Positions 1 through 64,000 of a stretch of 64,000 nt of DNA are shown here, piece after piece; positions within the stretch are counted from its first letter, which is position 1, and the number at the start of each line of letters is the position of its first letter. The DNA comes from a virus: positions 1-64,000 of the IMG/VR virus record IMGVR_UViG_3300028025_004842. One strand, written 5' to 3'. The notes below the pieces were generated by a model. That model worked only from the letters and a program-made list of their open reading frames with translations. It did no database searches and had not been told where the DNA came from. A program made the position numbers and the translations under genes.

Positions 1-2
1 TT

Positions 3-356
3 TTAAAAACAATTGCGAAGAAAGATTTATTAATTGCTACTGAAAACAGAACTAGAAAACAGAATGTTTCCTTAGCTACTGCATGGAGCAAACTTGAAAA
101 CAGAACTTTGTCTAATTTGTACAAAGCAATCAAGGAGAACCCTTATTCAGTTGATGTTTACGGATTCAAAACTTTGCCTACATTCAATGAATTTTGCGCT
201 GCAATTAAGCCAAACGAAACCCGTTTATATAGCGAATATGTAGCATTTTTGACTTTGGGACGTATGGGAGCTGAGAAAGTGAAATCTAATATGACCAATG
301 TTGAGAAAACGGCTGTAAAAGTTGCACGTCAAAGCAAAGCGACTGCAAAGAAATAA
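3..356 (+). CDS. Partial unknown protein, basic C-terminus
   Basis: The reading frame is open from the first bases of the window to a TAA at 354-356, so the gene is cut at its 5' end and its true start lies outside. About 117 residues are visible. The C-terminus is rich in Lys and Ala (ending KATAKK), suggesting a nucleic-acid-contacting tail, but no domain is recognised. A TTG at 108 could be read as a start, but the frame is open and protein-like upstream of it (for example a KLENRTLSNLYKAIKENPYS stretch), so I prefer a truncated longer gene. A rho-independent terminator follows at 388-413. Confidence 0.6.
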   Translation, partial: LKTIAKKDLLIATENRTRKQNVSLATAWSKLENRTLSNLYKAIKENPYSVDVYGFKTLPTFNEFCAAIKPNETRLYSEYVAFLTLGRMGAEKVKSNMTNVEKTAVKVARQSKATAKK

Positions 357-387
357 GCATATAAACACACACTCATAAATGAAATTA

Positions 388-413
388 AGGGATGCGATTG
401 CGTCCCTTTTTTT
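388..413 (+). terminator. Rho-independent terminator
   Basis: AGGGA (388-392) pairs with TCCCT (403-407), extended by a short GC/GC pair around a GATT loop, and is followed directly by TTTTTT. It ends the transcript of the gene at the left edge. Confidence 0.8.
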
Positions 414-415
414 AT

Positions 416-471
416 GCTATGCAATGGCTTGTAAACAATTGTTTATTCCCGTTCGATTCGGGAACATAGCG
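416..471 (+). other. tRNA-like element (T-arm plus acceptor-like stem)
   Basis: TTCCCG (446-451), loop TTCGATT (452-458) and CGGGAA (459-464) form a textbook T-arm with a consensus TTCRANY loop. GCTATG (416-421) and CATAGC (465-470) pair as a six-base acceptor-like stem around it. Only 24 nt lie between the acceptor 5' strand and the T-stem, where CAAT/ATTG (422-425/438-441) can form one small arm, so either the D-arm or the anticodon arm is missing and this cannot be an ordinary tRNA. It may be a degenerate tRNA, a tRNA-like RNA, an attachment-site remnant, or chance. Confidence 0.4.
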
Positions 472-493
472 CAAACCTTTTAATATATACACA

Positions 494-724
494 ATGATTC
501 AAGCAATCAATCCCAAAAATCAATCGCTTGTTAATAGGGCGGTGAAGTATTTACAGAAATACTATGAATTAAATGATTTGCGCAACGTGGCTGATGATAA
601 CGGGGCGGAAAAAGAATTGAAGAAATACAACCGTATGTGTGAGGACGTTTTTGATAAATACCTCGATGCACTGGCGGAGCTACCAAAAGGACAACAACAA
701 ATTATTGACAAACTAATATTTTAA
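494..724 (+). CDS. Small helical protein of unknown function
   Basis: A 76-residue protein starting at the ATG after a long A/T-rich leader. It is charged, predominantly helix-forming, has no membrane segment, signal or recognisable motif, and ends in a hydrophobic KLIF. It is the first gene of the rightward early cluster downstream of the tRNA-like element, with only a few bases to the next gene. Function is not recognised. Confidence 0.6.
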   Translation: MIQAINPKNQSLVNRAVKYLQKYYELNDLRNVADDNGAEKELKKYNRMCEDVFDKYLDALAELPKGQQQIIDKLIF

Positions 725-729
725 ACCCT

Positions 730-933
730 ATGAAAACAATCTCAGCATTCATCATTTGTATGGCTTTGGCGTCCTTATTTGGGGGCTTGGGCTTATGGGC
801 TTTAGGAATGGATAAAACACTCGTGTATGTAATATGTGGCTATGGCTGTATGCTTATAGCTATTCATGTATTGATGCAGGATCGAATTGAATTAATGGAA
901 TTGGAATGTAAAAACAGAAACCTTTATAAATAA
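730..933 (+). CDS. Small two-helix membrane protein
   Basis: 67 residues with two hydrophobic stretches, roughly residues 5-25 and 32-50, separated by a short MDK loop, then a charged cytoplasmic-looking tail (RIELMELECKNR). It is probably an inner-membrane protein with both ends inside. It lies in the early operon, so it is more likely to affect the host membrane or superinfection than to be a late holin; that is inference. No family recognised. Confidence 0.6.
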   Translation: MKTISAFIICMALASLFGGLGLWALGMDKTLVYVICGYGCMLIAIHVLMQDRIELMELECKNRNLYK

Positions 934-936
934 CAA

Positions 937-1152
937 ATGAGAACACGTATCAAAACTCGTGTGGTGGTATCAGATGCCATCACCGAAATGGAGCTGCGCA
1001 CCAACAAGCGTAGAGAATGGTTTAACAGCATTATTGTTCCTCTTGCACATAAATACATGGAGCAGGGGAGCGATTGGACACAGGCAAAGCTATTCGCCTT
1101 AAAAGAATGGCAAATTAAAACATCATTAAATTATAACTATGAAACAATCTGA
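937..1152 (+). CDS. Small basic protein of unknown function
   Basis: 71 residues with a basic N-terminus (MRTRIKTR) and aromatic-rich C-terminal half. Its 3' end overlaps the start of the ArdA gene by 14 bases in another frame, suggesting translational coupling with it. No recognised domain. Confidence 0.6.
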   Translation: MRTRIKTRVVVSDAITEMELRTNKRREWFNSIIVPLAHKYMEQGSDWTQAKLFALKEWQIKTSLNYNYETI

Positions 1153-1684
1153 ACCACGTCTGTTTGTAACGGACTACGCCTCATATAATGAGGGAACACA
1201 ATTTGAATTTGGGCATTGGGTGGAATTAAGCGATTTCAGCGATGCCGATGACTTTATGGAGTATTTATCCAATCACTTCGAAGAATGCGATGAAAAGCGT
1301 CCTTTGGGCTATGGAGCGATACGTGAAGAGTATATGTTCACTGACTACGAAGGATTCCCAAAACAATTATACAGCGAGAGCATGGGTGGTAAGGATATGG
1401 AACGCCTGTTTGAGTTCATAGCATTGGACGAATACGATAAACCAAGAGCAGCGTATCTAATAGACCAAGGCGAGGACTTTGATAATTATGAAGATGTATA
1501 TATGAGGGAGTATGACGGAAGCAATCGTGTTAAATGGGATTTGTTTGAGGAATATTATCCCGAAGCGGAAGCTATTGAGAATAGCAATCCATACGTTGAG
1601 ATTAATTACGATGCTTTTATTCGTGAATGCTTCAATGAGTTTGAATACGATGGCACAACGTACTTAGTAGATTCTAATTATTAA
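1139..1684 (+). CDS. ardA: Anti-restriction protein, ArdA family
   Basis: 181 residues with the overall features of ArdA: an FGHWVEL segment near residue 24, an EEYMFTDYEGFPK segment around 66-79, an acidic central part (DQGEDFDNYEDVYMREYDG) and the NPYVEINYDAFIREC segment near the C-terminus. Family knowledge: ArdA proteins are elongated acidic dimers that mimic B-form DNA and block type I restriction-modification enzymes. The protein is strongly acidic, as that requires, and 160-190 residues is the usual size. Its place at the left of the early operon fits a protein made soon after DNA entry. Start is the ATG after TATAACT, overlapping the previous gene; an internal start is less likely because the MKQSE start is followed directly by conserved-looking sequence. 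Confidence 0.85.
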   Translation: MKQSEPRLFVTDYASYNEGTQFEFGHWVELSDFSDADDFMEYLSNHFEECDEKRPLGYGAIREEYMFTDYEGFPKQLYSESMGGKDMERLFEFIALDEYDKPRAAYLIDQGEDFDNYEDVYMREYDGSNRVKWDLFEEYYPEAEAIENSNPYVEINYDAFIRECFNEFEYDGTTYLVDSNY

Positions 1685-1705
1685 CAATCAAACACACATA
1701 CACAC

Positions 1706-1852
1706 ATGAAACATTCTTTTAACATCATTCGATTATTAGTAGCCCTTATCTTATTGATGGGGCTTTTTAATTCATGCGCTACAAATACAAACGGCTTAGT
1801 AAAGCATGGCTGTCGTGGTCCCAAAGCGCATCCACACTACAAGCATCGTTGA
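1706..1852 (+). CDS. Small lipoprotein
   Basis: A 48-residue reading frame starting at the ATG after the leader ACACATACACAC. It begins MKHSF, then a hydrophobic stretch of about 15 residues, then L-F-N-S-C at residues 20-24, a good lipobox with Cys24 as the lipidated residue. The mature part is only about 25 residues, rich in His, Lys and Asn (GPKAHPHYKHR end). It sits alone between ArdA and a terminator at 1873-1899. A very small surface lipoprotein could serve superinfection exclusion, as Llp of T5 does, but that is inference. Confidence 0.6.
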   Translation: MKHSFNIIRLLVALILLMGLFNSCATNTNGLVKHGCRGPKAHPHYKHR

Positions 1853-1872
1853 ACTTCGGTGCAAAAGAACCT

Positions 1873-1899
1873 GGGGGGCAAAGCGCTCCCCTTTTTTTT
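1873..1899 (+). terminator. Rho-independent terminator
   Basis: GGGGGGC (1873-1879) pairs with GCTCCCC (1885-1891), including one G-T wobble, around a five-base loop. Eight T follow (1892-1899). It ends the ArdA/lipoprotein transcript just before the next gene at 1919. Confidence 0.85.
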
Positions 1900-1918
1900 G
1901 ACTTAAAACTAAAAACAC

Positions 1919-2137
1919 ATGAACTTAATTAACATTCAATACGTGCTTTTGGATTCGTTTTCGGGAGCATACGATAAAAGAACTACGCAGCGTGATATGG
2001 ACACGTATAACAAGATGAAGAAAGGCGTTGGCTCTCGCTTCAGAGAGTTTACTAATGGAATAGTATGGGACTGGAAAGTGGTAAGTGTATCACAATTAGA
2101 TGAGAATAATAACCCAATAGAAACAACTGAACTATGA
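1919..2137 (+). CDS. Small protein of unknown function
   Basis: 72 residues, start ATG after AAAACAC. Mixed charge, with an aromatic VWDWKVVSV strand-like segment in the C-terminal half. No domain recognised. It is the first of five overlapping genes (to 4080), joined to the next by the overlap ATGACAC around its TGA. Confidence 0.55.
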   Translation: MNLINIQYVLLDSFSGAYDKRTTQRDMDTYNKMKKGVGSRFREFTNGIVWDWKVVSVSQLDENNNPIETTEL

Positions 2138-2331
2138 CACTAACTGAAATTAAGAATGCCGTACTATCTGGGAAGAAAGTATGTTGGCACAATCCTGCTT
2201 ATGAAGTTATCAAGGATAACAGGGAGCAGTGGATGATTAAACACATCGCTGGGCATTGTATAGCCCTTACATGGGCTGATGATGTTACAATGAATGGTAA
2301 AGAAGAGGACTTTAAACTTATGGAACTATGA
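2134..2331 (+). CDS. Small protein of unknown function
   Basis: 65 residues. The middle and C-terminus (IALTWADDVTMNGKEEDF) are of a type seen in small phage and plasmid proteins of unknown role, where it acts as a compact beta-rich domain; I cannot name the family. Translationally coupled at both ends: its ATG overlaps the preceding stop and its own TGA overlaps the next ATG. Confidence 0.55.
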   Translation: MTLTEIKNAVLSGKKVCWHNPAYEVIKDNREQWMIKHIAGHCIALTWADDVTMNGKEEDFKLMEL

Positions 2332-2900
2332 GAACAATAGAAACACTGGCCTACACTTTCGATGAACTATCGGAATCGGCAAAACAAAATGCTATTGCAG
2401 AATTCAACAACTTAGATCGTGAATACCATTGGATGCACGAAGCAAAGGATAGCATTGACAAAGCGCTTGAACACTTCGATTGCAGGAGTGGGCATTATAG
2501 TATTGACTATTCATGTGCATCGCACAGCTATGTTAAGTGGCGTTACATACGTAGCTTCGAGGATGAGATACTTGGAATTAATGGCTCTCGATTATGGAAG
2601 CTGCTGCATAACAGATACGGAATATATTTCTGTAAGTATAAGAAGAAGTATAGAGATACATTTGATGCTGACTGTCCATTCACTGGAGTAACTAGCGATA
2701 TTGATTTCCTTGCTCCTATGATTAAATGGCTCAATGCTCCTGATAAGCATACAACATTCAAGGAATTGATTGATGATTGTATTGAGAGCGTATTGTGTGC
2801 AATGGAGAGGGACTATGACTACCAAAACACTGACGAATACATTACAGAAGAAATAATAAATAACGGATACGAATTCACTGAAAACGGAAATAGAATATGA
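2328..2900 (+). CDS. Conserved phage/plasmid protein, unknown function
   Basis: 190 residues beginning MRTIETLAYTFDELSESAKQ. The YTFDELSESAKQNAI opening is a pattern I associate with conserved hypothetical proteins of phages and conjugative elements, often near ArdA or toxin-antitoxin genes. The central part is aromatic and Cys/His containing (residues 45-75); the C-terminus is acidic. No catalytic motif is visible. The stop overlaps the ATG of the next small gene. Confidence 0.6.
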   Translation: MRTIETLAYTFDELSESAKQNAIAEFNNLDREYHWMHEAKDSIDKALEHFDCRSGHYSIDYSCASHSYVKWRYIRSFEDEILGINGSRLWKLLHNRYGIYFCKYKKKYRDTFDADCPFTGVTSDIDFLAPMIKWLNAPDKHTTFKELIDDCIESVLCAMERDYDYQNTDEYITEEIINNGYEFTENGNRI

Positions 2901-3070
2901 AACAATCTGTATCACGTACTGAAATGATTCAGTACATCATCGACTATCACTTTAACGAATTAGGATGGGGAGACCTGGACGAGAGCGAATGTTACGTTCT
3001 CAATATGCTATCCCGTAAATCCACAAGACAATTAACTCAAATGTATAACCAACACCTAAATTCACACTAA
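2897..3070 (+). CDS. Small acidic protein of unknown function
   Basis: A 57-residue frame starting MKQSVSRTEMIQ and ending at TAA 3068-3070. It overlaps the previous stop (ATGA) and the start of the clamp gene (TAATG), the same spacing style as surrounding true genes, which is the main reason to accept it. It has an acidic centre (GWGDLDESEC) and helical flanks; no domain recognised. Confidence 0.55.
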   Translation: MKQSVSRTEMIQYIIDYHFNELGWGDLDESECYVLNMLSRKSTRQLTQMYNQHLNSH

Positions 3071-4080
3071 TGAACACTAAAACAATCGCAAAAGCTGTTA
3101 AGGCAATCGTGTCTAAGAACAGCGTAATCCCTGCTTGTAGTCAAATACAATTCACAGGAACTAATCTAATAGCAACAGACTTAGAAACGTGGATAAGCAT
3201 CCCGTATGCTACGCCATTCAAGTTCTGTGCTGAACACGATAACATTATCAATATGTGGGAAACGCTCACTGATGGGTATAATGTTACGCAAGACGAATCA
3301 AGCATTGTCTTTCAGTATGGCAAGGCGAAGATTAAGATGATGGCGCAAGACTACGAAACGTATCCTATGCTCCCCGAATATGAGAAAGACGTGGATATTG
3401 TAAAGCTATTAGATAGCGATGTTAAGCTACTGACTACGGCAAATGATTTCATTGGCGCTGATGTATTACGACCATCATTTATGAATATATGCTTACGTAA
3501 GGGTAAGATGTATGCAACGGATTCACATTCAGCTATGTTCCATCCTCTCGAATCAGATATACAAGACGATGTATTTATATCCAAGAAAGTAAGAACGCTA
3601 TTGCAATTATGGAATGGCGATTGGGATGTATATGCAGGAAGTACGTACACGTCATTCACGAATGCTGATGGCGTTGTTATCACCACACGTACAAGTGATG
3701 AACGCTATCCCGATATTGAGAATGTAATACCTAGAGAGAACCCTGTCGAGCTTAAAGTAATAGTTAAGGAGTTCACTGATATCATCAAGACTGGCAGCAA
3801 GTTCGCTAATAAAGCTAGTAATCGTATGGCTGTTGTTTGTAACGAGGGTAAGACTACGTTATCATTCAGCGATGAAGAACTAGGACAATCGTATGAAGCA
3901 GAGCTGGAGCTACAAAGTGTGAACAATGATATAACTATCGGATTCAATAGTAAGTTTCTTGATAGAGTGTTCAAGCACTGTGGCAACAAAGCTATAATCG
4001 AAATGAGTACACCCAACCGTGCTGCTGTAATCAATGGCACATTCTTACTAATGCCTGTAATGTTAACTAACGAAAACTAA
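3070..4080 (+). CDS. dnaN: DNA polymerase sliding clamp (DnaN-like)
   Basis: 336 residues, somewhat shorter than bacterial beta clamps (about 366). The N-terminus reads as a beta-clamp first domain (IVSKNSVIPACSQIQFTGTN, then LIATDLETWISIPY), followed by the characteristic ATDSHSAMFHPL strand in the middle and an ERYPDIENVIP segment at about residues 218-228, the counterpart of the conserved FPDYRRVIP of bacterial clamps. The role is to encircle DNA and tether the replicative polymerase. No polymerase is encoded in this window, so it serves either an unseen phage polymerase or the host enzyme. Start is the ATG in TAATG, coupled to the preceding gene; ParB follows after 20 bases. Confidence 0.85.
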   Translation: MNTKTIAKAVKAIVSKNSVIPACSQIQFTGTNLIATDLETWISIPYATPFKFCAEHDNIINMWETLTDGYNVTQDESSIVFQYGKAKIKMMAQDYETYPMLPEYEKDVDIVKLLDSDVKLLTTANDFIGADVLRPSFMNICLRKGKMYATDSHSAMFHPLESDIQDDVFISKKVRTLLQLWNGDWDVYAGSTYTSFTNADGVVITTRTSDERYPDIENVIPRENPVELKVIVKEFTDIIKTGSKFANKASNRMAVVCNEGKTTLSFSDEELGQSYEAELELQSVNNDITIGFNSKFLDRVFKHCGNKAIIEMSTPNRAAVINGTFLLMPVMLTNEN

Positions 4081-4100
4081 TCTTTAAATACTAAACTACT

Positions 4101-5051
4101 ATGAAACAAATTGCAATCTTTCAAATCAATGCTAACTACTCGGACAACGTACGATTCGAGGGCAACTATGGCGATATCTCTGAACTCGCTGATAACATCA
4201 ATGCAAAGGGGCTAATACAGCCCCTAATTGTTGAGCAGACTGATGATGATACGTATGTTATTATCTCTGGACACAGACGATATGCAGCTATGAATATGCT
4301 CATTGAACGTGGCGATTGGGATGATAATTACTTAGTTAATTGTATCGTTCAACAATACGAGAATGAATTAGAACGTGCTGCATCTAAGCTATTAACTAAC
4401 GATAGCCAACCACTAAGCCCTGATGAATGGGCTGCTGAAATTGGTAGGCTTGCTGAACTAGGTAATGATGTACGTGTTATCGCTTATGCTCTTGGTAAGA
4501 GTGAGCAGTATGTTACAAGTATGCACAAAACGTGGTCTGCTATGAGCGAGGACGCTCGTAAAGTTATACGTGCAGGACAAGTAAGTATGACACTCGCTGC
4601 ATTGATGGCTAAGAAAGCTGTTAATGATAGGATGGCATCACTAAGCGTACAGATAGCAGCCGTTGCTAAGCAAACTATCAAAGAACGTGGTGGTAATGTA
4701 TCCGATGCCGTTGTAGGCGAAGCAGTAATGCTCACCACTACGCAAGTGTTAGATAAGGCATCACAGAATAAGAGTATGTCTGGCTATGATATTGCCGAGA
4801 GTATATTAGAGAACGTGGATAAAGTAAAAGAAGCGAATAAGGCAGCAAAGGCTGCACGTAGCGCAGCAATATCCGTTGACCCTAACAAAGTACCACAACG
4901 TACACTCGAAGCGTATATGACAGCTCTAATAAAGCACATGAGAGATAGTGGTGATGATACGGCTGAAATGTTACAAGCTATTGTTAAGCATTACAAGCTA
5001 GGCACTACGGATATGGACGAAGTAATGGAATCATTATACGAATCAATTTAA
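4101..5051 (+). CDS. ParB/Spo0J-like nuclease-fold protein
   Basis: 316 residues. The N-terminal half has the ParB fold: residues 25-45 (ISELADNINAKGLIQPLIV), then YVIISGHRRYAAMNML (about 51-67) with the GHRR box that binds CTP in ParB proteins. A helix-turn-helix region follows (ALGKSEQYVTSMHKTW, about 130-146), then a long Ala/Lys-rich helical C-terminus. No ParA partner is nearby, so this is more likely a DNA-binding or replication/transcription accessory factor than a partition protein; alternatively it helps plasmid-like maintenance. Located between the clamp and the RadC-like gene. Confidence 0.8.
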   Translation: MKQIAIFQINANYSDNVRFEGNYGDISELADNINAKGLIQPLIVEQTDDDTYVIISGHRRYAAMNMLIERGDWDDNYLVNCIVQQYENELERAASKLLTNDSQPLSPDEWAAEIGRLAELGNDVRVIAYALGKSEQYVTSMHKTWSAMSEDARKVIRAGQVSMTLAALMAKKAVNDRMASLSVQIAAVAKQTIKERGGNVSDAVVGEAVMLTTTQVLDKASQNKSMSGYDIAESILENVDKVKEANKAAKAARSAAISVDPNKVPQRTLEAYMTALIKHMRDSGDDTAEMLQAIVKHYKLGTTDMDEVMESLYESI

Positions 5052-5097
5052 TCAATGTAATATAGGGGAGAGGCATCCTACCAACCTCGCTAACATT

Positions 5098-5583
5098 ATG
5101 AAACAATCTGAAATCAAGCAGTTATTATCTGACCTCTCTCACGTCTGCGACGTAGGTGCAAAATACAGCACCAAAATTAAACCGAAGGACAGGGTTAAAC
5201 TTCAATCTCAAAATGACGTTTTCAATCTCATGCACCAATGGTATATCAATACCGAAATGTATGAGCAGAGGGAAATCTTTAGCGTGTTATTGATGACACG
5301 ATCTAATCAAGTGTTGGGCATCGTAAAATGTGGCGAGGGTACGTCATCACAATGTATTGTCGATAAGCAATACATCGCACGTCTTGCTATATTAGCTAAC
5401 GCACAAGCTGTCATCCTATGCCACAATCACCCATCAGGTAATGTAAATCCAAGTGATGCGGATATTGCACTCACTAAACAACTTAAAGAAGCATTCAAGC
5501 TATTGGATATAGCCGTTCTCGACCACGTAATACTAACGCAAGATAACGGATACACATCCCTGGCAACACAAGACTTAATGTAA
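5098..5583 (+). CDS. radC: RadC-like JAB/MPN-domain protein
   Basis: 161 residues. The C-terminal half carries the RadC/JAMM signature: CHNHPSGNVNPSDAD with His109, His111, Ser113 and Asp120 as the predicted zinc site, preceded by the SVLLMTRSNQVLGIVKCGEG strand pair. RadC proteins are linked to recombination and repair but their chemistry is unsettled; JAMM relatives are metalloproteases. The helix-hairpin-helix N-terminal domain of bacterial RadC is absent, as usual in phage and plasmid versions. A 46-base gap precedes it and the start ATGAAACAATCTGAA resembles the starts of two other genes in this cluster. Confidence 0.85.
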   Translation: MKQSEIKQLLSDLSHVCDVGAKYSTKIKPKDRVKLQSQNDVFNLMHQWYINTEMYEQREIFSVLLMTRSNQVLGIVKCGEGTSSQCIVDKQYIARLAILANAQAVILCHNHPSGNVNPSDADIALTKQLKEAFKLLDIAVLDHVILTQDNGYTSLATQDLM

Positions 5584-5607
5584 CACTAAAACCAAACACA
5601 CATACAT

Positions 5608-5985
5608 ATGAAAATTACACTATCAACACAAGAAAGCGAAGAGTATTTCTACAATGCTCTTTGCAATGGGCTTAGTTATATTGGAGGCTATGGGCTATCC
5701 GTTGACTTCAATGCTAAAGAATACAAGGCTGCAAAAATGAAATTAACCAATGCTTGCTACGAAGATGTATTCATGCAAATGCTACGCGATGGCGGTACGC
5801 TAACATTAATTGACGAAGAATGCGATGGCGAGTATACGCGAAGTATTAACATTAAAGATATCCATGAACGTGTTCAGAATACAGAAACAAGTCATTTGAT
5901 GGACATGGTTAATGGTTATGATGATGCGACTACAGCGGATGTGATTCTACAAAGTGTATTTTTTAACGAAGTAATATTTGGATAA
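5608..5985 (+). CDS. Unknown protein
   Basis: 125 residues, start ATG after the leader ACACACATACAT. Mixed alpha/beta character, Gly/Tyr-rich near residues 18-35 and acidic in the middle (TLIDEECDGEY). The pattern resembles conserved hypothetical proteins in phage accessory regions but I cannot name a family. It ends four bases before the next gene. Confidence 0.55.
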   Translation: MKITLSTQESEEYFYNALCNGLSYIGGYGLSVDFNAKEYKAAKMKLTNACYEDVFMQMLRDGGTLTLIDEECDGEYTRSINIKDIHERVQNTETSHLMDMVNGYDDATTADVILQSVFFNEVIFG

Positions 5986-5988
5986 GAC

Positions 5989-6471
5989 ATGGCAAACATT
6001 TGCACAAACACGATAACGTTTTCGGGAGAGGACTTATCACCAATCAGAAATCTTATTAAAGAGATTCAGCAAGAACAGGACAATGGAAACGCATGGCTAC
6101 CCGAAGGATACAAAGGGGATTATTATCATTGGCTATTTGATATTGACATCACAGATTACGATGAGGAAATTGTTATTAGCTGCTGGACTAAGTGGTCGCC
6201 TCCTATCGAGGAGATGGCGTATTTATGTAAGCAAACCAATGTGAACGTAAACATACACTACGAAGAAATGGGAATGGGATTGTATGGTGTATGCTATTAC
6301 AATTCTATTGATGATGAGTTCGAGGATATATGCCTTGATGATGATGACATTAATCGCATCGAGTACGATGAGGAGAATGATACGTACACGCTTGATGGCA
6401 ATCCTATCCAATCAGACTTCGAAGAATACGAGAATATGCTAATTGAGAAACTTAAACAACTAAACTTTTAA
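5989..6471 (+). CDS. YubB/Api92-like ferredoxin-fold protein
   Basis: 160 residues starting MANICTNTITFSGE, which matches the C-x-N-x-L/I-x-I-x-G opening of the DUF1281/YubB (Api92-like) family found in plasmids and phages. Further agreement comes from the tryptophan-rich centre (YYHWLFDID and SCWTKWSPPIEEM, residues about 45-75) and the acidic Tyr-rich stretch that follows. Function of the family is unknown; the fold is thought to be ferredoxin-like. The C-terminal 50 residues are extremely acidic (LDDDDINRIEYDEENDTY). Confidence 0.6.
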   Translation: MANICTNTITFSGEDLSPIRNLIKEIQQEQDNGNAWLPEGYKGDYYHWLFDIDITDYDEEIVISCWTKWSPPIEEMAYLCKQTNVNVNIHYEEMGMGLYGVCYYNSIDDEFEDICLDDDDINRIEYDEENDTYTLDGNPIQSDFEEYENMLIEKLKQLNF

Positions 6472-6482
6472 TAACTAAACAC

Positions 6483-6812
6483 ATGGAAAAACTAAATCAA
6501 ATTATCGAATCAATGGCTTTGGCGCAGTTCAAGGCAGACACATCAGGATGTGATAAGCGTAATGCTTTTATGTTGAAACACGCCACACTCGGAGAGTTTA
6601 TGGAATTTTTTAATACCAAAGAAACAAGTGTTGGTACTACTTGGGCTTACGAATACAGAAGATCATTACTTGGTAATATGCAAGGGTTATCTGAAACATT
6701 CTGCCGAGAGGTACTATGGCCTAGAATGAAAGATGGATACATCGAAATCGTTGTCAAATCATTAGAGAATAAATTAGAATCCACTTACAAAATAACAATC
6801 GAACAACTATGA
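6483..6812 (+). CDS. Unknown protein
   Basis: 109 residues, predominantly helical, no membrane segment. Two aromatic/charged helices around residues 38-65 (EFMEFFNTKETS, WAYEYRRSLL). Its TGA overlaps the ATG of the lipoprotein gene downstream, so the two are co-translated. No domain recognised. Confidence 0.55.
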   Translation: MEKLNQIIESMALAQFKADTSGCDKRNAFMLKHATLGEFMEFFNTKETSVGTTWAYEYRRSLLGNMQGLSETFCREVLWPRMKDGYIEIVVKSLENKLESTYKITIEQL

Positions 6813-7099
6813 AAAAAGCAATCTTTATGTTACTTATTGCATCATCATTTGTATCATGCACTAAGGAGGAATCACTAAGCAGTAGTACCTCATGCTACAA
6901 GTTCACTGTTAAGCAGACTACCACTTGCACCCCTTATGTAGAGGGAGTGAACAGCACTGTAACGTCATACACTGAAAGTTGTGGACTGACATCATCGGGG
7001 GCGCAGGATGTATGCGATTCGATGAAATCCACCACCACATCTTATAGTGGAGGATACACGATTAAAGTAACCACTACATGTACTTACATTAAACTATAA
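6809..7099 (+). CDS. Thr/Ser/Cys-rich small lipoprotein
   Basis: 96 residues. Residues 1-17 are a lipoprotein signal, MKKAIFMLLIASSFVSC, with Cys17 as the lipidated residue after F-V-S. The mature part is rich in Thr, Ser and Cys, with T-T-C motifs near residues 38 and 90 and paired cysteines that could form disulphides in the periplasm or at the surface. It shares its layout (lipobox, CYxF motif early, a KS/DSM stretch, TTxxTxC end) with the lipoprotein at 15317-15589, so the two look like diverged paralogs. A role in superinfection exclusion is plausible but unproven. Confidence 0.7.
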   Translation: MKKAIFMLLIASSFVSCTKEESLSSSTSCYKFTVKQTTTCTPYVEGVNSTVTSYTESCGLTSSGAQDVCDSMKSTTTSYSGGYTIKVTTTCTYIKL

Positions 7100-7103
7100 T
7101 CCT

Positions 7104-7331
7104 ATGAAAAACCAAGTAACGAAATCACGATTCCTATCGTGGTACATTAGCGATTCAGATGATGCTTACGACATAGGCCGTGATGTAATTAGTGCTTTAA
7201 AAAATAAAGGCACATACACAATCAACGTGAAAGAACTATTTGATAGCTGCGGATATTTACCTGCTTTCATCTGTGTTAATAACGATGATGGAGAATACGA
7301 ACCTAATGAAGTAGAACTAATAAACGGATAA
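7104..7331 (+). CDS. Small acidic unknown protein
   Basis: 75 residues; serine and acid rich (SDSDDAYD near residue 16, NNDDGEYEPNEVE at the end). No membrane segment and no motif recognised. Follows the lipoprotein after 4 bases. Confidence 0.5.
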   Translation: MKNQVTKSRFLSWYISDSDDAYDIGRDVISALKNKGTYTINVKELFDSCGYLPAFICVNNDDGEYEPNEVELING

Positions 7332-7335
7332 TCCT

Positions 7336-7557
7336 ATGCCACGCTGTACTAACAACCCGAATACGTTTGTAGCCGGAGCGCTACCAACTATTACTATCGA
7401 CAATAAATCTTATTATGTCGATGGAAGATTAAAGCAACTACGCAACGTACATGACTTCATGGATAGCGTAAGTTGTACTGTCGATGATGTATGGGATTCA
7501 CTCTCCCAACAAGATCGTGCTATTGTATGCTATGAATTTATGGGGGAACGTATATGA
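7336..7557 (+). CDS. Small unknown protein
   Basis: 73 residues. It contains the strand-like TITIDNKSYYVDGRLKQLRNV segment (residues 18-38), a pattern seen in short phage proteins with a YYVDGRLKxLR motif whose function I do not know. The C-terminus is acidic. Its TGA overlaps the next ATG. Confidence 0.5.
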   Translation: MPRCTNNPNTFVAGALPTITIDNKSYYVDGRLKQLRNVHDFMDSVSCTVDDVWDSLSQQDRAIVCYEFMGERI

Positions 7558-7817
7558 AACACTTTCCTAATGGATTCGATTCGTGGATGGAAACACACTA
7601 CGAAGTCGTACAAGCAATAACGCTCAAACTATCTGACGAAGATATGGAAGAAGATAGCGCATTGTATGAGCGCTTGGAAGAAGAGGGTACTGCTGGTATG
7701 TATACGCTATCAGAAGAACTAACGGATGCCTTCGAAGAAGAATACGAGGGCGCTGAATGGGGCGAGAAACTAGATTACTTTGACACTATTGAAAACTTTT
7801 TAAACTTGAAACTATGA
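7554..7817 (+). CDS. Very acidic small protein
   Basis: 87 residues, roughly a third Asp/Glu, in runs such as DEDMEEDSALYERLEEE. No motif recognised. Such charge is typical of DNA-mimic inhibitors encoded by phages, but nothing here proves that role. Overlapping start and stop codons tie it to both neighbours. Confidence 0.5.
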   Translation: MKHFPNGFDSWMETHYEVVQAITLKLSDEDMEEDSALYERLEEEGTAGMYTLSEELTDAFEEEYEGAEWGEKLDYFDTIENFLNLKL

Positions 7818-8017
7818 TAGCACTATGGAAATCAGATTACGTATTGTACGACAAGGCAAATGACCATGTTATACAATTTAGCGGTGGCGATATAGTAATA
7901 TATGCCGATAAGGAAGAAGCACTTATGGATTGTAGGGGTAACGAGTATGTTATCCCTTGTACGGAACTACCTCAACATTGGCAAGAAACATTAATCAAAC
8001 AACTAAACGAACTATGA
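7814..8017 (+). CDS. Small unknown protein
   Basis: 67 residues, beta-rich in appearance (VLYDKANDHVIQFSGGDIVIYADKEE). Overlaps both neighbours by four bases (ATGA). No family recognised. Confidence 0.5.
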   Translation: MIALWKSDYVLYDKANDHVIQFSGGDIVIYADKEEALMDCRGNEYVIPCTELPQHWQETLIKQLNEL

Positions 8018-8247
8018 GCAGTAAAAATATAATGACTATCGGAGAACTTAGAGAAGCAATCTCCCACCTATCGGACAATGATTGCGTTGTCCTTGAAACA
8101 ACTGACCTCGACACTGGCGATGCTATTGATTTGTTTCCATTCTACATTGATGTTATTGATGGGATACAACTAACCAACGGCAACACCATAAGCGAAGTAA
8201 GACTATGCCAAATGGATAATTCACACTTTTTAAAACACGAACTATGA
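8014..8247 (+). CDS. Small acidic unknown protein
   Basis: 77 residues. The frame is open further upstream, but the ATG at 8014 overlaps the previous stop (ATGA) as in neighbouring genes, so I take it as the start; a TTG at 7957 or an ATG at 8032 are alternatives. The sequence MTIGELREAISHLSDNDCVVLET resembles a small beta-alpha domain of unknown role that is common in phages. Confidence 0.55.
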   Translation: MSSKNIMTIGELREAISHLSDNDCVVLETTDLDTGDAIDLFPFYIDVIDGIQLTNGNTISEVRLCQMDNSHFLKHEL

Positions 8248-8504
8248 ACACTAAACACACACAAGGAGATTGGCACACTAAAGATGGGCAAATCTATCCA
8301 ACAGACACAGGCAAGACACTTGCACTAATTCCTTATTACGATGAGGATAACGAAGAACACGTAGCGAATGCTAGACTAATAGCTGCTGCTCCATTTATGC
8401 TTATGGCATTACAAGAAGCAGCCGAGCATTCTGTTATCTACGACACACCACCTGCACTTATAGAACTATTCCAATACGCAATCAATAAAGCTACACAACC
8501 ATGA
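8244..8504 (+). CDS. Conserved small phage protein
   Basis: 86 residues with a GDWHTKDG opening and the NARLIAAAPFMLMALQEA segment (residues 42-59). The 'HTxGxW ... ANARLIAAAPxxLxAL' pattern is widespread in small phage proteins of unknown function, so the assignment to that group is good while the role is not known. Overlaps both neighbouring genes by four bases. Confidence 0.65.
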   Translation: MNTKHTQGDWHTKDGQIYPTDTGKTLALIPYYDEDNEEHVANARLIAAAPFMLMALQEAAEHSVIYDTPPALIELFQYAINKATQP

Positions 8505-8716
8505 ACGAAATAGAACAAGCAAAGAAAACCCTGCGGGATGCTGGGTACTTTACAGACAACCTATGGCATATCGAAGATGTCAAGTATAGATTCGATGACT
8601 GCGATGATGAAACAGCGCAAACGATATTAGAATCAGCACTAACTAACGAATCAACCATGCAGCATATATTCGGGTGTATGGATGAAATTATAGACACTAA
8701 ATACAGATCATTATGA
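8501..8716 (+). CDS. Small acidic unknown protein
   Basis: 71 residues, helical and acidic (YRFDDCDDETAQTILESAL). Both ends overlap neighbours by four bases. No motif recognised. Confidence 0.5.
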   Translation: MNEIEQAKKTLRDAGYFTDNLWHIEDVKYRFDDCDDETAQTILESALTNESTMQHIFGCMDEIIDTKYRSL

Positions 8717-8931
8717 AACATTACTTTTTATTCGGATACGATGCGTGCCTTACATTCCATGAGCATCACGATACAATACAGGATAAGGCAAATGCAATAA
8801 TGAAAGACGACTATGACACTTATCACTACGATGAGTTAGAAGATAGTCCGTTACAACTACTCGGAGCATTCGCTGGATGGAGTGATTACGCTCTTATCGA
8901 CGAAGAATTATACAACCTCTTATTTCAATAA
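8713..8931 (+). CDS. Small acidic unknown protein
   Basis: 72 residues with His/Asp/Tyr-rich centre (DDYDTYHYDELEDSP) and a more hydrophobic C-terminal third. Overlaps the previous gene by four bases; the next gene begins three bases after its stop. No domain recognised. Confidence 0.5.
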   Translation: MKHYFLFGYDACLTFHEHHDTIQDKANAIMKDDYDTYHYDELEDSPLQLLGAFAGWSDYALIDEELYNLLFQ

Positions 8932-8934
8932 CCT

Positions 8935-9108
8935 ATGAAACAGCTATTGTATCGTACATTCAAACCTTTTCCATACGTTGTATGGTATTGCGCTATGTTT
9001 GTCGCAATGCCATCAATACTATTCTGGAATCCATTCGAATACTATTGGGTGGTAGTGTTATCCCTGTATTGTATTGTGCCACACGTTAGGTTATGGCTTT
9101 ATTGTTAA
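8935..9108 (+). CDS. 57-residue membrane protein, tandem copy 1
   Basis: Reads MKQLLYRTFKPFPYVVWYC and so on, 57 residues, TAA at 9106-9108. It has two hydrophobic segments (about 14-31 and 37-50) with Trp/Tyr at their edges and a positively charged N-terminus, so an inner-membrane hairpin is likely. It aligns without gaps with the next gene: shared positions include LL-R-F-P-PYV, AMF, the WxPFxYY turn and RLW at the end. The pair is a tandem duplication. Confidence 0.6.
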   Translation: MKQLLYRTFKPFPYVVWYCAMFVAMPSILFWNPFEYYWVVVLSLYCIVPHVRLWLYC

Positions 9109-9126
9109 CATTCTAAATCATTCAAT

Positions 9127-9300
9127 ATGAAAAAGCTATTATGCAGAATCTTTCAACCTGTGCCGTATGTATTCTACCTACTGGCAATGTTCTTCGGACT
9201 TATATCCGTTTATATGTGGTGTCCATTCCCATACTACTGCTTAGTAATATGTGCGCTGTGGTGTATATCTCCTTTCTTTAGATTGTGGGTATTCTCATAA
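9127..9300 (+). CDS. 57-residue membrane protein, tandem copy 2
   Basis: Reads MKKLLCRIFQPVPYVFYLL and so on, 57 residues, TAA at 9298-9300. Same length as the upstream gene, same two membrane segments and the same WCPFPYY turn and FRLW end. It has more cysteines (five against three). Family and function are unknown; a membrane-disturbing or superinfection role is possible. Confidence 0.6.
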   Translation: MKKLLCRIFQPVPYVFYLLAMFFGLISVYMWCPFPYYCLVICALWCISPFFRLWVFS

Positions 9301-9326
9301 TCGTGATAATTAGATAGTTACATTAA

Positions 9327-9382
9327 AATAGCACGTTTCTCGACATACTACTTTGTAGTGGTAGCAAGGGATACGTGCTATT
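9327..9382 (+). promoter_or_regulatory. Long inverted repeat in a gene-free gap
   Basis: AATAGCACGT (9327-9336) and ACGTGCTATT (9373-9382) are perfect 10-base inverted repeats 36 bases apart. Between them ACTAC-TTT-GTAGT (9347-9359) forms a second small hairpin. No T-tract follows, so it is not a normal terminator. It may be an operator for the regulator of the next gene, or a folded mRNA element in the intercistronic RNA. Confidence 0.6.
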
Positions 9383-9410
9383 GTCATTGTACATTTGGTA
9401 TTTAATTTCG
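9381..9410 (+). promoter_or_regulatory. Putative Bacteroidota promoter
   Basis: TTG at 9381-9383, a 19-base spacer, then TAATTTCG at 9403-9410, one mismatch from TAnnTTTG. It would start transcription of the gene at 9431, just downstream of the inverted repeat at 9327-9382. Confidence 0.4.
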
Positions 9411-9430
9411 ATTGTACGAATTTTACGCAA

Positions 9431-9823
9431 ATGAAACAGACTGATAATTTTGAACAAAGCAAGAATGAACTACTTAACACCAAGTTTGTGTTCATCAATG
9501 CTAAAGATGTGCTGAGAATAATCAATAAACACATCCCAATAGAGCTTGTTGGAAAGCGAAAGAACAAGGCAAAAGTTATAGGGTGCTATGTCTTTCTCAT
9601 GCAGCACCACACAAACTGTGTGTATTCGTTGCGTGATTTCGCAAACCAATGGGGATTGAAATACGTGCAATCAATTCAGCATTTTATAGGCAGACACAAA
9701 CAAATGTATGCCGAAAGCGAAGGGTATAGACATCTCGTTCTGCTATGCCTACGTGATATGAAACGCAAGAACGATAGATTAAAAAAAGTATTTGAAAACA
9801 AAATTACAAACACAGACTTATGA
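9431..9823 (+). CDS. Unknown protein, basic C-terminus
   Basis: 130 residues from the ATG at 9431; the frame is open upstream to a TTG but that lies inside the putative promoter, so the ATG is preferred. The N-terminal part is helical; RNKAKVIGCYVFLMQHH (about 52-68) and CVYSLRDFANQWGLKYVQSIQHFIGRHKQ could form a helix-turn-helix-like unit; the last 25 residues are strongly basic (RDMKRKNDRLKKVFENK). A DNA- or RNA-binding role is possible. No family recognised. Confidence 0.6.
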   Translation: MKQTDNFEQSKNELLNTKFVFINAKDVLRIINKHIPIELVGKRKNKAKVIGCYVFLMQHHTNCVYSLRDFANQWGLKYVQSIQHFIGRHKQMYAESEGYRHLVLLCLRDMKRKNDRLKKVFENKITNTDL

Positions 9824-10065
9824 AAACATTCGAGAACTATGAATCCTGGGCAATGGAGAATGCTAAAGAAGGAGCATCCATTGTATCTTACAAACCAACC
9901 AACACGCTAACAGCATCAGCTAAGTACTACAATCGAAAGATTGAAACACAATGTATTGTTATTATTGAAGGCACAACGATGCAGCCATTTGCCGTTGCAG
10001 CTACTAAGGTTACATTCCTCAATGAGCCATGCAAAGAACGTATGACTAAAAACAATGAGCTATGA
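9820..10065 (+). CDS. Small unknown protein
   Basis: 81 residues, beta-rich (TQCIVIIEGTTMQPFAVAATKVTFL). Coupled at both ends by ATGA overlaps. No family recognised. Confidence 0.55.
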   Translation: MKTFENYESWAMENAKEGASIVSYKPTNTLTASAKYYNRKIETQCIVIIEGTTMQPFAVAATKVTFLNEPCKERMTKNNEL

Positions 10066-10577
10066 TTAAGAAAGAAAAGGAAGCGTTATTGATTACACTC
10101 GTTAAAGCTACAATGCTCAACGTAGATGAACTCAAACGCATGGAGAAACTAAAGGATAAGGATGAAGCCGTTAAGAAGCTCCTAGACATCTATTACGCCT
10201 TTAAAGACCAAGTGTTAGGTGAGCCAATACAATCAATGGTGAACTACTTACAGTTCGCTAAGTCATCTCTCGATGAAGCTATGATATACCTATCGGGTGA
10301 TGAACTCGTGGAGGTACAAGATGGAACAGATGAGATGGGCGATCCAATCATCAAGCAGATGCCTCAGAAGGTGGCTGTGATGGTGGATAAACAGAATGGA
10401 ATGCCGGAACGCTTTCGTGATATCGGAAAGAACATCAAGGATGTTGCTATTGATGTAATGGAAATGGTGAATGCACAACGCTCCCTACTCGGTGGGAATC
10501 CCACTGATGAAACTGATGTACCAATGTTAAAAGCTGGCAGCAGCTTCGCCGATTATGTAGCAACTAAAAAACGTTAA
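10062..10577 (+). CDS. Unknown helical protein
   Basis: 171 residues, largely helical and charged (KEKEALLITLVKATMLNVDEL; MEKLKDKDEAVKKLL), no membrane segment. The C-terminal half has a short ELVEVQDGTDEMGDPIIKQ strand region and a basic end. No domain recognised; position within the early cluster suggests a replication or regulation accessory. Confidence 0.55.
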   Translation: MIKKEKEALLITLVKATMLNVDELKRMEKLKDKDEAVKKLLDIYYAFKDQVLGEPIQSMVNYLQFAKSSLDEAMIYLSGDELVEVQDGTDEMGDPIIKQMPQKVAVMVDKQNGMPERFRDIGKNIKDVAIDVMEMVNAQRSLLGGNPTDETDVPMLKAGSSFADYVATKKR

Positions 10578-10578
10578 T

Positions 10579-10743
10579 ATGAATTGTCCTAAATGTAAAT
10601 CCACAAATCGTAAGATAATATCTTATGACCGTGTAATTGAAAAAAGAATAATGATGATAAGAAATAAGTGGGAATGTCAGAAGTGTACGTATAAGTTTTA
10701 TGTATCATTCCCCGAAGAACAGCCAAGAGCTGCAACAATATAG
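10579..10743 (+). CDS. Small zinc-ribbon protein
   Basis: 54 residues from ATG at 10579 to TAG at 10741-10743. It contains C-P-K-C at residues 3-6 and C-Q-K-C at 33-36, separated by a basic strand region: a classical four-cysteine zinc ribbon, of the type used to bind nucleic acid. Starts one base after the previous TAA. A terminator follows at 10757-10785. One of few TAG stops here. Confidence 0.65.
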   Translation: MNCPKCKSTNRKIISYDRVIEKRIMMIRNKWECQKCTYKFYVSFPEEQPRAATI

Positions 10744-10756
10744 TGTGTGTGTTTAG

Positions 10757-10785
10757 CGCCCCATCAGGAGTGGTGGGGTGTTTTT
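10757..10785 (+). terminator. Rho-independent terminator
   Basis: CGCCCCATC (10757-10765) pairs with GGTGGGGTG (10772-10780), with two G-T wobbles, around a six-base loop; TTTTT follows. It ends the 9431-10743 group. Confidence 0.85.
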
Positions 10786-10803
10786 AAAAACTAACAAATT
10801 AAT

Positions 10804-11058
10804 ATGGCATATATATACGACATCAATCTATTCTATTGGGATAAAGAAACCAATACGTTTAGTGTGAATAATGATTCGCTATTCACTGCGGAACACGCAC
10901 AAGCGCATCCGAATCAGAGAAGACAATTTTATATTTTAAACCAAAAGACAGGCAATAGTATGAGATTCAGACTTTCAGATGTTAATGAAGATAGTCTTAT
11001 CTTTAAGTCAGAAGATGACTTAACCGCCGTCATAAAACTAAATAACTATGGAAGATGA
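10804..11058 (+). CDS. Small unknown protein
   Basis: 84 residues, Asn/aromatic rich, with strand-like FYILNQKTGNSMRFRLSDV in the middle. Its 3' end overlaps the next gene by 11 bases. No domain recognised. Confidence 0.5.
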   Translation: MAYIYDINLFYWDKETNTFSVNNDSLFTAEHAQAHPNQRRQFYILNQKTGNSMRFRLSDVNEDSLIFKSEDDLTAVIKLNNYGR

Positions 11059-11257
11059 CCACTACATTCCTTGGCATCCTGCTTATGAGGACGAACCTAT
11101 CCTATGCTCATATTGTGAAGGCACTGGGATTACAGAATCAACATTTGCTGATGAGGAAACAAATGAAGTAATTATTGAGCATGATCCATGCACTGCGTGT
11201 AAGGGAACAGGTATAGAGCCTGATGCTGAACGTGATTGGGACGAAGACCCATATTAA
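11048..11257 (+). CDS. DnaJ-type zinc-finger protein
   Basis: 69 residues with two C-x-x-C-x-G-T-G repeats, CSYCEGTG near residues 20-27 and CTACKGTG near 48-55. This is the DnaJ central-domain zinc-binding module on its own, with no J-domain. The protein is acidic at both ends. Isolated modules of this type are common in phages; they may act as protein-interaction or redox elements. Function not proven. Confidence 0.7.
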   Translation: MEDDHYIPWHPAYEDEPILCSYCEGTGITESTFADEETNEVIIEHDPCTACKGTGIEPDAERDWDEDPY

Positions 11258-11265
11258 TATTTTAA

Positions 11266-11296
11266 TTGTTTTTCAATTATTTAATACCTATTTTTG
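11266..11296 (+). promoter_or_regulatory. Bacteroidota promoter
   Basis: TTG at 11266-11268, 20-base spacer, TATTTTTG at 11289-11296, matching TAnnTTTG. The same ACCTATTTTTGC context occurs at 54741-54752. It would drive the membrane/coiled-coil protein and the XRE regulator downstream. Confidence 0.65.
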
Positions 11297-11318
11297 CGTC
11301 AAACTTAAACCAATCAAT

Positions 11319-11663
11319 ATGGACACAATTCAAATATCATCTGATGTATTCGCAGGAATGTGCGTTGCATTAACAATCTTAACGTGCGTATGTGGATTCA
11401 TCTTTATGGATTTACGTAGAGAGAAGATGCGTAGAACCTCAACAGAAGCAGCATACGCATCTGTAAATGGAGCGCTATCAGAAATCAAGCAGCAAGAGAA
11501 ATACTGGCGTGATAGCTTTGCTAAATTAACCATCGAGAAGGATGAGCTTAACAAGGCTATCATTGATGCTAACGAACACATGGCGAAAGAAATCAAACGT
11601 CAAGAGCGTAAGATGAATAGAGCTAAACGTCTTTCTGAATCTACATTAACTAAGGACGTATGA
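11319..11663 (+). CDS. Membrane-anchored coiled-coil protein
   Basis: 114 residues from the ATG at 11319 (the open frame upstream crosses the promoter, so it is not used). Residues 7-28 form one membrane helix (MCVALTILTCVCGFIF), followed by a long charged helix with heptad-like spacing (EIKQQEKYWRDSFAKLTIEKDEL) and a basic C-terminus. Single helix plus coiled coil is the layout of i-spanin or of a membrane tether; the promoter context here is early, which argues against lysis. Its stop overlaps the XRE gene. Confidence 0.55.
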   Translation: MDTIQISSDVFAGMCVALTILTCVCGFIFMDLRREKMRRTSTEAAYASVNGALSEIKQQEKYWRDSFAKLTIEKDELNKAIIDANEHMAKEIKRQERKMNRAKRLSESTLTKDV

Positions 11664-11926
11664 CTAGTATCATTGAATTATTAGAACACGACTTCCCGAA
11701 TCCTACTAAGATATTAATCTGTAGGGCAGCACTTGGCTTATCACAGAAAGACTTATCGTTGTTGTGTAATCTAACACAAGCGCAGATTAGTACGTTTGAA
11801 GCTGGCAAGACGAAGCATATATCCCTATCGGTATTTAATAAGATGGTGGAGGGTATGTTGAGGTATGAACGTAAGCTAGATAGGAAGAGATTCAGAGAGG
11901 AATCTGTATCTTTGGAGAATGATTAA
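11660..11926 (+). CDS. XRE-family HTH regulator
   Basis: 88 residues. The helix-turn-helix covers about residues 17-50: ILICRAALGLSQKDLSLLC, then NLTQAQISTFEAGKTKHIS, the usual Xre/Cro pattern (L-S-Q-x-x-L ... Q-x-x-I-S-x-x-E-x-G). The rest is a basic helix. A phage repressor/activator for a neighbouring promoter is likely; candidate operators are the palindrome at 12559-12593 and the promoter at 11266-11296. Its 3' end overlaps the next gene by 8 bases. Confidence 0.8.
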   Translation: MTSIIELLEHDFPNPTKILICRAALGLSQKDLSLLCNLTQAQISTFEAGKTKHISLSVFNKMVEGMLRYERKLDRKRFREESVSLEND

Positions 11927-12536
11927 CAGAGAAAGAACATTGGTTGTAATTATATGCGCCATACTACTTGGTGTCATATTCCTATTGACGTTGGAACGTA
12001 ATGCGTGGAAGCACAAAGCTATAATCGCTAATGAGAACTATGAAGCACAGCTTCTCTCATCAAAGAAATTAGCTAATGGACATACACGTACGTTACTATT
12101 GACAGAAGACCAATTTAAAGAGCGTGAAGGAGCTTATCTCGACAGCATCAATAAACTATCGGACGATAAGATTAAACTCGCTCACGTTCTTCGCTTGACG
12201 AAATTCGAACTAAGCAAGAAGCAACAGACAAGAGTGGAATGGAGGGATAGTTTGATTGCAGGAGATACAGTACGTATTGGACGTAGTGTTGCTGTAAGAG
12301 ATAGCTGCCTTTCTATTAATATCTTCGAACCCGAAGGAAGCGATACAGTGTACGTTGACCTACAACTTGACATACAAGCAAGTGTTATAGTGTACGAGGG
12401 TAAGAGAACGAATCAAGTAAAGCTATTCGGACTTAATCTATTCCGCTATGGTAAGCGTACTACATCTGCTAAGATGAATACCAATTGCGAGAATGCGTCC
12501 ATCATTATTGATGACGTAGAAATCATAAACAAGTAA
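11919..12536 (+). CDS. Membrane-anchored periplasmic-type protein
   Basis: 205 residues. A single membrane helix at residues 8-25 (VVIICAILLGVIFLLTL) follows a short charged N-terminus, then a long charged helical stretch (40-105) and a beta-rich end from about 105 (DTVRIGRSVAVRD, DTVYVDLQLDIQASVIVYE). The layout resembles Bacteroidota phage and plasmid proteins of the DUF6549 type, but that match is from memory. Possibly an i-spanin-like or surface-exclusion component. Confidence 0.5.
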   Translation: MINRERTLVVIICAILLGVIFLLTLERNAWKHKAIIANENYEAQLLSSKKLANGHTRTLLLTEDQFKEREGAYLDSINKLSDDKIKLAHVLRLTKFELSKKQQTRVEWRDSLIAGDTVRIGRSVAVRDSCLSINIFEPEGSDTVYVDLQLDIQASVIVYEGKRTNQVKLFGLNLFRYGKRTTSAKMNTNCENASIIIDDVEIINK

Positions 12537-12558
12537 TTTTAATCACCACTCATTCAAG

Positions 12559-12593
12559 GCATTGCGTAATTATTAATAATTATTATGCGATGC
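12559..12593. promoter_or_regulatory. Imperfect 35-bp palindrome beside a promoter
   Basis: GCATTGCGTAATTATTA on the left and TAATTATTATGCGATGC on the right are near-perfect inverted repeats ending one base before the -33 TTTG (12594-12597). There is no T-tract. The position suggests an operator for the XRE protein encoded just upstream. Confidence 0.5.
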
Positions 12594-12626
12594 TTTGCTA
12601 TAGGTATTAATATTCAACTAAATTTG
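12594..12626 (+). promoter_or_regulatory. Bacteroidota promoter
   Basis: TTTG at 12594-12597, 21-base spacer, TAAATTTG at 12619-12626. It is well placed to transcribe the genes from 12648 on. Confidence 0.65.
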
Positions 12627-12647
12627 TAACCAATTAATCTTAATCAC

Positions 12648-12953
12648 ATGATAAAAACAGTAACAATGTATTGTATTTCAGAACAGGGAACTGAACTGGA
12701 GTATGGAGAGGTGTATGATGGAGAGTTCTACGGAACGTATTTTCACACCAACGGCAGCAGGTATTCTGCTGACAGATTCTCAACAGCGAAGCCTCCAACA
12801 GGTAAGCCTATGAACTTAAAGCCGAAAGGTGATGTATCATCTATTGCTTCTAACGCTCCTCATTGGGGTAAGGTGAAGCGCTATGCTGAACTATCTAAGA
12901 AGCATAAATGTGAAGCGTATTTTGTTGAACTACTAACAGAAGGATTGTTATGA
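12648..12953 (+). CDS. Unknown protein
   Basis: 101 residues, start ATG after an A/T-rich leader. Gly/Tyr/Phe-rich first half (ELEYGEVYDGEFYGTYFHTNG), then a basic segment. No membrane segment and no domain recognised. Its TGA overlaps the next ATG. Confidence 0.55.
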   Translation: MIKTVTMYCISEQGTELEYGEVYDGEFYGTYFHTNGSRYSADRFSTAKPPTGKPMNLKPKGDVSSIASNAPHWGKVKRYAELSKKHKCEAYFVELLTEGLL

Positions 12954-13225
12954 TGTTCGTATTCGCACTTGTATCGGGAGAGGAATACTTCCGCATAGAC
13001 TACGCTCGTAAGCAAATGATTAGCGTGTACAAGCACAAAGACCAATTTGGTATTCGTATTCTAACAGACTTTGCTGCTATCAAGACGTTAGTACATACGC
13101 TGCTAAGTGATAGCCCACAGTACAAGATTATCTCTGCTGCTGAATTCTTTGATGTGCATAACGACATCATTACAAAACTTGCCGAGGAGCAAGACATTTT
13201 ATACAACGAACAATTTAATAACTAA
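12950..13225 (+). CDS. Unknown protein
   Basis: 91 residues, mixed alpha/beta, beginning MMFVFALVSGEEYFRIDYARK. The first residues are hydrophobic but short; no signal peptide. No family recognised. Ends 12 bases before the SSB-like gene, so probably co-transcribed with it. Confidence 0.55.
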   Translation: MMFVFALVSGEEYFRIDYARKQMISVYKHKDQFGIRILTDFAAIKTLVHTLLSDSPQYKIISAAEFFDVHNDIITKLAEEQDILYNEQFNN

Positions 13226-13237
13226 ATAAATAAATCC

Positions 13238-13996
13238 ATGAATCCATTTACAGCGCCTACGTCAGGCACAACATTCGAGAAAGAGCTGTTCCCCGCAGGA
13301 GCGCAAATTGCAGTATTGTACTCTATGGTACATTGCGGAAACCAAGAGCAAGGGGGTCAATTCCCAGGTGTCAAAGACACAATGCGTTTTACATTTGAAT
13401 CGCCAACAGAACTACGTCAGTTCAAAGATGGTGAAGCAGAGAAGCCAATGGTTATTGGTTGTAAGTTCACCCGTTCAATGAACGAGAAAGCAGGACTACG
13501 CAAGATGATTGAGGGTATATCAGGTAAGGCATTTGCTACTGATAAAGAAGCATCGTCTTATGACTTCCGTAATCTATTAGGTAAAGCGTGCATGATTAAC
13601 GTGGTACACGAACCTTCTAAGGATGGCAGCAAGACTTACGCTAACATCAAATCGTTTATGCCTATTCCAAAAGGATTCCCATCTCCGATGGCTATCAATC
13701 CATTGGTATCTTACTCTCCATTGATGCACGATGCTGAATCATTTGCTATGCTTCCTGAATGGTTGCAAGATGAGATTAAGTTATCACCTGAGTTCATCGC
13801 TATGATGGATGCAGAAATGAATGGTTCGATTCCTACGCCTCCTGTTAATCCTTTGAGCAATGAGCGAACTGAGGTCGCTCCTGTATCATTTGATGAGGAG
13901 AAGAAAGCTGCTGCTAAACCAAAGAAGGCAGCAGAACCAAAGATTGATGATCTTCCATCTAGCTTCTTCGATGGAGCAGATACATTGGAATACTAA
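13238..13996 (+). CDS. Single-stranded DNA-binding-like protein
   Basis: 252 residues. The first about 150 form a beta-rich domain (AQIAVLYSMVHCGNQ, KDTMRFTFESP, CKFTRSMNEK, LLGKACMINVVHE, YANIKSFMPIPKGF), in line with an OB-fold replication protein. The C-terminus is disordered and Lys/Ala-rich, then acidic, ending DDLPSSFFDGADTLEY, which recalls the acidic hydrophobic C-terminal tail of SSB that recruits partners. The neighbours upstream are unknown and the replication genes lie a few kilobases downstream. Alternative: another replication accessory of similar size. Confidence 0.55.
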   Translation: MNPFTAPTSGTTFEKELFPAGAQIAVLYSMVHCGNQEQGGQFPGVKDTMRFTFESPTELRQFKDGEAEKPMVIGCKFTRSMNEKAGLRKMIEGISGKAFATDKEASSYDFRNLLGKACMINVVHEPSKDGSKTYANIKSFMPIPKGFPSPMAINPLVSYSPLMHDAESFAMLPEWLQDEIKLSPEFIAMMDAEMNGSIPTPPVNPLSNERTEVAPVSFDEEKKAAAKPKKAAEPKIDDLPSSFFDGADTLEY

Positions 13997-14007
13997 TATT
14001 AACTTAT

Positions 14008-14034
14008 GGGAGGGGAGAACACTCCTCTCCCTTT
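14008..14034 (+). terminator. Rho-independent terminator
   Basis: GGGAGGGGAG (14008-14017) pairs with CTCCTCTCCC (14022-14031) with one mismatch around AACA, followed by TTT. It lies right after the SSB-like gene and before the ATG at 14048, which is why that ATG and not the one at 14006 is used for the next gene. Confidence 0.7.
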
Positions 14035-14047
14035 AATAAACACACAG

Positions 14048-14461
14048 ATGAAACACATAGTAGATGAAATAGCAGCTATGCTTATGGCTGTTGAAGATGG
14101 GAATGAGAACCCACTAAGAGCATACGTAGAACTAAAGAGAATAGAAAAGGTGGTTGAAGAATCAATCAAGCAAGTGTTCCCCGAAGCGCTAACAGAAGCA
14201 TCCAAGTATTCTGAAAAGACATTCTCATTCAATGGAGCAGAGATAACTAAGAAGGCTAACCCTGGGCGTTGGGATTACAAATCATGTCCACGAGTAGAAG
14301 ACGTAGCTGCGCAGTTAAAGGAAGCACAAGAGCAAGCTAAGGCAGCATACAACCAATCACAGAAGGGCGCTCTCCTATTGGATGGTGACCAATGTGTAAT
14401 TGAACCTGCTTCATATATGCACGGATCTGATAGCCTATCAATTAAAATCACTGCGCTATGA
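14048..14461 (+). CDS. Unknown protein, conserved phage type
   Basis: 137 residues from ATG 14048, after the leader AAACACACAG. Helical N-terminal half (DEIAAMLMAVEDGNENPLR), then beta-type sequence with ALTEASKYSEKTFSFNGAEITKK and a segment of the form WDYKSCPRVEDVAAQL. Phage proteins of this plan occur near recombination and replication genes; role unknown. Its TGA overlaps the next ATG. Confidence 0.55.
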   Translation: MKHIVDEIAAMLMAVEDGNENPLRAYVELKRIEKVVEESIKQVFPEALTEASKYSEKTFSFNGAEITKKANPGRWDYKSCPRVEDVAAQLKEAQEQAKAAYNQSQKGALLLDGDQCVIEPASYMHGSDSLSIKITAL

Positions 14462-14823
14462 CGAGAGAAGAAGAAATCGCCGAAGAAGTTTACCAACAGC
14501 GTAAACGCTTCGCTGTAATGGAGAACCTAACGCTCTTTGATATGGCTGCTAAAGCATGGTGGGGTGATTATGGTATGATGCCTGTCTCATATTTCGCTAA
14601 AGCTTATCGTGTAGATTTGCATAAGCTAACGATATTGATACAGAAACAGATGGCTGCTAGAGTTGATATGGAACTACCTAACACAGCTCCTAAGATTGAG
14701 ATTGTGCATTCAGAACATGAACTTAAATATCACCCATCAGCATTCGCTGCTGAACCACCTTATTCACTTGAACTATACTACTTCCTAAAATATGGATTTA
14801 AAGAAACCTCGATTGCAGGATGA
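14458..14823 (+). CDS. Unknown protein
   Basis: 121 residues with an acidic helical start (TREEEIAEEVYQQRKRF) and a Trp/Tyr-rich centre (AAKAWWGDYGMMPVSYF) around residues 30-50. No domain recognised. It sits just before the HNH nuclease gene. Confidence 0.5.
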   Translation: MTREEEIAEEVYQQRKRFAVMENLTLFDMAAKAWWGDYGMMPVSYFAKAYRVDLHKLTILIQKQMAARVDMELPNTAPKIEIVHSEHELKYHPSAFAAEPPYSLELYYFLKYGFKETSIAG

Positions 14824-14935
14824 TATTCCTCTTTCACAACGTAAATACGAAAAAATACTAACGTGCAATGGCGATAAGATTACAAAGAAAAGGAAGCGCA
14901 TCATCTACGAAAAGAACGAGAGCGCCCAAAGCTAA
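14792..14935 (+). CDS. Possible small basic overlapping ORF
   Basis: A 47-residue frame from ATG 14792 to TAA 14933-14935, overlapping both the preceding gene and the start of the HNH gene. It fills what would otherwise be a 44-base gap and is rich in Lys/Arg (TKKRKRIIYEKN). Overlap of this size is more than usual here, so it may be a chance frame. Confidence 0.25.
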   Translation: MDLKKPRLQDDIPLSQRKYEKILTCNGDKITKKRKRIIYEKNESAQS

Positions 14936-15314
14936 GAACAAACTTGCACCAAGGGTGGCACGTACTCGTAACGGTGGCACTATGACCGAGGCTCAATTCT
15001 TTCAGAAGCTACGTGGCGCACTGCGTAGTGCATTCAGATGGTGGAAGCCTATGTCGATGGCATTGGATAACTCCAAGCGTGTACACAAAGGCTTAAACAA
15101 GAAGTTGAAGTATGAATATCAATGTGCCATATGCACAGAGTATTACGCTCGTACAGGTGTGGAGATTGACCACATCGTACCTTGTGGTACACTACGAAGC
15201 TTCGAGGATGTAGCTACGTTCATTGAACGCCTAACGCCGGAAGACCCGAAAGCATTTCAAGTGCTATGTAAAGCATGTCATTTAAAGAAAACTAACGAAG
15301 AAAGAGGAAAATAA
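14868..15314 (+). CDS. HNH endonuclease
   Basis: 148 residues. A very basic N-terminus (about 1-36, Arg/Lys/Ala rich) precedes the HNH domain: C-A-I-C at about residues 85-88, then E-I-D-H-I-V-P-C as the first catalytic segment near 97-105 and C-K-A-C-H-L-K-K-T near 134-142. The two Cys pairs would hold a structural zinc. In phages such enzymes often assist terminase packaging or act as homing nucleases; the early location favours a freestanding role rather than packaging. Length and layout are normal for the family. Confidence 0.8.
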   Translation: MAIRLQRKGSASSTKRTRAPKAKNKLAPRVARTRNGGTMTEAQFFQKLRGALRSAFRWWKPMSMALDNSKRVHKGLNKKLKYEYQCAICTEYYARTGVEIDHIVPCGTLRSFEDVATFIERLTPEDPKAFQVLCKACHLKKTNEERGK

Positions 15315-15316
15315 CT

Positions 15317-15589
15317 ATGAAACAACTAATCACAATGGCAGCGCTATTGACTGCCCTAACATCATGCGAAAAGGATTGTTACAATTTCAAGTGTTCACAG
15401 AACGTAATTACATACGATAGGTTCGGAACTGAATCATCTAACAGCGCTGGTTCTGTTGAGATAGACAAATGTGATTTCACCAAAAAGGACGCTAAGAACT
15501 TTATCAAGTCTATGAATGGTAAAACGACAACGAATGTTGGAAATATTAAAACAACTGTTTCTACGAGTTGTAATATCGTAACACAATAA
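15317..15589 (+). CDS. Small lipoprotein, paralog of the one at 6809
   Basis: 90 residues. The signal MKQLITMAALLTALTSC has an L-T-S-C lipobox (Cys17). The mature part contains CYNF and CSQN early, a KSMNGKTTT region and a Ser/Thr/Cys end (TTVSTSCN), the same arrangement as the lipoprotein at 6809-7099. The overall similarity is weak but in register. It is the last gene before the structured RNA gap at 15590-15719. Confidence 0.65.
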   Translation: MKQLITMAALLTALTSCEKDCYNFKCSQNVITYDRFGTESSNSAGSVEIDKCDFTKKDAKNFIKSMNGKTTTNVGNIKTTVSTSCNIVTQ

Positions 15590-15593
15590 TATT

Positions 15594-15601
15594 TATATTT
15601 G
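15594..15601 (+). promoter_or_regulatory. -7 box for the structured RNA
   Basis: TATATTTG matches TAnnTTTG. A weak TTG lies 23 bases upstream (15568-15570). Start of transcription a few bases downstream would begin the RNA at the first hairpin (about 15606). Confidence 0.5.
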
Positions 15602-15605
15602 CAAT

Positions 15606-15712
15606 GTTCAGAGGTAGTATCCTGAATTAATGTAAAACATTGTCGCCCTATGGTGACTGCGAGGTGGAGATCATATCAAAGCCGATACTACCGCAGTCCT
15701 CATAGGGTTTTT
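15606..15712 (+). ncRNA. Structured small RNA with loop-loop pairing and terminator
   Basis: No ORF of real size fills 15590-15719. Three hairpins can be drawn: TTCAG/CTGAA (15607-15611/15622-15626) with loop AGGTAGTATC; AATGT/ACATT (15629-15633/15637-15641); and CCCTATGgtGACTGCG/CGCAGTCctCATAGGG (15646-15661/15692-15707), followed by TTTTTT. The first loop (GGTAGTATC, 15613-15621) is exactly complementary over nine bases to GATACTACC (15684-15692) in the loop of the third hairpin, so a kissing-loop or pseudoknot is predicted. The promoter-like box upstream and the terminator make a complete transcription unit of about 105 nt. Alternatively a 7-bp outer stem CAATGTT/AACATTG (15602-15608/15636-15642) forms. 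I recognise no known RNA family. Confidence 0.65.
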
Positions 15713-15719
15713 TATTGTT

Positions 15720-15917
15720 ATGAATAAGAAACAAAATGAATTGATTAAGAAGTATTGCTTGTTTAAAATATATGCAAGCCATTGCGCTAACGATAATCCC
15801 GAAGATGCTCGTGAGGAGATATATGAAGAACTTATAAATGTATCTAAGGTTCGATTGCTAGAAAAGGCAATAAGATATGATGAGGCATCACGACATAATC
15901 CATTTAAAAATGTTTGA
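15720..15917 (+). CDS. Small unknown protein
   Basis: 65 residues, start ATG directly after the RNA terminator. Helical, charged (NKKQNELIKKYCLFK, EDAREEIYEELINVSKVR). It overlaps the next gene by 8 bases if that gene starts at 15910. No family recognised. Confidence 0.5.
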   Translation: MNKKQNELIKKYCLFKIYASHCANDNPEDAREEIYEELINVSKVRLLEKAIRYDEASRHNPFKNV

Positions 15918-16602
15918 TTACTTCAACGGATTTTGGAAATGGGTTAGCGATAATCCTGATAAGGTTGACCCTTCTCTTTGCGCTGTGTATTTCGCTTTAT
16001 TAAACAGAGCAAATAAGACTGGGTGGAAAGATAGCTTTGCTATTATCCTAATCGACCTTCAAGAAGATTGTGGTATATGTTCTAGGACAACAATGCTAAA
16101 AGTTATTTCTAAATTAGAGGAGTATGGGTTCGTTGAAACAATTTCAAAGACGAATAATCAATACAAGAATAGAGTTATACGCCTTCCATTAAATGGAAAG
16201 CACGTGGAAAGCACTTGGATACCACTTGAAAAGCACGTGGAAACTACTTGGACACATAATAAGACTATTAAAGACAATAAAGAATATAAAGATAATACTG
16301 CTAAAGCAGATAAATCAAATTTCAAAAATTGGACTAAGGAAGAATTTCAACAAGACATAACTAAGAATCATGGCAATCATGACCACGATATGATTAAAGC
16401 ATTTTATAAATATTGGAAAGAGTTGGATGGTAAAGGTAAAATGAGATTTCAATTAGAGAAAACTTGGGAAACAAATCTTCGATTAGCAAGATGGAAGAAA
16501 TTCAATTCCTCCTCAAATCTTTCTTTTGAAAAAAATAAGAATGGGGCGGCGGCCTCGCCGAACACATTCAGTCGCGCATCAAACGGATTACAAATCAAAT
16601 AA
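15910..16602 (+). CDS. Winged-helix replication protein (replisome organiser type)
   Basis: 230 residues from ATG 15910, which overlaps the previous stop; the upstream in-frame ATG at 15877 is less likely. The first about 95 residues read like a phage replication initiator/organiser winged helix: MFDYFNGFWKWVSDNPDKV, then LNRANKTGWKDSFAIILIDL, then SRTTMLKVISKLEEYGFVE with a recognition helix and wing. The rest is charged and probably disordered, with a helix near 160-205. It sits directly before DnaB, so loading the helicase at the origin is the likely job. A regulator is the alternative. Confidence 0.65.
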   Translation: MFDYFNGFWKWVSDNPDKVDPSLCAVYFALLNRANKTGWKDSFAIILIDLQEDCGICSRTTMLKVISKLEEYGFVETISKTNNQYKNRVIRLPLNGKHVESTWIPLEKHVETTWTHNKTIKDNKEYKDNTAKADKSNFKNWTKEEFQQDITKNHGNHDHDMIKAFYKYWKELDGKGKMRFQLEKTWETNLRLARWKKFNSSSNLSFEKNKNGAAASPNTFSRASNGLQIK

Positions 16603-16605
16603 GCT

Positions 16606-17997
16606 ATGAGAAACGTAACAACAGAACAAGCCATCCTTGGCGTACTACTATCACCAGGAGATCACTTCCGTGATATCATCCCACAATTACACGTCAATCT
16701 ATTCACTGACGAATTCTGTATCAAAGTGTTCAGAGTGATAGAAGCGCTGTTTAAAGAAGGGAAAACACCCAACCTGATTAACCTAATCACTAAGGGTAAA
16801 GCAATGGATTTAATATCACAATTGGATATCCATAAGATTACCGTATGGACTACAGCCATCACATACAACGAACCCGTTAACGAATACGTTGATGAGTTGA
16901 AGGATGAACATATCAAACGGCAGATAGCATTAGTCATTGCACAAGAATCTATGGGGCTATTGGAGAATAAGTCGGGGTCTGATATTGCTATGAGCATTGG
17001 TAATAAGATGACAGAACTCCTCGACACGAATTCCAGCAGCGACAATCTAATCACGCTTGCAGAACTAACGAGCGATGAGAGGGAATTATACTACAAGCGT
17101 TCAGAACTATACAAGAGTGGTAAGACATCGGGAATGGAAACGGGTGTTGGTAGCATTAACAAATACACGGGCGGATGGCAGAACGAATTTATCATCATTG
17201 CTGCTCGTCCAAGTATGGGTAAGACGGCATTAGCGTTGTTTCATGGCGTTAAGAGTGGGCAGCCTGGTATATACTTCAACCTAGAGATGAACAAGAGCCA
17301 ACTAACGCAGCGATTGATTCTACAGCATACTGACAACATCGTTGGTTCGCATCTTCGTGATGGAACACTAACGAAGGATGAGATGATGGAGTTTGAGCGT
17401 ACCATTGGTAAGATTGAGAATGTTCCATTTATGATTTACGACAAGGCACGCTGCGGTGTACATCAGGCAGTACGTGTAATGAAACAACAGCATCGCAAGG
17501 GGAAATGTAATTGGGCAATCATTGATTACTTGCAGTTGATGACGTTGGAAGGTAACAAGGGGAACAACAGAGAGAATGAGATTGCTGAGATTAGTAGGAT
17601 ACTACGTTCAGCGCAGAAGGAATTAAACATTCCCATCATTGCATTGGCGCAGTTGAATAGAGATTGTGAGAAGCGTCCCGATAAGAAACCTTTGCTATCT
17701 GACCTACGTGAATCGGGTTCATTAGAACAAGATGCTGATACAGTAGCATTCATCTATCGCCCTGCGTACTATGGATTACAGAAGGATGATGGAACACCAT
17801 ACACCAACGAGATATTCTATCTATTCGAGAAGCACAGACACGGAGCAACGGGGTCGGTGGAGTTCAGACACAACTACAACCTAAGTCAGTTCTTCGCTAT
17901 CAATGACTACGCAACACCACTACCTGTACCAACAGCACCAACTAACTTCAGTAACTTTACCGATGCATCTTGGATGAGAGATGACGATTTAATATAA
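16606..17997 (+). CDS. dnaB: Replicative DNA helicase (DnaB-like)
   Basis: 463 residues, typical DnaB length. The N-terminal domain starts RNVTTEQAILGVLLSPGDHF and KVFRVIEALFKEGKTPNLI; the RecA-like core has Walker A AARPSMGKTALAL at about residues 199-210, Walker B around WAIIDYLQLM (about 304-313), LSDLRESGSLEQDAD and the FLFEKHRHG-type arginine-finger region near 405-410. The hexameric helicase unwinds the fork in the 5'-3' direction. Start follows the winged-helix gene after three bases, suggesting one transcript. Confidence 0.95.
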   Translation: MRNVTTEQAILGVLLSPGDHFRDIIPQLHVNLFTDEFCIKVFRVIEALFKEGKTPNLINLITKGKAMDLISQLDIHKITVWTTAITYNEPVNEYVDELKDEHIKRQIALVIAQESMGLLENKSGSDIAMSIGNKMTELLDTNSSSDNLITLAELTSDERELYYKRSELYKSGKTSGMETGVGSINKYTGGWQNEFIIIAARPSMGKTALALFHGVKSGQPGIYFNLEMNKSQLTQRLILQHTDNIVGSHLRDGTLTKDEMMEFERTIGKIENVPFMIYDKARCGVHQAVRVMKQQHRKGKCNWAIIDYLQLMTLEGNKGNNRENEIAEISRILRSAQKELNIPIIALAQLNRDCEKRPDKKPLLSDLRESGSLEQDADTVAFIYRPAYYGLQKDDGTPYTNEIFYLFEKHRHGATGSVEFRHNYNLSQFFAINDYATPLPVPTAPTNFSNFTDASWMRDDDLI

Positions 17998-18233
17998 TGG
18001 AAAAGCAGTTAGCCGATAAGATAATTCACACAATGAATAATAGCCTCCCTGAGAGCGTATCTATAACTTGGAGACACATTCGTATACCTGACGTTAGAAA
18101 GACGTTTATATCGCACCGCAACTACCTTAATCACGCTAACGTAGAGAGTAGAGTATATGAATCTTACTTGGAGGAATGTTATTTCTTATTGAAATTGATT
18201 AAACTACGTAATGTAAAATTGGAATCAGTATGA
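17997..18233 (+). CDS. Small unknown protein
   Basis: 78 residues, basic and helical. Overlaps DnaB stop (TAATG) and the next gene (ATGA). No domain recognised; co-translation with DnaB suggests a replication accessory. Confidence 0.5.
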   Translation: MEKQLADKIIHTMNNSLPESVSITWRHIRIPDVRKTFISHRNYLNHANVESRVYESYLEECYFLLKLIKLRNVKLESV

Positions 18234-18667
18234 AAGTTACTATTACCACAAGCGTTGTAAACGGAAAGATGACAAGTAACAGAGAGTTGCTTGCAAAGAC
18301 AATGGCTTCATTCGAAGGAATGGATGTGGATATTACAATAGAGAAGCACAGAAGGAAGCGTAGCAATCCACAGAATAGTTATCTGCATGGGGCTGTGCTT
18401 CCAATCATACGCAACAGATTAATAGAGCTGGGCATCAACGAAGCGCAGAGTAAGGAGTGGGTGTTTGATTTCGTCAAAGCCAATTGCCTCGTTACAGAAA
18501 TTGTAAACACGGAAACAGGTGAGGTATTGAAATCACTTGGAAAGAGTTCGGCTCTCGCTACGTGGGAGTTCAACGAATTCATTGAGCGCATACAGCAATA
18601 CTGCTCCGATAAACTATCACTATACATCCCAAATCCTGGGGAATACTTAACATTATCACTCGACTAA
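18230..18667 (+). CDS. ninB: NinB/Orf-like recombination mediator
   Basis: 145 residues. The segment IEKHRRKRSNPQNSYLHGAV (about residues 37-56) matches the conserved RSNPQNxYxHG core of NinB (lambda Orf), and the C-terminal part FIERIQQYCSDKLSLYIPNP is also typical. The family binds single-stranded DNA and helps load recombinase. It forms a cluster with DnaB and the methyltransferase. Confidence 0.8.
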   Translation: MKVTITTSVVNGKMTSNRELLAKTMASFEGMDVDITIEKHRRKRSNPQNSYLHGAVLPIIRNRLIELGINEAQSKEWVFDFVKANCLVTEIVNTETGEVLKSLGKSSALATWEFNEFIERIQQYCSDKLSLYIPNPGEYLTLSLD

Positions 18668-18671
18668 CACT

Positions 18672-19910
18672 ATGAACGTACTCTCATTATTTGACGGGAT
18701 GTCTTGCGGAAGGCAAGCGCTCGAAAGAGCAGGATTTAAAGTTGATAAATACTTTGCATCCGAAATTGACAAATATGCCATTCAAGTTGCGATGGCTAAC
18801 TACCCCGATACGATACAGCTAGGCACTGTTGTAGATGTCGATGGATATGCATTACCACAGATTGATTTACTTATTGGAGGAAGTCCTTGCCAATCATTCT
18901 CATTTGCAGGAAAACGAAATGGAATGACCACATTATGTGAGCAGGAGATATTGACACTTGAACATTACCTTGAACTAAAAAAGGAAGGATTCGAGTTTGA
19001 GGGACAATCGTATTTGTTTTGGGAGTTCATGCGCTTACTCAATGAGGTGAAGCCTAAATATTTTATGCTAGAGAACGTAGAGATGGGAGAGAAATGGGAG
19101 AAGGTTCTTCGCCACGCCATTCAAGTTCCTGCCTTACACATCAACTCTGCCCTTGTTAGCGCACAGAATAGAAAGAGAGTGTATTTCACAAACATAGGAA
19201 TGCAGCCAATGGGATTGTTCGGTGACTTGGAAAGCATCATACAGCAACCAAAGGACAAGAAAGTACTGCTTAAGGATATATTGGAAGAAGACGTTGATGA
19301 GAAGTATTTCCTTAGTGACAAGATGATTAATTGGCTTGACAAGCACGCTGAGAAACGTAATGTCGATGTTAAGAAGTTAGATGGAAGCACTAAGACTGCG
19401 TGCTTAACTGCTACAGCACAGACTAAAGGAAACCTAACAACATATTACGTAATCCATAATACACAGAAGAGAAGCGCTGACAGACCAAGCATACAGAAGA
19501 ATAAGAATGCAGGAGGCAGTGGTCATCTAAGCCGTGAGGATGGTAAGACATACTGCTTGGATACCGCTTGCACTATGGCTGTTGAAATTAAACTAAAGAA
19601 GCCCAACGTACAGATTCAAAAAACGATTGATAAGAATATATTCATCGAAGGAGAGGTAAAAGCGCTTGATTTCTACAATCAATCTAAGCATGATAAATGC
19701 CCAGCTTTAGCCAATCCATCTCACGGACACATAGGGCTATTTGCTCCAACATCGCGTATACGTAAATTAACTCCGCTAGAATGTAAAAGGCTTCAGACGG
19801 TGGCTGATGATTACATAATGCCTGTTAGTGATACGCAAATCTATAAGCAGTTAGGAAACGGATGGACTGTCGATGTTATCGCGCACATATTTTCGTATAT
19901 GAAGTTTTAA
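18672..19910 (+). CDS. C5-cytosine DNA methyltransferase
   Basis: 412 residues. Motif I is LSLFDGMSCGRQAL (4-17), motif IV is GGSPCQSFSF (69-78) with catalytic Cys73, motif VI is ENVEM (134-138), motif VIII is QNRKRVYF and motif X is QLGNGWTVDVI near the C-terminus. Between about 230 and 340 lies the variable target-recognition domain. The enzyme adds a methyl group to cytosine in a sequence chosen by that domain. No partner restriction gene is next to it, so it is likely a solitary phage enzyme that guards the DNA against host restriction, in addition to ArdA. Confidence 0.9.
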   Translation: MNVLSLFDGMSCGRQALERAGFKVDKYFASEIDKYAIQVAMANYPDTIQLGTVVDVDGYALPQIDLLIGGSPCQSFSFAGKRNGMTTLCEQEILTLEHYLELKKEGFEFEGQSYLFWEFMRLLNEVKPKYFMLENVEMGEKWEKVLRHAIQVPALHINSALVSAQNRKRVYFTNIGMQPMGLFGDLESIIQQPKDKKVLLKDILEEDVDEKYFLSDKMINWLDKHAEKRNVDVKKLDGSTKTACLTATAQTKGNLTTYYVIHNTQKRSADRPSIQKNKNAGGSGHLSREDGKTYCLDTACTMAVEIKLKKPNVQIQKTIDKNIFIEGEVKALDFYNQSKHDKCPALANPSHGHIGLFAPTSRIRKLTPLECKRLQTVADDYIMPVSDTQIYKQLGNGWTVDVIAHIFSYMKF

Positions 19911-19911
19911 G

Positions 19912-19919
19912 TATATTTG
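19912..19919 (+). promoter_or_regulatory. -7 box inside a palindrome
   Basis: TATATTTG matches TAnnTTTG, and AGTATAT...ATATACT surround it (19910-19934), giving an imperfect inverted repeat TATATTTGC/GCAATATA. A promoter-operator unit for the following basic protein is likely. The -33 element is weak. Confidence 0.5.
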
Positions 19920-19935
19920 CATATAGCAATATACT

Positions 19936-20217
19936 ATGGCACGTAAAGCATCCAAAGCAATTCCGAAAACTACAACAGGAAAGAATAAGAACTATCTTCC
20001 TACATCGCAAGGAGCTGGAATGACAGCCAAGGGTAGAGCTGCTTACAACAAAGCTAACGGATCAAACTTAAAAGCACCTGCGCCTAACCCTAAGACTAAA
20101 AAGGATAAGGGACGTAGGAAATCATTCTGCGCTCGTATGTCCGGAGTACCAGGTCCAACATCTAAGGATGGTAAATTAACACGCAAGGGAGCTGCATTAA
20201 AGCGTTGGGCTTGTTGA
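19936..20217 (+). CDS. Basic DUF6321-like protein
   Basis: 93 residues, strongly basic. The KGRAAYNKANGSNLKAPAPN segment and the KSFCARMSGVPGP motif followed by a basic KRKGAALKRWAC end fit the DUF6321 group (small basic proteins found in phages and giant viruses); that assignment is from memory. The function is not known; the composition suggests binding DNA or RNA. It is a scattered relative in style of the basic cluster at 56149-57938. Confidence 0.65.
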   Translation: MARKASKAIPKTTTGKNKNYLPTSQGAGMTAKGRAAYNKANGSNLKAPAPNPKTKKDKGRRKSFCARMSGVPGPTSKDGKLTRKGAALKRWAC

Positions 20218-20218
20218 T

Positions 20219-20449
20219 ATGACACGCAAGAAGCAGCAACAGATAATGGCTATCGCAAAACGCATCAAAGCGTTACGCATATCTATGAATCTAACACAAC
20301 ATCAAGCAGCAGAGATTATAACAAAGGCATCGGGAAAGCCATGCTCACAGACATTGGTATGTCAAATAGAATTAGGAAATAAATACATCAGCGAAGCGCA
20401 GGAAATCAGATTCATTACGGCATTAAAAAACCACCCAAAAATCGCATAA
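20219..20449 (+). CDS. XRE-family HTH regulator
   Basis: 76 residues: RIKALRISMNLTQHQAAEIITKAS, then SQTLVCQIELGNKYISEAQEIRFITAL, a normal Xre HTH pair of helices across residues 15-60. The basic start MTRKKQQQ fits a small repressor. Its 3' end lies in the hairpin 20429-20463 and it is the last rightward gene of the early region, so it may regulate the switch to late leftward genes. Confidence 0.75.
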   Translation: MTRKKQQQIMAIAKRIKALRISMNLTQHQAAEIITKASGKPCSQTLVCQIELGNKYISEAQEIRFITALKNHPKIA

Positions 20450-20463
20450 ATCTGAGGGTGGTT
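20429..20463 (-). terminator. Convergent terminator
   Basis: AACCACCC (20429-20436) pairs with GGGTGGTT (20456-20463). On the minus strand the hairpin is followed by TTTTTT, a strong stop for leftward transcripts (the gene at 20480-20701). On the plus strand the stop is weaker. It also overlaps the end of the XRE gene. Confidence 0.8.
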
Positions 20464-20479
20464 ATAAAGAACAAGGCAA

Positions 20480-20701
20480 TTAGTTTAATTCGTATTCTAA
20501 ATATTTGTGGAAATACTTATCCCACATTATCATTAGCACTTGATTATCTTCTTCGGTGAATACACCTGTTATCGTCTTCCATGAATCCCTTGCTATCCTT
20601 AGTGCTGTGTGTTCACACATTGTATTCTGAGCAACATGACAAGCCAATACGCTTATTAATCTCTTGTTATGTGTTCTGCCTGTTGGGAATCGCTTATCCA
20701 T
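20480..20701 (-). CDS. Small unknown protein
   Basis: 73 residues, basic N-terminus and an acidic, aromatic end (FTEEDNQVLMIMWDKYFHKYLEYELN). Helical, no motif recognised. It is the last gene of the leftward late block and is followed by the terminator at 20429-20463. Confidence 0.5.
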   Translation of the reverse strand: MDKRFPTGRTHNKRLISVLACHVAQNTMCEHTALRIARDSWKTITGVFTEEDNQVLMIMWDKYFHKYLEYELN

Positions 20702-20730
20702 ATAACTATTAATCGGTACTAATTTATGTA

Positions 20731-21300
20731 TTATTGTTTAATGCTACTACACAAATCTACAATTTCTCTAATTACTTCGTCCAGCTCTGCTGATGATGTC
20801 TTTAACATTGCAAGCACCTCTAGCTTTTCAGAAGAATAATCTTTATCCTTCGCCATTAGTTCTGACAATGCAATTATGTTAGCCAATGGCTTGCGTACCT
20901 TATGTGATTGTATCCAAGCGATGTTTTCTAACACACGCTTCTGCATTTCGTAATCGTGAGATGAGATGCTTACAACATCGAATAGCTGTATGCCTACGAG
21001 ATGGAATGTTTGTTTTCCATACGCCACCTCCCATGTACTCCATCGTTTTGCCCCATTCTTATGTAACAGACGACACTGAAAAGAAAAAGGAAATGGGCTG
21101 CCGTCAACGGCCCGACCCATCGACTTCTTTAGCAGCTCCATATCCTCTTGTATTGTTATGAAATGCTCCACATTTGTAGGGGAGATGTGCGAAGCAAACG
21201 TATTGAATAGCTCATTGCTGTATGTTATGTCGCCCTCCTTATTACAGCATACATAGAACACATGAAGGGAGTTCTCTAATATCACATTTCCTGGTATCAT
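20731..21300 (-). CDS. PAS-HisKA protein without ATPase domain
   Basis: 189 residues. Residues about 8-110 form a PAS domain (YVCCNKEGDITYSNELF, ending STWEVAYGKQTFHLVGIQLFD). Residues about 120-189 form a HisKA-type helical hairpin with an H-box QSHKVRKPLANIIALS, His133 being the predicted phospho-acceptor. The second helix ELDEVIREIVD follows. Real Bacteroidota sensor kinases continue with an HATPase domain; this protein ends after the second helix, so it cannot phosphorylate itself. Possible roles: a decoy that pairs with host kinases through the dimerisation domain, or a phosphate-accepting relay. The gene has its own -7 box at 21319-21326. Confidence 0.75.
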   Translation of the reverse strand: MIPGNVILENSLHVFYVCCNKEGDITYSNELFNTFASHISPTNVEHFITIQEDMELLKKSMGRAVDGSPFPFSFQCRLLHKNGAKRWSTWEVAYGKQTFHLVGIQLFDVVSISSHDYEMQKRVLENIAWIQSHKVRKPLANIIALSELMAKDKDYSSEKLEVLAMLKTSSAELDEVIREIVDLCSSIKQ

Positions 21301-21318
21301 CCATCAGTTGTATGGATG

Positions 21319-21326
21319 CAAATTTA
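21319..21326 (-). promoter_or_regulatory. -7 box for the PAS-HisKA gene
   Basis: On the minus strand TAAATTTG matches TAnnTTTG; it lies 18 bases upstream of the ATG at 21300. No good -33 box at the right distance was seen. Confidence 0.45.
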
Positions 21327-21327
21327 A

Positions 21328-21819
21328 CTAATTTTTAATCGCCATTTTAATTTTTCCAATTAATGAACACCAATGAGAATAACTATTGTATGCGTACAAT
21401 ATTAATATCAATAGCATTAGCGTGAATGCACCTGCGCTCACCTCATCGTTGTATTCTTTCTCTTTTTCTGCGTACAACATAGCCTTAGGTTTTATAGTTC
21501 CTATAATTTCTAATGCGCTGCGTGTATCACCTGCTTCGTGGTAGTATGTAGGTGCAATAGTGTCGGAGGCAAGCTTCAACGTATTTTTTTTGACTTCAAT
21601 CTCCAAATCGCTAAAACTATATACAGACGTATCCTTTTCGTGAAATAGGATTTGCCCACTATCCGAAATAAAATAGTTGTATTTAGCATCAAGGGCAGAC
21701 GTATAGTCCGGAGCATACTGCTTCAACGCACCAATTGTGGCTTCGTCAAAGTGACGTACCACAGAAGTGTCTTGCGCTGCATATATGATTGTATCTCTCG
21801 TTTCCTTATTCATCGTCAT
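21328..21819 (-). CDS. Membrane protein, unknown
   Basis: 163 residues. The body is charged and looks alternating alpha/beta; one strong membrane helix lies near residues 129-146 (AGAFTLMLLILILYAYNSY). The C-terminus is basic. No family recognised. It overlaps the next gene of the leftward block by 14 bases, so translation is probably coupled; a start at Met3 is also possible. Confidence 0.55.
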   Translation of the reverse strand: MTMNKETRDTIIYAAQDTSVVRHFDEATIGALKQYAPDYTSALDAKYNYFISDSGQILFHEKDTSVYSFSDLEIEVKKNTLKLASDTIAPTYYHEAGDTRSALEIIGTIKPKAMLYAEKEKEYNDEVSAGAFTLMLLILILYAYNSYSHWCSLIGKIKMAIKN

Positions 21820-22018
21820 CCTTTCTCTTTGGAAGATAACCAGCAGCTATCAATGCAGCTATACACGCAGCCATCGTTTCTACTGTTATTAATTTAAAGA
21901 TAAGAAGAAATACCATAAGTATCACCAATAGAGAGCCTATAGTGCCTCTCCAATGCTTTATGATTATATCCAAGACAATCATAAACTTACTTCTCCTTCT
22001 CCTTATTGTCATTGTCAA
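21806..22018 (-). CDS. Small membrane protein, holin-like
   Basis: 70 residues: basic N-terminus (MTMTIRRRRSKF), a long hydrophobic region from about 28 to 60 (GSLLVILMVFLLIFKLITVETMAACIAALIAAGYL) that could span the membrane once or twice, and a charged tail KRKDDDE. Size and layout are those of small phage holins, but no lysin gene is nearby, so holin is only a guess. Confidence 0.4.
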   Translation of the reverse strand: MTMTIRRRRSKFMIVLDIIIKHWRGTIGSLLVILMVFLLIFKLITVETMAACIAALIAAGYLPKRKDDDE

Positions 22019-22779
22019 TTAGATTTAATGTAATACATCTGATTGCTGCCTTGCGCTATTCTACGTCCTATTATGTCATAGGATTCGCCTACGTGCGTTT
22101 CTGCATCAATATGGACATATACTATATCCGATAGCGTAACATCGCCATTAACGTCCACTTCTCGTATTGCTATGTAATGATCTCCTCCCTTGTTATAATC
22201 CAATGGGATATTGTAATCAGATAGATTGGAATTAGTTTCCACATATGGAAACTGCGTATACAACGTTCTCCAATTTACAGCATCAGGGCTTTCTATAATC
22301 TCGAACTTTCTCGTTCCTGTATTGGAGCAAGTGAGCCATCGTACGTGTAGTATCCCCTCAGAATGATATGCATACACACCGCAGAACTCCACAGCGAGCG
22401 CACTCATCTGTATCATATACGGGCAGAAGTTATCAATCAGCGTTGTCTGTATTGTATAACACACTGTAATAGTATCCGTTCCTGGAGCAATAGATGTAGT
22501 GTTATCAATCATAATACAAGCGGAGTTATACTGCTTCACACTCGTAACGAAAGCTGGCGCTCCCGATGGAGAAGAATAGCTGAATGCTGCTAACTGCCCT
22601 ACGTTCTTACGTGGCACTTTAACGCATATTGTAGTATCACGTATCGCTCCTGAGATACATTGATTAGTGAAATACAAACTAAAGAACGAGGGAAGCGCTA
22701 AATATGAATTAGCCGTCCTCGTTACATTACATTGTGCTGTTGCCGATATGCTTATTAGCAAAAATAAAAGTGCCTTCAT
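22015..22779 (-). CDS. Secreted protein with T9SS-like C-terminal domain
   Basis: 254 residues. Residues 1-16 are a Sec signal, MKALLFLLISISATAQ, cleaved after A-T-A-Q or nearby. The body is beta-rich with Cys pairs. The segment HVRWLTCSNTGTRKFEIIES (from about 145) and the later SDYNIPLDYNKGGDHYIAIREVD are of the type seen in Bacteroidota exoproteins. The end, about 234-254 (YDIIGRRIAQGSNQMYYIK), looks like a type A T9SS sorting domain (VYDxxGRxV ... YY/YIVK). Such domains direct export across the outer membrane and surface attachment. The start codon lies in the loop of an inverted repeat (22769-22804). Confidence 0.7.
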   Translation of the reverse strand: MKALLFLLISISATAQCNVTRTANSYLALPSFFSLYFTNQCISGAIRDTTICVKVPRKNVGQLAAFSYSSPSGAPAFVTSVKQYNSACIMIDNTTSIAPGTDTITVCYTIQTTLIDNFCPYMIQMSALAVEFCGVYAYHSEGILHVRWLTCSNTGTRKFEIIESPDAVNWRTLYTQFPYVETNSNLSDYNIPLDYNKGGDHYIAIREVDVNGDVTLSDIVYVHIDAETHVGESYDIIGRRIAQGSNQMYYIKSN

Positions 22780-22804
22780 ACGTTGTTATACGCATCAAGG
22801 CACT
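22769..22804 (-). terminator. Hairpin around the T9SS gene start
   Basis: AGTGCCTT (22769-22776) pairs with AAGGCACT (22797-22804). On the minus strand the hairpin ends in a T-rich run (TTTTATTTTT) and the ATG of the 254-residue gene lies in its 20-base loop. It could end most late transcripts after the fibre gene and also gate translation of the secreted protein. Confidence 0.55.
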
Positions 22805-22833
22805 CCTCGTTATTCCTACTTAGTAGGTATTAG

Positions 22834-23931
22834 TTACACGTATTCAACAAAGAAACGAAATTTTAATCCTGTCAATGCTTGTCTTGGTTGAATTTGAAAA
22901 TTAACCATTTGAGTGAAATAATAATCATCTCCATTAGAATCTAGTCCTTCATAGAAACTACCAACTCTTGAGCCATTTGGATTATACGTAGTCATAACCA
23001 ACTCTCCCCAAGCTGTTCCAGGATCGCCAATATTAGTAGCCAATGTGCCATAAGGTAATGTTGCTCCAGGAACTTGTTGGTCAATCCCTCCATAAGGATT
23101 AACTACATTGTAATTTCCAAATACTCCAATTGTACCTGGAGTTTCACCGACAAATACTCCTAATGAATCATAACTTGAATATCCCGAACCTGCCGTAAGA
23201 CCAAATGCACAATCATTGGATATATCATAAGCCAAATTAGTATATACTTTAACTTTTGTTATTGCGCTCCAACCTGATGAAGGCTTAAAAGCAATAAAAT
23301 TATTTGGAGAACCTGGGTTACTATATAAAACCAAAGGCAATGATGGATTATTTAACCCATCGGTAGTACCCCATACAGCAAATGAAGCAAAAGCAGTATT
23401 TTCTACCACCAATGTTCCAGATGCAGCAGAATACACATTATTGGTAGCAGTTGTATTAGTTGTAATTTCTCCTGAATCGTATTGCGCTGTTGCAGGTGCG
23501 CTCCATACCCAAGCACCTGGAAGAGGATTCTCAATACAAATGAAATCATAAGCATTACCATCAGGAGGAATGATTGCAGGAGTATCGACAGGATAATTAT
23601 TTATCTGACCTCCTATCATAGAAGGAAATAAACTTATGTTTATTGATGAACGATTAACAACAATAACACGTTTACCTGTAACGGGTAAAGGTAAACGACA
23701 AGCGTAGTCTGTTGGCGTAGCTGTCACAACAATATTCACCCCATACTCCAACACTAATGTAGTGTTAGCCATTGTGGTGTTGTTAGCCACTAACCCATCA
23801 AATACAACCGTCTGTCCTGCTGATGAGAAATCAAGCATTGACGTTAATAATGGACGCATTTTAATTGCAGGATATTGCGCTCCTGTTACAATCTCATCTA
23901 TTCCTGCTTGTATCTCCGCTTGTGATGCCAT
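22834..23931 (-). CDS. Tail fibre / adhesin-like protein
   Basis: 365 residues, Asn/Thr/Gly/Tyr rich with many strand-like repeats (NTTMANTTLVLEYG, NTTATNNVYSAASGTLVVEN). No signal peptide. The N-terminus (MASQAEIQAGIDEIVTGAQYPAIKMRPLL) is helical and resembles a virion-attachment module. Composition, size and position in a run of similar genes fit a receptor-binding fibre subunit. No domain with a name was recognised. Confidence 0.6.
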   Translation of the reverse strand: MASQAEIQAGIDEIVTGAQYPAIKMRPLLTSMLDFSSAGQTVVFDGLVANNTTMANTTLVLEYGVNIVVTATPTDYACRLPLPVTGKRVIVVNRSSINISLFPSMIGGQINNYPVDTPAIIPPDGNAYDFICIENPLPGAWVWSAPATAQYDSGEITTNTTATNNVYSAASGTLVVENTAFASFAVWGTTDGLNNPSLPLVLYSNPGSPNNFIAFKPSSGWSAITKVKVYTNLAYDISNDCAFGLTAGSGYSSYDSLGVFVGETPGTIGVFGNYNVVNPYGGIDQQVPGATLPYGTLATNIGDPGTAWGELVMTTYNPNGSRVGSFYEGLDSNGDDYYFTQMVNFQIQPRQALTGLKFRFFVEYV

Positions 23932-24275
23932 TATGCAAAATCGTTAGGGTTAAAATCTTGTTGGTTGAAGTCTGGCCATTCGCCATTCAAATATGTTTCG
24001 GGTAATGTAGCAATAGGCTTCGTAGTGAAATTTACATTCCTACATAACCAATTACATATTGTTACAATATCACGCTCCATCAGTCCAATCACACTAATGC
24101 AATTGGTGGAATATGATAGCACTGTATCAGTGTAGTTCTTCGCTATGAATAACGTTTCAGGCATACATCCCTCATCGCATCCAATGGCAATCTGCTCATT
24201 TACGTATGCTAACTGCTTCTGTATAGCTGAATATGCTATCAGAGCGAATGATTGATATTGTCCTAAACTAGCCAT
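23931..24275 (-). CDS. Small virion-associated protein, unknown
   Basis: 114 residues, largely helical with several cysteines (CDEGC, CNWLCRN). It starts one base from the fibre gene upstream and ends one base before the next. Probably an adaptor between fibre proteins; function not recognised. Confidence 0.5.
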   Translation of the reverse strand: MASLGQYQSFALIAYSAIQKQLAYVNEQIAIGCDEGCMPETLFIAKNYTDTVLSYSTNCISVIGLMERDIVTICNWLCRNVNFTTKPIATLPETYLNGEWPDFNQQDFNPNDFA

Positions 24276-25477
24276 TAGTTGTATAATGTATAATAAACTA
24301 ATACTTCTGCTGTAGCTGTTCCGCCTGTTGGATTACCCGTAGATGTAGCAATGTACAAATCACTTGCTTTACCTACCTGATATGCTGTCGTTCCTAAGTT
24401 TAAAAAGAACGCTTGGTATCCTCCAGAACTCGTTGCTCCCCATACTCCATCAGCCACCATCAAATCATCGGTAGCCATTTGAAAGTAAATTCTAGCGTCT
24501 GTATTTGTTCCATATGACGTTGCTGCGCTCATCAATATTACAATATTGTGTATGATAGCGAAGTTAGCAAGCGTATCAAGAATCTTGATTGGCGTAGTGA
24601 AACTTGCTAATATCTGTGCTGACGACAAGCTTGTTACAGCCAATTGCATTACAGGCGTTCCTACGGCGAAATTATCAGCCGTCAACAATCCCGTTGTCAA
24701 TGTCGTTCCGTTGCGTTGTAATACACCGAAATCCGTAGGGAATCCAATATCCGTAGGAGCAGCAGTAGCATTCGTAGAGTTACCCATTATAGTACGTGCT
24801 ACCATAGGAGTAATGTCAGCAGTTGATACTGGTCTTGACGTAGATGCTGCCACCCATGTCGAAACCCCATCAAACGTAGCAAGGATGATGACACCACCAT
24901 TAAGCGCTTGGTTAGCATTGATGCTGATGCCAAACACTGTTAGTGTATTAGCGCCTATCGTAATGCCACCTGCAATCTCTATCTGAAACTGACTTCCAGC
25001 TTTGATACCCGTAGTGCCTGCTGTTACAGTGTAATTAGATGTTAGCGTTACAGTGCCTGTCAATCGCTGATATGACGTATCTACGCCTGCTACTAATGTC
25101 TTTGTTCCACCAACAGGGACAACAATATCCGTTACCCCTTGCGCTGCTTGTGGTTGGTCTTTTCCATCAGCGAAATACTGAACGCTCCACGTAGTGCCAT
25201 CGTAATAGCAACTGAATGTACCATTTTGGTTCACTTGGTCTTGCGCCATCGTAACCCCTGCTATAACAACACTGAATGTGCTTATTGATAGATTGGCTTC
25301 CCAACGTAGAGAAAAGGATGATATAAACCCTGCCGTTACTGTAGGATTTATAACAACATTCCCTAGCAATGTAACAGGAGCTGTAGTATAAGCTAATACA
25401 TCATATGCCTGACCTAGTGGCGTTGTATTATCAAGAGTTAATCCTGATGCGGTTATTTGTTGTCTAATGTAGTTCAT
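24275..25477 (-). CDS. Tail fibre / appendage protein
   Basis: 400 residues, rich in Thr, Ala and Val, almost entirely beta-type, with strand series such as TGTVTLTSNYTVTAGTTG and TIGANTLTVFGISINAN. This is the composition of phage fibre shafts. The last about 100 residues are more varied (ILASFTTPIKILDTLANF, TARIYFQMATDDLMVADG) and may be the head domain. It follows the collagen-like gene by one base. Confidence 0.6.
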   Translation of the reverse strand: MNYIRQQITASGLTLDNTTPLGQAYDVLAYTTAPVTLLGNVVINPTVTAGFISSFSLRWEANLSISTFSVVIAGVTMAQDQVNQNGTFSCYYDGTTWSVQYFADGKDQPQAAQGVTDIVVPVGGTKTLVAGVDTSYQRLTGTVTLTSNYTVTAGTTGIKAGSQFQIEIAGGITIGANTLTVFGISINANQALNGGVIILATFDGVSTWVAASTSRPVSTADITPMVARTIMGNSTNATAAPTDIGFPTDFGVLQRNGTTLTTGLLTADNFAVGTPVMQLAVTSLSSAQILASFTTPIKILDTLANFAIIHNIVILMSAATSYGTNTDARIYFQMATDDLMVADGVWGATSSGGYQAFFLNLGTTAYQVGKASDLYIATSTGNPTGGTATAEVLVYYTLYN

Positions 25478-26247
25478 TATACTGCTGATATTTTATCAAT
25501 CGTTATTGACTTAAAGTACACTTGATTCACCACTGCTTGATACAAGTCAGTATATATAGTATTTAGCACCGTAAAATCTAATCCAGTTAAACTCCTTTGA
25601 TATGTATATTGCTGATACCCTATATCACTTGTGCTTAAGCTTGCTATATTCATATCAGATGTAACTCTACATAATGCTGTGGTTGCTGATGTTTTTATAA
25701 TTTCAAGCTTAGTATTATATTGAAAAGATGTACTTGCTGTAAACATATATATTTCTTGACTTAATGGAGACAATGTACATGATACACCAACTGTTGTACC
25801 AACACCCCATCTAATCCTTCTTTGCGCTTTAAATAAATTTGCTGGAATTGTATTTTGTATCAAATACATTGACACTAAATTTACAACTAAAGCATCTCCA
25901 TCACCAAGTAGTGTATTTGCAGGAATTGCAACATCATGCTGTTGAACCCAATTATTTATTATCGTTGATGAAAAGAAATCTATAGGCATACTATACAACC
26001 TACTCACACCATCAACTCCATTGCCCCCAGGAGTACCTGCTGCGCCTTCCGGAATCTCAAAGTCAAATATAGCAGCGCCTGATGTACCTACATTAGTTAC
26101 TGTAGCAGGATCGCCTGGATTAACAGTCGTAACAGTTCCTACAGCTATAGTCGCCGCAGCACCTGGCGCTCCCGTATTCCCTGCCACATTCGTGCTTAGA
26201 ATAGGTATGCTTAAACATCCTAAATTTGGTAAACAGCAATCTGACAT
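25477..26247 (-). CDS. Collagen-like fibre protein
   Basis: 256 residues. Near residues 23-40 there is GNTGAPGAAATIAVGTVTTV, then ATVTNVGTSGAAIFDFEIP, then EGAAGTPGGNGVDGVSRL: short Gly-x-Y stretches around a beta unit, the usual tail-fibre pattern seen in phages of several hosts. The rest is beta-rich. It is likely the thin shaft or tip connector of the appendage, co-expressed with its neighbours (spacing one base). Confidence 0.65.
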   Translation of the reverse strand: MSDCCLPNLGCLSIPILSTNVAGNTGAPGAAATIAVGTVTTVNPGDPATVTNVGTSGAAIFDFEIPEGAAGTPGGNGVDGVSRLYSMPIDFFSSTIINNWVQQHDVAIPANTLLGDGDALVVNLVSMYLIQNTIPANLFKAQRRIRWGVGTTVGVSCTLSPLSQEIYMFTASTSFQYNTKLEIIKTSATTALCRVTSDMNIASLSTSDIGYQQYTYQRSLTGLDFTVLNTIYTDLYQAVVNQVYFKSITIDKISAV

Positions 26248-26267
26248 TTCTTTATCGTTTTTTTAGT

Positions 26268-26903
26268 TTAACATCCACACCCACAGCCACAAGACAAGCA
26301 TAAGCTCGCCATTGCATCCACTTGTGCGTCAACAAAATCTTTATCACCCAAACTTACGCCTCCCAATAGGTACTCGTAGTTTAAGAATATCTTAATCTGA
26401 TTCTCAGTCGTTACATGACCTGCTGCACCTCTCACCACTGTATCATCCTTACAACGCTTTGATAAGCACGTAAAGAACACCCACTGCTGATTGATAAACG
26501 TATCAGTTCCATCTGAGCATTCATACGTTACTAAGTATGAGCCATCAGATAAATCGCTACTAGGGCTTGAATTAAATAACAACTCGCTATTGAACTCTAA
26601 GTTGAAGAATGGGAATATTGTGCTGTTAAGCAATGGTAGTACATTTACTACAACGCCAAACTCATCCATTCTAGTAGCGGCTGTAATTACATCATTCGCT
26701 ATCGTAAAATCAAACGTAATAGGATATATATAACCCTTCGGGGTAATCTGTATTCTTGCAAACGTTATGTCCGTAGTAAGCGTGTTAGGCGCTCCCCATC
26801 CCCCTTCATTGGTAACAGCATCATATACTCCTGTCGTGTCATTGAATAACGCAGTCTTGCAATCGCATTGTTGGGCAAGACAGAAATTTAGTGATACTCC
26901 CAT
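26268..26903 (-). CDS. Structural protein with Cys-rich tail
   Basis: 211 residues, mostly beta-rich (FDFTIANDVITAATRMDEF). It ends in the unusual CLSCGCGCGC motif, which resembles a metal or disulphide knob. The first residues contain another cysteine cluster (FCLAQQCDCKTAL). A small tail knob or adaptor is likely. A -7 box lies just upstream at 26928-26935. Confidence 0.55.
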   Translation of the reverse strand: MGVSLNFCLAQQCDCKTALFNDTTGVYDAVTNEGGWGAPNTLTTDITFARIQITPKGYIYPITFDFTIANDVITAATRMDEFGVVVNVLPLLNSTIFPFFNLEFNSELLFNSSPSSDLSDGSYLVTYECSDGTDTFINQQWVFFTCLSKRCKDDTVVRGAAGHVTTENQIKIFLNYEYLLGGVSLGDKDFVDAQVDAMASLCLSCGCGCGC

Positions 26904-26927
26904 TGTGTTATTATAATTTTACGATTC

Positions 26928-26935
26928 CAAATTTA
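26928..26935 (-). promoter_or_regulatory. -7 box for the fibre group
   Basis: On the minus strand TAAATTTG matches TAnnTTTG. It lies in the 65-bp gap between the ejection protein and the fibre genes and could start a separate fibre transcript. Confidence 0.4.
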
Positions 26936-26968
26936 CAAATAAATTGAACAGAGATAATTATTTATTTA

Positions 26969-29900
26969 TCATTGCTTTTTTTCTTCAATAGCATCAACAT
27001 ATGCTTCAAGCTTTTCTCTAATATTCGTAGGGAATTCCAAGAATAGATATTTCTTATCCCATGAATTGATTGAGCGTATAGCTGACCTGATGTACATCTC
27101 TTGCGATTGCATCTCCTGTATATCATTTATAATGGCCACCTTCTTACAAATAGAATACAACGATGTCATACACTCTTTGTATTGTCCATTGTTATCGAAC
27201 TTCATCAACTGATTCATGTTCGTTTGTCCCTCTTCTGTAACATGGTCAAATATAGTCTTCACCATCTTACCCATCGTTTCATTCGCCTTTTGATTCTCTT
27301 CGGCGGTCAACTCTAAATTGTATTTGATTATGCTAGGATTGAGCTTATAATCTCCCCCTTTCTTAATTGATTCAGCTTGCAATCGCTTATTCCCTTTAAG
27401 CTCCAATATAGTCTTCTCTGTTTCTGCTTCGGATACTGATGAATAGTATTTATATCTTTCTCCCTTAACCGCTTTCTCCTGCTCTGATTCGTAATCACTC
27501 TCTATTCCTATTACATCAGGAATAGTAGTGGAGCTTTGTACTACTGGATAATAGTTGTGCATCGTGTGCATCTGCATGTATGGATCGTCTTCATACGCTC
27601 TATTGAACGGAAGAGATACTTCTCCTTTGTCAAATTGAAACATATCAAAACCCATAAATGGCCCTACCGCTTTTAATTCCTCCTCTACAGGACGACCAAA
27701 GCAATCAGTCTTATTGCTTCGTAATGCGCCATCTGTAAATGCTAAATTGATTGCCATCTTTTCAAATACGTCAGTAGCTAACTTATTAGGATTACCATTA
27801 TAAGCATCGTAAGCATTCTGTGCATCCTTCTGTAATCCCGAAAGAGGAACAAAGGATTGTATCATATTGGCAAATACATTCTTTCCTGTTTCTATAGTTC
27901 TTTCAAATCCGCCCTTGTTCGATTCTTGTGTTAATTGCATTAGGTCGGATAGCGTCTTGTACTGCTGTGACATAGAACTGTAATTCATAACGCCTGATAA
28001 TGTATTCATCATATACATTCCAATAGCTCTATTTAATCCTTCATCATCTTCTACAAATGGTTTTCTGATTCCATCTACAGCTCTTGATGTTTCGAATACA
28101 CGATAATTATCTAATACAGCAGCAGCAGAGATAGCCCCGTAGAATGGAGATATCATCCAATTGTATTGCTGAACTCCATCAATATAAATATATCCACCTT
28201 TAATTGGGTCTCCCGAAGCATCAAGTAATCCACGCCCCTCCATTTCTTTCGTTGCGATGAATGTACCCTTTCCTTTTGCTGCCTTTTCTATGCGCTTATC
28301 ATCGTCATCATCACCCCCTCTTAGTTTCATCAACATAGCCACAAGTCCTGCTGTTATAGCATACGCAGCAAACATTGATTCTCTCAATCTCGCTTGATCC
28401 ATCTTCAACATGAAGTCAAGCTTATATGACATATTCTGTTCTTTCGGCGTTAGCCCTCTCTTACCTGTTCTTTTATATTTAATACTCCTTAATGTACTTA
28501 GCAAAGGGTCGTATTTTATATACAATGAGAATCCATTAGCAACAGCGTTATTGAACAATGGCATTAATGTAGAATGTTTTAATGGCGACATTTTACCACT
28601 GCTTATGTAATTCAATACATCAGCTAATTGCCCAGGCGTTCCTTGTGGTCTTCCTAAGAATGATATCTCCCTTGTGTTCGCTGATATATAACGATTGATT
28701 TCTTTTTGATATTCTTCTGATATCTTCAATGCGTCATTAGTCGATAATGCAGGATTTAAGTTTTGGTTTAATTGTACCAATCTTTCCATTACTCCTTCTG
28801 AAAGAAGCTCATACATACGAATCTTTGTTTCGTTATATATCCTAGCTTCCTTTGTTCCTATCTTCATTAACCCTGGGTCTTGTGGGAAAGCATCAGTGGA
28901 TGAGAATCCAGAATCCTTCCATAACTGACTATTACGCATCTCTTGCATAGCCTTTGAAAATGCAGCAGTTACTGTAGTTTCATCTCTCCCAAGCAATGCT
29001 GTTACATCTTGGTATATCGCTCTCCTTGATTTATCAATTTTATTCTTCTTATACAACTCCTTCAATAATGCCCCGTATGCTTGTCTTGATGTTATAGATG
29101 TAGCAAGGGGAATCGTTAAAGCATCTACAACGGCGAATGCTCTTGATGAACCAACAAGAAACACTTTAGATAATGCACGTTTAATTTTGCTTTTCTGATT
29201 TAATATATCAGTTTCTATATCAGAACGCCCTTCTTTATTTATACCTATAGAACCAAATGTCATATTATCTCTAGTAGGACTTACCTCTAAGATAATAGGC
29301 TGATTTGTTACAGGGTCTATAACTGATGTTTTTAGCGTATTAAATGTACCACCTAGCTTTATATCCATTTCCCTCATCATCTGCATCACCATCTTTGGAA
29401 ATGTTTGAAATACGTTGGATATAATAGCTTTGTTCAATATTGATGCTCTTAATAGCAAGTTGTTAAATTGATATGCTGCTATGTAATTGAACGTCTTAAT
29501 ATTTCTCCCTATGATACCTCCGCTTGCTTTAGCTTTTAATGTATTGATATAATTATTAAAAGCATTGTTTGCGTTAGCTAATGCGAATGCTCCCTTTGTT
29601 CTTGCCGCAGCTACATTTTCTGCAAGCTCCGTCAGCTTAGCTATATTCTCAGGAGTTAAGATTGGTAAGCCGTATTTAACAGCAAACTTATCTATGTACC
29701 TATCTCCCTCTAATACTCCGAACAATATCTGTTTTACTATTGCAGGGTTCTTACTTTCAGATATAGAAGGTTTTTTTTCTGCGTATACTCTCGCTAATGC
29801 CCTATTCATTTGCCATGATGCAATTTCCTCATACGTTTCCATGAACGCATCAATGGCTTTATTCACTTGCGCATCGGTCATTTCGTTTTCCTTCAACGCC

Positions 29901-31336
29901 TGATTGATACCTCTTAGATTCGTAGTAACAAGTTCTCTCACTTGCTCCCTCGTTGCATCAACAGCAACCTTTCCGTCTTTTCCTACCAATTTAAGAAGCT
30001 CCGAAAGTCCACTTCCTTTTGCTCCATTCTTATTGAGATGAACACCAAATGAAACTAATACGTCTAATGCTTTCTTTATTCTAGGATTTGAATATTTAGA
30101 TAAGATTGTTGTTGGGTCAATATCCTGTCCAGTAACAAGATTGGCGATATCTGTAAATACCTCTGTACGTATTTTCTTTGCATCTACTGCTACTTCTTTG
30201 GTTTTCTGCTCCCCATCAAATCCAAGCTCATCTTTAACGTCATTAGTTGCCTTATTCCTAACTCTATCAACCATCATAAATGGAATCATTTGAGCTAAGT
30301 AATTACGCATTGACAATCCTTGCGCTATATATGTTCCGTAGTTTTGGTATTCTTTATTTGCTAATTCAAAAGCCTCTGTTGTACTAGCATCCTGCCTTGC
30401 TGAATATGCAGCCATTGAATCAATCAATCGCTGTGCGAATATTGCATTGATTATATCAGGATGAAGCTCTTGATTTTTAGCTAATTTATATGCTACATTA
30501 CCAGTTCTATCGGCATCCATCAATGCTATTGCATCAGCCATTACTTTCTTCTGATTGCGAACTTCGTAATTCTTTCCAGCTTCTACAATATCAGCTAAAT
30601 CATTTCTTTCTTGTTTGCGCAATCCTGCTACAAAATCTTTAGCAGTCTTGGATACTTTAAGCTGTCCACTTCCCCTTTGAGATTCTTCAACCTCATCGGA
30701 ATATCGAGCCATTTCTTCTGTTAAATCTTTCTCTATATTCTCCTTCTGACTATCAGTTAATCCTGCGTAATCTTCATTTGCTCTTAACGATTCAATAGCA
30801 GCATTAATAATATCAATAAACTTACCACCATTTTCTGCAACAAGGGCAGCAGCTTCTAAGGCTGCATCTACCGCTTGTTCAAGGAATGGTAATGATGAAT
30901 ATGTTTCTCCTCTGTTCTTTAATTTAGCAGCACGCAATTTCTCCGCAAACAACTTACCCTTTTCAGTATTAGTCATCGGCTTGGCTTCCTCCTGCACAAT
31001 TGGTGCTACAACATCAGCAGCCTCCTGTGCAAGTGCTTCTCCAAGCATATTGAACACAGCAACAACATCGGGAGTTCTTACTTCTTCGGGGATCGCCTTG
31101 CTTGATTTAGAGCGATTGCGACTGCCTGCTTTTGGTCTTTCCCCGCCTTTATCTCCTTCTTTATATTCTTGCTGATTGTCTCCTTCGACTTTCCCTTTAG
31201 TAGCGGCATCGTATTTAGATTTTAGTGTTGGTGATTCTTTTGTTAGCTCTGCAATGTTATCCATTACGTACTGACGTGCCTGAGTGAAATCAAGCACTGT
31301 TCCGTCCTTTAATGTGTACTTACATGGATTAGCCAT
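26969..31336 (-). CDS. Large ejected virion protein (polyvalent type)
   Basis: 1455 residues. It starts MANPCKYTLKDGTVLDF and is helical throughout, with Ala/Lys/Glu-rich coiled stretches, low-complexity acid runs (RGGDDDDDKR) and a hydrophobic segment near residue 985-1005 (AAYAITAGLVAMLMKL). Proteins of this size and layout in phages are internal virion proteins injected with the DNA; the part near 985-1160 resembles large polyvalent domains of the LPD38 type (from memory). No RNA-polymerase catalytic motif was seen. It is the last of the ejection cluster in the leftward direction. The MANPCKYTL start is shared in weaker form with the protein at 31824-32240. Confidence 0.65.
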   Translation of the reverse strand: MANPCKYTLKDGTVLDFTQARQYVMDNIAELTKESPTLKSKYDAATKGKVEGDNQQEYKEGDKGGERPKAGSRNRSKSSKAIPEEVRTPDVVAVFNMLGEALAQEAADVVAPIVQEEAKPMTNTEKGKLFAEKLRAAKLKNRGETYSSLPFLEQAVDAALEAAALVAENGGKFIDIINAAIESLRANEDYAGLTDSQKENIEKDLTEEMARYSDEVEESQRGSGQLKVSKTAKDFVAGLRKQERNDLADIVEAGKNYEVRNQKKVMADAIALMDADRTGNVAYKLAKNQELHPDIINAIFAQRLIDSMAAYSARQDASTTEAFELANKEYQNYGTYIAQGLSMRNYLAQMIPFMMVDRVRNKATNDVKDELGFDGEQKTKEVAVDAKKIRTEVFTDIANLVTGQDIDPTTILSKYSNPRIKKALDVLVSFGVHLNKNGAKGSGLSELLKLVGKDGKVAVDATREQVRELVTTNLRGINQALKENEMTDAQVNKAIDAFMETYEEIASWQMNRALARVYAEKKPSISESKNPAIVKQILFGVLEGDRYIDKFAVKYGLPILTPENIAKLTELAENVAAARTKGAFALANANNAFNNYINTLKAKASGGIIGRNIKTFNYIAAYQFNNLLLRASILNKAIISNVFQTFPKMVMQMMREMDIKLGGTFNTLKTSVIDPVTNQPIILEVSPTRDNMTFGSIGINKEGRSDIETDILNQKSKIKRALSKVFLVGSSRAFAVVDALTIPLATSITSRQAYGALLKELYKKNKIDKSRRAIYQDVTALLGRDETTVTAAFSKAMQEMRNSQLWKDSGFSSTDAFPQDPGLMKIGTKEARIYNETKIRMYELLSEGVMERLVQLNQNLNPALSTNDALKISEEYQKEINRYISANTREISFLGRPQGTPGQLADVLNYISSGKMSPLKHSTLMPLFNNAVANGFSLYIKYDPLLSTLRSIKYKRTGKRGLTPKEQNMSYKLDFMLKMDQARLRESMFAAYAITAGLVAMLMKLRGGDDDDDKRIEKAAKGKGTFIATKEMEGRGLLDASGDPIKGGYIYIDGVQQYNWMISPFYGAISAAAVLDNYRVFETSRAVDGIRKPFVEDDEGLNRAIGMYMMNTLSGVMNYSSMSQQYKTLSDLMQLTQESNKGGFERTIETGKNVFANMIQSFVPLSGLQKDAQNAYDAYNGNPNKLATDVFEKMAINLAFTDGALRSNKTDCFGRPVEEELKAVGPFMGFDMFQFDKGEVSLPFNRAYEDDPYMQMHTMHNYYPVVQSSTTIPDVIGIESDYESEQEKAVKGERYKYYSSVSEAETEKTILELKGNKRLQAESIKKGGDYKLNPSIIKYNLELTAEENQKANETMGKMVKTIFDHVTEEGQTNMNQLMKFDNNGQYKECMTSLYSICKKVAIINDIQEMQSQEMYIRSAIRSINSWDKKYLFLEFPTNIREKLEAYVDAIEEKKQ

Positions 31337-31830
31337 TATACGCCTCGTTGTTGGTCAAACAATAACTCCCCTGCACTATTCCCCATTATTCTATCTAATG
31401 TAGACAATAAATCTCCTGCTTCGCCAATGCTCTTACGTTGTGTTTCCACAAAGAACAACAACTGCTGATGTATTGTAGCGTCATCGCAGTCCATATACCA
31501 ATCATTATAGAACTCACCTAACGTCACCTCTTTGGTGTAATACAGCTCAAAAGCCGAACGTAAAGTTGGAATAGCATCCTTCATAGCTTTCACCATTGGA
31601 ACGTCTGCTACATCGCCTCTATCGTTCACGAAGTCCACCCATATCTGATAATGCTTTAACTCATCCTTCGATTCCTTTTGGAAGAATGCCGTACTACCAA
31701 ACCATCCTAATCCCTGTAGTTGATTAGCAATGTGCTTGTATGTATTGGAAGCGTCAAGTTCGTATCCGATGGCTTCGTTAATCTTCTTTTTGTATTCTGT
31801 ACTAAGTAATGATGTTCTCATAATCAGCAT
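31336..31830 (-). CDS. Ferritin-like protein
   Basis: 164 residues, the length of bacterial ferritins. Ferritin landmarks: YELDAS (Glu24) in the first helix, ESKDELKHY with Glu57 and His60 (the E-x-x-H pair) in the second, FELYY (Glu95) in the third and FFVETQRKS (Glu129, Gln131) in the fourth, then LLSTLDRIMG at the end. The predicted diiron ligands are therefore largely present. Ferritins oxidise and store iron; a version in the ejection cluster between two virion proteins suggests packaging or early action on incoming DNA (iron/peroxide control), which is inference. Overlap with the next gene upstream is seven bases. Confidence 0.8.
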   Translation of the reverse strand: MLIMRTSLLSTEYKKKINEAIGYELDASNTYKHIANQLQGLGWFGSTAFFQKESKDELKHYQIWVDFVNDRGDVADVPMVKAMKDAIPTLRSAFELYYTKEVTLGEFYNDWYMDCDDATIHQQLLFFVETQRKSIGEAGDLLSTLDRIMGNSAGELLFDQQRGV

Positions 31831-32240
31831 TCTATTTTGGTGAATATTCCTTTCGCTTTTAACTCATCAGCGATGGCTTCAAAGTTACTACTTATTGCTT
31901 TAGCTACAGCAGCATCCTCTCCGTACTTTTCTTTGAATGCTTTGTTCGCCTCTGCCTTGCTCTTTATACTTTTACCTTTATTCGTAGAATCGAAATCATC
32001 GAAGATGTTTGCTTTCTTCTCCTCTGCTTTTGCTTTTGCTTCCGCCTTTGCCTCCGCTTTCTTCTCACGTATCAACAATGGATCACCCTCGTTGAAAGCG
32101 TTGTCATAACGAATGGATTTTAGATACGGAGAGTTGTCTACAACCTCATCCTCCAAATGCAATGTGTCGAGAAATCGCTTTATGAAATCTGTTTTAAAGA
32201 ATACCCTTTCTCCGAATGTTACCCTACAAGGTTTGCCCAT
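31824..32240 (-). CDS. Ejection-cluster protein, charged
   Basis: 138 residues. The start MGKPCRVTFGERVFFKTDFIKRFL resembles the start of the 1455-residue protein (PCKYTLKDGTVLDF) in register. The middle has a long Glu/Ala/Lys coiled stretch (EKKAEAKAEAKAKAEEKK). It could be a small companion of the large ejected protein. Function unknown. Confidence 0.55.
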   Translation of the reverse strand: MGKPCRVTFGERVFFKTDFIKRFLDTLHLEDEVVDNSPYLKSIRYDNAFNEGDPLLIREKKAEAKAEAKAKAEEKKANIFDDFDSTNKGKSIKSKAEANKAFKEKYGEDAAVAKAISSNFEAIADELKAKGIFTKIEC

Positions 32241-32252
32241 ATCAATAATTTC

Positions 32253-32729
32253 TTAACGTAATCTTCCTGAACTTAATGTTTTCATGTAATCAGCCTGCTT
32301 CTGCATTTGTCCCATTTTGTAATCTCGCTCCTTCGCTGCTACGGCTTTCTTTGCTTCAGTCGCTTTAAACTCTGCTGCATCGCTCGCTGCTTGCTTCTTT
32401 AGCTTACTTCCCTTCAACCATCCTACTGTTGCACCTACTGCCGCACCAACACCTGCCCCTACTAACGTACCAACTCCAGGAATAGCACTACCAAGTGAAG
32501 CTCCCATTGACGCTCCTTTGAGCGCACTAGCTCCTGCCATCTTCGCCACAGTACCCTTCTCGAACTCCGGAGGAGCTTGCATAGGCTCCATCTCAGGATA
32601 CTGCTCCTTAAAGTAATTGTTAGCATTGTCCAACGTACCTTGGTCTTGCATCTTTTCCGCAATGTCATTATAACCCATCGTTGGATAGTGGTTATACTGC
32701 ATGTAGTTTACGTACGGGTCTCTTGACAT
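32253..32729 (-). CDS. Glycine-zipper membrane-active virion protein
   Basis: 158 residues. The middle, about 58-105, is GASALKGASMGASLGSAIPGVG and GAGVGAAVGATVGWLKG: classic glycine-zipper helices as in pilot or ejection proteins that form channels (compare P22 gp7 and similar). The C-terminus is a charged helix. The neighbours on both sides are the ejection proteins, in agreement with that role. Confidence 0.7.
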   Translation of the reverse strand: MSRDPYVNYMQYNHYPTMGYNDIAEKMQDQGTLDNANNYFKEQYPEMEPMQAPPEFEKGTVAKMAGASALKGASMGASLGSAIPGVGTLVGAGVGAAVGATVGWLKGSKLKKQAASDAAEFKATEAKKAVAAKERDYKMGQMQKQADYMKTLSSGRLR

Positions 32730-32730
32730 A

Positions 32731-35700
32731 TTAATTACAATCTATTTCAATTATACCTTTTCTTTGCAATTCTCTCAACGCTTTGTCAACCATCGCCTCT
32801 GTTGGTTTTTCTTTCAACATTCTAATTGTATCCTTATCAACATTCTTATTAACGGCAGCTTGCAAATCACGATATATCTGCTCTAGTTCAGCATTAGCTT
32901 GGAACTTATCCTCTACTGATTCTACTCCCTCTTGCGCTGGGAATGCTTGTGGTGCTTGTTCGGATGTAGGGGTGGTGGTTTCGGCTTGTAGCGTTGGTAA
33001 GTATTTTTTTACGTCAATAATTTGCCCTGCTTTTTTAGTTGGTATTCTAACATGGGCTTCATCACCAAACGTATCGTCTATTTGTATACTTTCAATAGGT
33101 ACTTTTAACTTAACTATAGATTCTCCATACCCTTCATTCTGACCTGTTTCTTTAGTGGAAAAGAATACGCCATCTTCAAGACCTTTCATCTTGCCTGTGC
33201 TTTCTATTTCCTTTTTGTTCTCAGGAGTTGTTCTATGGTATATAGTAACCATACCATCATTATCAATCTCTGCTTTGTTATCATTAAGCTCATCAGCTAA
33301 ATCCTGTGCATCTAAAAGTTTATCTCCTTGAACTCTTTTAGATATACTTTCTTTGGCTGCTTCTAAAGGCGATACTTTTTCCTCACCCTTCGCTTCTTGG
33401 GTGGGTAGGGATTGTTCTACTTCTTTATCGTCAAAATTTTGGTCAATAAAACGAATAGCATCCCTATGTAGTCCTTGTTCTTTTAATTTGTCTAAAACTT
33501 CCTGTTTATTAGTTGCACCATCTTTTATTGCCGTATTAATATACTCTTGCCCCTTTGCAATTTTATCATCAAAAGAAATGTCTTTTTCTATAAATACAGG
33601 TATCAATTTTTCACCTCTTTCTCTTGCAACAACAGCCCTGTTTCTGCCCTCTTGTTTATGCGCCTGCCCATTTTCTTTTAATGACAGATACGGCATATTT
33701 ATCTTATCCCCCTTATTTATACCTTCAATAATACTTGCCTTTTTCTCGTCAAGCACGTTTAGGTCGGTGTTGCTTCTTGTTATATCATCCCTTACTTTTT
33801 TCAAATACGCATCTGGCGACATCATTACAACCTCACCGCTTACTCCTTTATAGAAGTAATTATAGCCATCATCTTCCAACAAACCGTCTAACCCACTTAT
33901 TCCTGTTTTTTTAGGATTAAACATTCCTTTGTAACTTTCCACATCTCCCTCTACTCCACTCTCACCCTTCGCTTCTTCTGCAACGGGGGCTTGTGCTTTC
34001 AGCTCTTTCTCTTGTTCTAATAGCGGCGTGATTACCTCATCATACTTATCGTATATCTCTTTCTTTGCTACTTCGTCATTAGGGTCAATAGCTTCGTTCT
34101 CCGCTTGCTCCTGCTCTCTTAGGTTTGCTATAGCATTCTCTACCTCTGGAAGAGTTTGTGGTGCTTCTTCTGTTGGAAGATTCTTACCCTCTGCAATCTC
34201 ACCCAATCTATTATTCACCTCATCCAACCTATCCTGTAAAGGCTTCGCCATAGCAGGATTAGTCTGTTCTATCTGCTGCTCTAAATCTTGCTGTTCAAGA
34301 ACTAACGCTGTTGCCTCTGCTCTTGCAGGTTCACTCTCTACTACAGGAGGAACAGTCGCTGCTGCTTGCTTTGTCTTTTCAAGCATCTCCACCATCTGCT
34401 GCTTCTGCTCAGGTGTTATATCGTTAGCTACAACGGAAGCATCAAGCTGCTCCATGAAATCAATCTCTGCCTCTGGATCACGAGCTGCCTTATTCACTAC
34501 ATCAGCAAATGCTTTATTTCTCCCTGCGCCAAAGAACGGCCCTAATAATCCCCCTCCTGCTGCACCTGCAATAACGCTTTCTGCTAATCCTTTTCCAAAT
34601 CCTTCAAGTGATAAGTCGTCTTTGAATTTAACATCTTCCTTTAACGATGCTAATTTCTTAGAACCAAATTCAGTTGTAAATTCCGCCCCTTCTTGTAATC
34701 CTTCTTTAGCAGCCCCCTCTAATGTATTAAGAAGAACCTTCTTCCCAAACTCCATCATCATCTGCGGAGTTCTCTTTTCAGCTAATTCCTTCGCTCCTTG
34801 CTTAATTGCGCTTTTAAGCGATGTCTTACTAAATGCTCCTGCTAATGATTCAACCCCTTTATCCCCTAAGTATGCAGCAACGATTCCTGTTGGCATAGCG
34901 AAGAACATTGATTCAGCTTTTGTAAGCCCTGCATCTCTCCCCTGCTTATATATATCTCCATACACTTGCGAGAATCCTGCTGCTTGCGCTCCTGTAGCCC
35001 CTGCTGCTGCTCCGCCACCAAACGTCATAGCAACGCTTCCTAATAGATTTCCTAATAGCTGTGATGTGTTATATACATTGACATCATCCATCAACGATAC
35101 ATTCGCTTGTGGGCTATACTTAGCAACATCAACAGACACTTTATCTGCTAGATTGAATATAGCGTCAGACACTACATTTCTATCCGTTGGTAATGGTGAT
35201 GGTAGTACATCAATCACAGCCCCAAGTGTCTTTAATAATGCAGGAGCTGTTGCGTTCCATGTAGAAGCAGCCATTACATCAGAAGGACTTCTTGGATTTA
35301 TAATGGTTGATGGAATCAATCCCTTTAGATTTGATTGAACACCAGCTCCCATTGTCTTAATGAAGCGTGCGTTCTGCTGATATTTGTTTAGTTGGTCATT
35401 GTAATCACTAGCAGCTTGATTGTAGTTAGCTTGTGTCTGCTGCAATTGTTCAGAAAGCATTGATGCTGTCTGTGAGTCAATGTTAGGATTCTGTAATTGT
35501 TGTTGTAGATTCTCACCCTCCGCTTTTATCTGTTCCAATCCTTGTGTAAGGGCTGTGATATTCTGATCTAACTGCTGATTCTCTGCACTCTTCTCTCTTG
35601 AAAAGTCCTTATACATTCTAGCTTGCTCCGTCTTGCGCTCTTTGATGTCGGGAATAGCATTAACACTTGCTATCCTAACTTGCTTTGGCGATTTACCTGC

Positions 35701-36294
35701 AAGCATCTTAGCCACCTTATCATCGCTGATATTAGGTAATTCACCACCAGGAACTTGCTTACGCAACTCTTTTACATCTGCTGCTGATAATGTTTCAGGG
35801 AATGCTCCCTGTCCATCAGCATACACCTGCATAGTTTTCTGTATGTTATCTAACGATGCTTCACTGCTTTTCTGTGGTAACGTAGATGGTTGTTCCACTC
35901 CACGTCCTTTCGTAGCCGAACCTCCACCCACCGATGCAGAAGGAACGGCTGATGGCTTTCCCAAGCCGCCAAATCCATACTTGTCAGCAGCTTCGTTTAG
36001 GTCAGCAGGCATGATTTGACTATACACATCATTCTCTACCAAAAGGGAATGTAGTTTTTTTAGCTTAATAGGGTCTCTGTATTTCTCAACAAAGTCATCA
36101 AACCTCTCAGGAGTTATCTTGCTGTATACATCATTATCTACAAGTAATGAATGTAGCTTTTGAAGATTCTGTAATCCTTTAGAAGGGTTAGGCTCTACAT
36201 CTACCACATCTTCCTGTACATCAATAGGAGATTCCACTATTGGAGCTTCCATTGATACTGATTCTTCTGGACTTGTAATAATTTCTTCTGCCAT
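32731..36294 (-). CDS. Large polyvalent ejection protein (ParB-like and ART-like domains)
   Basis: 1187 residues. The N-terminus holds two copies of a 15-residue unit, QKLHSLLVDNDVYSK at about 45-59 and KKLHSLLVENDVYSQ at about 79-93. Then long helical segments and coiled coils; a Gly/Ala-rich helical stretch (LGSVAMTFGGGAAAGATG, about 415-440) may contact membranes. Residues about 870-900 contain PYLSLKENGQ and EGRNRAVVARERGEKLIPV, typical of a ParB-like fold. Residues about 1015-1100 contain VTIYHRTTPENKKEIES and LEDGVFFSTK, resembling an ADP-ribosyltransferase-like domain. Polyvalent proteins of phages often carry such enzymatic modules into the host with the DNA. Activity is not proven. 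Confidence 0.65.
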   Translation of the reverse strand: MAEEIITSPEESVSMEAPIVESPIDVQEDVVDVEPNPSKGLQNLQKLHSLLVDNDVYSKITPERFDDFVEKYRDPIKLKKLHSLLVENDVYSQIMPADLNEAADKYGFGGLGKPSAVPSASVGGGSATKGRGVEQPSTLPQKSSEASLDNIQKTMQVYADGQGAFPETLSAADVKELRKQVPGGELPNISDDKVAKMLAGKSPKQVRIASVNAIPDIKERKTEQARMYKDFSREKSAENQQLDQNITALTQGLEQIKAEGENLQQQLQNPNIDSQTASMLSEQLQQTQANYNQAASDYNDQLNKYQQNARFIKTMGAGVQSNLKGLIPSTIINPRSPSDVMAASTWNATAPALLKTLGAVIDVLPSPLPTDRNVVSDAIFNLADKVSVDVAKYSPQANVSLMDDVNVYNTSQLLGNLLGSVAMTFGGGAAAGATGAQAAGFSQVYGDIYKQGRDAGLTKAESMFFAMPTGIVAAYLGDKGVESLAGAFSKTSLKSAIKQGAKELAEKRTPQMMMEFGKKVLLNTLEGAAKEGLQEGAEFTTEFGSKKLASLKEDVKFKDDLSLEGFGKGLAESVIAGAAGGGLLGPFFGAGRNKAFADVVNKAARDPEAEIDFMEQLDASVVANDITPEQKQQMVEMLEKTKQAAATVPPVVESEPARAEATALVLEQQDLEQQIEQTNPAMAKPLQDRLDEVNNRLGEIAEGKNLPTEEAPQTLPEVENAIANLREQEQAENEAIDPNDEVAKKEIYDKYDEVITPLLEQEKELKAQAPVAEEAKGESGVEGDVESYKGMFNPKKTGISGLDGLLEDDGYNYFYKGVSGEVVMMSPDAYLKKVRDDITRSNTDLNVLDEKKASIIEGINKGDKINMPYLSLKENGQAHKQEGRNRAVVARERGEKLIPVFIEKDISFDDKIAKGQEYINTAIKDGATNKQEVLDKLKEQGLHRDAIRFIDQNFDDKEVEQSLPTQEAKGEEKVSPLEAAKESISKRVQGDKLLDAQDLADELNDNKAEIDNDGMVTIYHRTTPENKKEIESTGKMKGLEDGVFFSTKETGQNEGYGESIVKLKVPIESIQIDDTFGDEAHVRIPTKKAGQIIDVKKYLPTLQAETTTPTSEQAPQAFPAQEGVESVEDKFQANAELEQIYRDLQAAVNKNVDKDTIRMLKEKPTEAMVDKALRELQRKGIIEIDCN

Positions 36295-36305
36295 TGTTTT
36301 TATTT

Positions 36306-37856
36306 TTATAGTCCGCTATTTTTAATGTCTTCCGCTTGCTGCGCTGCTGATTTCTTTTTCTTCGATACAGGCACATCACCCTTTGGTTTAGGAATATCAA
36401 TTTTAGATGCAGGCGCATTTGATTGATTATAACTGTCAATCTTCTTCTGTAAATTATCTCTATCTACTACAGCATTCTGATCTAATTGATTCAAATCAGC
36501 TCTTTCGTATTTAGTTGCATCAAGGAATCTACTAACTCCCATATCTGCATAGTTTCTCATCAATTCAACTGGTGAGCCATCATTAGTTTTTCCTTCTCCA
36601 AATACAACAAATCCAGCTTTCGCTTTTCCTTGCTGTGCCATTGCCAATGCGTATTGACTTAATAATGGCTCTCCTTTATTAAATTTCTTTGCAGGCAATG
36701 TATAGTATTGACCATTCTGTAATTTAATTTTTGTTGCAGGGAAATTATAATCTTCTTTTGCTACATACCCTAATCCAACTCGATTATATGTTCCTTCTAC
36801 AACGTCAGCTTTCTCCATTCTTTTGCCTGATTTAACGTTGTATGTTTCACCATCATTAGGAAGTGTTAGCTTTACATCTGATTGAACAGGAAGTCCTCCA
36901 AATGACCTAAACACTTGCTTACTAGGCCCCACGTAAATATCTGATTGCTGTGTGAAGTTAACAGGTATTCCTCCTGCTTTGCTTCCTGTGTTATAGCTAA
37001 CATTAATTCCTTTAGAAGGAGTTACATTAATTTGCTTAGAGCGAGTGTCAACATCAGTCTGTGCTTTTTGCTGCACCCATGCTGTTGTATTCTTTAGGAA
37101 TTCATCTACGCCTTCTGGTGTTGAGAAATCATATGGTCTATTTTCTTGTTGAGAAACAAGTAAATAATCATTTATTGCAGATTTCTTTCTATTAGCATCA
37201 CTCATAATGTTAGCAGTGATAAGCGCAGGGACATTTTTATTTATATCTGCTCCTGCAAATTTCTTATCGCCAACTGTAATTACAGGAGCGCCTTCCAATA
37301 ATTCAAATTGCATACTATTTATAGACTTGGCAATACTTTCGCCTGTACCAGTGTACTTAGGATTATCAAACACAAATTGGTCATTTGCAAATGCTATTGA
37401 TGTAGCAGGCCCTAACTTAGCAAGTTCTTGATTAATTTGATTCTTATCTGATAATGTACCAATAATCTTCAATGCTTCTGTATCAGCAGGCATACCACCT
37501 TGCTGTAAAGATAATCTCTTATAGCCCTCCGCTTGATCTCTAAATGCCTTGCTTGATGAATTTATATCTTGCATATTGGCGGCGTGTAGAGAATAGTCAT
37601 CAGGGCTGTCTTCGAATGATTGCAAGGCATCAGCATACTTCTGCTTTATCAATTGCGCTTGATAAGGAAGTAATCCCGATGTATCCACTTTCATCAATGC
37701 TCTTTCGTATGGCGCACGCTTCTTAGCCTTTGCTTCCGCCTCTGCTGCTTCCGCTTTAGCACGCCCTCTCTCCCTTGCGAGGTCTAACGCCATTTGACGC
37801 TTATAATCGTACTTGCCTTGTAATGCTATTCCTAATGCTAATGGTGATATTGCCAT
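36306..37856 (-). CDS. Internal virion protein, unknown
   Basis: 516 residues. The start has a long basic Arg/Lys/Ala helix (KRQMALDLARERGRAKAEAAEAEAKAKKRAPYER), then alternating segments and a Lys-rich disordered end (PKPKGDVPVSKKKKSAAQQ). No membrane segment. Layout agrees with a DNA-ejected protein of the polyvalent cluster, but no domain is recognised. Confidence 0.6.
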   Translation of the reverse strand: MAISPLALGIALQGKYDYKRQMALDLARERGRAKAEAAEAEAKAKKRAPYERALMKVDTSGLLPYQAQLIKQKYADALQSFEDSPDDYSLHAANMQDINSSSKAFRDQAEGYKRLSLQQGGMPADTEALKIIGTLSDKNQINQELAKLGPATSIAFANDQFVFDNPKYTGTGESIAKSINSMQFELLEGAPVITVGDKKFAGADINKNVPALITANIMSDANRKKSAINDYLLVSQQENRPYDFSTPEGVDEFLKNTTAWVQQKAQTDVDTRSKQINVTPSKGINVSYNTGSKAGGIPVNFTQQSDIYVGPSKQVFRSFGGLPVQSDVKLTLPNDGETYNVKSGKRMEKADVVEGTYNRVGLGYVAKEDYNFPATKIKLQNGQYYTLPAKKFNKGEPLLSQYALAMAQQGKAKAGFVVFGEGKTNDGSPVELMRNYADMGVSRFLDATKYERADLNQLDQNAVVDRDNLQKKIDSYNQSNAPASKIDIPKPKGDVPVSKKKKSAAQQAEDIKNSGL

Positions 37857-37868
37857 ATGTATTATTTA

Positions 37869-38681
37869 TTATGATGTTCCGCCGCTAAACATTTTCGCAA
37901 TATTAGCGAATGATGCTCCTGTGTCAAATGAATTAACCATATTCGTAGTTCCTTGCTGTACTGCTTGACCTAACGCTTGCTCTGTCATCAATCTACGGCG
38001 CATTGCTGCTTCCGTATTCATATTCTGCATTCTCTGTAATCCTGCTGTCTGCTCATCTGCATAACGTATGTTACCCATCTGTCTGTCGGCATCGCCTGCT
38101 GCAAACTGATTTAGTGCCATAAACTTCTGCATTGAGCCTCTTGCTCCTAATGCTCCTGCGAGATTACCACCTGCTAGATTACGTTGATTAGCAAACTGCG
38201 TGTTTAACGCTGTTCCTAAATTAGCTTTATATGCTGCAATCTGCGATGGTGTATATCCCATCTGTGCCATCTGTTGCGCTCTTTGATTTGCTGCAAGCGT
38301 TCCTGCTGATGCTTTATATTCGGGCTGTGGTGTTTTGGAAAGTTTATTCAATTGATACAATCCAACACCTGTCTGTATAGCGCCTAATCCAAATCCAATG
38401 GGATTGAATCCTCCTGCTATAGCAGCAGGTGCTGCTGCGGCGGCTGCCGGAGCTGCGGAATTAAATATCTGCTGCGACATTGTATTAGGATTCGCACTAA
38501 CCTGTGGATTTAATGCAAATTGAGGACTATATGGTTGCGTTCCACTTAATGTTGTTCCAGGTTGAGAATAACCTTGACCAGCATATTGAGGAGCAGAGGC
38601 AGGAGCTTGGTATCCATTTCCTAAATAGTAAGGATTTTGACCGCCATAATAATCGCCTCCTCCTGGATATTTTTCAAACAT
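37869..38681 (-). CDS. Internal virion protein with Gln/Ala-rich helix
   Basis: 270 residues. Residues 1-75 are low-complexity (Pro/Gly/Tyr/Gln), followed by a hydrophobic Gly/Ala-rich helix (PAAAAAAPAAIAGGFNPIGFGLGAIQTGVGL) around 75-105 and a long Gln/Ala/Met helix to the end. A membrane-inserting or DNA-ejection accessory is plausible. No named domain. Confidence 0.6.
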   Translation of the reverse strand: MFEKYPGGGDYYGGQNPYYLGNGYQAPASAPQYAGQGYSQPGTTLSGTQPYSPQFALNPQVSANPNTMSQQIFNSAAPAAAAAAPAAIAGGFNPIGFGLGAIQTGVGLYQLNKLSKTPQPEYKASAGTLAANQRAQQMAQMGYTPSQIAAYKANLGTALNTQFANQRNLAGGNLAGALGARGSMQKFMALNQFAAGDADRQMGNIRYADEQTAGLQRMQNMNTEAAMRRRLMTEQALGQAVQQGTTNMVNSFDTGASFANIAKMFSGGTS

Positions 38682-38706
38682 ATCGTATCGTATTAATTTT
38701 GTAAAG

Positions 38707-41700
38707 TTATGGATTTTCTACGTTTCGTTGTCCTGTTCTTGTCACTACTGTCGTATCATTTATCTTTTGCTTTTCATTAGCAGCGAAGAATGTACGTATC
38801 TTCAGCCATAGCCCTGTCATTGGCGCTGTTGGTTGGTCGTTACGCCCTTGTGAATCGAGATTGTTTTTGATAGGGCTGAACGCTTGATTCTCACGCATAG
38901 TGAAATCTTCTCTATCTAAATACGTCTTTCTGTTGTCGATTCCATTTTCAGAAATGAACTGCGTTTCAAACTCCACACGTTTAGGCTTCAATAGTGCTGT
39001 CTGTGCGTGTGCAATAAACTTCTTTACAGTTCTTGACATGTAGTTAATGATGTACTCTGTAAAGCCTTCGTTTGCCTGTCCGTAGAATGTTATCTCATTA
39101 GCATCCTTATCACGATGACGATAGATGGGCAATGATGATATTTCAGGGAAGTCTATTGGAGATTGGCTAAAGTATCTATTATTCTGCGTATGGTAAATTT
39201 TTGGATAGAACGTATAGCGATGAGTGAATGAATTCTTCTGCTCATTGAATACGATTGTGTATGTATTGTAATAATCTAAGTTCTCCAATGATATAGCTTC
39301 CCAATACGCTTCACCCCCTGTTGTTCCAGGCTGTGTTGATGCTGTTGCTGTATGGCTTACCAAACAGAGATACAATTGAACTACTCCTTTAGTTTTTATT
39401 TGAATCTTTACTCCATACGTTTGATCTTCGTAGCTTGTAACTACTTTGTTCTTAGTATAGATCGTTCCATCCACCCACTCAGGACTATCCTTCCACGCTC
39501 TCTGCGTAATGATGAAATTCTTTCCAACGTTATCCCATACTGTTGTTATGCCTTGATTGTCGGCAGGAGAATCTTTCCCTATCACAAAGCGCATACGCTC
39601 ACGGAAGAACGTACTCATCATCTCTCTCTCCGATATGTTCACTGTTCCATCCGCACCAAAGCGTACCACGCAGCCAAACTCATCATTCACCCATATTATG
39701 CATTCTTTTCCTGATGATGTGTATCCTTTGCACACCGACCATTTCTGATTCGTGCCAAGCATAGTAAGGCGTAACCCCTTACGAGATAATACTGATCCAT
39801 CACCAATAAGTAAAGCTCCATCTTCTGCTGATTCTAATCGTCCTGTTGCATTAAAGAACTCACGAGTGAATCCTCTTTGTTGTAATGTAAATAACTCCCC
39901 ATTTACAACCTCTAAGTGATTGATAGGCCCAAAGTTGTTTGGGTTATCCTGAAAGTCAAATGGAAGAAACTCCCTGTACTTATCAGTGTTGGCATTGTTA
40001 GGATTGAGCTGTGAGTAGTATTTACGTGTTATGTAGTTTCCTAAGTCATTTCCTTCGGGATCAAACACTGTTGATGCTTGAACTTGATTGAAAATGCTAT
40101 ATCCTGTGTTTTTGTAGTAGTAATCTCCATCAGTTGTTCCAATAGCAGGTATCATCCAATCTGTCGGATTGTCTGGATATACAGGATATGTGCGGAATGG
40201 AGCATTAGCATCCCATTGCCTAAGATTGGTATTTACAATATTCGTTGATATGATATTGAATGCGTATGATGACGTGTCTATTGAAATCCTTTTTCCTTGT
40301 CTAAATTGTACTTGTTGGTTGAATACATCTCCGCCAAATACCAATACTGAGGGCTGTCCATTATATGCAGTAGCTCCTGTGAATACTACAGTGTTTCCAA
40401 AGGCTTCTCTTCCTCCGTATTTATCTTTTTTTGCTCTGAATATTAAAGATTGAGATTTACCTGTCCTTCCATTTACCGTCTGCTGTGTATTTTGTATATT
40501 AGTATCTAATTGAATAACAGGAGACCCTCTAAATAAAGTTCCATAATAATTTAATACGACTTGTTGTTTATAAAATATTTTTGGCTGAACTAGATTAGCA
40601 ACCATAAAGCCATTGGATTCTCCTTCTCCTATATATTTACAATCTACAATATTTACAATTTTTGCGATTGTAACTGGAAATGAACTAGGGCCGTATTGTT
40701 GCCAATATGAAAGCGTATCAGGTTGTGTAGAAGTTTCAGAAATTGTATCGCCACTGTAATATGGCAAATAACCAAAGTTTATTAATTGGTCACCTGGCAG
40801 AGATTGATTGTATTCCGTATATCCAAATAATATATCAGGACTATAGAATGAACCAATATAATCTGTTATATCATTAAGAACTCCTGTGCTATCGTATAAA
40901 ACATTGTCATCGGTAAATGTTTGCGAATTAGGATCATTCACATTCCCTAATCTTTCACCTCTTCTAGGTTCTATAAACACCCCTGCTGCAATTACTTCTG
41001 GAACTCTTTCAGCTCTCGATACTTTAACTGACTTGAATATATCTTTTACTTTAACTCCATCAATCCGATATTCCCAATCAATATTATTTAGTTCAATATG
41101 CGTTTGATATAAATATCTTTCAGTTGGTGTAGACCCTAATGGGTCCCAATCACCAGGAGAATATGTAAAATATTCATCTCCTACTATCTCTCTTCTATCC
41201 CCTCCATTTATATCATTAAATTCTGCTTGACCATATAATGCATAATCTGCTTGAGTAAGGAATCTCATATCAAAACAGAATACGCTATCTGTTATCTTTC
41301 CGCTATATGTTTCAGCAGATATATAGAAACGATACCATTCGTAAGGTTGATACCCAACGTATTTTGAAGTATTTTCGGGATTATAGAATTCCTCCCACAT
41401 CTCTGTTCTATATGCAGCAATTACGCCCTTGTTCTTTATAGAATACTTCATTGTAAGCGCCCAATCACGAATATCTATTTCTGTGCTTGTAGTTACATTT
41501 CCATATACCAACCTATTCTCACAAAATCTATTGCTTTTAGCTCTTATAATATCAGGACGTACAGCTATTGCTGTTGTTGTATCAAAGAATGTTATATCTG
41601 GCTCATTGCCATTATGCTCCAATATTATTTCTGATTGATCTGATGCTAGTATTTCCTTACGGATATTAAATCCGTTTACGACAACTGTGCTTACTCCACT

Positions 41701-43158
41701 ACTAGCATAATTAAACCCAATAAGTTCAATATACTTAAATATGCCAGGTGTTATACCTGTTACAAGTACACGATTAATCTTTGTCGTAGTATTTATTCCT
41801 ACATAATTTCCATAGATTGGATGATATGTTGTAGTATATCCTATGTATGTTGGAGCGTATGTAGGAATAGGGTTAGATAAGAAACTTAATTCAGTTGCGG
41901 CATTGGTATCAGTTAAAAACCTAACAGCATATCTCCAATTCGCAGGTGGCACAGAACCTCCTGATTGAGCTTGTTCATAATATTCCACTACAGCAGCAGA
42001 ATAGTTGATTACGTTCTTTGTCTCATCAGTAAGCGTTTCATATGTGTAGAATCCTTCGGGGTTAAGAGGCAGCAATGCCCCATCCTCTATAAATGCTCCT
42101 CTGTAAGAGAATGTACGTGGATAATTGTAGTTATCTGTGAACTTTAATAGATAGCCATTGTTATTCAATACAGCATCCGCATCTATCTGATACATCGTTC
42201 TGAAATTGAATCTCTTTGATGCTAATATCCTTGTGTACGTATAACTATCTGTTTCTCCTACGTATTGCTGGACACCTATCTGACCTACACCATATGTATT
42301 CTTGAATATTATTCCGCCGTATTTAACATTTGTTAAAACTATGCCTGTTGTTATTGATAGGAATAATGCGAAGTTATTTTGGTCAATGTAATTGACTACC
42401 CACTCTCCATTAGCTATCGCTCCAGCTCCTACAGCATTTGCAATAACAATGCTTTCTCCTGACACCAATCCGTGGTTAGGGAAATATATTCCTATTTGTC
42501 CTCCATAAGCATTATGTAAATACATTGACATTGATGCATCATATATACTACTCTGGTCGTTGTCCTGTGTTGTTGAGAATAACCACGTTGTTCCAAGCAA
42601 ATCCTTTGAACCTATCTCAATAAATCCACCCTGCCCTGTAATTGAAATAGCTTCCTTAATATCATCGTTGCGTAATACATTTCCATTGTTGTCTGTCAAG
42701 ACCAATGTATAATCAGAATACGCACAATTTATTGTAATATCAATATATGGCTCTGTATTGAATTGGTTATCATAAATTACACCATACCAAAATAGCTGCG
42801 AAAATGCTTCCATTATAGCATCCTTCATCCCTTGTAATGACTGCGATGGCGCTGACCCTCCAAGTGTTTGAATCAATTGTTCATTCTTATTAATGAATTG
42901 AATTTCTATTGTTTCAAAGTTCCCATCAATATATATCCTCGTCTGTTGTTGCTGTACTTGCTGTATGCCAATATCGCATACCAATTTATTACCCAATGCA
43001 GGAGTATCGGAGAATAATTCTCCATCAGCATTAAATTCCACATTCACCCTATCAGGATAGTTACCCTCCTTTAACTCTAGGATATCTGTATCACTATTTA
43101 ACTTTCCGTTTCTTGCTCTATTAACAAGTACAGGTACTGGTTGCACTGGTGTTGCCAT
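38707..43158 (-). CDS. Giant tail/stabilisation protein
   Basis: 1483 residues. The start MATPVQPVPVLVNRARNGKL, then DGELFSDTPALGNKL, is followed by beta-rich repeats all along the protein, with no membrane segment. The size and beta character match the large stabilisation/tail hub protein of crAss-like and P22-like phages (P22 gp10-related). Near residues 215-285 it contains a small beta unit HGLVSGESIVIANAVGAGA, NGEWVVNYIDQNNFALF, that also occurs in the neck and decoration proteins of this phage. Confidence 0.65.
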   Translation of the reverse strand: MATPVQPVPVLVNRARNGKLNSDTDILELKEGNYPDRVNVEFNADGELFSDTPALGNKLVCDIGIQQVQQQQTRIYIDGNFETIEIQFINKNEQLIQTLGGSAPSQSLQGMKDAIMEAFSQLFWYGVIYDNQFNTEPYIDITINCAYSDYTLVLTDNNGNVLRNDDIKEAISITGQGGFIEIGSKDLLGTTWLFSTTQDNDQSSIYDASMSMYLHNAYGGQIGIYFPNHGLVSGESIVIANAVGAGAIANGEWVVNYIDQNNFALFLSITTGIVLTNVKYGGIIFKNTYGVGQIGVQQYVGETDSYTYTRILASKRFNFRTMYQIDADAVLNNNGYLLKFTDNYNYPRTFSYRGAFIEDGALLPLNPEGFYTYETLTDETKNVINYSAAVVEYYEQAQSGGSVPPANWRYAVRFLTDTNAATELSFLSNPIPTYAPTYIGYTTTYHPIYGNYVGINTTTKINRVLVTGITPGIFKYIELIGFNYASSGVSTVVVNGFNIRKEILASDQSEIILEHNGNEPDITFFDTTTAIAVRPDIIRAKSNRFCENRLVYGNVTTSTEIDIRDWALTMKYSIKNKGVIAAYRTEMWEEFYNPENTSKYVGYQPYEWYRFYISAETYSGKITDSVFCFDMRFLTQADYALYGQAEFNDINGGDRREIVGDEYFTYSPGDWDPLGSTPTERYLYQTHIELNNIDWEYRIDGVKVKDIFKSVKVSRAERVPEVIAAGVFIEPRRGERLGNVNDPNSQTFTDDNVLYDSTGVLNDITDYIGSFYSPDILFGYTEYNQSLPGDQLINFGYLPYYSGDTISETSTQPDTLSYWQQYGPSSFPVTIAKIVNIVDCKYIGEGESNGFMVANLVQPKIFYKQQVVLNYYGTLFRGSPVIQLDTNIQNTQQTVNGRTGKSQSLIFRAKKDKYGGREAFGNTVVFTGATAYNGQPSVLVFGGDVFNQQVQFRQGKRISIDTSSYAFNIISTNIVNTNLRQWDANAPFRTYPVYPDNPTDWMIPAIGTTDGDYYYKNTGYSIFNQVQASTVFDPEGNDLGNYITRKYYSQLNPNNANTDKYREFLPFDFQDNPNNFGPINHLEVVNGELFTLQQRGFTREFFNATGRLESAEDGALLIGDGSVLSRKGLRLTMLGTNQKWSVCKGYTSSGKECIIWVNDEFGCVVRFGADGTVNISEREMMSTFFRERMRFVIGKDSPADNQGITTVWDNVGKNFIITQRAWKDSPEWVDGTIYTKNKVVTSYEDQTYGVKIQIKTKGVVQLYLCLVSHTATASTQPGTTGGEAYWEAISLENLDYYNTYTIVFNEQKNSFTHRYTFYPKIYHTQNNRYFSQSPIDFPEISSLPIYRHRDKDANEITFYGQANEGFTEYIINYMSRTVKKFIAHAQTALLKPKRVEFETQFISENGIDNRKTYLDREDFTMRENQAFSPIKNNLDSQGRNDQPTAPMTGLWLKIRTFFAANEKQKINDTTVVTRTGQRNVENP

Positions 43159-43161
43159 ACG

Positions 43162-43836
43162 TTATAATGAAAGAACTCGTGGATGAGATAAGTTAACTGC
43201 TTTTTGGAAATTGTTTTGGAACGATTGGAAAGCATCATAACTCACCACTCTGTCGTGCTGCGCCTTCCATTCTCTTTTCCATAATGCTCCTTGTTCCGGA
43301 ACGTATTGCTTTGGATAGCGTAGGTAGAAGTTCCAACATATAAACCACATTACGGCTTCCACCATGTAGTCATATATCATAATGAATCCATCCTCATCCA
43401 CCTTCTTCGCTTGATACGCCACCTTTACATTTGTAGGTGCATCGTTAGGATACTGCCATATAATTGCATTGTTGTTTATCATTACGTTGCCGGAGAAGTG
43501 TCTGTTATCAGCTCCTGTTACAGCGAGATTACATTGATCCAAGAAAGCGAAATCTGCAACATAAGCACCATACGCTTTCCCATAATAATCACAATAACGC
43601 ATCGCAATCACCTTAATGCAATTATCAGGAAGCATTGCTTGCCCTTGGTCAATTGGAATAGTGATGTTCTCAACGTATAGTTGTCCCAAGCTATTCAAAC
43701 GCACTAAAGCACGCTGTGCTAACGTATTTATGTAAATGTCGAATGATGTACCATCGCCTATGTTTAACATCTGCTTGGCTTCTGTAATAGCGTCCTCGAT
43801 GGGAACAAACTTATAATTACCTGCTGCTGCTGACAT
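43162..43836 (-). CDS. Neck/ring protein 1 (P22 gp4-like in position)
   Basis: 224 residues. Helical start FVPIEDAITEAKQMLNIGDG then YINTLAQRALVRLNSLGQL, then a beta part with IDQGQAMLPDNCIKVIAMRY. Size and order (connector between portal and tail) fit a head-tail adaptor. Overlap with the next gene is 20 bases. Assigned by position mainly. Confidence 0.55.
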   Translation of the reverse strand: MSAAAGNYKFVPIEDAITEAKQMLNIGDGTSFDIYINTLAQRALVRLNSLGQLYVENITIPIDQGQAMLPDNCIKVIAMRYCDYYGKAYGAYVADFAFLDQCNLAVTGADNRHFSGNVMINNNAIIWQYPNDAPTNVKVAYQAKKVDEDGFIMIYDYMVEAVMWFICWNFYLRYPKQYVPEQGALWKREWKAQHDRVVSYDAFQSFQNNFQKAVNLSHPRVLSL

Positions 43837-44473
43837 TTTCTATATCGGATTTACTGTTTGAAACATGGTCTATTCTTGACATATATCTACGTCCTTCATC
43901 ACTTTCTAATACTTTCTTGATATCAGAAAACATATCATCAGGCATAGGGTAATCATCTAAGTCGATGTTGAAAGCTGGAGCGTCCTGTGGTCTTGATATT
44001 ATCGCTCTCATCGTTAGCCCTGTTGCTTTCACTTGTGGACGAAGGAAGCCTGTCATAGTATTGTTATTAAGCAAATACCATCCATCGCTTCTTACGTGCT
44101 TCATCTTCGAATGATTACGGAACTGACGTAGCTCTTGCTCACTCTGTACTTCACTTAATCCAATAGCGCATTCGCATATAGGAAACACACCATCAATACC
44201 ATTCACCTTTGGTTGTGGGAATGTCATTATCGTTGGTATAGAAGCATTGAATGACGTACACCCCTCATCTGTCCAATTGATTTCTAAATCAAAGTCCTGA
44301 TAGCATACATTAGGCAAGTTCTTGAATGCCATGTAGTAATTGAATAGCACCTTTTGGCGTGCTATATTCAGTAGGTTGAGTAAGCGTAGCTGCGTGTTTG
44401 CAGCACTCTCATCGGTGTATATACCACCTAGCTTCCAACTACCTATCGTATCTATTGCTTGTAGTGTATTCAT
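43817..44473 (-). CDS. Neck/ring protein 2
   Basis: 218 residues, beta and helix mixture, Cys present (DEGCTSFN, FPICECAIGLS). No recognised domain. Its position between two neck genes and short spacing suggests a ring component of the neck. Confidence 0.5.
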   Translation of the reverse strand: MNTLQAIDTIGSWKLGGIYTDESAANTQLRLLNLLNIARQKVLFNYYMAFKNLPNVCYQDFDLEINWTDEGCTSFNASIPTIMTFPQPKVNGIDGVFPICECAIGLSEVQSEQELRQFRNHSKMKHVRSDGWYLLNNNTMTGFLRPQVKATGLTMRAIISRPQDAPAFNIDLDDYPMPDDMFSDIKKVLESDEGRRYMSRIDHVSNSKSDIENVSSSR

Positions 44474-44475
44474 CT

Positions 44476-45585
44476 CTATTGGTTTGTTACCACTTGTGGT
44501 GTATCCATATTCAATCCTTGTACATTCTTAGTGTCAAGGTCAAACAATCGTGCTGTAAAGTCAACAAGGTATTCAATGAACTCCTGTGAGTAGTACAATA
44601 ACAAATCAGTATCGTTATTCAATGGATCAATCTCGAATGGTGGAAGCTTGATGTAATCCATCTCCACATATTGTAGATTGCTCTTTGGTTCTATGATAAT
44701 AGCATTGTCCGCCATTTGATAACGAGGGAAACGCTTTGTAGGAGAATCGACCTTCTGTACGTATTGGTCAGGCTTTAACTGAAAGCACGAATTCATCTTT
44801 GTTGATGTAATCACGCCTCCCGATACATAAGCACTCGTTGCAACAACAGGAGATAATAACTCCTCGTCATTGTACAATCTGTATCTACGTGTACCTATCT
44901 GCTTAACGTAACGCTCTCCATTCATCCCACCTGCTCCAATAGCACCCGATATTGTAATCTTATTACCATCACGTAGCTGCGAGCGCTTCTGTAGCGTTAT
45001 CTCTATCTTGGATGGTGTTGCGTTAACGCTATCAATCTCATCCTCATTCTCGAATATATACGCAGCACGTACGCTGAATAAGTGCATATAATCCTGCACC
45101 ATATCCGTTGTAACAACGTTTCCTGAACGAAATGAACCAATATTTCCGGCTACTCCTGTTAATATCGAAAACGTGAAATCCGTAACTGTTGCTACTGCTC
45201 CGCTTATAGATAATGTCCCTGTGCTTCCTGTTACACTTACACTTGCTGTGTCGCCGTTTTGCAGCATATGTGGGAACGCTGTTGTTATAGTAGAGAAACT
45301 TGCTGATGGAAATAGTGGGCTAAAGACGTACGAATACGCTGTTACTGCTATCGGTTGCAATAGAATGCGTCCCGTTGTAGCAGGCACTTCTCTTGCGTAC
45401 ACCAATAGAGAACGTATCTCGTCATATCGCTTCTGCGTATCAAGCACATTATACTTGCTTGTAATAGACAACTGCAAAGCACGTCTAAAGAACGCCTTCT
45501 GTGTTGTCGGGTCGTAGTAGTCGCTATAAACTTTGTCTATCCTGCGCTCTACCTCTTTGTTGAAATCTACACCTGTAAATGCCAT
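44476..45585 (-). CDS. Neck/ring protein 3
   Basis: 369 residues. It carries a helical start (EVERRIDKVYSDYYDPTTQ) and a beta core. Around residues 205-240 occurs LRDGNKITISGAIGAGGMNGERYVKQIGTRRYRLYN, the same small beta unit as in the decoration and giant tail proteins. It is the first gene behind the promoter at 45590-45623. Confidence 0.55.
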   Translation of the reverse strand: MAFTGVDFNKEVERRIDKVYSDYYDPTTQKAFFRRALQLSITSKYNVLDTQKRYDEIRSLLVYAREVPATTGRILLQPIAVTAYSYVFSPLFPSASFSTITTAFPHMLQNGDTASVSVTGSTGTLSISGAVATVTDFTFSILTGVAGNIGSFRSGNVVTTDMVQDYMHLFSVRAAYIFENEDEIDSVNATPSKIEITLQKRSQLRDGNKITISGAIGAGGMNGERYVKQIGTRRYRLYNDEELLSPVVATSAYVSGGVITSTKMNSCFQLKPDQYVQKVDSPTKRFPRYQMADNAIIIEPKSNLQYVEMDYIKLPPFEIDPLNNDTDLLLYYSQEFIEYLVDFTARLFDLDTKNVQGLNMDTPQVVTNQ

Positions 45586-45589
45586 AAAG

Positions 45590-45623
45590 CAAAGATAAGC
45601 ATTCTGATTATCATAAAAACAAA
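45590..45623 (-). promoter_or_regulatory. Bacteroidota promoter for the neck genes
   Basis: On the minus strand TTTG (CAAA at 45620-45623), a 22-base spacer, then TATCTTTG (CAAAGATA at 45590-45597). It begins only five bases upstream of the ATG at 45585, so the message would be nearly leaderless. Confidence 0.55.
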
Positions 45624-45652
45624 AAGGGGCATAGATTACTCTACACCCCTTT
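45623..45652 (-). terminator. Terminator behind the capsid genes
   Basis: AAAGGGG (45623-45629) pairs with CCCCTTT (45646-45652), extended by TAGA/TCTA; on the minus strand it is followed by TTTTTGTTTTT. It ends capsid and decoration transcription and lies exactly against the neck promoter. Confidence 0.8.
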
Positions 45653-45670
45653 GTTCAGTTATTTGGTAGA

Positions 45671-46588
45671 TTATACTAATCCGTCATTGATTGCTCCGAA
45701 GAACGCTGCTAAGTTAGCAACGCTATTGTCGTCAGCATTCACCATTACAACCTCTGGAATAACTACTCCTGATTCAACAGCAGCCTCAGACACCTGAGAT
45801 ACTTGAATACCAATGTATTCTTTTGCTGCGTTGTATCCTGTAATACGTCCTGCCTCAGCATAATATGCGTTAAAAGCATTAGTATTTACATTGAATGTAG
45901 CGCCTACAACAGTTACAGCACCAGTTGCTGATGTTCCGATTACGGAAATCAATCCTGATGTAGTAGGGATACAAGGGTATGTACGACCATTCAATTCAGC
46001 AGAACCTGCACCTGCAAGACCTGCGAATGTAATGTTATACAATTTATCAACTGTCAATCCGTGTGCAGCAGCAGTCAACACACGAGGCGTTGCATTTGAT
46101 ACAGCAGTTACAGTGATAGCCGTTGTTGTTTGTGTAGATGTCAATGTGCTAGAAGCAAATGCAATTACAGGAGCGTCAACTGTTCCTGTGAATACAACTC
46201 CTGAACCACTTGATGACAATGTTCCAAATACAGCTCCTCCATCAATACCAACTTGAATCACAGCAGCTACTGCTGCGTAGAATGTTGCTGCCGCAGGTGC
46301 AGATGCTCCTGTTGTGTAGCTGAATGGGAAGTTGATTGTTTCGCCAGAAAGAACTTGTTGAATCACACCACTATATGTCGTAGTTGCTGCGATAGCTGCT
46401 GTCGACGTAATAGTGTAGATTCCTGGTACTCCTGCTGATGTACCAAAGTACTGAGGAACGCCTTGTACTTTGTATTTGTTGATTGGTTCAGCTCCTGTAA
46501 TAAACACAGTACCACCTACTGTGCTTACGTCTGCTGCTCCTGTTATCGTGTCGAGTACGAATACTCTTTCATTTAAGTTTAGTGCCAT
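45671..46588 (-). CDS. Capsid decoration / minor structural protein
   Basis: 305 residues, beta-rich, Ala/Thr/Val rich. It holds the small beta unit AAAHGLTVDKLYNITFAGLAGAGSAELNGRTY at about residues 172-203. It lies next to the major capsid gene and behind the same terminator, so strong expression is expected. A head fibre or decoration protein is likely; no domain named. Confidence 0.55.
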   Translation of the reverse strand: MALNLNERVFVLDTITGAADVSTVGGTVFITGAEPINKYKVQGVPQYFGTSAGVPGIYTITSTAAIAATTTYSGVIQQVLSGETINFPFSYTTGASAPAAATFYAAVAAVIQVGIDGGAVFGTLSSSGSGVVFTGTVDAPVIAFASSTLTSTQTTTAITVTAVSNATPRVLTAAAHGLTVDKLYNITFAGLAGAGSAELNGRTYPCIPTTSGLISVIGTSATGAVTVVGATFNVNTNAFNAYYAEAGRITGYNAAKEYIGIQVSQVSEAAVESGVVIPEVVMVNADDNSVANLAAFFGAINDGLV

Positions 46589-46610
46589 TTCGTATATTAT
46601 TTTTTATAGG

Positions 46611-48011
46611 TTAAACTTTGTTTTCAAGATAAACGTGAGCAGTAGGATTCATCACATTGATACCACCGATAGAGTAGATACGGAAACTGTTGAAGTCATT
46701 ATCTGTACTTGTAAGTTCCATGTTTTCTACTGTCAATGCAGTACCATTAGAGATTGCGCTTCCTAATGATTCCATTGCAGTTAAACCACGTTGGAAAGAA
46801 TAGAAATATTTAGAATTACCCATGTAAATCTTTTGGAATGCTGGGGCCATCATTCCTGATGTCTGCATCTGTACAGGAGAGAAATCTAGCATGTAGAAGT
46901 TACCCGATGTTTGTGGTAAGCCTTCGAATCCTGCTAAAGATGTCAATGTACCCATTCCTTGCATGTCAAGCATTTTGTCGCGAACAACGTTTACATACTC
47001 GAAACCTGGAATCCAAATACGTGTAGCGTTCAAACCGTTGATAGAACCATCAGTGAAGTTAACAGCAATTGTTGCATCAAACTTCATGTAGTCTTTGTAC
47101 CAGTTTGAAATCAACTTCATACCGATTGAACCCGTACGGATGATGCGGTTTGCGTTGTCGTTTCCTGGATTGCTCAAGAACCAATTACGTACGTAGTTTT
47201 CAAACTCAGACTGCGTGATAGCTGAATTCAATGCTGCGTAAGTACCACGATCTTGAATTTGTTGGTGGATACCTTTAGTAGCCGTTTGGTTCATTCCTGT
47301 TGATTCAGGGTTAACACCCTTAGAAAGGAACTGCGTCATTGCATTGTTACGGAAGAAACGTTGTAACGCTTCTTTAACAGGTGCAATAGTGATGTATCCT
47401 TCTGCATCAGAGATTACAGTGTTCTGTAATGATGCGAACAAGTTTTGTTGTCCACCATCATCAACGATTGAACAGTAGTTCTCCCAAGTTTGCGGAACGA
47501 TGTAAACACCAGCAGGGCCTTTAGTACCATTAGTGTCAACTGAACGTACGTATTGGATAACCAATTTACCAGCAGGGAAATCTCCTGCAACTGGTGCAGT
47601 GTGTCCTGGTGCTTGTGCTACTTTGATGTATCCTAATCCTGTTTCAACAACGCGAGAAAGATTACCACCAAATTTCAATGCTACTTGGTCGTTCTCACGG
47701 AATGCCTGATAATCAGGGTTAGTAAATGTGATTAACACAGAACCGCCTGTAGAAGCTACAGCGCTAGATACTTGTGCTTTGATGGTTGGGTCACCAGTGT
47801 ATGCAATTTCATCCTTGTAGGTGAAAAGCATTTTGTTACCCGTACCACGAGATTCATAAAAATTGTTAGTTTCTTCAATGATTTTCGTCCAAGCGTAAGC
47901 GTGTTGTCCTTCTTGTACAACCCCGTCTACAACTCTGTTACGAATCAACCCTTGGAGATTTAGCTCTTTCGCTAAACTGCCTTTGGTATACACCGCATTA
48001 GTTGCTGCCAT
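46611..48011 (-). CDS. Major capsid protein
   Basis: 466 residues, near the size of crAss-like capsid proteins (about 490-500). Order: portal, scaffold, then this gene. It is alternately helical and beta with an N-arm (KGSLAKELNLQGLIRNRVVDG), E-loop like segment (NKMLFTYKDEIAYTGDPT) and a long spine helix near 225-245 (TIAPVKEALQRFFRNNAM). I infer the HK97 fold from position and length; no single motif decides it. Confidence 0.7.
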   Translation of the reverse strand: MAATNAVYTKGSLAKELNLQGLIRNRVVDGVVQEGQHAYAWTKIIEETNNFYESRGTGNKMLFTYKDEIAYTGDPTIKAQVSSAVASTGGSVLITFTNPDYQAFRENDQVALKFGGNLSRVVETGLGYIKVAQAPGHTAPVAGDFPAGKLVIQYVRSVDTNGTKGPAGVYIVPQTWENYCSIVDDGGQQNLFASLQNTVISDAEGYITIAPVKEALQRFFRNNAMTQFLSKGVNPESTGMNQTATKGIHQQIQDRGTYAALNSAITQSEFENYVRNWFLSNPGNDNANRIIRTGSIGMKLISNWYKDYMKFDATIAVNFTDGSINGLNATRIWIPGFEYVNVVRDKMLDMQGMGTLTSLAGFEGLPQTSGNFYMLDFSPVQMQTSGMMAPAFQKIYMGNSKYFYSFQRGLTAMESLGSAISNGTALTVENMELTSTDNDFNSFRIYSIGGINVMNPTAHVYLENKV

Positions 48012-48052
48012 TTTATTGTTTTTTTAGTTAGTTAGTTTTTGGTTACTATGTA

Positions 48053-49153
48053 CTACAGTTTGAAGTTAGGATTCTGACGTTGCATAGCTCTCTCATACGC
48101 TGCATCTTCTTCGGTGATAGTCTTCCCAGACCTCACTTCTTTTGCGATGCCTACATTATGAGCTTGTACCGCCTTTGCTTCTAGATTCTCTGCACGAGCC
48201 TTACCAATCGTTTTCTTTGAGATATTCAATAACTCATCACGATGGATTGCTGTGTCAACGAATCTAACAACATCCTCTACAAATAGGTCAGATACACCAT
48301 TAGCATCAGGAGTTGTGTAACGTACAAAATCAGGATTAAAGATGTCGCCCGATTTCTCGATAGTGGCTTTCATCTTTTCTGCCCATTCTGTGTTTACCAC
48401 ACGTCCATTAAAACGCTTTCCGATAATCTTCTCTATTCCTGTATGGATGTTTTTTCTCTGACGATTAAGCCATTCCATTTGTTGGCGTTGTTGTTCGTCA
48501 CGCTTCAACTTGTACTCCTGCTCAATCGTTTCAAGTTTTGCATTGGCATTGCCTGATAACGCCTTCTTCGCTGAACTAACGAGGGATTTTCTTTTTAACG
48601 TTGATGGTTCATTCATCCATGAGTAAACTTCTTCTTCAACGGCTTGAACGAGTTCATCGCCCTCTAGTCCTAATTCCAAAGCTTGTTTCTCAAAATGTGA
48701 ACGTATTAGTGTTTCTTCATCCTGTCCGTCAACAGAACTTACCACACCCACCTTCTTAAAGAACCCTCCTACTGAATGATTATCGCCCTCCGATATTCTG
48801 TACTCATTCCAAAGCTTTACTAAAGGGTCTGCTGTAAGTGATTCAAATGAAGCAATCTGCGCTTGTAGCGTAGCTATTGTTGAATTGGCTTCATTTAGTT
48901 GTGCTTGCAGAGATTCTAAAGCTCCACTTGGACTAGCGCTAGTTCTTTCATCCCCCATGTTGGGAGCTTGTCCAAAATCTAACTCATCATCATACGAATC
49001 ATCAACATCATTTACTAATGCTGATACATTGGTTGACTTCGCTTCAACTGCTGCTTCGGGTGTTGCATCCGTAGAGTTATCTACCATTGCTTCGCCTTCG
49101 TTAGCAATTATTGCTTGTTCGTTTTCAATAGGTTCTGTCAATACTGATTCCAT
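48053..49153 (-). CDS. Scaffold / capsid assembly protein
   Basis: 366 residues, acidic N-terminus (ENEQAIIANEGEAMVDN), long Ala/Gln coiled stretches (ESLQAQLNEANSTIATLQAQIASFE), basic C-terminal part. This is the normal layout of a capsid scaffold, in the normal place between portal and capsid. A -7 box at 49162-49169 lies just upstream. Confidence 0.7.
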   Translation of the reverse strand: MESVLTEPIENEQAIIANEGEAMVDNSTDATPEAAVEAKSTNVSALVNDVDDSYDDELDFGQAPNMGDERTSASPSGALESLQAQLNEANSTIATLQAQIASFESLTADPLVKLWNEYRISEGDNHSVGGFFKKVGVVSSVDGQDEETLIRSHFEKQALELGLEGDELVQAVEEEVYSWMNEPSTLKRKSLVSSAKKALSGNANAKLETIEQEYKLKRDEQQRQQMEWLNRQRKNIHTGIEKIIGKRFNGRVVNTEWAEKMKATIEKSGDIFNPDFVRYTTPDANGVSDLFVEDVVRFVDTAIHRDELLNISKKTIGKARAENLEAKAVQAHNVGIAKEVRSGKTITEEDAAYERAMQRQNPNFKL

Positions 49154-49161
49154 ATTAATTG

Positions 49162-49169
49162 CAAATTTA
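49162..49169 (-). promoter_or_regulatory. -7 box for the capsid group
   Basis: On the minus strand TAAATTTG matches TAnnTTTG, nine bases upstream of the scaffold ATG at 49153. The gap to the portal gene is 88 bases. No clear -33. Confidence 0.45.
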
Positions 49170-49241
49170 TGTTTGTTTTACGTGTTATTAAACTATTAAT
49201 TCAGTCTATGTTACTTATGTCGTTGATACTCAGTTAAATAA

Positions 49242-51560
49242 TTATTGTTGAGGCATTCCTCCGCCCTGCTGTTGCATCATTTGTTGCATCGCTTCTGGTG
49301 GAATACCGCCCCCTTGCTCCATTCCTTGTGGTGGCATTTGCTCTCCTCCGCCTTGTGGTTGTCCTCCGGCTGCTCCATTCATAAATGCTGCAATATCCTC
49401 TTGCGAGTATCCTTGCTTGAGCATCTCTCTTGCCATATTCCCTGCTGTCTGAATAGACTGCTTGGCGATATTACCTTGCATCTCCACTTGCTTAGTTTGT
49501 GCTTGCCCTTCTGCCATCGCTTCTGTAGATTGTAATCTCGTAGCGTTAGCCATCATCTCTTGTACACGCTGAATCTCTTGCTTCTTAGCAACAGAATACT
49601 TAGCGTAATCTTTAAGCTCACTGATGGTTTTAGCATCCTCAACATTAAGCCAATCTGCGAAGTCAATCTGACCTTGTGCCATTAGGTTATCCAATGCAGA
49701 AAGCATACGTGCCTTACGTGCAGGGTCGATGATATCACGAGTGGAAATAGATAATGAGAAGTTAGTGTATGTATCGTCCTTTAAATCTACGATACGCTGT
49801 ACTCCCTCCTCACCCAATAGTGATTGCCATTTTATCTTATCAGGATTCTTCTGAATGTCGTTCTTCACGTATTCGATAGCAAACTGCGCAGCATCAGCGA
49901 ATAGTTGCAATACACCTGTCATAGTGTACTGGATGCTATTAGATGCTAATCCTGCGGAGTTTTGCTGTGTCTTTAATCCAATGTATCCTGTCTGCGTACC
50001 CATGATGGCTGCTGATACATTAGCAATATCTTTCAATTCTGCTTTGAAACTTTCCTTAATTGCTAAATAGTTCTGAACATCTCGCATAAGAGAAACGTCC
50101 TCCTTCTGCATTAATGGTTCTCTGTCTGTGTAATCTCCATCCTCACCCGATGACGTTGCAACAGTGAAACGTGTCTTACGCAATTGAGAATATATCTGCG
50201 TTGGTGTCATCCCGTTCTTGAACTTCTTACCATTGATGGCAATGATAGTTCCTAAGTCCATCGTATAGTTCTCTCTGATACGATAGCTGATGGCATCCAG
50301 CTCCTTCTGCTTTGCTTTTAATTGGTCAACCAAACACTGATTGATACCGATGAACGTGTCAGGTTGGAAGCACATAATAGGAAATAACTTATTCCCTGCT
50401 TGATTCGGATCGTCAATTACATCGTGAATACCGAAATCCACAATGAACATATTGGCTAACAACGTAGCTCTACGTATCACCTGTACTGGTGTTCCCTTCT
50501 TACCCTTACCACCCTTTAACTTGATAGCCACCTTATCGCCATCTTGGTCTTTCACCACGCGATACCCCGAATCAATCGTTGCTTTCCAATACACAGTGAT
50601 TTCACTCATGTACTGATTGATGGAGTTAAATAGCGTGTAATTGTATAATGCAGCAAGCTGCGTGAATATCGTAGTGTTGGTGTATGAGCCATTACGAATC
50701 TGAACAATCTCATCGTTGGTTAGATACTTACGATACTTGGCGATTGCTGCATCCTTGTGGATGAAGTTAATCTTTCCTCTTGATACATCGTATCTTCCGA
50801 AGTCATCATCCTTTGCTGACATAGCGAAGTACAAGTATGGAGGAACATCCTCTAGTCTTCCTTCTTCTGTTACGTTGATGATAGCTCTACGTCCTATTGT
50901 TACATTCATAAACTGACGAGAGTAATCCTGTGGGTTCATGTTGTTAGCACGAACGTAATCAAGGATAAGCCCTGCATCATGTTGTAAGTCTGTTGCGAAA
51001 GACAAGAATATCGTCTTTGCCACTTCTTCCTCTGTCGCTGCTGGGTTAGCAGGAGGAACGAATTCAAGCCCTGTGGCTTCTGTAATCTTCTCTATTTGTT
51101 TCTTGAACTTACGAGCTACCTGAACCATCTTTAGCTTCTTGGTAGCTTCGCTTTTCATCTCTTGGTTGAGAACGCTAACTCTTGGTTCAGCACTTGATGC
51201 CACCCCTAAGAACTGCCCACGTAAGAAGTTTACAATTGTATAAACATCCTTGCCTGGCATATACGGCGTTGATAAATCCTCTATCTGTCCATCTGCCCCT
51301 TCTATCTGTCCTAGATATACGCTTGTGTTTGCTTGAAGCCCCATAGCATACAAGAAGTTATCCTGTATCTGTGTAACCTCTGAACCACCAACACCTATCT
51401 GTGTCTTATCATAATCTCTCGTAGGAAGGCGATTGTATGCTCTACAATAGAACAACGCACTAAGTCGATAATAGTTTGCATACGTTCCATATCGTTTAAG
51501 GATTTGGTCGTTGCTAAGTCCTTGGTCAGGAAGTGTGGCTAATATTGCTGAATCGTACAT
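49242..51560 (-). CDS. Portal protein
   Basis: 772 residues, the size of large podovirus portals. It follows terminase and precedes scaffold. It has helical wing segments (KEQKMKSEATKKLKMVQVARKFKKQ-like, YMSEITVYWKATIDSGYR) and a Gln/Gly/Met/Pro low-complexity end (GGQPQGGGEQMPPQG). The portal forms a dodecameric ring at the packaging vertex. The start at 51560 overlaps the upstream small gene by 35 bases. Confidence 0.75.
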   Translation of the reverse strand: MYDSAILATLPDQGLSNDQILKRYGTYANYYRLSALFYCRAYNRLPTRDYDKTQIGVGGSEVTQIQDNFLYAMGLQANTSVYLGQIEGADGQIEDLSTPYMPGKDVYTIVNFLRGQFLGVASSAEPRVSVLNQEMKSEATKKLKMVQVARKFKKQIEKITEATGLEFVPPANPAATEEEVAKTIFLSFATDLQHDAGLILDYVRANNMNPQDYSRQFMNVTIGRRAIINVTEEGRLEDVPPYLYFAMSAKDDDFGRYDVSRGKINFIHKDAAIAKYRKYLTNDEIVQIRNGSYTNTTIFTQLAALYNYTLFNSINQYMSEITVYWKATIDSGYRVVKDQDGDKVAIKLKGGKGKKGTPVQVIRRATLLANMFIVDFGIHDVIDDPNQAGNKLFPIMCFQPDTFIGINQCLVDQLKAKQKELDAISYRIRENYTMDLGTIIAINGKKFKNGMTPTQIYSQLRKTRFTVATSSGEDGDYTDREPLMQKEDVSLMRDVQNYLAIKESFKAELKDIANVSAAIMGTQTGYIGLKTQQNSAGLASNSIQYTMTGVLQLFADAAQFAIEYVKNDIQKNPDKIKWQSLLGEEGVQRIVDLKDDTYTNFSLSISTRDIIDPARKARMLSALDNLMAQGQIDFADWLNVEDAKTISELKDYAKYSVAKKQEIQRVQEMMANATRLQSTEAMAEGQAQTKQVEMQGNIAKQSIQTAGNMAREMLKQGYSQEDIAAFMNGAAGGQPQGGGEQMPPQGMEQGGGIPPEAMQQMMQQQGGGMPQQ

Positions 51561-51753
51561 GTTCTAGTTTCCATATTTTAAATACTTCTCCATTCTGATC
51601 TACGACAAGCCAAAACAAGTCGCACGTTTGATTGCCGCTTAATAGCGACCCCTGTGGAAATACATTCAGCACAAGACACTTCTCCCATATAATCTGCCCC
51701 TTCTTTAAGCATTCTGCTTCGCAAGGGAAATGTATTTGTGAGAAGTCTATCAT
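51526..51753 (-). CDS. Small unknown protein between terminase and portal
   Basis: 75 residues with mixed hydrophobic and charged character and three Cys (residues 10, 14 and 26). It overlaps the start of the portal gene. A -7 box sits at 51759-51766. Function unknown; possibly a packaging accessory. Confidence 0.5.
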   Translation of the reverse strand: MIDFSQIHFPCEAECLKKGQIIWEKCLVLNVFPQGSLLSGNQTCDLFWLVVDQNGEVFKIWKLEHVRFSNISHTS

Positions 51754-51758
51754 CTTGG

Positions 51759-51766
51759 CAAATTTA
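51759..51766 (-). promoter_or_regulatory. -7 box before the portal group
   Basis: On the minus strand TAAATTTG, in the 23-base gap between terminase and the small gene. No convincing -33 element. Confidence 0.4.
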
Positions 51767-51776
51767 CGTATTTAGT

Positions 51777-53672
51777 TCACTTCTTTTGCATAGTAAATAA
51801 ATGTGAGAAATCTCCACCCGATTTTGCCGCTCCTCCATTACCTGCCACCATCACTCTCTCGCCCTTTGCATTAGTGGTGAATGATATTTGCGTTGCAGGA
51901 AACTTCTCCTCTATCGTACGCTTGTGCATGATAGTTCTGTATTCTTCGTGTAATGCTTCAGCCATAGCCATAGCATCCATGAAATCCGTATTCTCGAATG
52001 GGAAGTTAAAGAACTCTGAAAAGAACCTATCTATCCATATATCCTGCATATTGGACTTTACATAATCCCTAACAAGCAACCTCAACTCCGTTGTGTTCTT
52101 ATCCTTATTAAGTCCTTTCTCCGGCTTGGCGTTCTTAGCCCTAAATCTACGTGGACACCAAGCGAGCATATCCATACATCCCTTATGCTTATACGATGTC
52201 TTTAATGCGCCAATAGAGTTCTTTTCTACAAGTGCAACAGCGTTGTTGTATAGCTGCTGTAAATACATTGTACGTCTAGCTGCGTCATCAGCATCGTATG
52301 TTCTCTCAGCGTAGTACGCGACATACTGATTTGTATCAAAGCATTTCACTGCTGCTACGTGGTCAGAACCCTTATCATTGATTGTGGTGAATGGAATCGT
52401 ATCAATCCCTACTCCATACGTTCTTCCAATAACAGGAAGTTCAAATATGTAATACTTCGCTCCTTCACGCTTCTCCAAGAACTTAATATCCATCTCACCT
52501 GTTGGCTTTGGATATACGTAAGCTGGTTGGTCGCACTTATTGAAGTTCTTATGCTTCACTGCTAAGTCCACCTCTTGCTTTTGGTCTTTATACATTAGCA
52601 CTGTTTCTTCCTCCCACCACGAATCCGTTGCTATATCAAGAAGCTCATTAATATCCAAAGGATACTGCAAGCATTCTTCCATAAACGCTTTCTTGTTTGG
52701 AAGTTTCTCCAATATCCTTCTGTTGTTTAATAGCGCTTCTCTTGCCTTTGCTCTATCTACGTATCCATTAGAATCACGAACATCAGTGTACTTGTTGTTC
52801 ACCAATGATCCATCTTCATTGTATATTGGAATATATGGGTTGAACCAAGAAGCATCAACAAATAATGGAATGATACCATACGTTGATGCGTTCTGCCACA
52901 TATCAAGAGCGTTCTTCAATCCCTTTGCTGTTGCATCAGATAATGAGCCTACGTAATACAGGCTTCCTTGCTTACGCATAAACTCCTTCACAAGCGCTGC
53001 TCCCCTACTTCTCACTTCCTCTACGTATGGATGCTTGAATATCTCATCTACAATTACAGCTCTTGCTCCTTGTCCCTCCAGCTTACTTGGGCTTTTAGCA
53101 CTGAACGCTGTTTCAACACTCTGTATCGTTGAGAGTAATCCAATGTCTTTCTTTCCCTTCTCACGTAATCCAAACTTCACAAACTGCTTATCGCTTTTCT
53201 CATCGGGCCATGAGCCAATAACGCCTGGGCGATAGAACTCATCCATCCCATCGTACGATATCTTTAGCTTATCTGCGAAGTTCATCTTAGTGGTATCCAC
53301 CGCCTCTGATGTCATAATCACCTTACACCCAGGATTCCATATCGCTGTCTTTAACGGAAGGAATCCATTCATTATCGTTGACTTCCCTGCACCACGCTGT
53401 GTAATCCACATACCATCCGCCTTCTTCTTATCCACCTCATCGAGCCAAGGGAATATCACATCCTTATCTACAGGGCGTAGGTCGGGGTAGAACTGCTCCC
53501 CCGTTACACGATTCTTTATTGTAAACTGCGTTAGGTAGTAGTAGTAATCGCCCGATAGCCCATCAAAGCCATTATGCCAACGCTTTTCTTCTCTTATGTA
53601 ATACTTTAACTTCTCTGCTTCATTCTTAAACTCTGGTTGCTCATGCTTCCATTTGCCGTGTCTGAATCCCAT
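51777..53672 (-). CDS. terL: Terminase large subunit (TerL)
   Basis: 631 residues. Walker A-like WITQRGAGKST at residues 89-99, Walker B ARAVIVDE at 203-210 with the catalytic Glu, and a C-terminal nuclease with GVGIDTIPF (first acidic residue of an RNase H-like fold). Length and motif order fit a headful or pac-type packaging motor. It is the second gene of the late leftward operon after the 203-residue protein. Confidence 0.9.
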   Translation of the reverse strand: MGFRHGKWKHEQPEFKNEAEKLKYYIREEKRWHNGFDGLSGDYYYYLTQFTIKNRVTGEQFYPDLRPVDKDVIFPWLDEVDKKKADGMWITQRGAGKSTIMNGFLPLKTAIWNPGCKVIMTSEAVDTTKMNFADKLKISYDGMDEFYRPGVIGSWPDEKSDKQFVKFGLREKGKKDIGLLSTIQSVETAFSAKSPSKLEGQGARAVIVDEIFKHPYVEEVRSRGAALVKEFMRKQGSLYYVGSLSDATAKGLKNALDMWQNASTYGIIPLFVDASWFNPYIPIYNEDGSLVNNKYTDVRDSNGYVDRAKAREALLNNRRILEKLPNKKAFMEECLQYPLDINELLDIATDSWWEEETVLMYKDQKQEVDLAVKHKNFNKCDQPAYVYPKPTGEMDIKFLEKREGAKYYIFELPVIGRTYGVGIDTIPFTTINDKGSDHVAAVKCFDTNQYVAYYAERTYDADDAARRTMYLQQLYNNAVALVEKNSIGALKTSYKHKGCMDMLAWCPRRFRAKNAKPEKGLNKDKNTTELRLLVRDYVKSNMQDIWIDRFFSEFFNFPFENTDFMDAMAMAEALHEEYRTIMHKRTIEEKFPATQISFTTNAKGERVMVAGNGGAAKSGGDFSHLFTMQKK

Positions 53673-53673
53673 A

Positions 53674-54285
53674 CTAATTGTTTTCGTTATATCTGCCGTA
53701 TCGCTTATCCGTTCCTTTACCCACTGTCTTCACGTATCCCTTGTTGCGCATTACAGCATACGCATCAATTAAGTCTTTAGGACGTGATATTTGTTTCAAT
53801 GCTTGTGTTCGTATAGTCTTTGCTATTTGAGTGTTCCTATTGGCTGCCAATAGCAATTCTCCCTTATGGTTCTTTCTACGCTTCTCGATGTACATATCCT
53901 TGTACAACCCATACTGTTGCAAGTCGATCTCCTTTTCCTCTATATCGTAGTTTATCAATAGCTGCATTGGAAGAGAGAATATCATCGCCATTACACCAAA
54001 GAACAATAGGTCAAACCCTAGATGTGTTCCCTTATGTAGTCCACGTATAGTTCTTGATGCACTACGTACGCCACTGCTATGTACCCTCGCCTCATACGTA
54101 CGCTGGCTCATGCCTGTAAACTCTAATAGATAACGTAGGTTTCTAAAGTAATTGATACGATAGAAGTCAAGCATAGACGATAGCTGTAATGGAAGCGTAT
54201 CCTGCGTGCTGTACTTGCGCCTCACACGCTGCTCCAACAACGTACCGCTTGCATCCTTGTATATGTCCTTCGTTATTAATGTCAT
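53674..54285 (-). CDS. Protein in the terminase small-subunit position
   Basis: 203 residues, basic and helical, starting directly upstream of TerL (one base apart) and just downstream of the divergent promoter. Segments LPLQLSSMLDFYRINYF and MSQRTYEARVHSSGVR may be HTH-like. A TerS role would fit by position only; no TerS motif is recognised. Confidence 0.45.
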   Translation of the reverse strand: MTLITKDIYKDASGTLLEQRVRRKYSTQDTLPLQLSSMLDFYRINYFRNLRYLLEFTGMSQRTYEARVHSSGVRSASRTIRGLHKGTHLGFDLLFFGVMAMIFSLPMQLLINYDIEEKEIDLQQYGLYKDMYIEKRRKNHKGELLLAANRNTQIAKTIRTQALKQISRPKDLIDAYAVMRNKGYVKTVGKGTDKRYGRYNENN

Positions 54286-54294
54286 AATATATTA

Positions 54295-54312
54295 CAAAAA
54301 TACTTATTTTTG
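54295..54312. promoter_or_regulatory. Divergent palindromic promoter
   Basis: CAAAAATA (54295-54302) and TATTTTTG (54305-54312) are exact inverted -7 boxes separated by two bases. One faces left to the terminase operon, the other right to the gene at 54318. A minus-strand TTG lies 22 bases from the left box (CAA 54325-54327); no clear -33 was seen for the right box. Both transcripts would begin almost at the start codons. Confidence 0.55.
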
Positions 54313-54317
54313 TTGAT

Positions 54318-54617
54318 ATGGAATCAATAGAAATCACACAAGACGATATTCAACTTGCTGCTCTTAGTAAGATAATCATGGGGCTAAAGCCAACCAATGG
54401 AAAGCACATCTACAAGATAAATGTAGAAACACTTGAGATATCAAGACTCATTGGTAACGACTATAAGAGCTATGTAGCCTCGCTTTCAGAACGCAAAGAG
54501 GATATCGTACCAAAACTTAATCACCTATACTGCGCTGCTAAGTCACCCGAAAAGGCAGCCATTCAATTCGGCAAAATCCTACAATCCCTATCTGAACAAT
54601 ATGAGAACATCGACTAA
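54318..54617 (+). CDS. Unknown protein
   Basis: 99 residues, helical and charged, no motif (DDIQLAALSKIIMGLKP, EKAAIQFGKILQSLSEQY). It starts right behind the divergent promoter and is the only larger gene before the promoter at 54721, so it may be the early regulator opposite to the late operon. No HTH is clear. Confidence 0.5.
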   Translation: MESIEITQDDIQLAALSKIIMGLKPTNGKHIYKINVETLEISRLIGNDYKSYVASLSERKEDIVPKLNHLYCAAKSPEKAAIQFGKILQSLSEQYENID

Positions 54618-54696
54618 TCCTTACACTTGGTACTACACCAATACAACCCTTGGTGATACTAGCATTACAATCATATACGAATACTATATTGATTAA
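54601..54696 (+). CDS. Possible very short ORF
   Basis: A 31-residue frame from ATG 54601 to TAA 54694-54696, overlapping the previous gene by 17 bases. Tyr/Thr rich. It fills part of the gap before the promoter at 54721, but could well be chance. Confidence 0.25.
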   Translation: MRTSTNPYTWYYTNTTLGDTSITIIYEYYID

Positions 54697-54720
54697 TTTA
54701 TTAACATTTCTTATATTTTA

Positions 54721-54751
54721 TTTGGATGTGTGAAAATAATACCTATTTTTG
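54721..54751 (+). promoter_or_regulatory. Consensus Bacteroidota promoter
   Basis: TTTG (54721-54724), 19-base spacer, TATTTTTG (54744-54751), an exact consensus match. It drives the 54775-56132 group with the recombinase. Confidence 0.8.
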
Positions 54752-54774
54752 CCATTCACTTAAACATATAACAA

Positions 54775-54993
54775 ATGCAACAATCTGTTTCAATTATTGG
54801 TCTAACCTTTAATTTCGCTAGTGCAGGACTAGACACTGACACTAAAATTTCCAATCTCCTTGATTATAGGAATTCAGTTCACAACAATCTCATAGAAGAG
54901 CAGAGCAGACCTAACCCGTCCTCTATTCTTATTGATATGTACATAAAAGAGATTAGTGCTTCTGAATCAATCCTACAATCTTTGGTGAGATGA
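54775..54993 (+). CDS. Small unknown protein
   Basis: 72 residues, helical, charged. Its TGA overlaps the ATG of the recombinase by four bases (ATGA), so they are translated together. No domain recognised. Confidence 0.5.
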   Translation: MQQSVSIIGLTFNFASAGLDTDTKISNLLDYRNSVHNNLIEEQSRPNPSSILIDMYIKEISASESILQSLVR

Positions 54994-55691
54994 ACGTAGG
55001 CTTATATCTTAGAGTGAGTACAGACGATCAGCAGTCTGGCTTACAAGTGTACATACAGCAAGCAAAAGACTTCTGTGAACGCTACGGACACACATACACT
55101 GAAATATTTATTGACGAAGACGTATCAGGTGATAAAGACCTACAGAAGCGTCCTGCAGGAGCGAAGCTACTCGCTGCTTTGGAAAGTGGTAAAATTCAAG
55201 GGATTGTATCACCGAATGTAACACGTCTATTTCGTAACTTGCGTAACGGTGTGAATACAATAGATGAGTTCGAAAAGCGCAATTGGCGTATGTTCGTTTC
55301 AGACGGATACGGGCTTCCTATCGACATATCTACCATTATGGGCTTCTCCATGTTCGTTGACCAATTAAAGTACGCTCAAATCGAACGTATGCAGATATCT
55401 GAACGTACAAAGAACGGAATGACGTACAGACGTAACAACGGGAAAGCTACATCACATACACCATACGGATACGAGCGTAGAGCTGATGACAAAACACTAT
55501 ACACTAACGATAGTGAGATGGATGTCGTTGCAATAATGCTTGAGATGTATTCTGATAATATTGCTTATCTAGAGATTGCTAAAGAACTAAATCTCGCAGA
55601 CATCCCTGCTAAGAAAGGTGGGAAATGGACAGCAAAGACTGTTCGTGGTGTCATTCAATATCAGAACAAGATAATGAAGAAAGTAGCATGA
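54990..55691 (+). CDS. Serine recombinase
   Basis: 233 residues. The N-terminal catalytic domain starts NVGLYLRVSTDDQ with Ser10 as nucleophile, then IDEDVSGDKDLQKRPAG and VTRLFRN with Arg residues, and a long E-helix. Then a recombinase domain follows (TPYGYERRADDKTLY, then ELNLADIPAKKGGKWTAKTV). It is shorter than a large integrase and has no coiled coil. Role: resolution, inversion or integration at an unknown site. Candidate site: the tRNA-like element at 416-471 (weak). It ends in a four-base overlap with the next gene. Confidence 0.85.
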   Translation: MNVGLYLRVSTDDQQSGLQVYIQQAKDFCERYGHTYTEIFIDEDVSGDKDLQKRPAGAKLLAALESGKIQGIVSPNVTRLFRNLRNGVNTIDEFEKRNWRMFVSDGYGLPIDISTIMGFSMFVDQLKYAQIERMQISERTKNGMTYRRNNGKATSHTPYGYERRADDKTLYTNDSEMDVVAIMLEMYSDNIAYLEIAKELNLADIPAKKGGKWTAKTVRGVIQYQNKIMKKVA

Positions 55692-55945
55692 AAATCTCTG
55701 ACCAACTACTATACCTCAACGTAAAAAACAACCCAGCATATAAATCAGCACTAAGGAACGGCGTTATTAAAATAGGATTCAAGGAGTATATGTACGTACG
55801 CTCCCATGATGCCCTTATAATAAAAGACTTCTACCCACAATACAAGCTAAGGAAAGCAGATGGAGAAACGTGGGAACAATTTGTTGAATTCGCTATACAA
55901 CACACAGATGGAATATCAAACGTCAAGGTTCAAAGCCTGCGATAA
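55688..55945 (+). CDS. Unknown protein
   Basis: 85 residues from ATG 55688, overlapping the recombinase stop. Basic with aromatic strand segments (IGFKEYMYVRSHDALIIKDF). No domain recognised; directly linked to the recombinase, so it may act with it. Confidence 0.5.
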   Translation: MKISDQLLYLNVKNNPAYKSALRNGVIKIGFKEYMYVRSHDALIIKDFYPQYKLRKADGETWEQFVEFAIQHTDGISNVKVQSLR

Positions 55946-56132
55946 GAAATCATTTCGCTCGAAGAAGGAAGCGCAGAAAGCAGCGAAGACATTGCAATGC
56001 TCCCCTGACGTTAATGTACGTATGATGCTTCGCGCATACAGATGTGATAACTGCGAGTTTTGGCATCTAACACATCACATAGATTCCGAAGCCAAAGTGT
56101 TCTTTAGATCAGAAATGAAAAAGCCCCAATGA
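55908..56132 (+). CDS. Small zinc-binding-like protein
   Basis: 74 residues from ATG 55908; a start further upstream is possible but would overlap more. It contains YRCDNCEFWHLTHH, a C-x-x-C-x4-H-x3-H pattern of the type in small phage zinc proteins, and a basic SFRSKKEAQKAAKTL start. The terminator at 56120 follows. Confidence 0.55.
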   Translation: MEYQTSRFKACDKKSFRSKKEAQKAAKTLQCSPDVNVRMMLRAYRCDNCEFWHLTHHIDSEAKVFFRSEMKKPQ

Positions 56133-56141
56133 AGGGGCTTT
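56120..56141. terminator. Bidirectional terminator
   Basis: AAAGCCCC (56120-56127) and GGGGCTTT (56134-56141) form an eight-base stem with A and T tracts on both sides. It stops the rightward recombinase group and the leftward basic cluster. Confidence 0.85.
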
Positions 56142-56148
56142 AATGTTA

Positions 56149-56418
56149 TTACTTCTTCTTCATCATTTTACCCATTACCTTCTTCAACATTGGATTAGCT
56201 GCTTTAGCTTTAGCCGATGCCTTGCGTGATGTTACTGCTACAATAGCTTTAGCATTCTTTACAGGAATACCTTGCTTCTTAGAAATACTAACAGCCACAG
56301 CCTTAAAGCCTGGATGCTTCTCTTTCATCTTTTGCGATTTGCTTTCACCCTTTTCGTGTTTAGCCATCGCCATTTTGCTTGCGTACATTTCTCCTGTACC
56401 TTTTTCTTTGATTGCCAT
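56149..56418 (-). CDS. Basic Lys-rich protein 1
   Basis: 89 residues, extremely rich in Lys, Ala and Met (GKMMKKK end, KMAMAKHEKGESKSQKMKEK). No acidic clusters. A nucleic-acid-condensing role is likely by composition. Last gene of the leftward basic cluster. Confidence 0.6.
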   Translation of the reverse strand: MAIKEKGTGEMYASKMAMAKHEKGESKSQKMKEKHPGFKAVAVSISKKQGIPVKNAKAIVAVTSRKASAKAKAANPMLKKVMGKMMKKK

Positions 56419-56420
56419 GA

Positions 56421-57050
56421 TTATTTTGCTTTAAGTTTTTTCATTGTTGACTTACTCGCTTTCACTATAGCCTTTCCTTTGTTGCGCTCTACAATAACAG
56501 CTTCGTTCTCTGCTTTCTGAATTCTGTTTCTTGCCTTACGCTCTTTAGTGTCTGCGATATATTTAACTGCTTGCTTAAGTTTCTTTCCGCCACCAGCAAC
56601 TGTAATACCTGCACCTAACATAGATGCTCCAACACCTAAAGCAATGTTTCTACTTCTCTTAGCAGAAGCTCGTTGTTCAGCCAATACATTTTGCGATCCC
56701 TGAACTGTTGATGGAGCAGTAGTTCCACCCGAAGACATCTTTGCCATAGGGCTAGATTTCTTACTAGGTTTTGCATTACTAGCATTCGTACCACCAGTAG
56801 ACTTAGGAGTTCTACCTCCCATACTCATCGTAGCAGGGCCTGCCGACACCATAACTCGTGATGATGATGTTCTATCGAAGTTAGCTGATCCTGATGCATC
56901 TCTACCCATAGGGCGTGATGGTTCAGCTCTTGGGCCTGATGGAGCAGAAGCCTTTGGCTTTATTAGTTTACTATTAGCACCACCAAACGTAGCAGGCTTC
57001 TTTCCCGACAGAGTTCTCTTACTCTTATCGTCATCTTTTTTCATTGCCAT
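56421..57050 (-). CDS. Basic Ser/Pro/Lys-rich protein 2
   Basis: 209 residues. First 120 residues are low-complexity and basic (Ser, Pro, Lys, Arg, Thr, Gly). A Gly-rich hydrophobic segment (ALGVGASMLGAGITVAGGG, about 137-155) follows, then a basic helix to the end. It could bind DNA and also a membrane. The upstream and downstream neighbours are basic as well. Confidence 0.6.
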   Translation of the reverse strand: MAMKKDDDKSKRTLSGKKPATFGGANSKLIKPKASAPSGPRAEPSRPMGRDASGSANFDRTSSSRVMVSAGPATMSMGGRTPKSTGGTNASNAKPSKKSSPMAKMSSGGTTAPSTVQGSQNVLAEQRASAKRSRNIALGVGASMLGAGITVAGGGKKLKQAVKYIADTKERKARNRIQKAENEAVIVERNKGKAIVKASKSTMKKLKAK

Positions 57051-57070
57051 GATTGTATATTTTTAGTTTG

Positions 57071-57391
57071 TTAACGTCTTCCTCTTCCTCCAGGCATTGC
57101 GCCTAATCCCTTGCATCCACCACCAAGTAATCCTGTCTTTCTGCTTTTTGAACGACCTGACGATCCACCCTTCTTCTTTCTACCCTTGCCTCTATCCATC
57201 AAGTCCATTGGAGCTGACGTAGTTGACATAGTTGATTTAGGCGCAGACATAGTTGTCTTTGGTGCGGACATCGTAGTTTTTGGAGCAGACATCATTGCTT
57301 TTGGTGCTGCTGCTAATTTTGGTGCTGAACTAGACATAGCTGCTTTTGGAGCTGATGTAGTTGCTAATTTCTTTTTTTCGAATAATGCCAT
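57071..57391 (-). CDS. Basic repeat protein 3 (SAPKTTM repeats)
   Basis: 106 residues. It has about four tandem repeats of the unit S-A-P-K-x-T-M in the first half and a basic Gly/Arg/Lys end (RKKKGGSSGRSKSRK). This is the composition of histone H1 or AlgP tails. Encoded by 21-base tandem repeats at 57231-57293. Confidence 0.65.
   Translation of the reverse strand: MALFEKKKLATTSAPKAAMSSSAPKLAAAPKAMMSAPKTTMSAPKTTMSAPKSTMSTTSAPMDLMDRGKGRKKKGGSSGRSKSRKTGLLGGGCKGLGAMPGGRGRR
57231..57293. repeat. 21-bp tandem repeats
   Basis: Three copies in phase of a 21-bp unit (GTTGATTTAGGCGCAGACAT and variants: 57231-57251, 57252-57272, 57273-57293) plus a diverged fourth. They code the SAPKTTM-type repeats of the basic protein. 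Confidence 0.75.
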
Positions 57392-57412
57392 GATTATTAT
57401 TTTCTAAATGGT

Positions 57413-57751
57413 TTACACTTTCTTTACTCTGTTACCCATCCCTACTCTTGACTTTTCAGCTTTCTTTGCTGCGAGCTTTGATGGAGAGATTTCGCTTTTA
57501 GTCTTTGGCGTTTCTTTAGATACTCGCTTCGTTGGTCTACAATATTCATTTGAACCACCAGCTCCGCATGGATTTCCGCTTTTAGTGTCTTGCCATTTTT
57601 CAGATTCCCACCTTTTTAGGTTAGTTCCAGCTTTGGTCTTTTTTACATTACCACTACCCTTCCTGCATTTAGCAATAGCCTGCGATGCCCTTGCAGAAGG
57701 AAACACAGCATACTGAGCCTTTACCTTTTTATAACAAGAATCTTTTGGCAT
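57413..57751 (-). CDS. Basic DUF5872-like protein 4
   Basis: 112 residues. The CYKKVKAQYAVFPSARASQAI segment, with the AVFPSARAS motif and the CRKGSG that follows, resembles DUF5872 of giant viruses and phages (from memory). The C-terminus is Lys/Thr/Pro rich. Likely a DNA- or RNA-binding structural protein. Confidence 0.65.
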   Translation of the reverse strand: MPKDSCYKKVKAQYAVFPSARASQAIAKCRKGSGNVKKTKAGTNLKRWESEKWQDTKSGNPCGAGGSNEYCRPTKRVSKETPKTKSEISPSKLAAKKAEKSRVGMGNRVKKV

Positions 57752-57752
57752 G

Positions 57753-57938
57753 TTACTTCTTCTTCTTCATTAAGTTCGGAGCTTTAATCTTAACAACCTT
57801 ATTAGCCTTCGGGCCTTTAGCTTTTCCGGCTGCTGTAATTGCATTTGCCACTGATGCTCCAGAGCGCTCCATTACGCTCTCCTTTGATTTCTTTACTACA
57901 GGATATGATTTCCCACAGCTTCCCATTGCTTTTGCCAT
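57753..57938 (-). CDS. Basic small protein 5
   Basis: 61 residues, very basic (PKANKVVKIKAPNLMKKKK end). A -7 box at 57955-57962 lies upstream, inside the end of the DUF3127-like gene. First gene of the basic cluster in the leftward direction. Confidence 0.6.
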   Translation of the reverse strand: MAKAMGSCGKSYPVVKKSKESVMERSGASVANAITAAGKAKGPKANKVVKIKAPNLMKKKK

Positions 57939-57954
57939 GTCATTTTAGTTTTAA

Positions 57955-57962
57955 CAAAGTTA
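57955..57962 (-). promoter_or_regulatory. -7 box for the basic cluster
   Basis: On the minus strand TAACTTTG matches TAnnTTTG, 17 bases upstream of the ATG at 57938. No strong -33 at the right spacing. Confidence 0.45.
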
Positions 57963-58235
57963 ATCAATACTCTTTATATAATATCCCGTAATTGTAGTAT
58001 TCCAATTCTCCTTAGAATACTTACTTTCTACATTCGTCAACACACTCACCCTATCCCCTACACTATGCTTTCCTATATGCCTGCAAGCACCAGCTCCCCA
58101 AAATCTTACCAACAGCTTCTTAGGAAACTCCCCATCAACATGCAACACCACCTCCCTCTTGTAATGAATAGGTTTGTCAGGAAGAGCAATCTCCTCCATC
58201 TCTGATATATGTTCTATTACGCCTTCTGCTTTCAT
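57960..58235 (-). CDS. DUF3127-like OB protein
   Basis: 91 residues, beta-rich: YKREVVLHVDGEFPKKLLVRFWG, VGDRVSVLTNVESKYSKENW, TTITGYYIKS. The order E/VVL..-x-FPKKL-x-VxFWG, VGDxVxV, ENWxTxxxGYxI is close to DUF3127, a family that occurs in Bacteroidota and is taken as OB-fold like. A ssDNA-binding or replication accessory is possible. The promoter of the basic cluster overlaps its end. Confidence 0.65.
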   Translation of the reverse strand: MKAEGVIEHISEMEEIALPDKPIHYKREVVLHVDGEFPKKLLVRFWGAGACRHIGKHSVGDRVSVLTNVESKYSKENWNTTITGYYIKSID

Positions 58236-58247
58236 ATAAACAAAAAA

Positions 58248-58275
58248 AACCTCCTACATTATTCTGTAAGAGGTT
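58248..58275 (-). terminator. Terminator after the 299-residue gene
   Basis: AACCTCCTACA (58248-58258) pairs with TGTAAGAGGTT (58265-58275) with one mismatch; on the minus strand a run of eight T follows. It ends the transcript of 58299-59198 just before the DUF3127-like gene. Confidence 0.75.
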
Positions 58276-58298
58276 GTAAATATACTTCATTTATAAAA

Positions 58299-59198
58299 TC
58301 AAATGTCCTTCGGATTTCCCGATAAAATAAACGAATCATCAATACCCAACTCCGCCATCTCCTTCTTCGTAGCAGCAGTCTTAGCACCAGCTTTAGCCAA
58401 AGCTTTAGCTTTCCCACCATCGAAAGGAGCTAAATAACGTCCTCTCTCCTTCAACTTACGTTCTAGTATGCTATACAAATCAGAGCGCTCATTAAACGTT
58501 GCTAATGCGTATTCCTTAGTTTTACCCAAACTAATACCTTCCAACGTATAAACGCCATCCTCATTTACAATTACACCACACAAGATTGCACTAGCCACAT
58601 TCAACTGCTTATAATCGAAAATAGCATCAACGTGATTCAAGAACTCTGTTCTCTTAGCTCTATCAACACTAATAGCGCCAGTGTTAAATCCAACCAAAGC
58701 ATTTCTCAGCTCTCGCTCATCCAATCTCCAAGGTTCAATACCGAAGTGGATAGCAATACCCTTATGCTCCGCCTCACTCATAGCCTTATACTTATCAAAC
58801 ACCTCAGCCTTCTCATCATCGTCATTGAACGTTGCTTCCAACTGCTCTCCCGTAATTGTAAACAAATACAACGAATCGCTTCTTCTTACACCCGTCAATC
58901 CTAAAGCGTCTTCCATATCAGGATGATTCTCCACCCAACGCTTAATCTTCTCATCACTAATACCCTTCTTACCCAACTCGATCTCGATAGAATACATATT
59001 ATCGCGATTAAGCTCCAACAACGCTTTCTTAACCTCTTTCGTACGCTCCACCTCTACAATGTCTCCATTGTCTAATAAAGCACGCATAAGCGTTTTATTC
59101 TTTTCAGAATCATAATACTCATAGGCAGCATCAATCATTCGCTTACCCGTTATCCTATCGGCATTCTTTGCTGATATAATAAGTTTGTTACTTGTCAT
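58299..59198 (-). CDS. Unknown protein, basic C-terminus
   Basis: 299 residues. First half acidic and helical (SDEKIKRWVENHPDMEDALGL), middle AEHKGIAIHFGIEPWRLDEREL, end with an Ala/Lys stretch (GGKAKALAKAGAKTAATKKE). No domain named. It lies alone as one transcript between the -7 box at 59225-59232 and the terminator at 58248. Confidence 0.55.
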   Translation of the reverse strand: MTSNKLIISAKNADRITGKRMIDAAYEYYDSEKNKTLMRALLDNGDIVEVERTKEVKKALLELNRDNMYSIEIELGKKGISDEKIKRWVENHPDMEDALGLTGVRRSDSLYLFTITGEQLEATFNDDDEKAEVFDKYKAMSEAEHKGIAIHFGIEPWRLDERELRNALVGFNTGAISVDRAKRTEFLNHVDAIFDYKQLNVASAILCGVIVNEDGVYTLEGISLGKTKEYALATFNERSDLYSILERKLKERGRYLAPFDGGKAKALAKAGAKTAATKKEMAELGIDDSFILSGNPKDI

Positions 59199-59224
59199 AC
59201 TTAAATATTAAAACGTTTTTTTTA

Positions 59225-59232
59225 CAAATATA
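59225..59232 (-). promoter_or_regulatory. -7 box for the 299-residue gene
   Basis: On the minus strand TATATTTG matches TAnnTTTG, 27 bases upstream of the ATG at 59198. A TTTG lies 16 bases further upstream (CAAA 59249-59252), shorter than the usual spacing. Confidence 0.5.
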
Positions 59233-59249
59233 TACAATTTTACATAAAC

Positions 59250-59372
59250 AAAAACGCCCCTGATATTACTCAGAGGCGTAGTTGAATCACTCCTTTATCA
59301 CACAAAATACTAAAACCCGCTATGAACAACAGATAGTCAAATTTACGCTTTTTTTTATATGACAAAGCGCAG
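59250..59372 (-). ncRNA. Possible orphan small RNA, leftward
   Basis: On the minus strand a -7 box TATTTTTG (59376-59383, with TTG 22 bases upstream) would begin RNA near 59370; a hairpin ACGCCTCTGA/TCAGGGGCGT with a T-run (59279-59251) would end it after about 120 nt. No ATG-started ORF is found inside. The strong terminator has no protein gene to serve, which is the reason to suspect an RNA gene. Confidence 0.4.
59254..59279 (-). terminator. Leftward terminator without a protein gene
   Basis: ACGCCCCTGA (59254-59263) pairs with TCAGAGGCGT (59270-59279), one mismatch. On the minus strand it is followed by TTTTTGTTT. Confidence 0.75.
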
Positions 59373-59522
59373 AATCAAAAATAATTTATACATTTGTCAT
59401 GCACGCAATGAACATTATACAAATTTTTTTGCCAAAAATATTGCTCTCATTGAGCAAAGCATAAAAGGTTGTCAAATGCTTGTTGCGTGCAAACAATAAG
59501 AATTTGTATCGACTTTCCTTTT

Positions 59523-60446
59523 ATGCTTTTACCTACTACGACAATACCGATTGAACTCACTAATGCTTTCTTCGAACAGAAGAACAAGCACATGGAGAAG
59601 TCGGTATTGTTTTTTTTAGCATTAAAGAGTCTTGAATGGCGCTCATGTGGATACATCAAGAACTACAAATCACGCCTCCAAGAAATAGCATCAAAACTTA
59701 ACTGTTCCGAATCAACATTACGCAGACGTGTAGCAGAACTTAAACAATTAGGGCTTATATCTCATCATAAGAAAAGCATCGCCCTCAGATCATATTCCCA
59801 TCTCTGCTCCCTATATAACATAAAAGATTCTCGTAGGCACTTAATATCATTAGACATCTACCTCCAAAATCCTCGATTCGTTATCGAACACATGGCTCTA
59901 TCAAAAAGCATTGCACAACAGCAATACATCATCAACAAAAAAGTAAACGACATCATATCATCTGACCAAAGACGTAATAACAAAACTCGAAGGATTGCTA
60001 AAGCGAAACTTAATGAGTTCCATAAGAATAATGGAATATCATTTATAGACGCTGTAGAGCAATTAAATTTCAACGTGCGTACTGAATCATCATTTGAGAA
60101 TATCGTTAATCCTAGTAGCTTAAACGAGCTTAATACGCTTAAATCTAAGACAGCATTATCTTGTATTGGAATGTCATTATTAATAGGACGTAAATCAGCA
60201 ATCACTGGTTCAAAGCGTCTTCGTAAAATGACACACTTAAATATGATAAAGCGTTCTTATAGATATAAAGTGTTATACTATGGGAATGAAGCAAAGCAAG
60301 CGTTATCTTATTTAAGAAATGAAGAGCTTTCAACATACATGTTCAAGCGAGGCAATTACATACTTTCACCTATTGCTTGTAGTATTGATGTATTGAATAG
60401 CGTATCTTCGAGTAAAGTTAATACACTTTTTGACAGAAATCAATAA
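59523..60446 (+). CDS. Winged-helix replication/regulatory protein
   Basis: 307 residues from ATG 59523; a TTG at 59469 in the same frame is a poor alternative. Residues about 35-90 form a HTH: NYKSRLQEIASKLNCSESTLRRRVAELKQLGLISHHKKS, a clear winged-helix recognition unit with the LRRRVxELxxLGLI pattern. The rest is basic and helical. A phage replication initiator or regulator; it is next to the A/T-rich gap, which would suit an origin. Confidence 0.65.
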   Translation: MLLPTTTIPIELTNAFFEQKNKHMEKSVLFFLALKSLEWRSCGYIKNYKSRLQEIASKLNCSESTLRRRVAELKQLGLISHHKKSIALRSYSHLCSLYNIKDSRRHLISLDIYLQNPRFVIEHMALSKSIAQQQYIINKKVNDIISSDQRRNNKTRRIAKAKLNEFHKNNGISFIDAVEQLNFNVRTESSFENIVNPSSLNELNTLKSKTALSCIGMSLLIGRKSAITGSKRLRKMTHLNMIKRSYRYKVLYYGNEAKQALSYLRNEELSTYMFKRGNYILSPIACSIDVLNSVSSSKVNTLFDRNQ

Positions 60447-60451
60447 TACCA

Positions 60452-60652
60452 ATGGTTTCAGTTAAGAAAGACAATAGACAAGAGCTATCCATTAGATGGA
60501 AAGCATTAAAGCAATACGCTAAGTCGTACACAGGAACAACGCATGGAATGAAGAAAAGAGATTTGATGCAGTTCTATTGCGAAAGACATAATATAACGCC
60601 TCCCAATAAAGATTACGACCGTTGGATATTATCGTTGCACATGCAAATATAA
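60452..60652 (+). CDS. Small basic protein
   Basis: 66 residues, basic and helical (RWKALKQYAKSYTGTTHGMKKR), no domain recognised. It starts five bases after the winged-helix gene and overlaps the palindrome at 60641-60659. Confidence 0.5.
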   Translation: MVSVKKDNRQELSIRWKALKQYAKSYTGTTHGMKKRDLMQFYCERHNITPPNKDYDRWILSLHMQI

Positions 60653-60659
60653 TTTGCAT
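60641..60659. promoter_or_regulatory. Perfect 19-bp palindrome
   Basis: ATGCAAAT-ATA-ATTTGCAT. It overlaps the 3' end of the small basic gene and lies upstream of the fibre promoter at 60687-60694. An operator is more likely than a terminator since no T-tract follows. Confidence 0.55.
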
Positions 60660-60686
60660 TACCGCATTCGCTTAAAAAAGGTTACG

Positions 60687-60694
60687 TAACTTTG
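60687..60694 (+). promoter_or_regulatory. -7 box for the right fibre module
   Basis: TAACTTTG matches TAnnTTTG; the fibre ATG is at 60699, so the message would be leaderless or nearly so. No good -33 box was found at the correct spacing. Confidence 0.5.
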
Positions 60695-60698
60695 TATT

Positions 60699-63692
60699 AT
60701 GGCAACACCTACTACATCAGATTTCTTAGCAGTACCCATAAATGGTACTGACTTGATTGCCTTTTTCAGAGGGAGTAATATATCTCGTCCGCTATATTTA
60801 AGATACAGCACATTCCTTGAAATCCTTTCACAATCCATAGGAGGAGGAACGCCACTGCTATTACAAACCAATAGCGTAGATAATCCATCACAGACATTAC
60901 TCAATCTAATACAAGGCTCAGGTATCACAATCACTGATAATGGAGCTGGTGGTGTTACAATAGCTGCAACAGGCGGAGCATCGTTTATAACGTCTATATC
61001 AGATACAGCAGATATTGACCTCAACGTTGCGTTATCGAATTTAACAGCGTCATTGACAACAACAGGTGTTACGCCTAACACATACGGAAGCTCTACGCAA
61101 GTACCACAGATTACAGTGGATAGCAAGGGGAGAATAACGGGTGTTACGCTTGTTACGATAACGGCCGGAGCTGGAAGTGTTACGAATGTATCAGCATCAG
61201 TGCCAAGTCCTACAACACCTGCGCTCTCTGTAACTGTCACCAATCCCACAACAACACCTGCTATAGCAATCACAGCAAATGGTACTACAGGGCAGTATGT
61301 AAGAGGAGATGGTTCGTTAGCAACATTTCCTACAATTCCAGTTGTAACAGGCTTCGTTCCATACACAGGGGCAACAACAGATGTTAACATAGGAGTACAT
61401 AGCTTCATTGCTAACGATGGAACATACGATACAGAGATGTCACCATCATTCTTCGGTGTTGAGAATAATGCTGCTACGATATTCGCATTACTAGAATACA
61501 ACAAGCTAACGCTTACTAATAGTGTTCTTCCAAGTGTACTAGAAGTATCAGCAACAGGGATTACATTCCCCGATTTAACTGTTCAGACAACAGCAGGAGT
61601 TACGTCTGTAGGAGCAACAAGCCCTATAACGTCATCAGGAGGAACTACGCCAACTATCTCTACATCTATGGCTACCAATAAGCTAATAGGTAGAGGAACG
61701 GCAGGAACAGGTGTAATGGAGGAGATAACGCTAGGCACAGGGCTTTCGTTATCGGGAACTACGTTGAATGCAACAGGTGGAGGTTCTTCCCCTCTTACAA
61801 CAAAAGGGGATTTATACACATTCAGCACTCTTGACACAAGGCTTCCTGTAGGATTAGATACACAAGTTCTATTAGCAGATAGTAGTACAGCCACAGGTCT
61901 TAAATGGGGAACTAACACAACACCTCCTGCATTAGGATACTACGGAGCATTTTCTGATGTAACAGATCAGACTGCTGCTGTTATAAACACAGGGTATCCA
62001 ATGTTATTGGGAGTAACTGATTTAACCAATGGTGTTACAGTTGTTAGTGGTTCTCGTGTTACAATAGCCAACACAGGAATATATAACATTCAGTGGTCAG
62101 CGCAGTTTAGAAATCCAGCAGCATCAGAACATGATGTTACCATTTGGCTTAGAAAGAATGGAGTTGATGTTCCAGGTTCAGCAGGGGTGGTGTTAGTTCC
62201 TGCAAAGCATGGGTCTTCGGATGGACACACGTTGCCATCATGGAACTTCCTTCTTGATGTTATAGCAGGTGATTATTATGAGTTCGTATGGAGTACAGAT
62301 AGTACAGTAGTATTTATCTCATTTCAACCTGCTGGAAGCCCTCCTCCATCTACCGCATCCGTAGTACTCACTGTTACACAACAATCAGGGATATTGGCAG
62401 GTACGGGTATCACTGCTATCAATAGCTTGACAGGATCAGTACAGACATTGACAAATGGAACATCGGGATTAGCACCTGTATTTAGTTCAGTAGGCACTAC
62501 ACACACGTTAAACATTCCATTAGCGAGTACAGCAAGTGTAACGGCAGGGTTGATAAGCAATACTAATTTCAATACATTCAATGGTAAGCAGGATGCTCTT
62601 ACAGCAACGAAGTCAGTAAAGATTGTATCTAGCAATATTGAACTTGATAATGATGAAACATCTCCAACAGCAAGGAAGTTCTATTCCACATCAGGAGCAG
62701 CAGCAAGAGGATGGAGAGCAATAGAAAAAGCGGACTTACCTACAATAATTCAAGGAGCAGCATATCCATACGTTGAGAAAGAATTTACAAGTTCTTCGGG
62801 AGCAAGTGCTATTATTAAAATACCAGGAAGCGATGTAATATTTGCTGCATACACTACAAGCAATACAGTTGTTGCTTACAATACTTTAACATCAGAGATA
62901 TTAACAACAACAGTGGTATCTGGAGCAACAGGATTAGTGTATGTAGCAACAACAGGGCAAGTTTGGGCATTTGGTTCAACAGCAGCTTCAATAAATCGCT
63001 TTACAGCAACTACGGGAGTATCACTTGGTGCTACTGCGGTATTATTATTAACAGCAAGCTGTAGGGGTGTTTATGATGATTCATCAGTAACAGGAAATGT
63101 TTATGCTTACAATGGGGCAACAATGAATGTTATTAATGCTTCTACATATGCAAGAACAGGTGTTGCTATAGGAGCTGGAACGGGAAGTAATGAACTTACA
63201 TTGGTAACATCAGGTGTTCAAGCGGGATTGTTAGTTGGAACAGTTACTACTGGGATTTTTGGATTTAACAAAGCAACAAATACACTTGCTTATGGGCCTG
63301 GTCTTCCATTCTTTTATACATATATTAAATTTATTCCATCGCTTGGTGTTTTCCTTGCTGCATCTGTATCTTTAAATATTGTCAGCTTTATTACCCCAAC
63401 AACATCAACAACACTAACAGTAACAAGTTCAGTTAGGGGTATTCAAGTTCCATATCAATTTGAGTTTGACGAAACAGAGAATAGATTATTTATTCCAAGC
63501 TCTGCTACAGGAACATTTCATATTAGAATAGCTGTTGTTGAATTAACTACTTTAACGTGGATTAAATCAATTTTAATAACTGCTATTACTGCAAATTCCG
63601 TTACTTGGGTTGCTTCAGATAAAGCAAATAAGGCATTGTACTTTGTGGGAGCAACTGCTGGAGGTTCAATAAATAAAATAGTTTACGCATAA
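60699..63692 (+). CDS. Large tail fibre with C-terminal propeller-like part
   Basis: 997 residues, Thr/Ser/Ala/Gly rich. Residues 1-60 (TPTTSDFLAVPINGTDLIAFFRG, SRPLYLRYSTFLEILSQS) look like a virion attachment domain. The middle is made of beta repeats typical of Bacteroidota phage fibres (GTTGQYVRGDGSLATFP, GSVQTLTNGTSGLAPVFSS). Residues from about 690 on show repeated units with VVAYNTLTSEIL, GQVWAFGSTAASINRFTA, GNVYAYNGATMNVINA, each about 40 residues with a strand-like pattern, as in a beta-propeller. A receptor-binding role is likely. Confidence 0.7.
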   Translation: MATPTTSDFLAVPINGTDLIAFFRGSNISRPLYLRYSTFLEILSQSIGGGTPLLLQTNSVDNPSQTLLNLIQGSGITITDNGAGGVTIAATGGASFITSISDTADIDLNVALSNLTASLTTTGVTPNTYGSSTQVPQITVDSKGRITGVTLVTITAGAGSVTNVSASVPSPTTPALSVTVTNPTTTPAIAITANGTTGQYVRGDGSLATFPTIPVVTGFVPYTGATTDVNIGVHSFIANDGTYDTEMSPSFFGVENNAATIFALLEYNKLTLTNSVLPSVLEVSATGITFPDLTVQTTAGVTSVGATSPITSSGGTTPTISTSMATNKLIGRGTAGTGVMEEITLGTGLSLSGTTLNATGGGSSPLTTKGDLYTFSTLDTRLPVGLDTQVLLADSSTATGLKWGTNTTPPALGYYGAFSDVTDQTAAVINTGYPMLLGVTDLTNGVTVVSGSRVTIANTGIYNIQWSAQFRNPAASEHDVTIWLRKNGVDVPGSAGVVLVPAKHGSSDGHTLPSWNFLLDVIAGDYYEFVWSTDSTVVFISFQPAGSPPPSTASVVLTVTQQSGILAGTGITAINSLTGSVQTLTNGTSGLAPVFSSVGTTHTLNIPLASTASVTAGLISNTNFNTFNGKQDALTATKSVKIVSSNIELDNDETSPTARKFYSTSGAAARGWRAIEKADLPTIIQGAAYPYVEKEFTSSSGASAIIKIPGSDVIFAAYTTSNTVVAYNTLTSEILTTTVVSGATGLVYVATTGQVWAFGSTAASINRFTATTGVSLGATAVLLLTASCRGVYDDSSVTGNVYAYNGATMNVINASTYARTGVAIGAGTGSNELTLVTSGVQAGLLVGTVTTGIFGFNKATNTLAYGPGLPFFYTYIKFIPSLGVFLAASVSLNIVSFITPTTSTTLTVTSSVRGIQVPYQFEFDETENRLFIPSSATGTFHIRIAVVELTTLTWIKSILITAITANSVTWVASDKANKALYFVGATAGGSINKIVYA

Positions 63693-63871
63693 TGAAAGGA
63701 TTATTTTCACCTGAACAAGACACCATCACAAGCTATGGGATAGCATATGATGATATGTCAGAAGAGGATAACGTGTATCCCATCCCCGATGATTACTCAT
63801 TTGATAGATACACATACCAATCCATAACTCCAGGAGTATTTAATCCTGATGGATTTACATTGATTGAATAA
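63692..63871 (+). CDS. Small acidic protein
   Basis: 59 residues from ATG 63692 (overlapping the fibre stop TAATG) to TAA 63869-63871. Acidic with Pro/Tyr/Asp (YDDMSEEDNVYPIPDDYS). Likely a chaperone or tip accessory of the fibre, by position. Confidence 0.5.
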   Translation: MKGLFSPEQDTITSYGIAYDDMSEEDNVYPIPDDYSFDRYTYQSITPGVFNPDGFTLIE

Positions 63872-63900
63872 ACAATTACCTTTACAAAAAAATACATACC

Positions 63901-64000
63901 ATGTCTACATCACCAATTGGAACTCGCGTTCCCACGTTAGCACCAAACTCCATCATCAGAGCTGGAATCCCATTGTCTGATAACTTCAACGCTACAGATG
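63901..64000 (+). CDS. Partial structural/fibre protein
   Basis: Open from ATG 63901 to the window end; 33 residues are visible (STSPIGTRVPTLAPNSIIRA and on). Start ATG follows the AAAAAATACATACC leader. Pattern and position fit another fibre or adhesin subunit; cut by the window. Confidence 0.45.
   Translation, partial: MSTSPIGTRVPTLAPNSIIRAGIPLSDNFNATD

Follow-up and report, generated by a model that had tools for sequence, protein, structure and literature searches.

Does the ORF-free gap that precedes the replication genes of this phage produce an RNA of its own and, if so, what would that RNA do? The window, the whole 64,000-nucleotide stretch analyzed here (from a virus record of 65,655 bases), had been described in a first-pass annotation as holding at this place a candidate new structured RNA with a 9-bp kissing loop, in which GGTAGTATC (15613-15621) and GATACTACC (15684-15692) would pair as the loops of two hairpins, and with a promoter and a terminator belonging to it. 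Compared with its dinucleotide shuffles, the strand folds better by 4.3 SD (z -4.3), none of 200 shuffles equaling it, and the 9-mer has no second occurrence within the window. The parts of the element and the genes behind it are collected in Table 1; the P1 loop, L1, reads A followed by GGTAGTATC, and P3 is nested inside P2.

Table 1. Elements of the RNA and the genes that follow it, in window coordinates
Feature	Position	Strand	Remarks
Structured RNA, ~110 nt	gap 15590-15719	+	5' of replication genes
Bacteroidota-type -7 promoter element (predicted), TATATTTG	15594..15601	+	consensus TAnnTTTG
P1 hairpin	15606..15627	+	arms 15606-15611 / 15622-15627, loop L1 15612-15621
Pseudoknot strand 1, GTAGTATC, in L1	15614..15621	+	Watson-Crick in homologs
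A-rich linker P1-P2	15628..15645	+	AAAA stretch kept in most homologs
Alternative hairpin AH (GTCGCC/GGTGAC)	15642..15657	+	mutually exclusive with P2
P2 5' arm, terminator stem	15646..15661	+	covariation
P3 small hairpin	15663..15683	+	outer 15663-15665 / 15681-15683, inner 15669-15671 / 15675-15677
Pseudoknot strand 2, GATACTAC	15684..15691	+	directly between P3 and P2 3' arm
P2 3' arm	15692..15707	+	sequence and covariation
U-tract TTTTTT, terminator-like	15708..15713	+	directly after P2
First ORF downstream of the RNA, 65 aa	15720..15917	+	no Pfam/PHROG match
O-like replication initiator	15907..16602	+	phrog_18020 replication initiation O-like, E 1.6e-06
DnaB-like replicative helicase	16606..17997	+	PF03796, E 3e-73; phrog_19

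Related RNAs in uncultivated phages

With a search pattern consisting of the two 9-mers alone, the RNA was located on contigs on which relatives of the window's DnaB helicase are encoded as well; this pattern's hits at L003, L005, L007, L009, L013, L015, and L022 are chance matches. A covariance model built without the pseudoknot matched almost all helicase loci whose upstream DNA is long enough, at E values from 1e-28 to 6e-10, once per locus and on the helicase strand. A second pattern, combining P1, its loop, and only a short constant segment from the apex of P2, returned 85 viral stretches, and among the 75 sources of this pattern that were searched with the covariance model, 74 matched with E values no higher than 1e-7. 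The remaining one, a Labrenzia stretch (L179) that was the single match in genome_contigs, is a coincidence, having neither a covariance-model match nor the fold. Searching with a third pattern, built from the P2 apex and the pseudoknot strand, yielded 71 stretches. The 138 loci comprise 87 distinct RNAs, to which this last pattern adds 22 further distinct sequences, and with the covariance model the RNA is present in more than 100 distinct uncultivated-phage sequences. One 62-kb contig (IMGVR_UViG_3300037493_001386) has two helicase loci, each with its own RNA copy, representing either two joined phages or a duplication.

The RNA-bearing phages are known here from metagenomes alone. A genome_contigs pattern search covering one P1 type found no true RNA in cellular genomes, BLASTN with three representative RNAs found no real relative among isolated phages, and the RNA is absent from two isolated Riemerella phages that have related initiator genes. 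Rfam 15 (4227 models) gave no match at gathering score in the whole window or in 15 homolog loci, and at E values up to 5 it gave only chance matches lying outside the RNA element; no such element is named in the limited collection of literature searched. By these comparisons the RNA is a family without known relative, outside Rfam, which agrees with the earlier impression that it resembles no known RNA family.

Covariation and the pseudoknot

Fold statistics were computed on 49 distinct homolog sequences and 35 pairs. Across P1, P2, P3, and the pseudoknot, 98.6% of cells are paired, while shuffles reach 84.4% and slid controls 29-42%, and double compensatory changes occur in 25 of the 35 pairs; none of 500 shuffles reached the observed values. 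P1 is paired in 97.4% of cells, with double compensatory changes in all seven aligned pairs, and the 14 aligned pairs of P2 are paired in 99.9%, nine of them with double compensatory changes. The outer 3 bp of P3 are paired in 100% of cells and covary, and in some homologs this helix reaches about 6 bp. The eight pairs of the pseudoknot are Watson-Crick in 392 of 392 cells, across 15 loop variants and without a single G-U. Thus, the proposed covariance search with related phages yielded compensatory changes in the stems as well as in the helix between loop and strand, and together with the absence of an Rfam match these support the claim of a new structured RNA. The pairing levels and the double changes likewise bear out the view that the two segments do not match by chance.

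The architecture of that pairing differs from the one first proposed. The putative ninth pair, G15613-C15692, is not kept in eight of the 49 distinct homologs; G15661-C15692 is paired in all 49, and C15692 is therefore assigned to P2. Hence, the supposed 9-bp kissing loop is a real pairing, but as a pseudoknot of 8 bp, with C15692 closing P2. Similarly, GGTAGTATC does lie in a hairpin loop, that of P1, but GATACTACC is the strand that links P3 to the 3' arm of P2. The annotated almost perfect 16-base stem followed by TTTTTT is also present, with two 16-nt arms and the T run in place, except that it is interrupted by a constant 2x2 internal loop.

Blind tests gave concordant results from both sides of the pseudoknot. 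Loops picked without viewing the partner had the partner in 54 of 54 cases (mismatched partners, 0 of 2,294), and partners picked without viewing the loop had the loop in 22 of 22; in all 21 sequences that could be judged, the P1 stem measured 6 bp or more. In P1-P3 there are 65 G-U cells as opposed to six A-C cells, and this excess indicates selection on the + strand as RNA. Collectively, the covariation lets us regard the fold as genuine with very high confidence. At small backbone distances the pseudoknot pairs change faster than P1 and P2 (0.19 of pairs versus 0.08 and 0.009). These shifts in sequence under perfect Watson-Crick pairing provide natural variants for testing whether a pseudoknot adjacent to a terminator controls transcription, and the same variants suit testing whether the variable loops are identity tags between phages.

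Among known folds, the Pistol ribozyme also has a P1 hairpin loop that pairs with a strand in its P2-P3 region. In the phage RNA, however, P3 and the pseudoknot strand come in the opposite order, P2 forms a long terminator stem, and there is no Rfam match.

Predicted signals and the replication genes downstream

The motif TAnnTTWR is found at the same place in all 92 distinct records, starting 9-12 nt before the first base of the covariance model, compared with 2% of background 16-mers, and 40 of the 92 have exactly TAnnTTTG, which is the consensus of the Bacteroidota -7 promoter element (PMC7366714). The window has TATATTTG at this position, and the motif, at near-fixed spacing across the records, matches the TAnnTTTG expected at the -7 region of a Bacteroidota sigma-ABfr promoter; no conserved -33 TTTG was seen upstream of the RNA. 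At the other end, the T fraction is 0.89-1.00 at four consecutive positions after the P2 stem, followed by A-rich sequence (91 records), so that P2 and its U-rich positions have the sequence form of an intrinsic terminator, a G+C-rich hairpin with a U run. As sequence signals, the promoter and terminator ascribed to the element are therefore both present, and their activity is predicted on that basis. The promoter motif also points to Bacteroidota as the probable hosts, and the RNA adds a well-supported family outside Rfam for phages with these inferred hosts.

The terminator-like stem lies very close to the genes that follow. The start codon at 15720 is 12 nt past the P2 stem in the window, and in most loci the first start codon is usually 9-21 nt (about 13) from the stem, in front of unrelated ORFs. 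Because this gap is too small for another promoter, the first gene would be transcribed through the RNA. The families of this first ORF include DUF6291, O-like initiators, C5 cytosine methylase, a Mom-like protein (a match just below the curated cut-off), and short unknowns. Further downstream, a DnaB helicase is found 0.6-2.9 kb from the RNA and on the same strand in 122 of 138 loci, and a minority has other modules in its place. In a helicase relative without the RNA (L033), the DUF6291 gene lies immediately next to the upstream gene, which fits the expectation for an optional regulatory leader.

Several loci differ in their gene content. Five of them (L139, L146, L158, L162, and L141) have related RNAs and upstream flanks, followed by a DUF6291 protein and a conserved 312-316-aa protein, with no DnaB; the replication modules downstream of the leader are here exchanged as a mosaic. 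At another (L131, 2339-6809), the RNA precedes an HNH-like protein, a 537-aa DEAD-type helicase-like protein, and a 716-aa primase/helicase-like protein, names assigned by eye from sequence. In the window, four imperfect CAC(G/T)TGGA-like repeats with a spacing of exactly 11 bp lie inside the O-like gene (16194-16255), an arrangement as in lambda-type origins. A 90-aa ORF directly upstream of the RNA (15317-15589) has a lipoprotein-like start (MKQLITMAALLTALTSCEKD) and no family match. The GC skew changes sign at about 20000, and the predominant coding strand changes near 20.4 kb, at the divide between the early region and the rest.

What the RNA may do

Genomic context favors the option, already raised in the first-pass annotation, of a riboswitch-like leader of the replication genes; an RNA decoy, proposed alongside it, gained no support. 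In our preferred reading, to which we give a probability of roughly one half, the RNA would be a phage-specific, promoter-proximal transcription attenuator leader of the replication operon that also releases an RNA of ~110 nt. Its position suggests that the RNA structure may set the onset of replication in the phages that bear it. Attenuators of the P4 leader/CI RNA and pT181 types control transcription of phage and plasmid replication operons, and they share with this RNA a structured 5' leader ahead of replication genes, with a promoter and a terminator stem (both predicted here) and, if AH does compete with P2, alternative pairing. In contrast to those systems, there is no sequence or structure match, a separate antisense gene is not seen here, and a covarying pseudoknot joins the first loop to a strand beside the terminator arm. 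Against a single regulated product stand the several unrelated families of downstream genes and the few loci without DnaB, and no ligand, protein, or antisense partner of the RNA was found.

The element might instead be a stand-alone, trans-acting phage sRNA of ~110 nt with a promoter and terminator of its own, next to replication genes only through genome packing; it could, for example, serve in antisense control or self-recognition, with the variable 8-mers conferring specificity between phages. We consider this reading rather unlikely. The two signals bracket exactly one structured unit, the first downstream genes are unrelated, and the fast change of the pseudoknot, without G-U intermediates, would suit such an RNA. 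However, a free-standing sRNA gene has no need of a start codon about 13 nt past the stem, as found in most loci, and a second target site for the 8-mers is not enriched within phages: they are hardly more frequent elsewhere in these genomes (0.28 versus 0.18 per 10 kb). The c4 antisense RNA (RF01695; PMC2864571) is likewise a short phage RNA with functional complementary stretches, but c4 belongs to Proteobacteria and the phages of these bacteria, it is complementary to a separate target whereas the complementarity here is internal, and no Rfam match links the two. It is also conceivable, though doubtful, that the leader of ~110 nt, once terminated, works in trans for self-recognition, with its P1 loop pairing to the pseudoknot strand of a nascent like leader and limiting replication of its own kind; the changing but strictly Watson-Crick 8-mers would then define incompatibility groups of co-infecting phages.

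Other readings assign the RNA to polymerase modification, origin function, or packaging. In a put-like RNA, the nascent structure would bind the transcribing RNA polymerase, which would then resist pausing or termination within the early operon. Like HK022 putL, which is situated shortly after an early promoter (PMC9378689), the present RNA immediately follows the promoter-like motif at the head of the replication operon, but put is ~70 nt with two stem-loops acting on RNA polymerase, and no match to its sequence or fold was found. Since the phage RNA instead has a pseudoknot, a start codon right after it, and a 3' end formed by a terminator-like stem and U-tract, we judge this reading improbable. 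A role at the replication origin, either of an RNA that primes or activates it or of a cruciform in the DNA there, would fit the adjoining initiator and helicase genes and, about 480 bp farther on within the O-like gene, the iteron-like repeats with their 11-bp spacing. The G-U/A-C asymmetry, however, indicates RNA on one strand, and the element also stands upstream of quite different replication modules (L131) and is absent from the relative L033, leaving an origin role still less probable. Phi29 pRNA is a phage RNA of about 110-120 nt in which two complementary elements join separate molecules into a ring through 4-bp contacts. The present RNA likewise has two complementary single-stranded elements within ~110 nt, and by geometric inference its fully intramolecular form looks strained, the single A15662 having to span the pseudoknot between P2 and P3. 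Nevertheless, its fold differs, its contacts are 8 bp, it lacks an Rfam match, and it sits with replication rather than packaging genes; a packaging role is thus very improbable.

In the attenuator leader that we favor, transcription would start at the base of P1, which would fold first, followed by the local hairpin AH and P3. The emerging strand 15684-15691 would then pair with the P1 loop to form the pseudoknot. Once the last strand is out, P2 could displace AH, and P2 with the U-tract would terminate transcription and release the ~110-nt RNA; if P2 were delayed or blocked, the polymerase would continue through to the initiator and helicase genes. How much replication protein is made would depend on which of the two states prevails, AH with the pseudoknot or P2. 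In this scheme the activity of promoter and terminator is conjectural, as are the switch between AH and P2 and its driver.

AH is formed from the 5' strand of P2 and the linker. Besides the window's version, AGCCC/GGGCT and CCGCC/GGCGG occur in other homologs. Over 26 distinct segments, the energy of AH averages -7.0 kcal/mol, compared with -2.7 when only the non-P2 letters are shuffled (the energy was also computed on a wider segment set). Covariation of AH within classes is slight, and the hairpin partly follows from the base composition of P2. The conservation of a hairpin that excludes P2 is suggestive of a two-state switch. In folding of the growing transcript, AH is seen in partial transcripts of 55-95 nt, and P2 wins at lengths of at least 100 nt.
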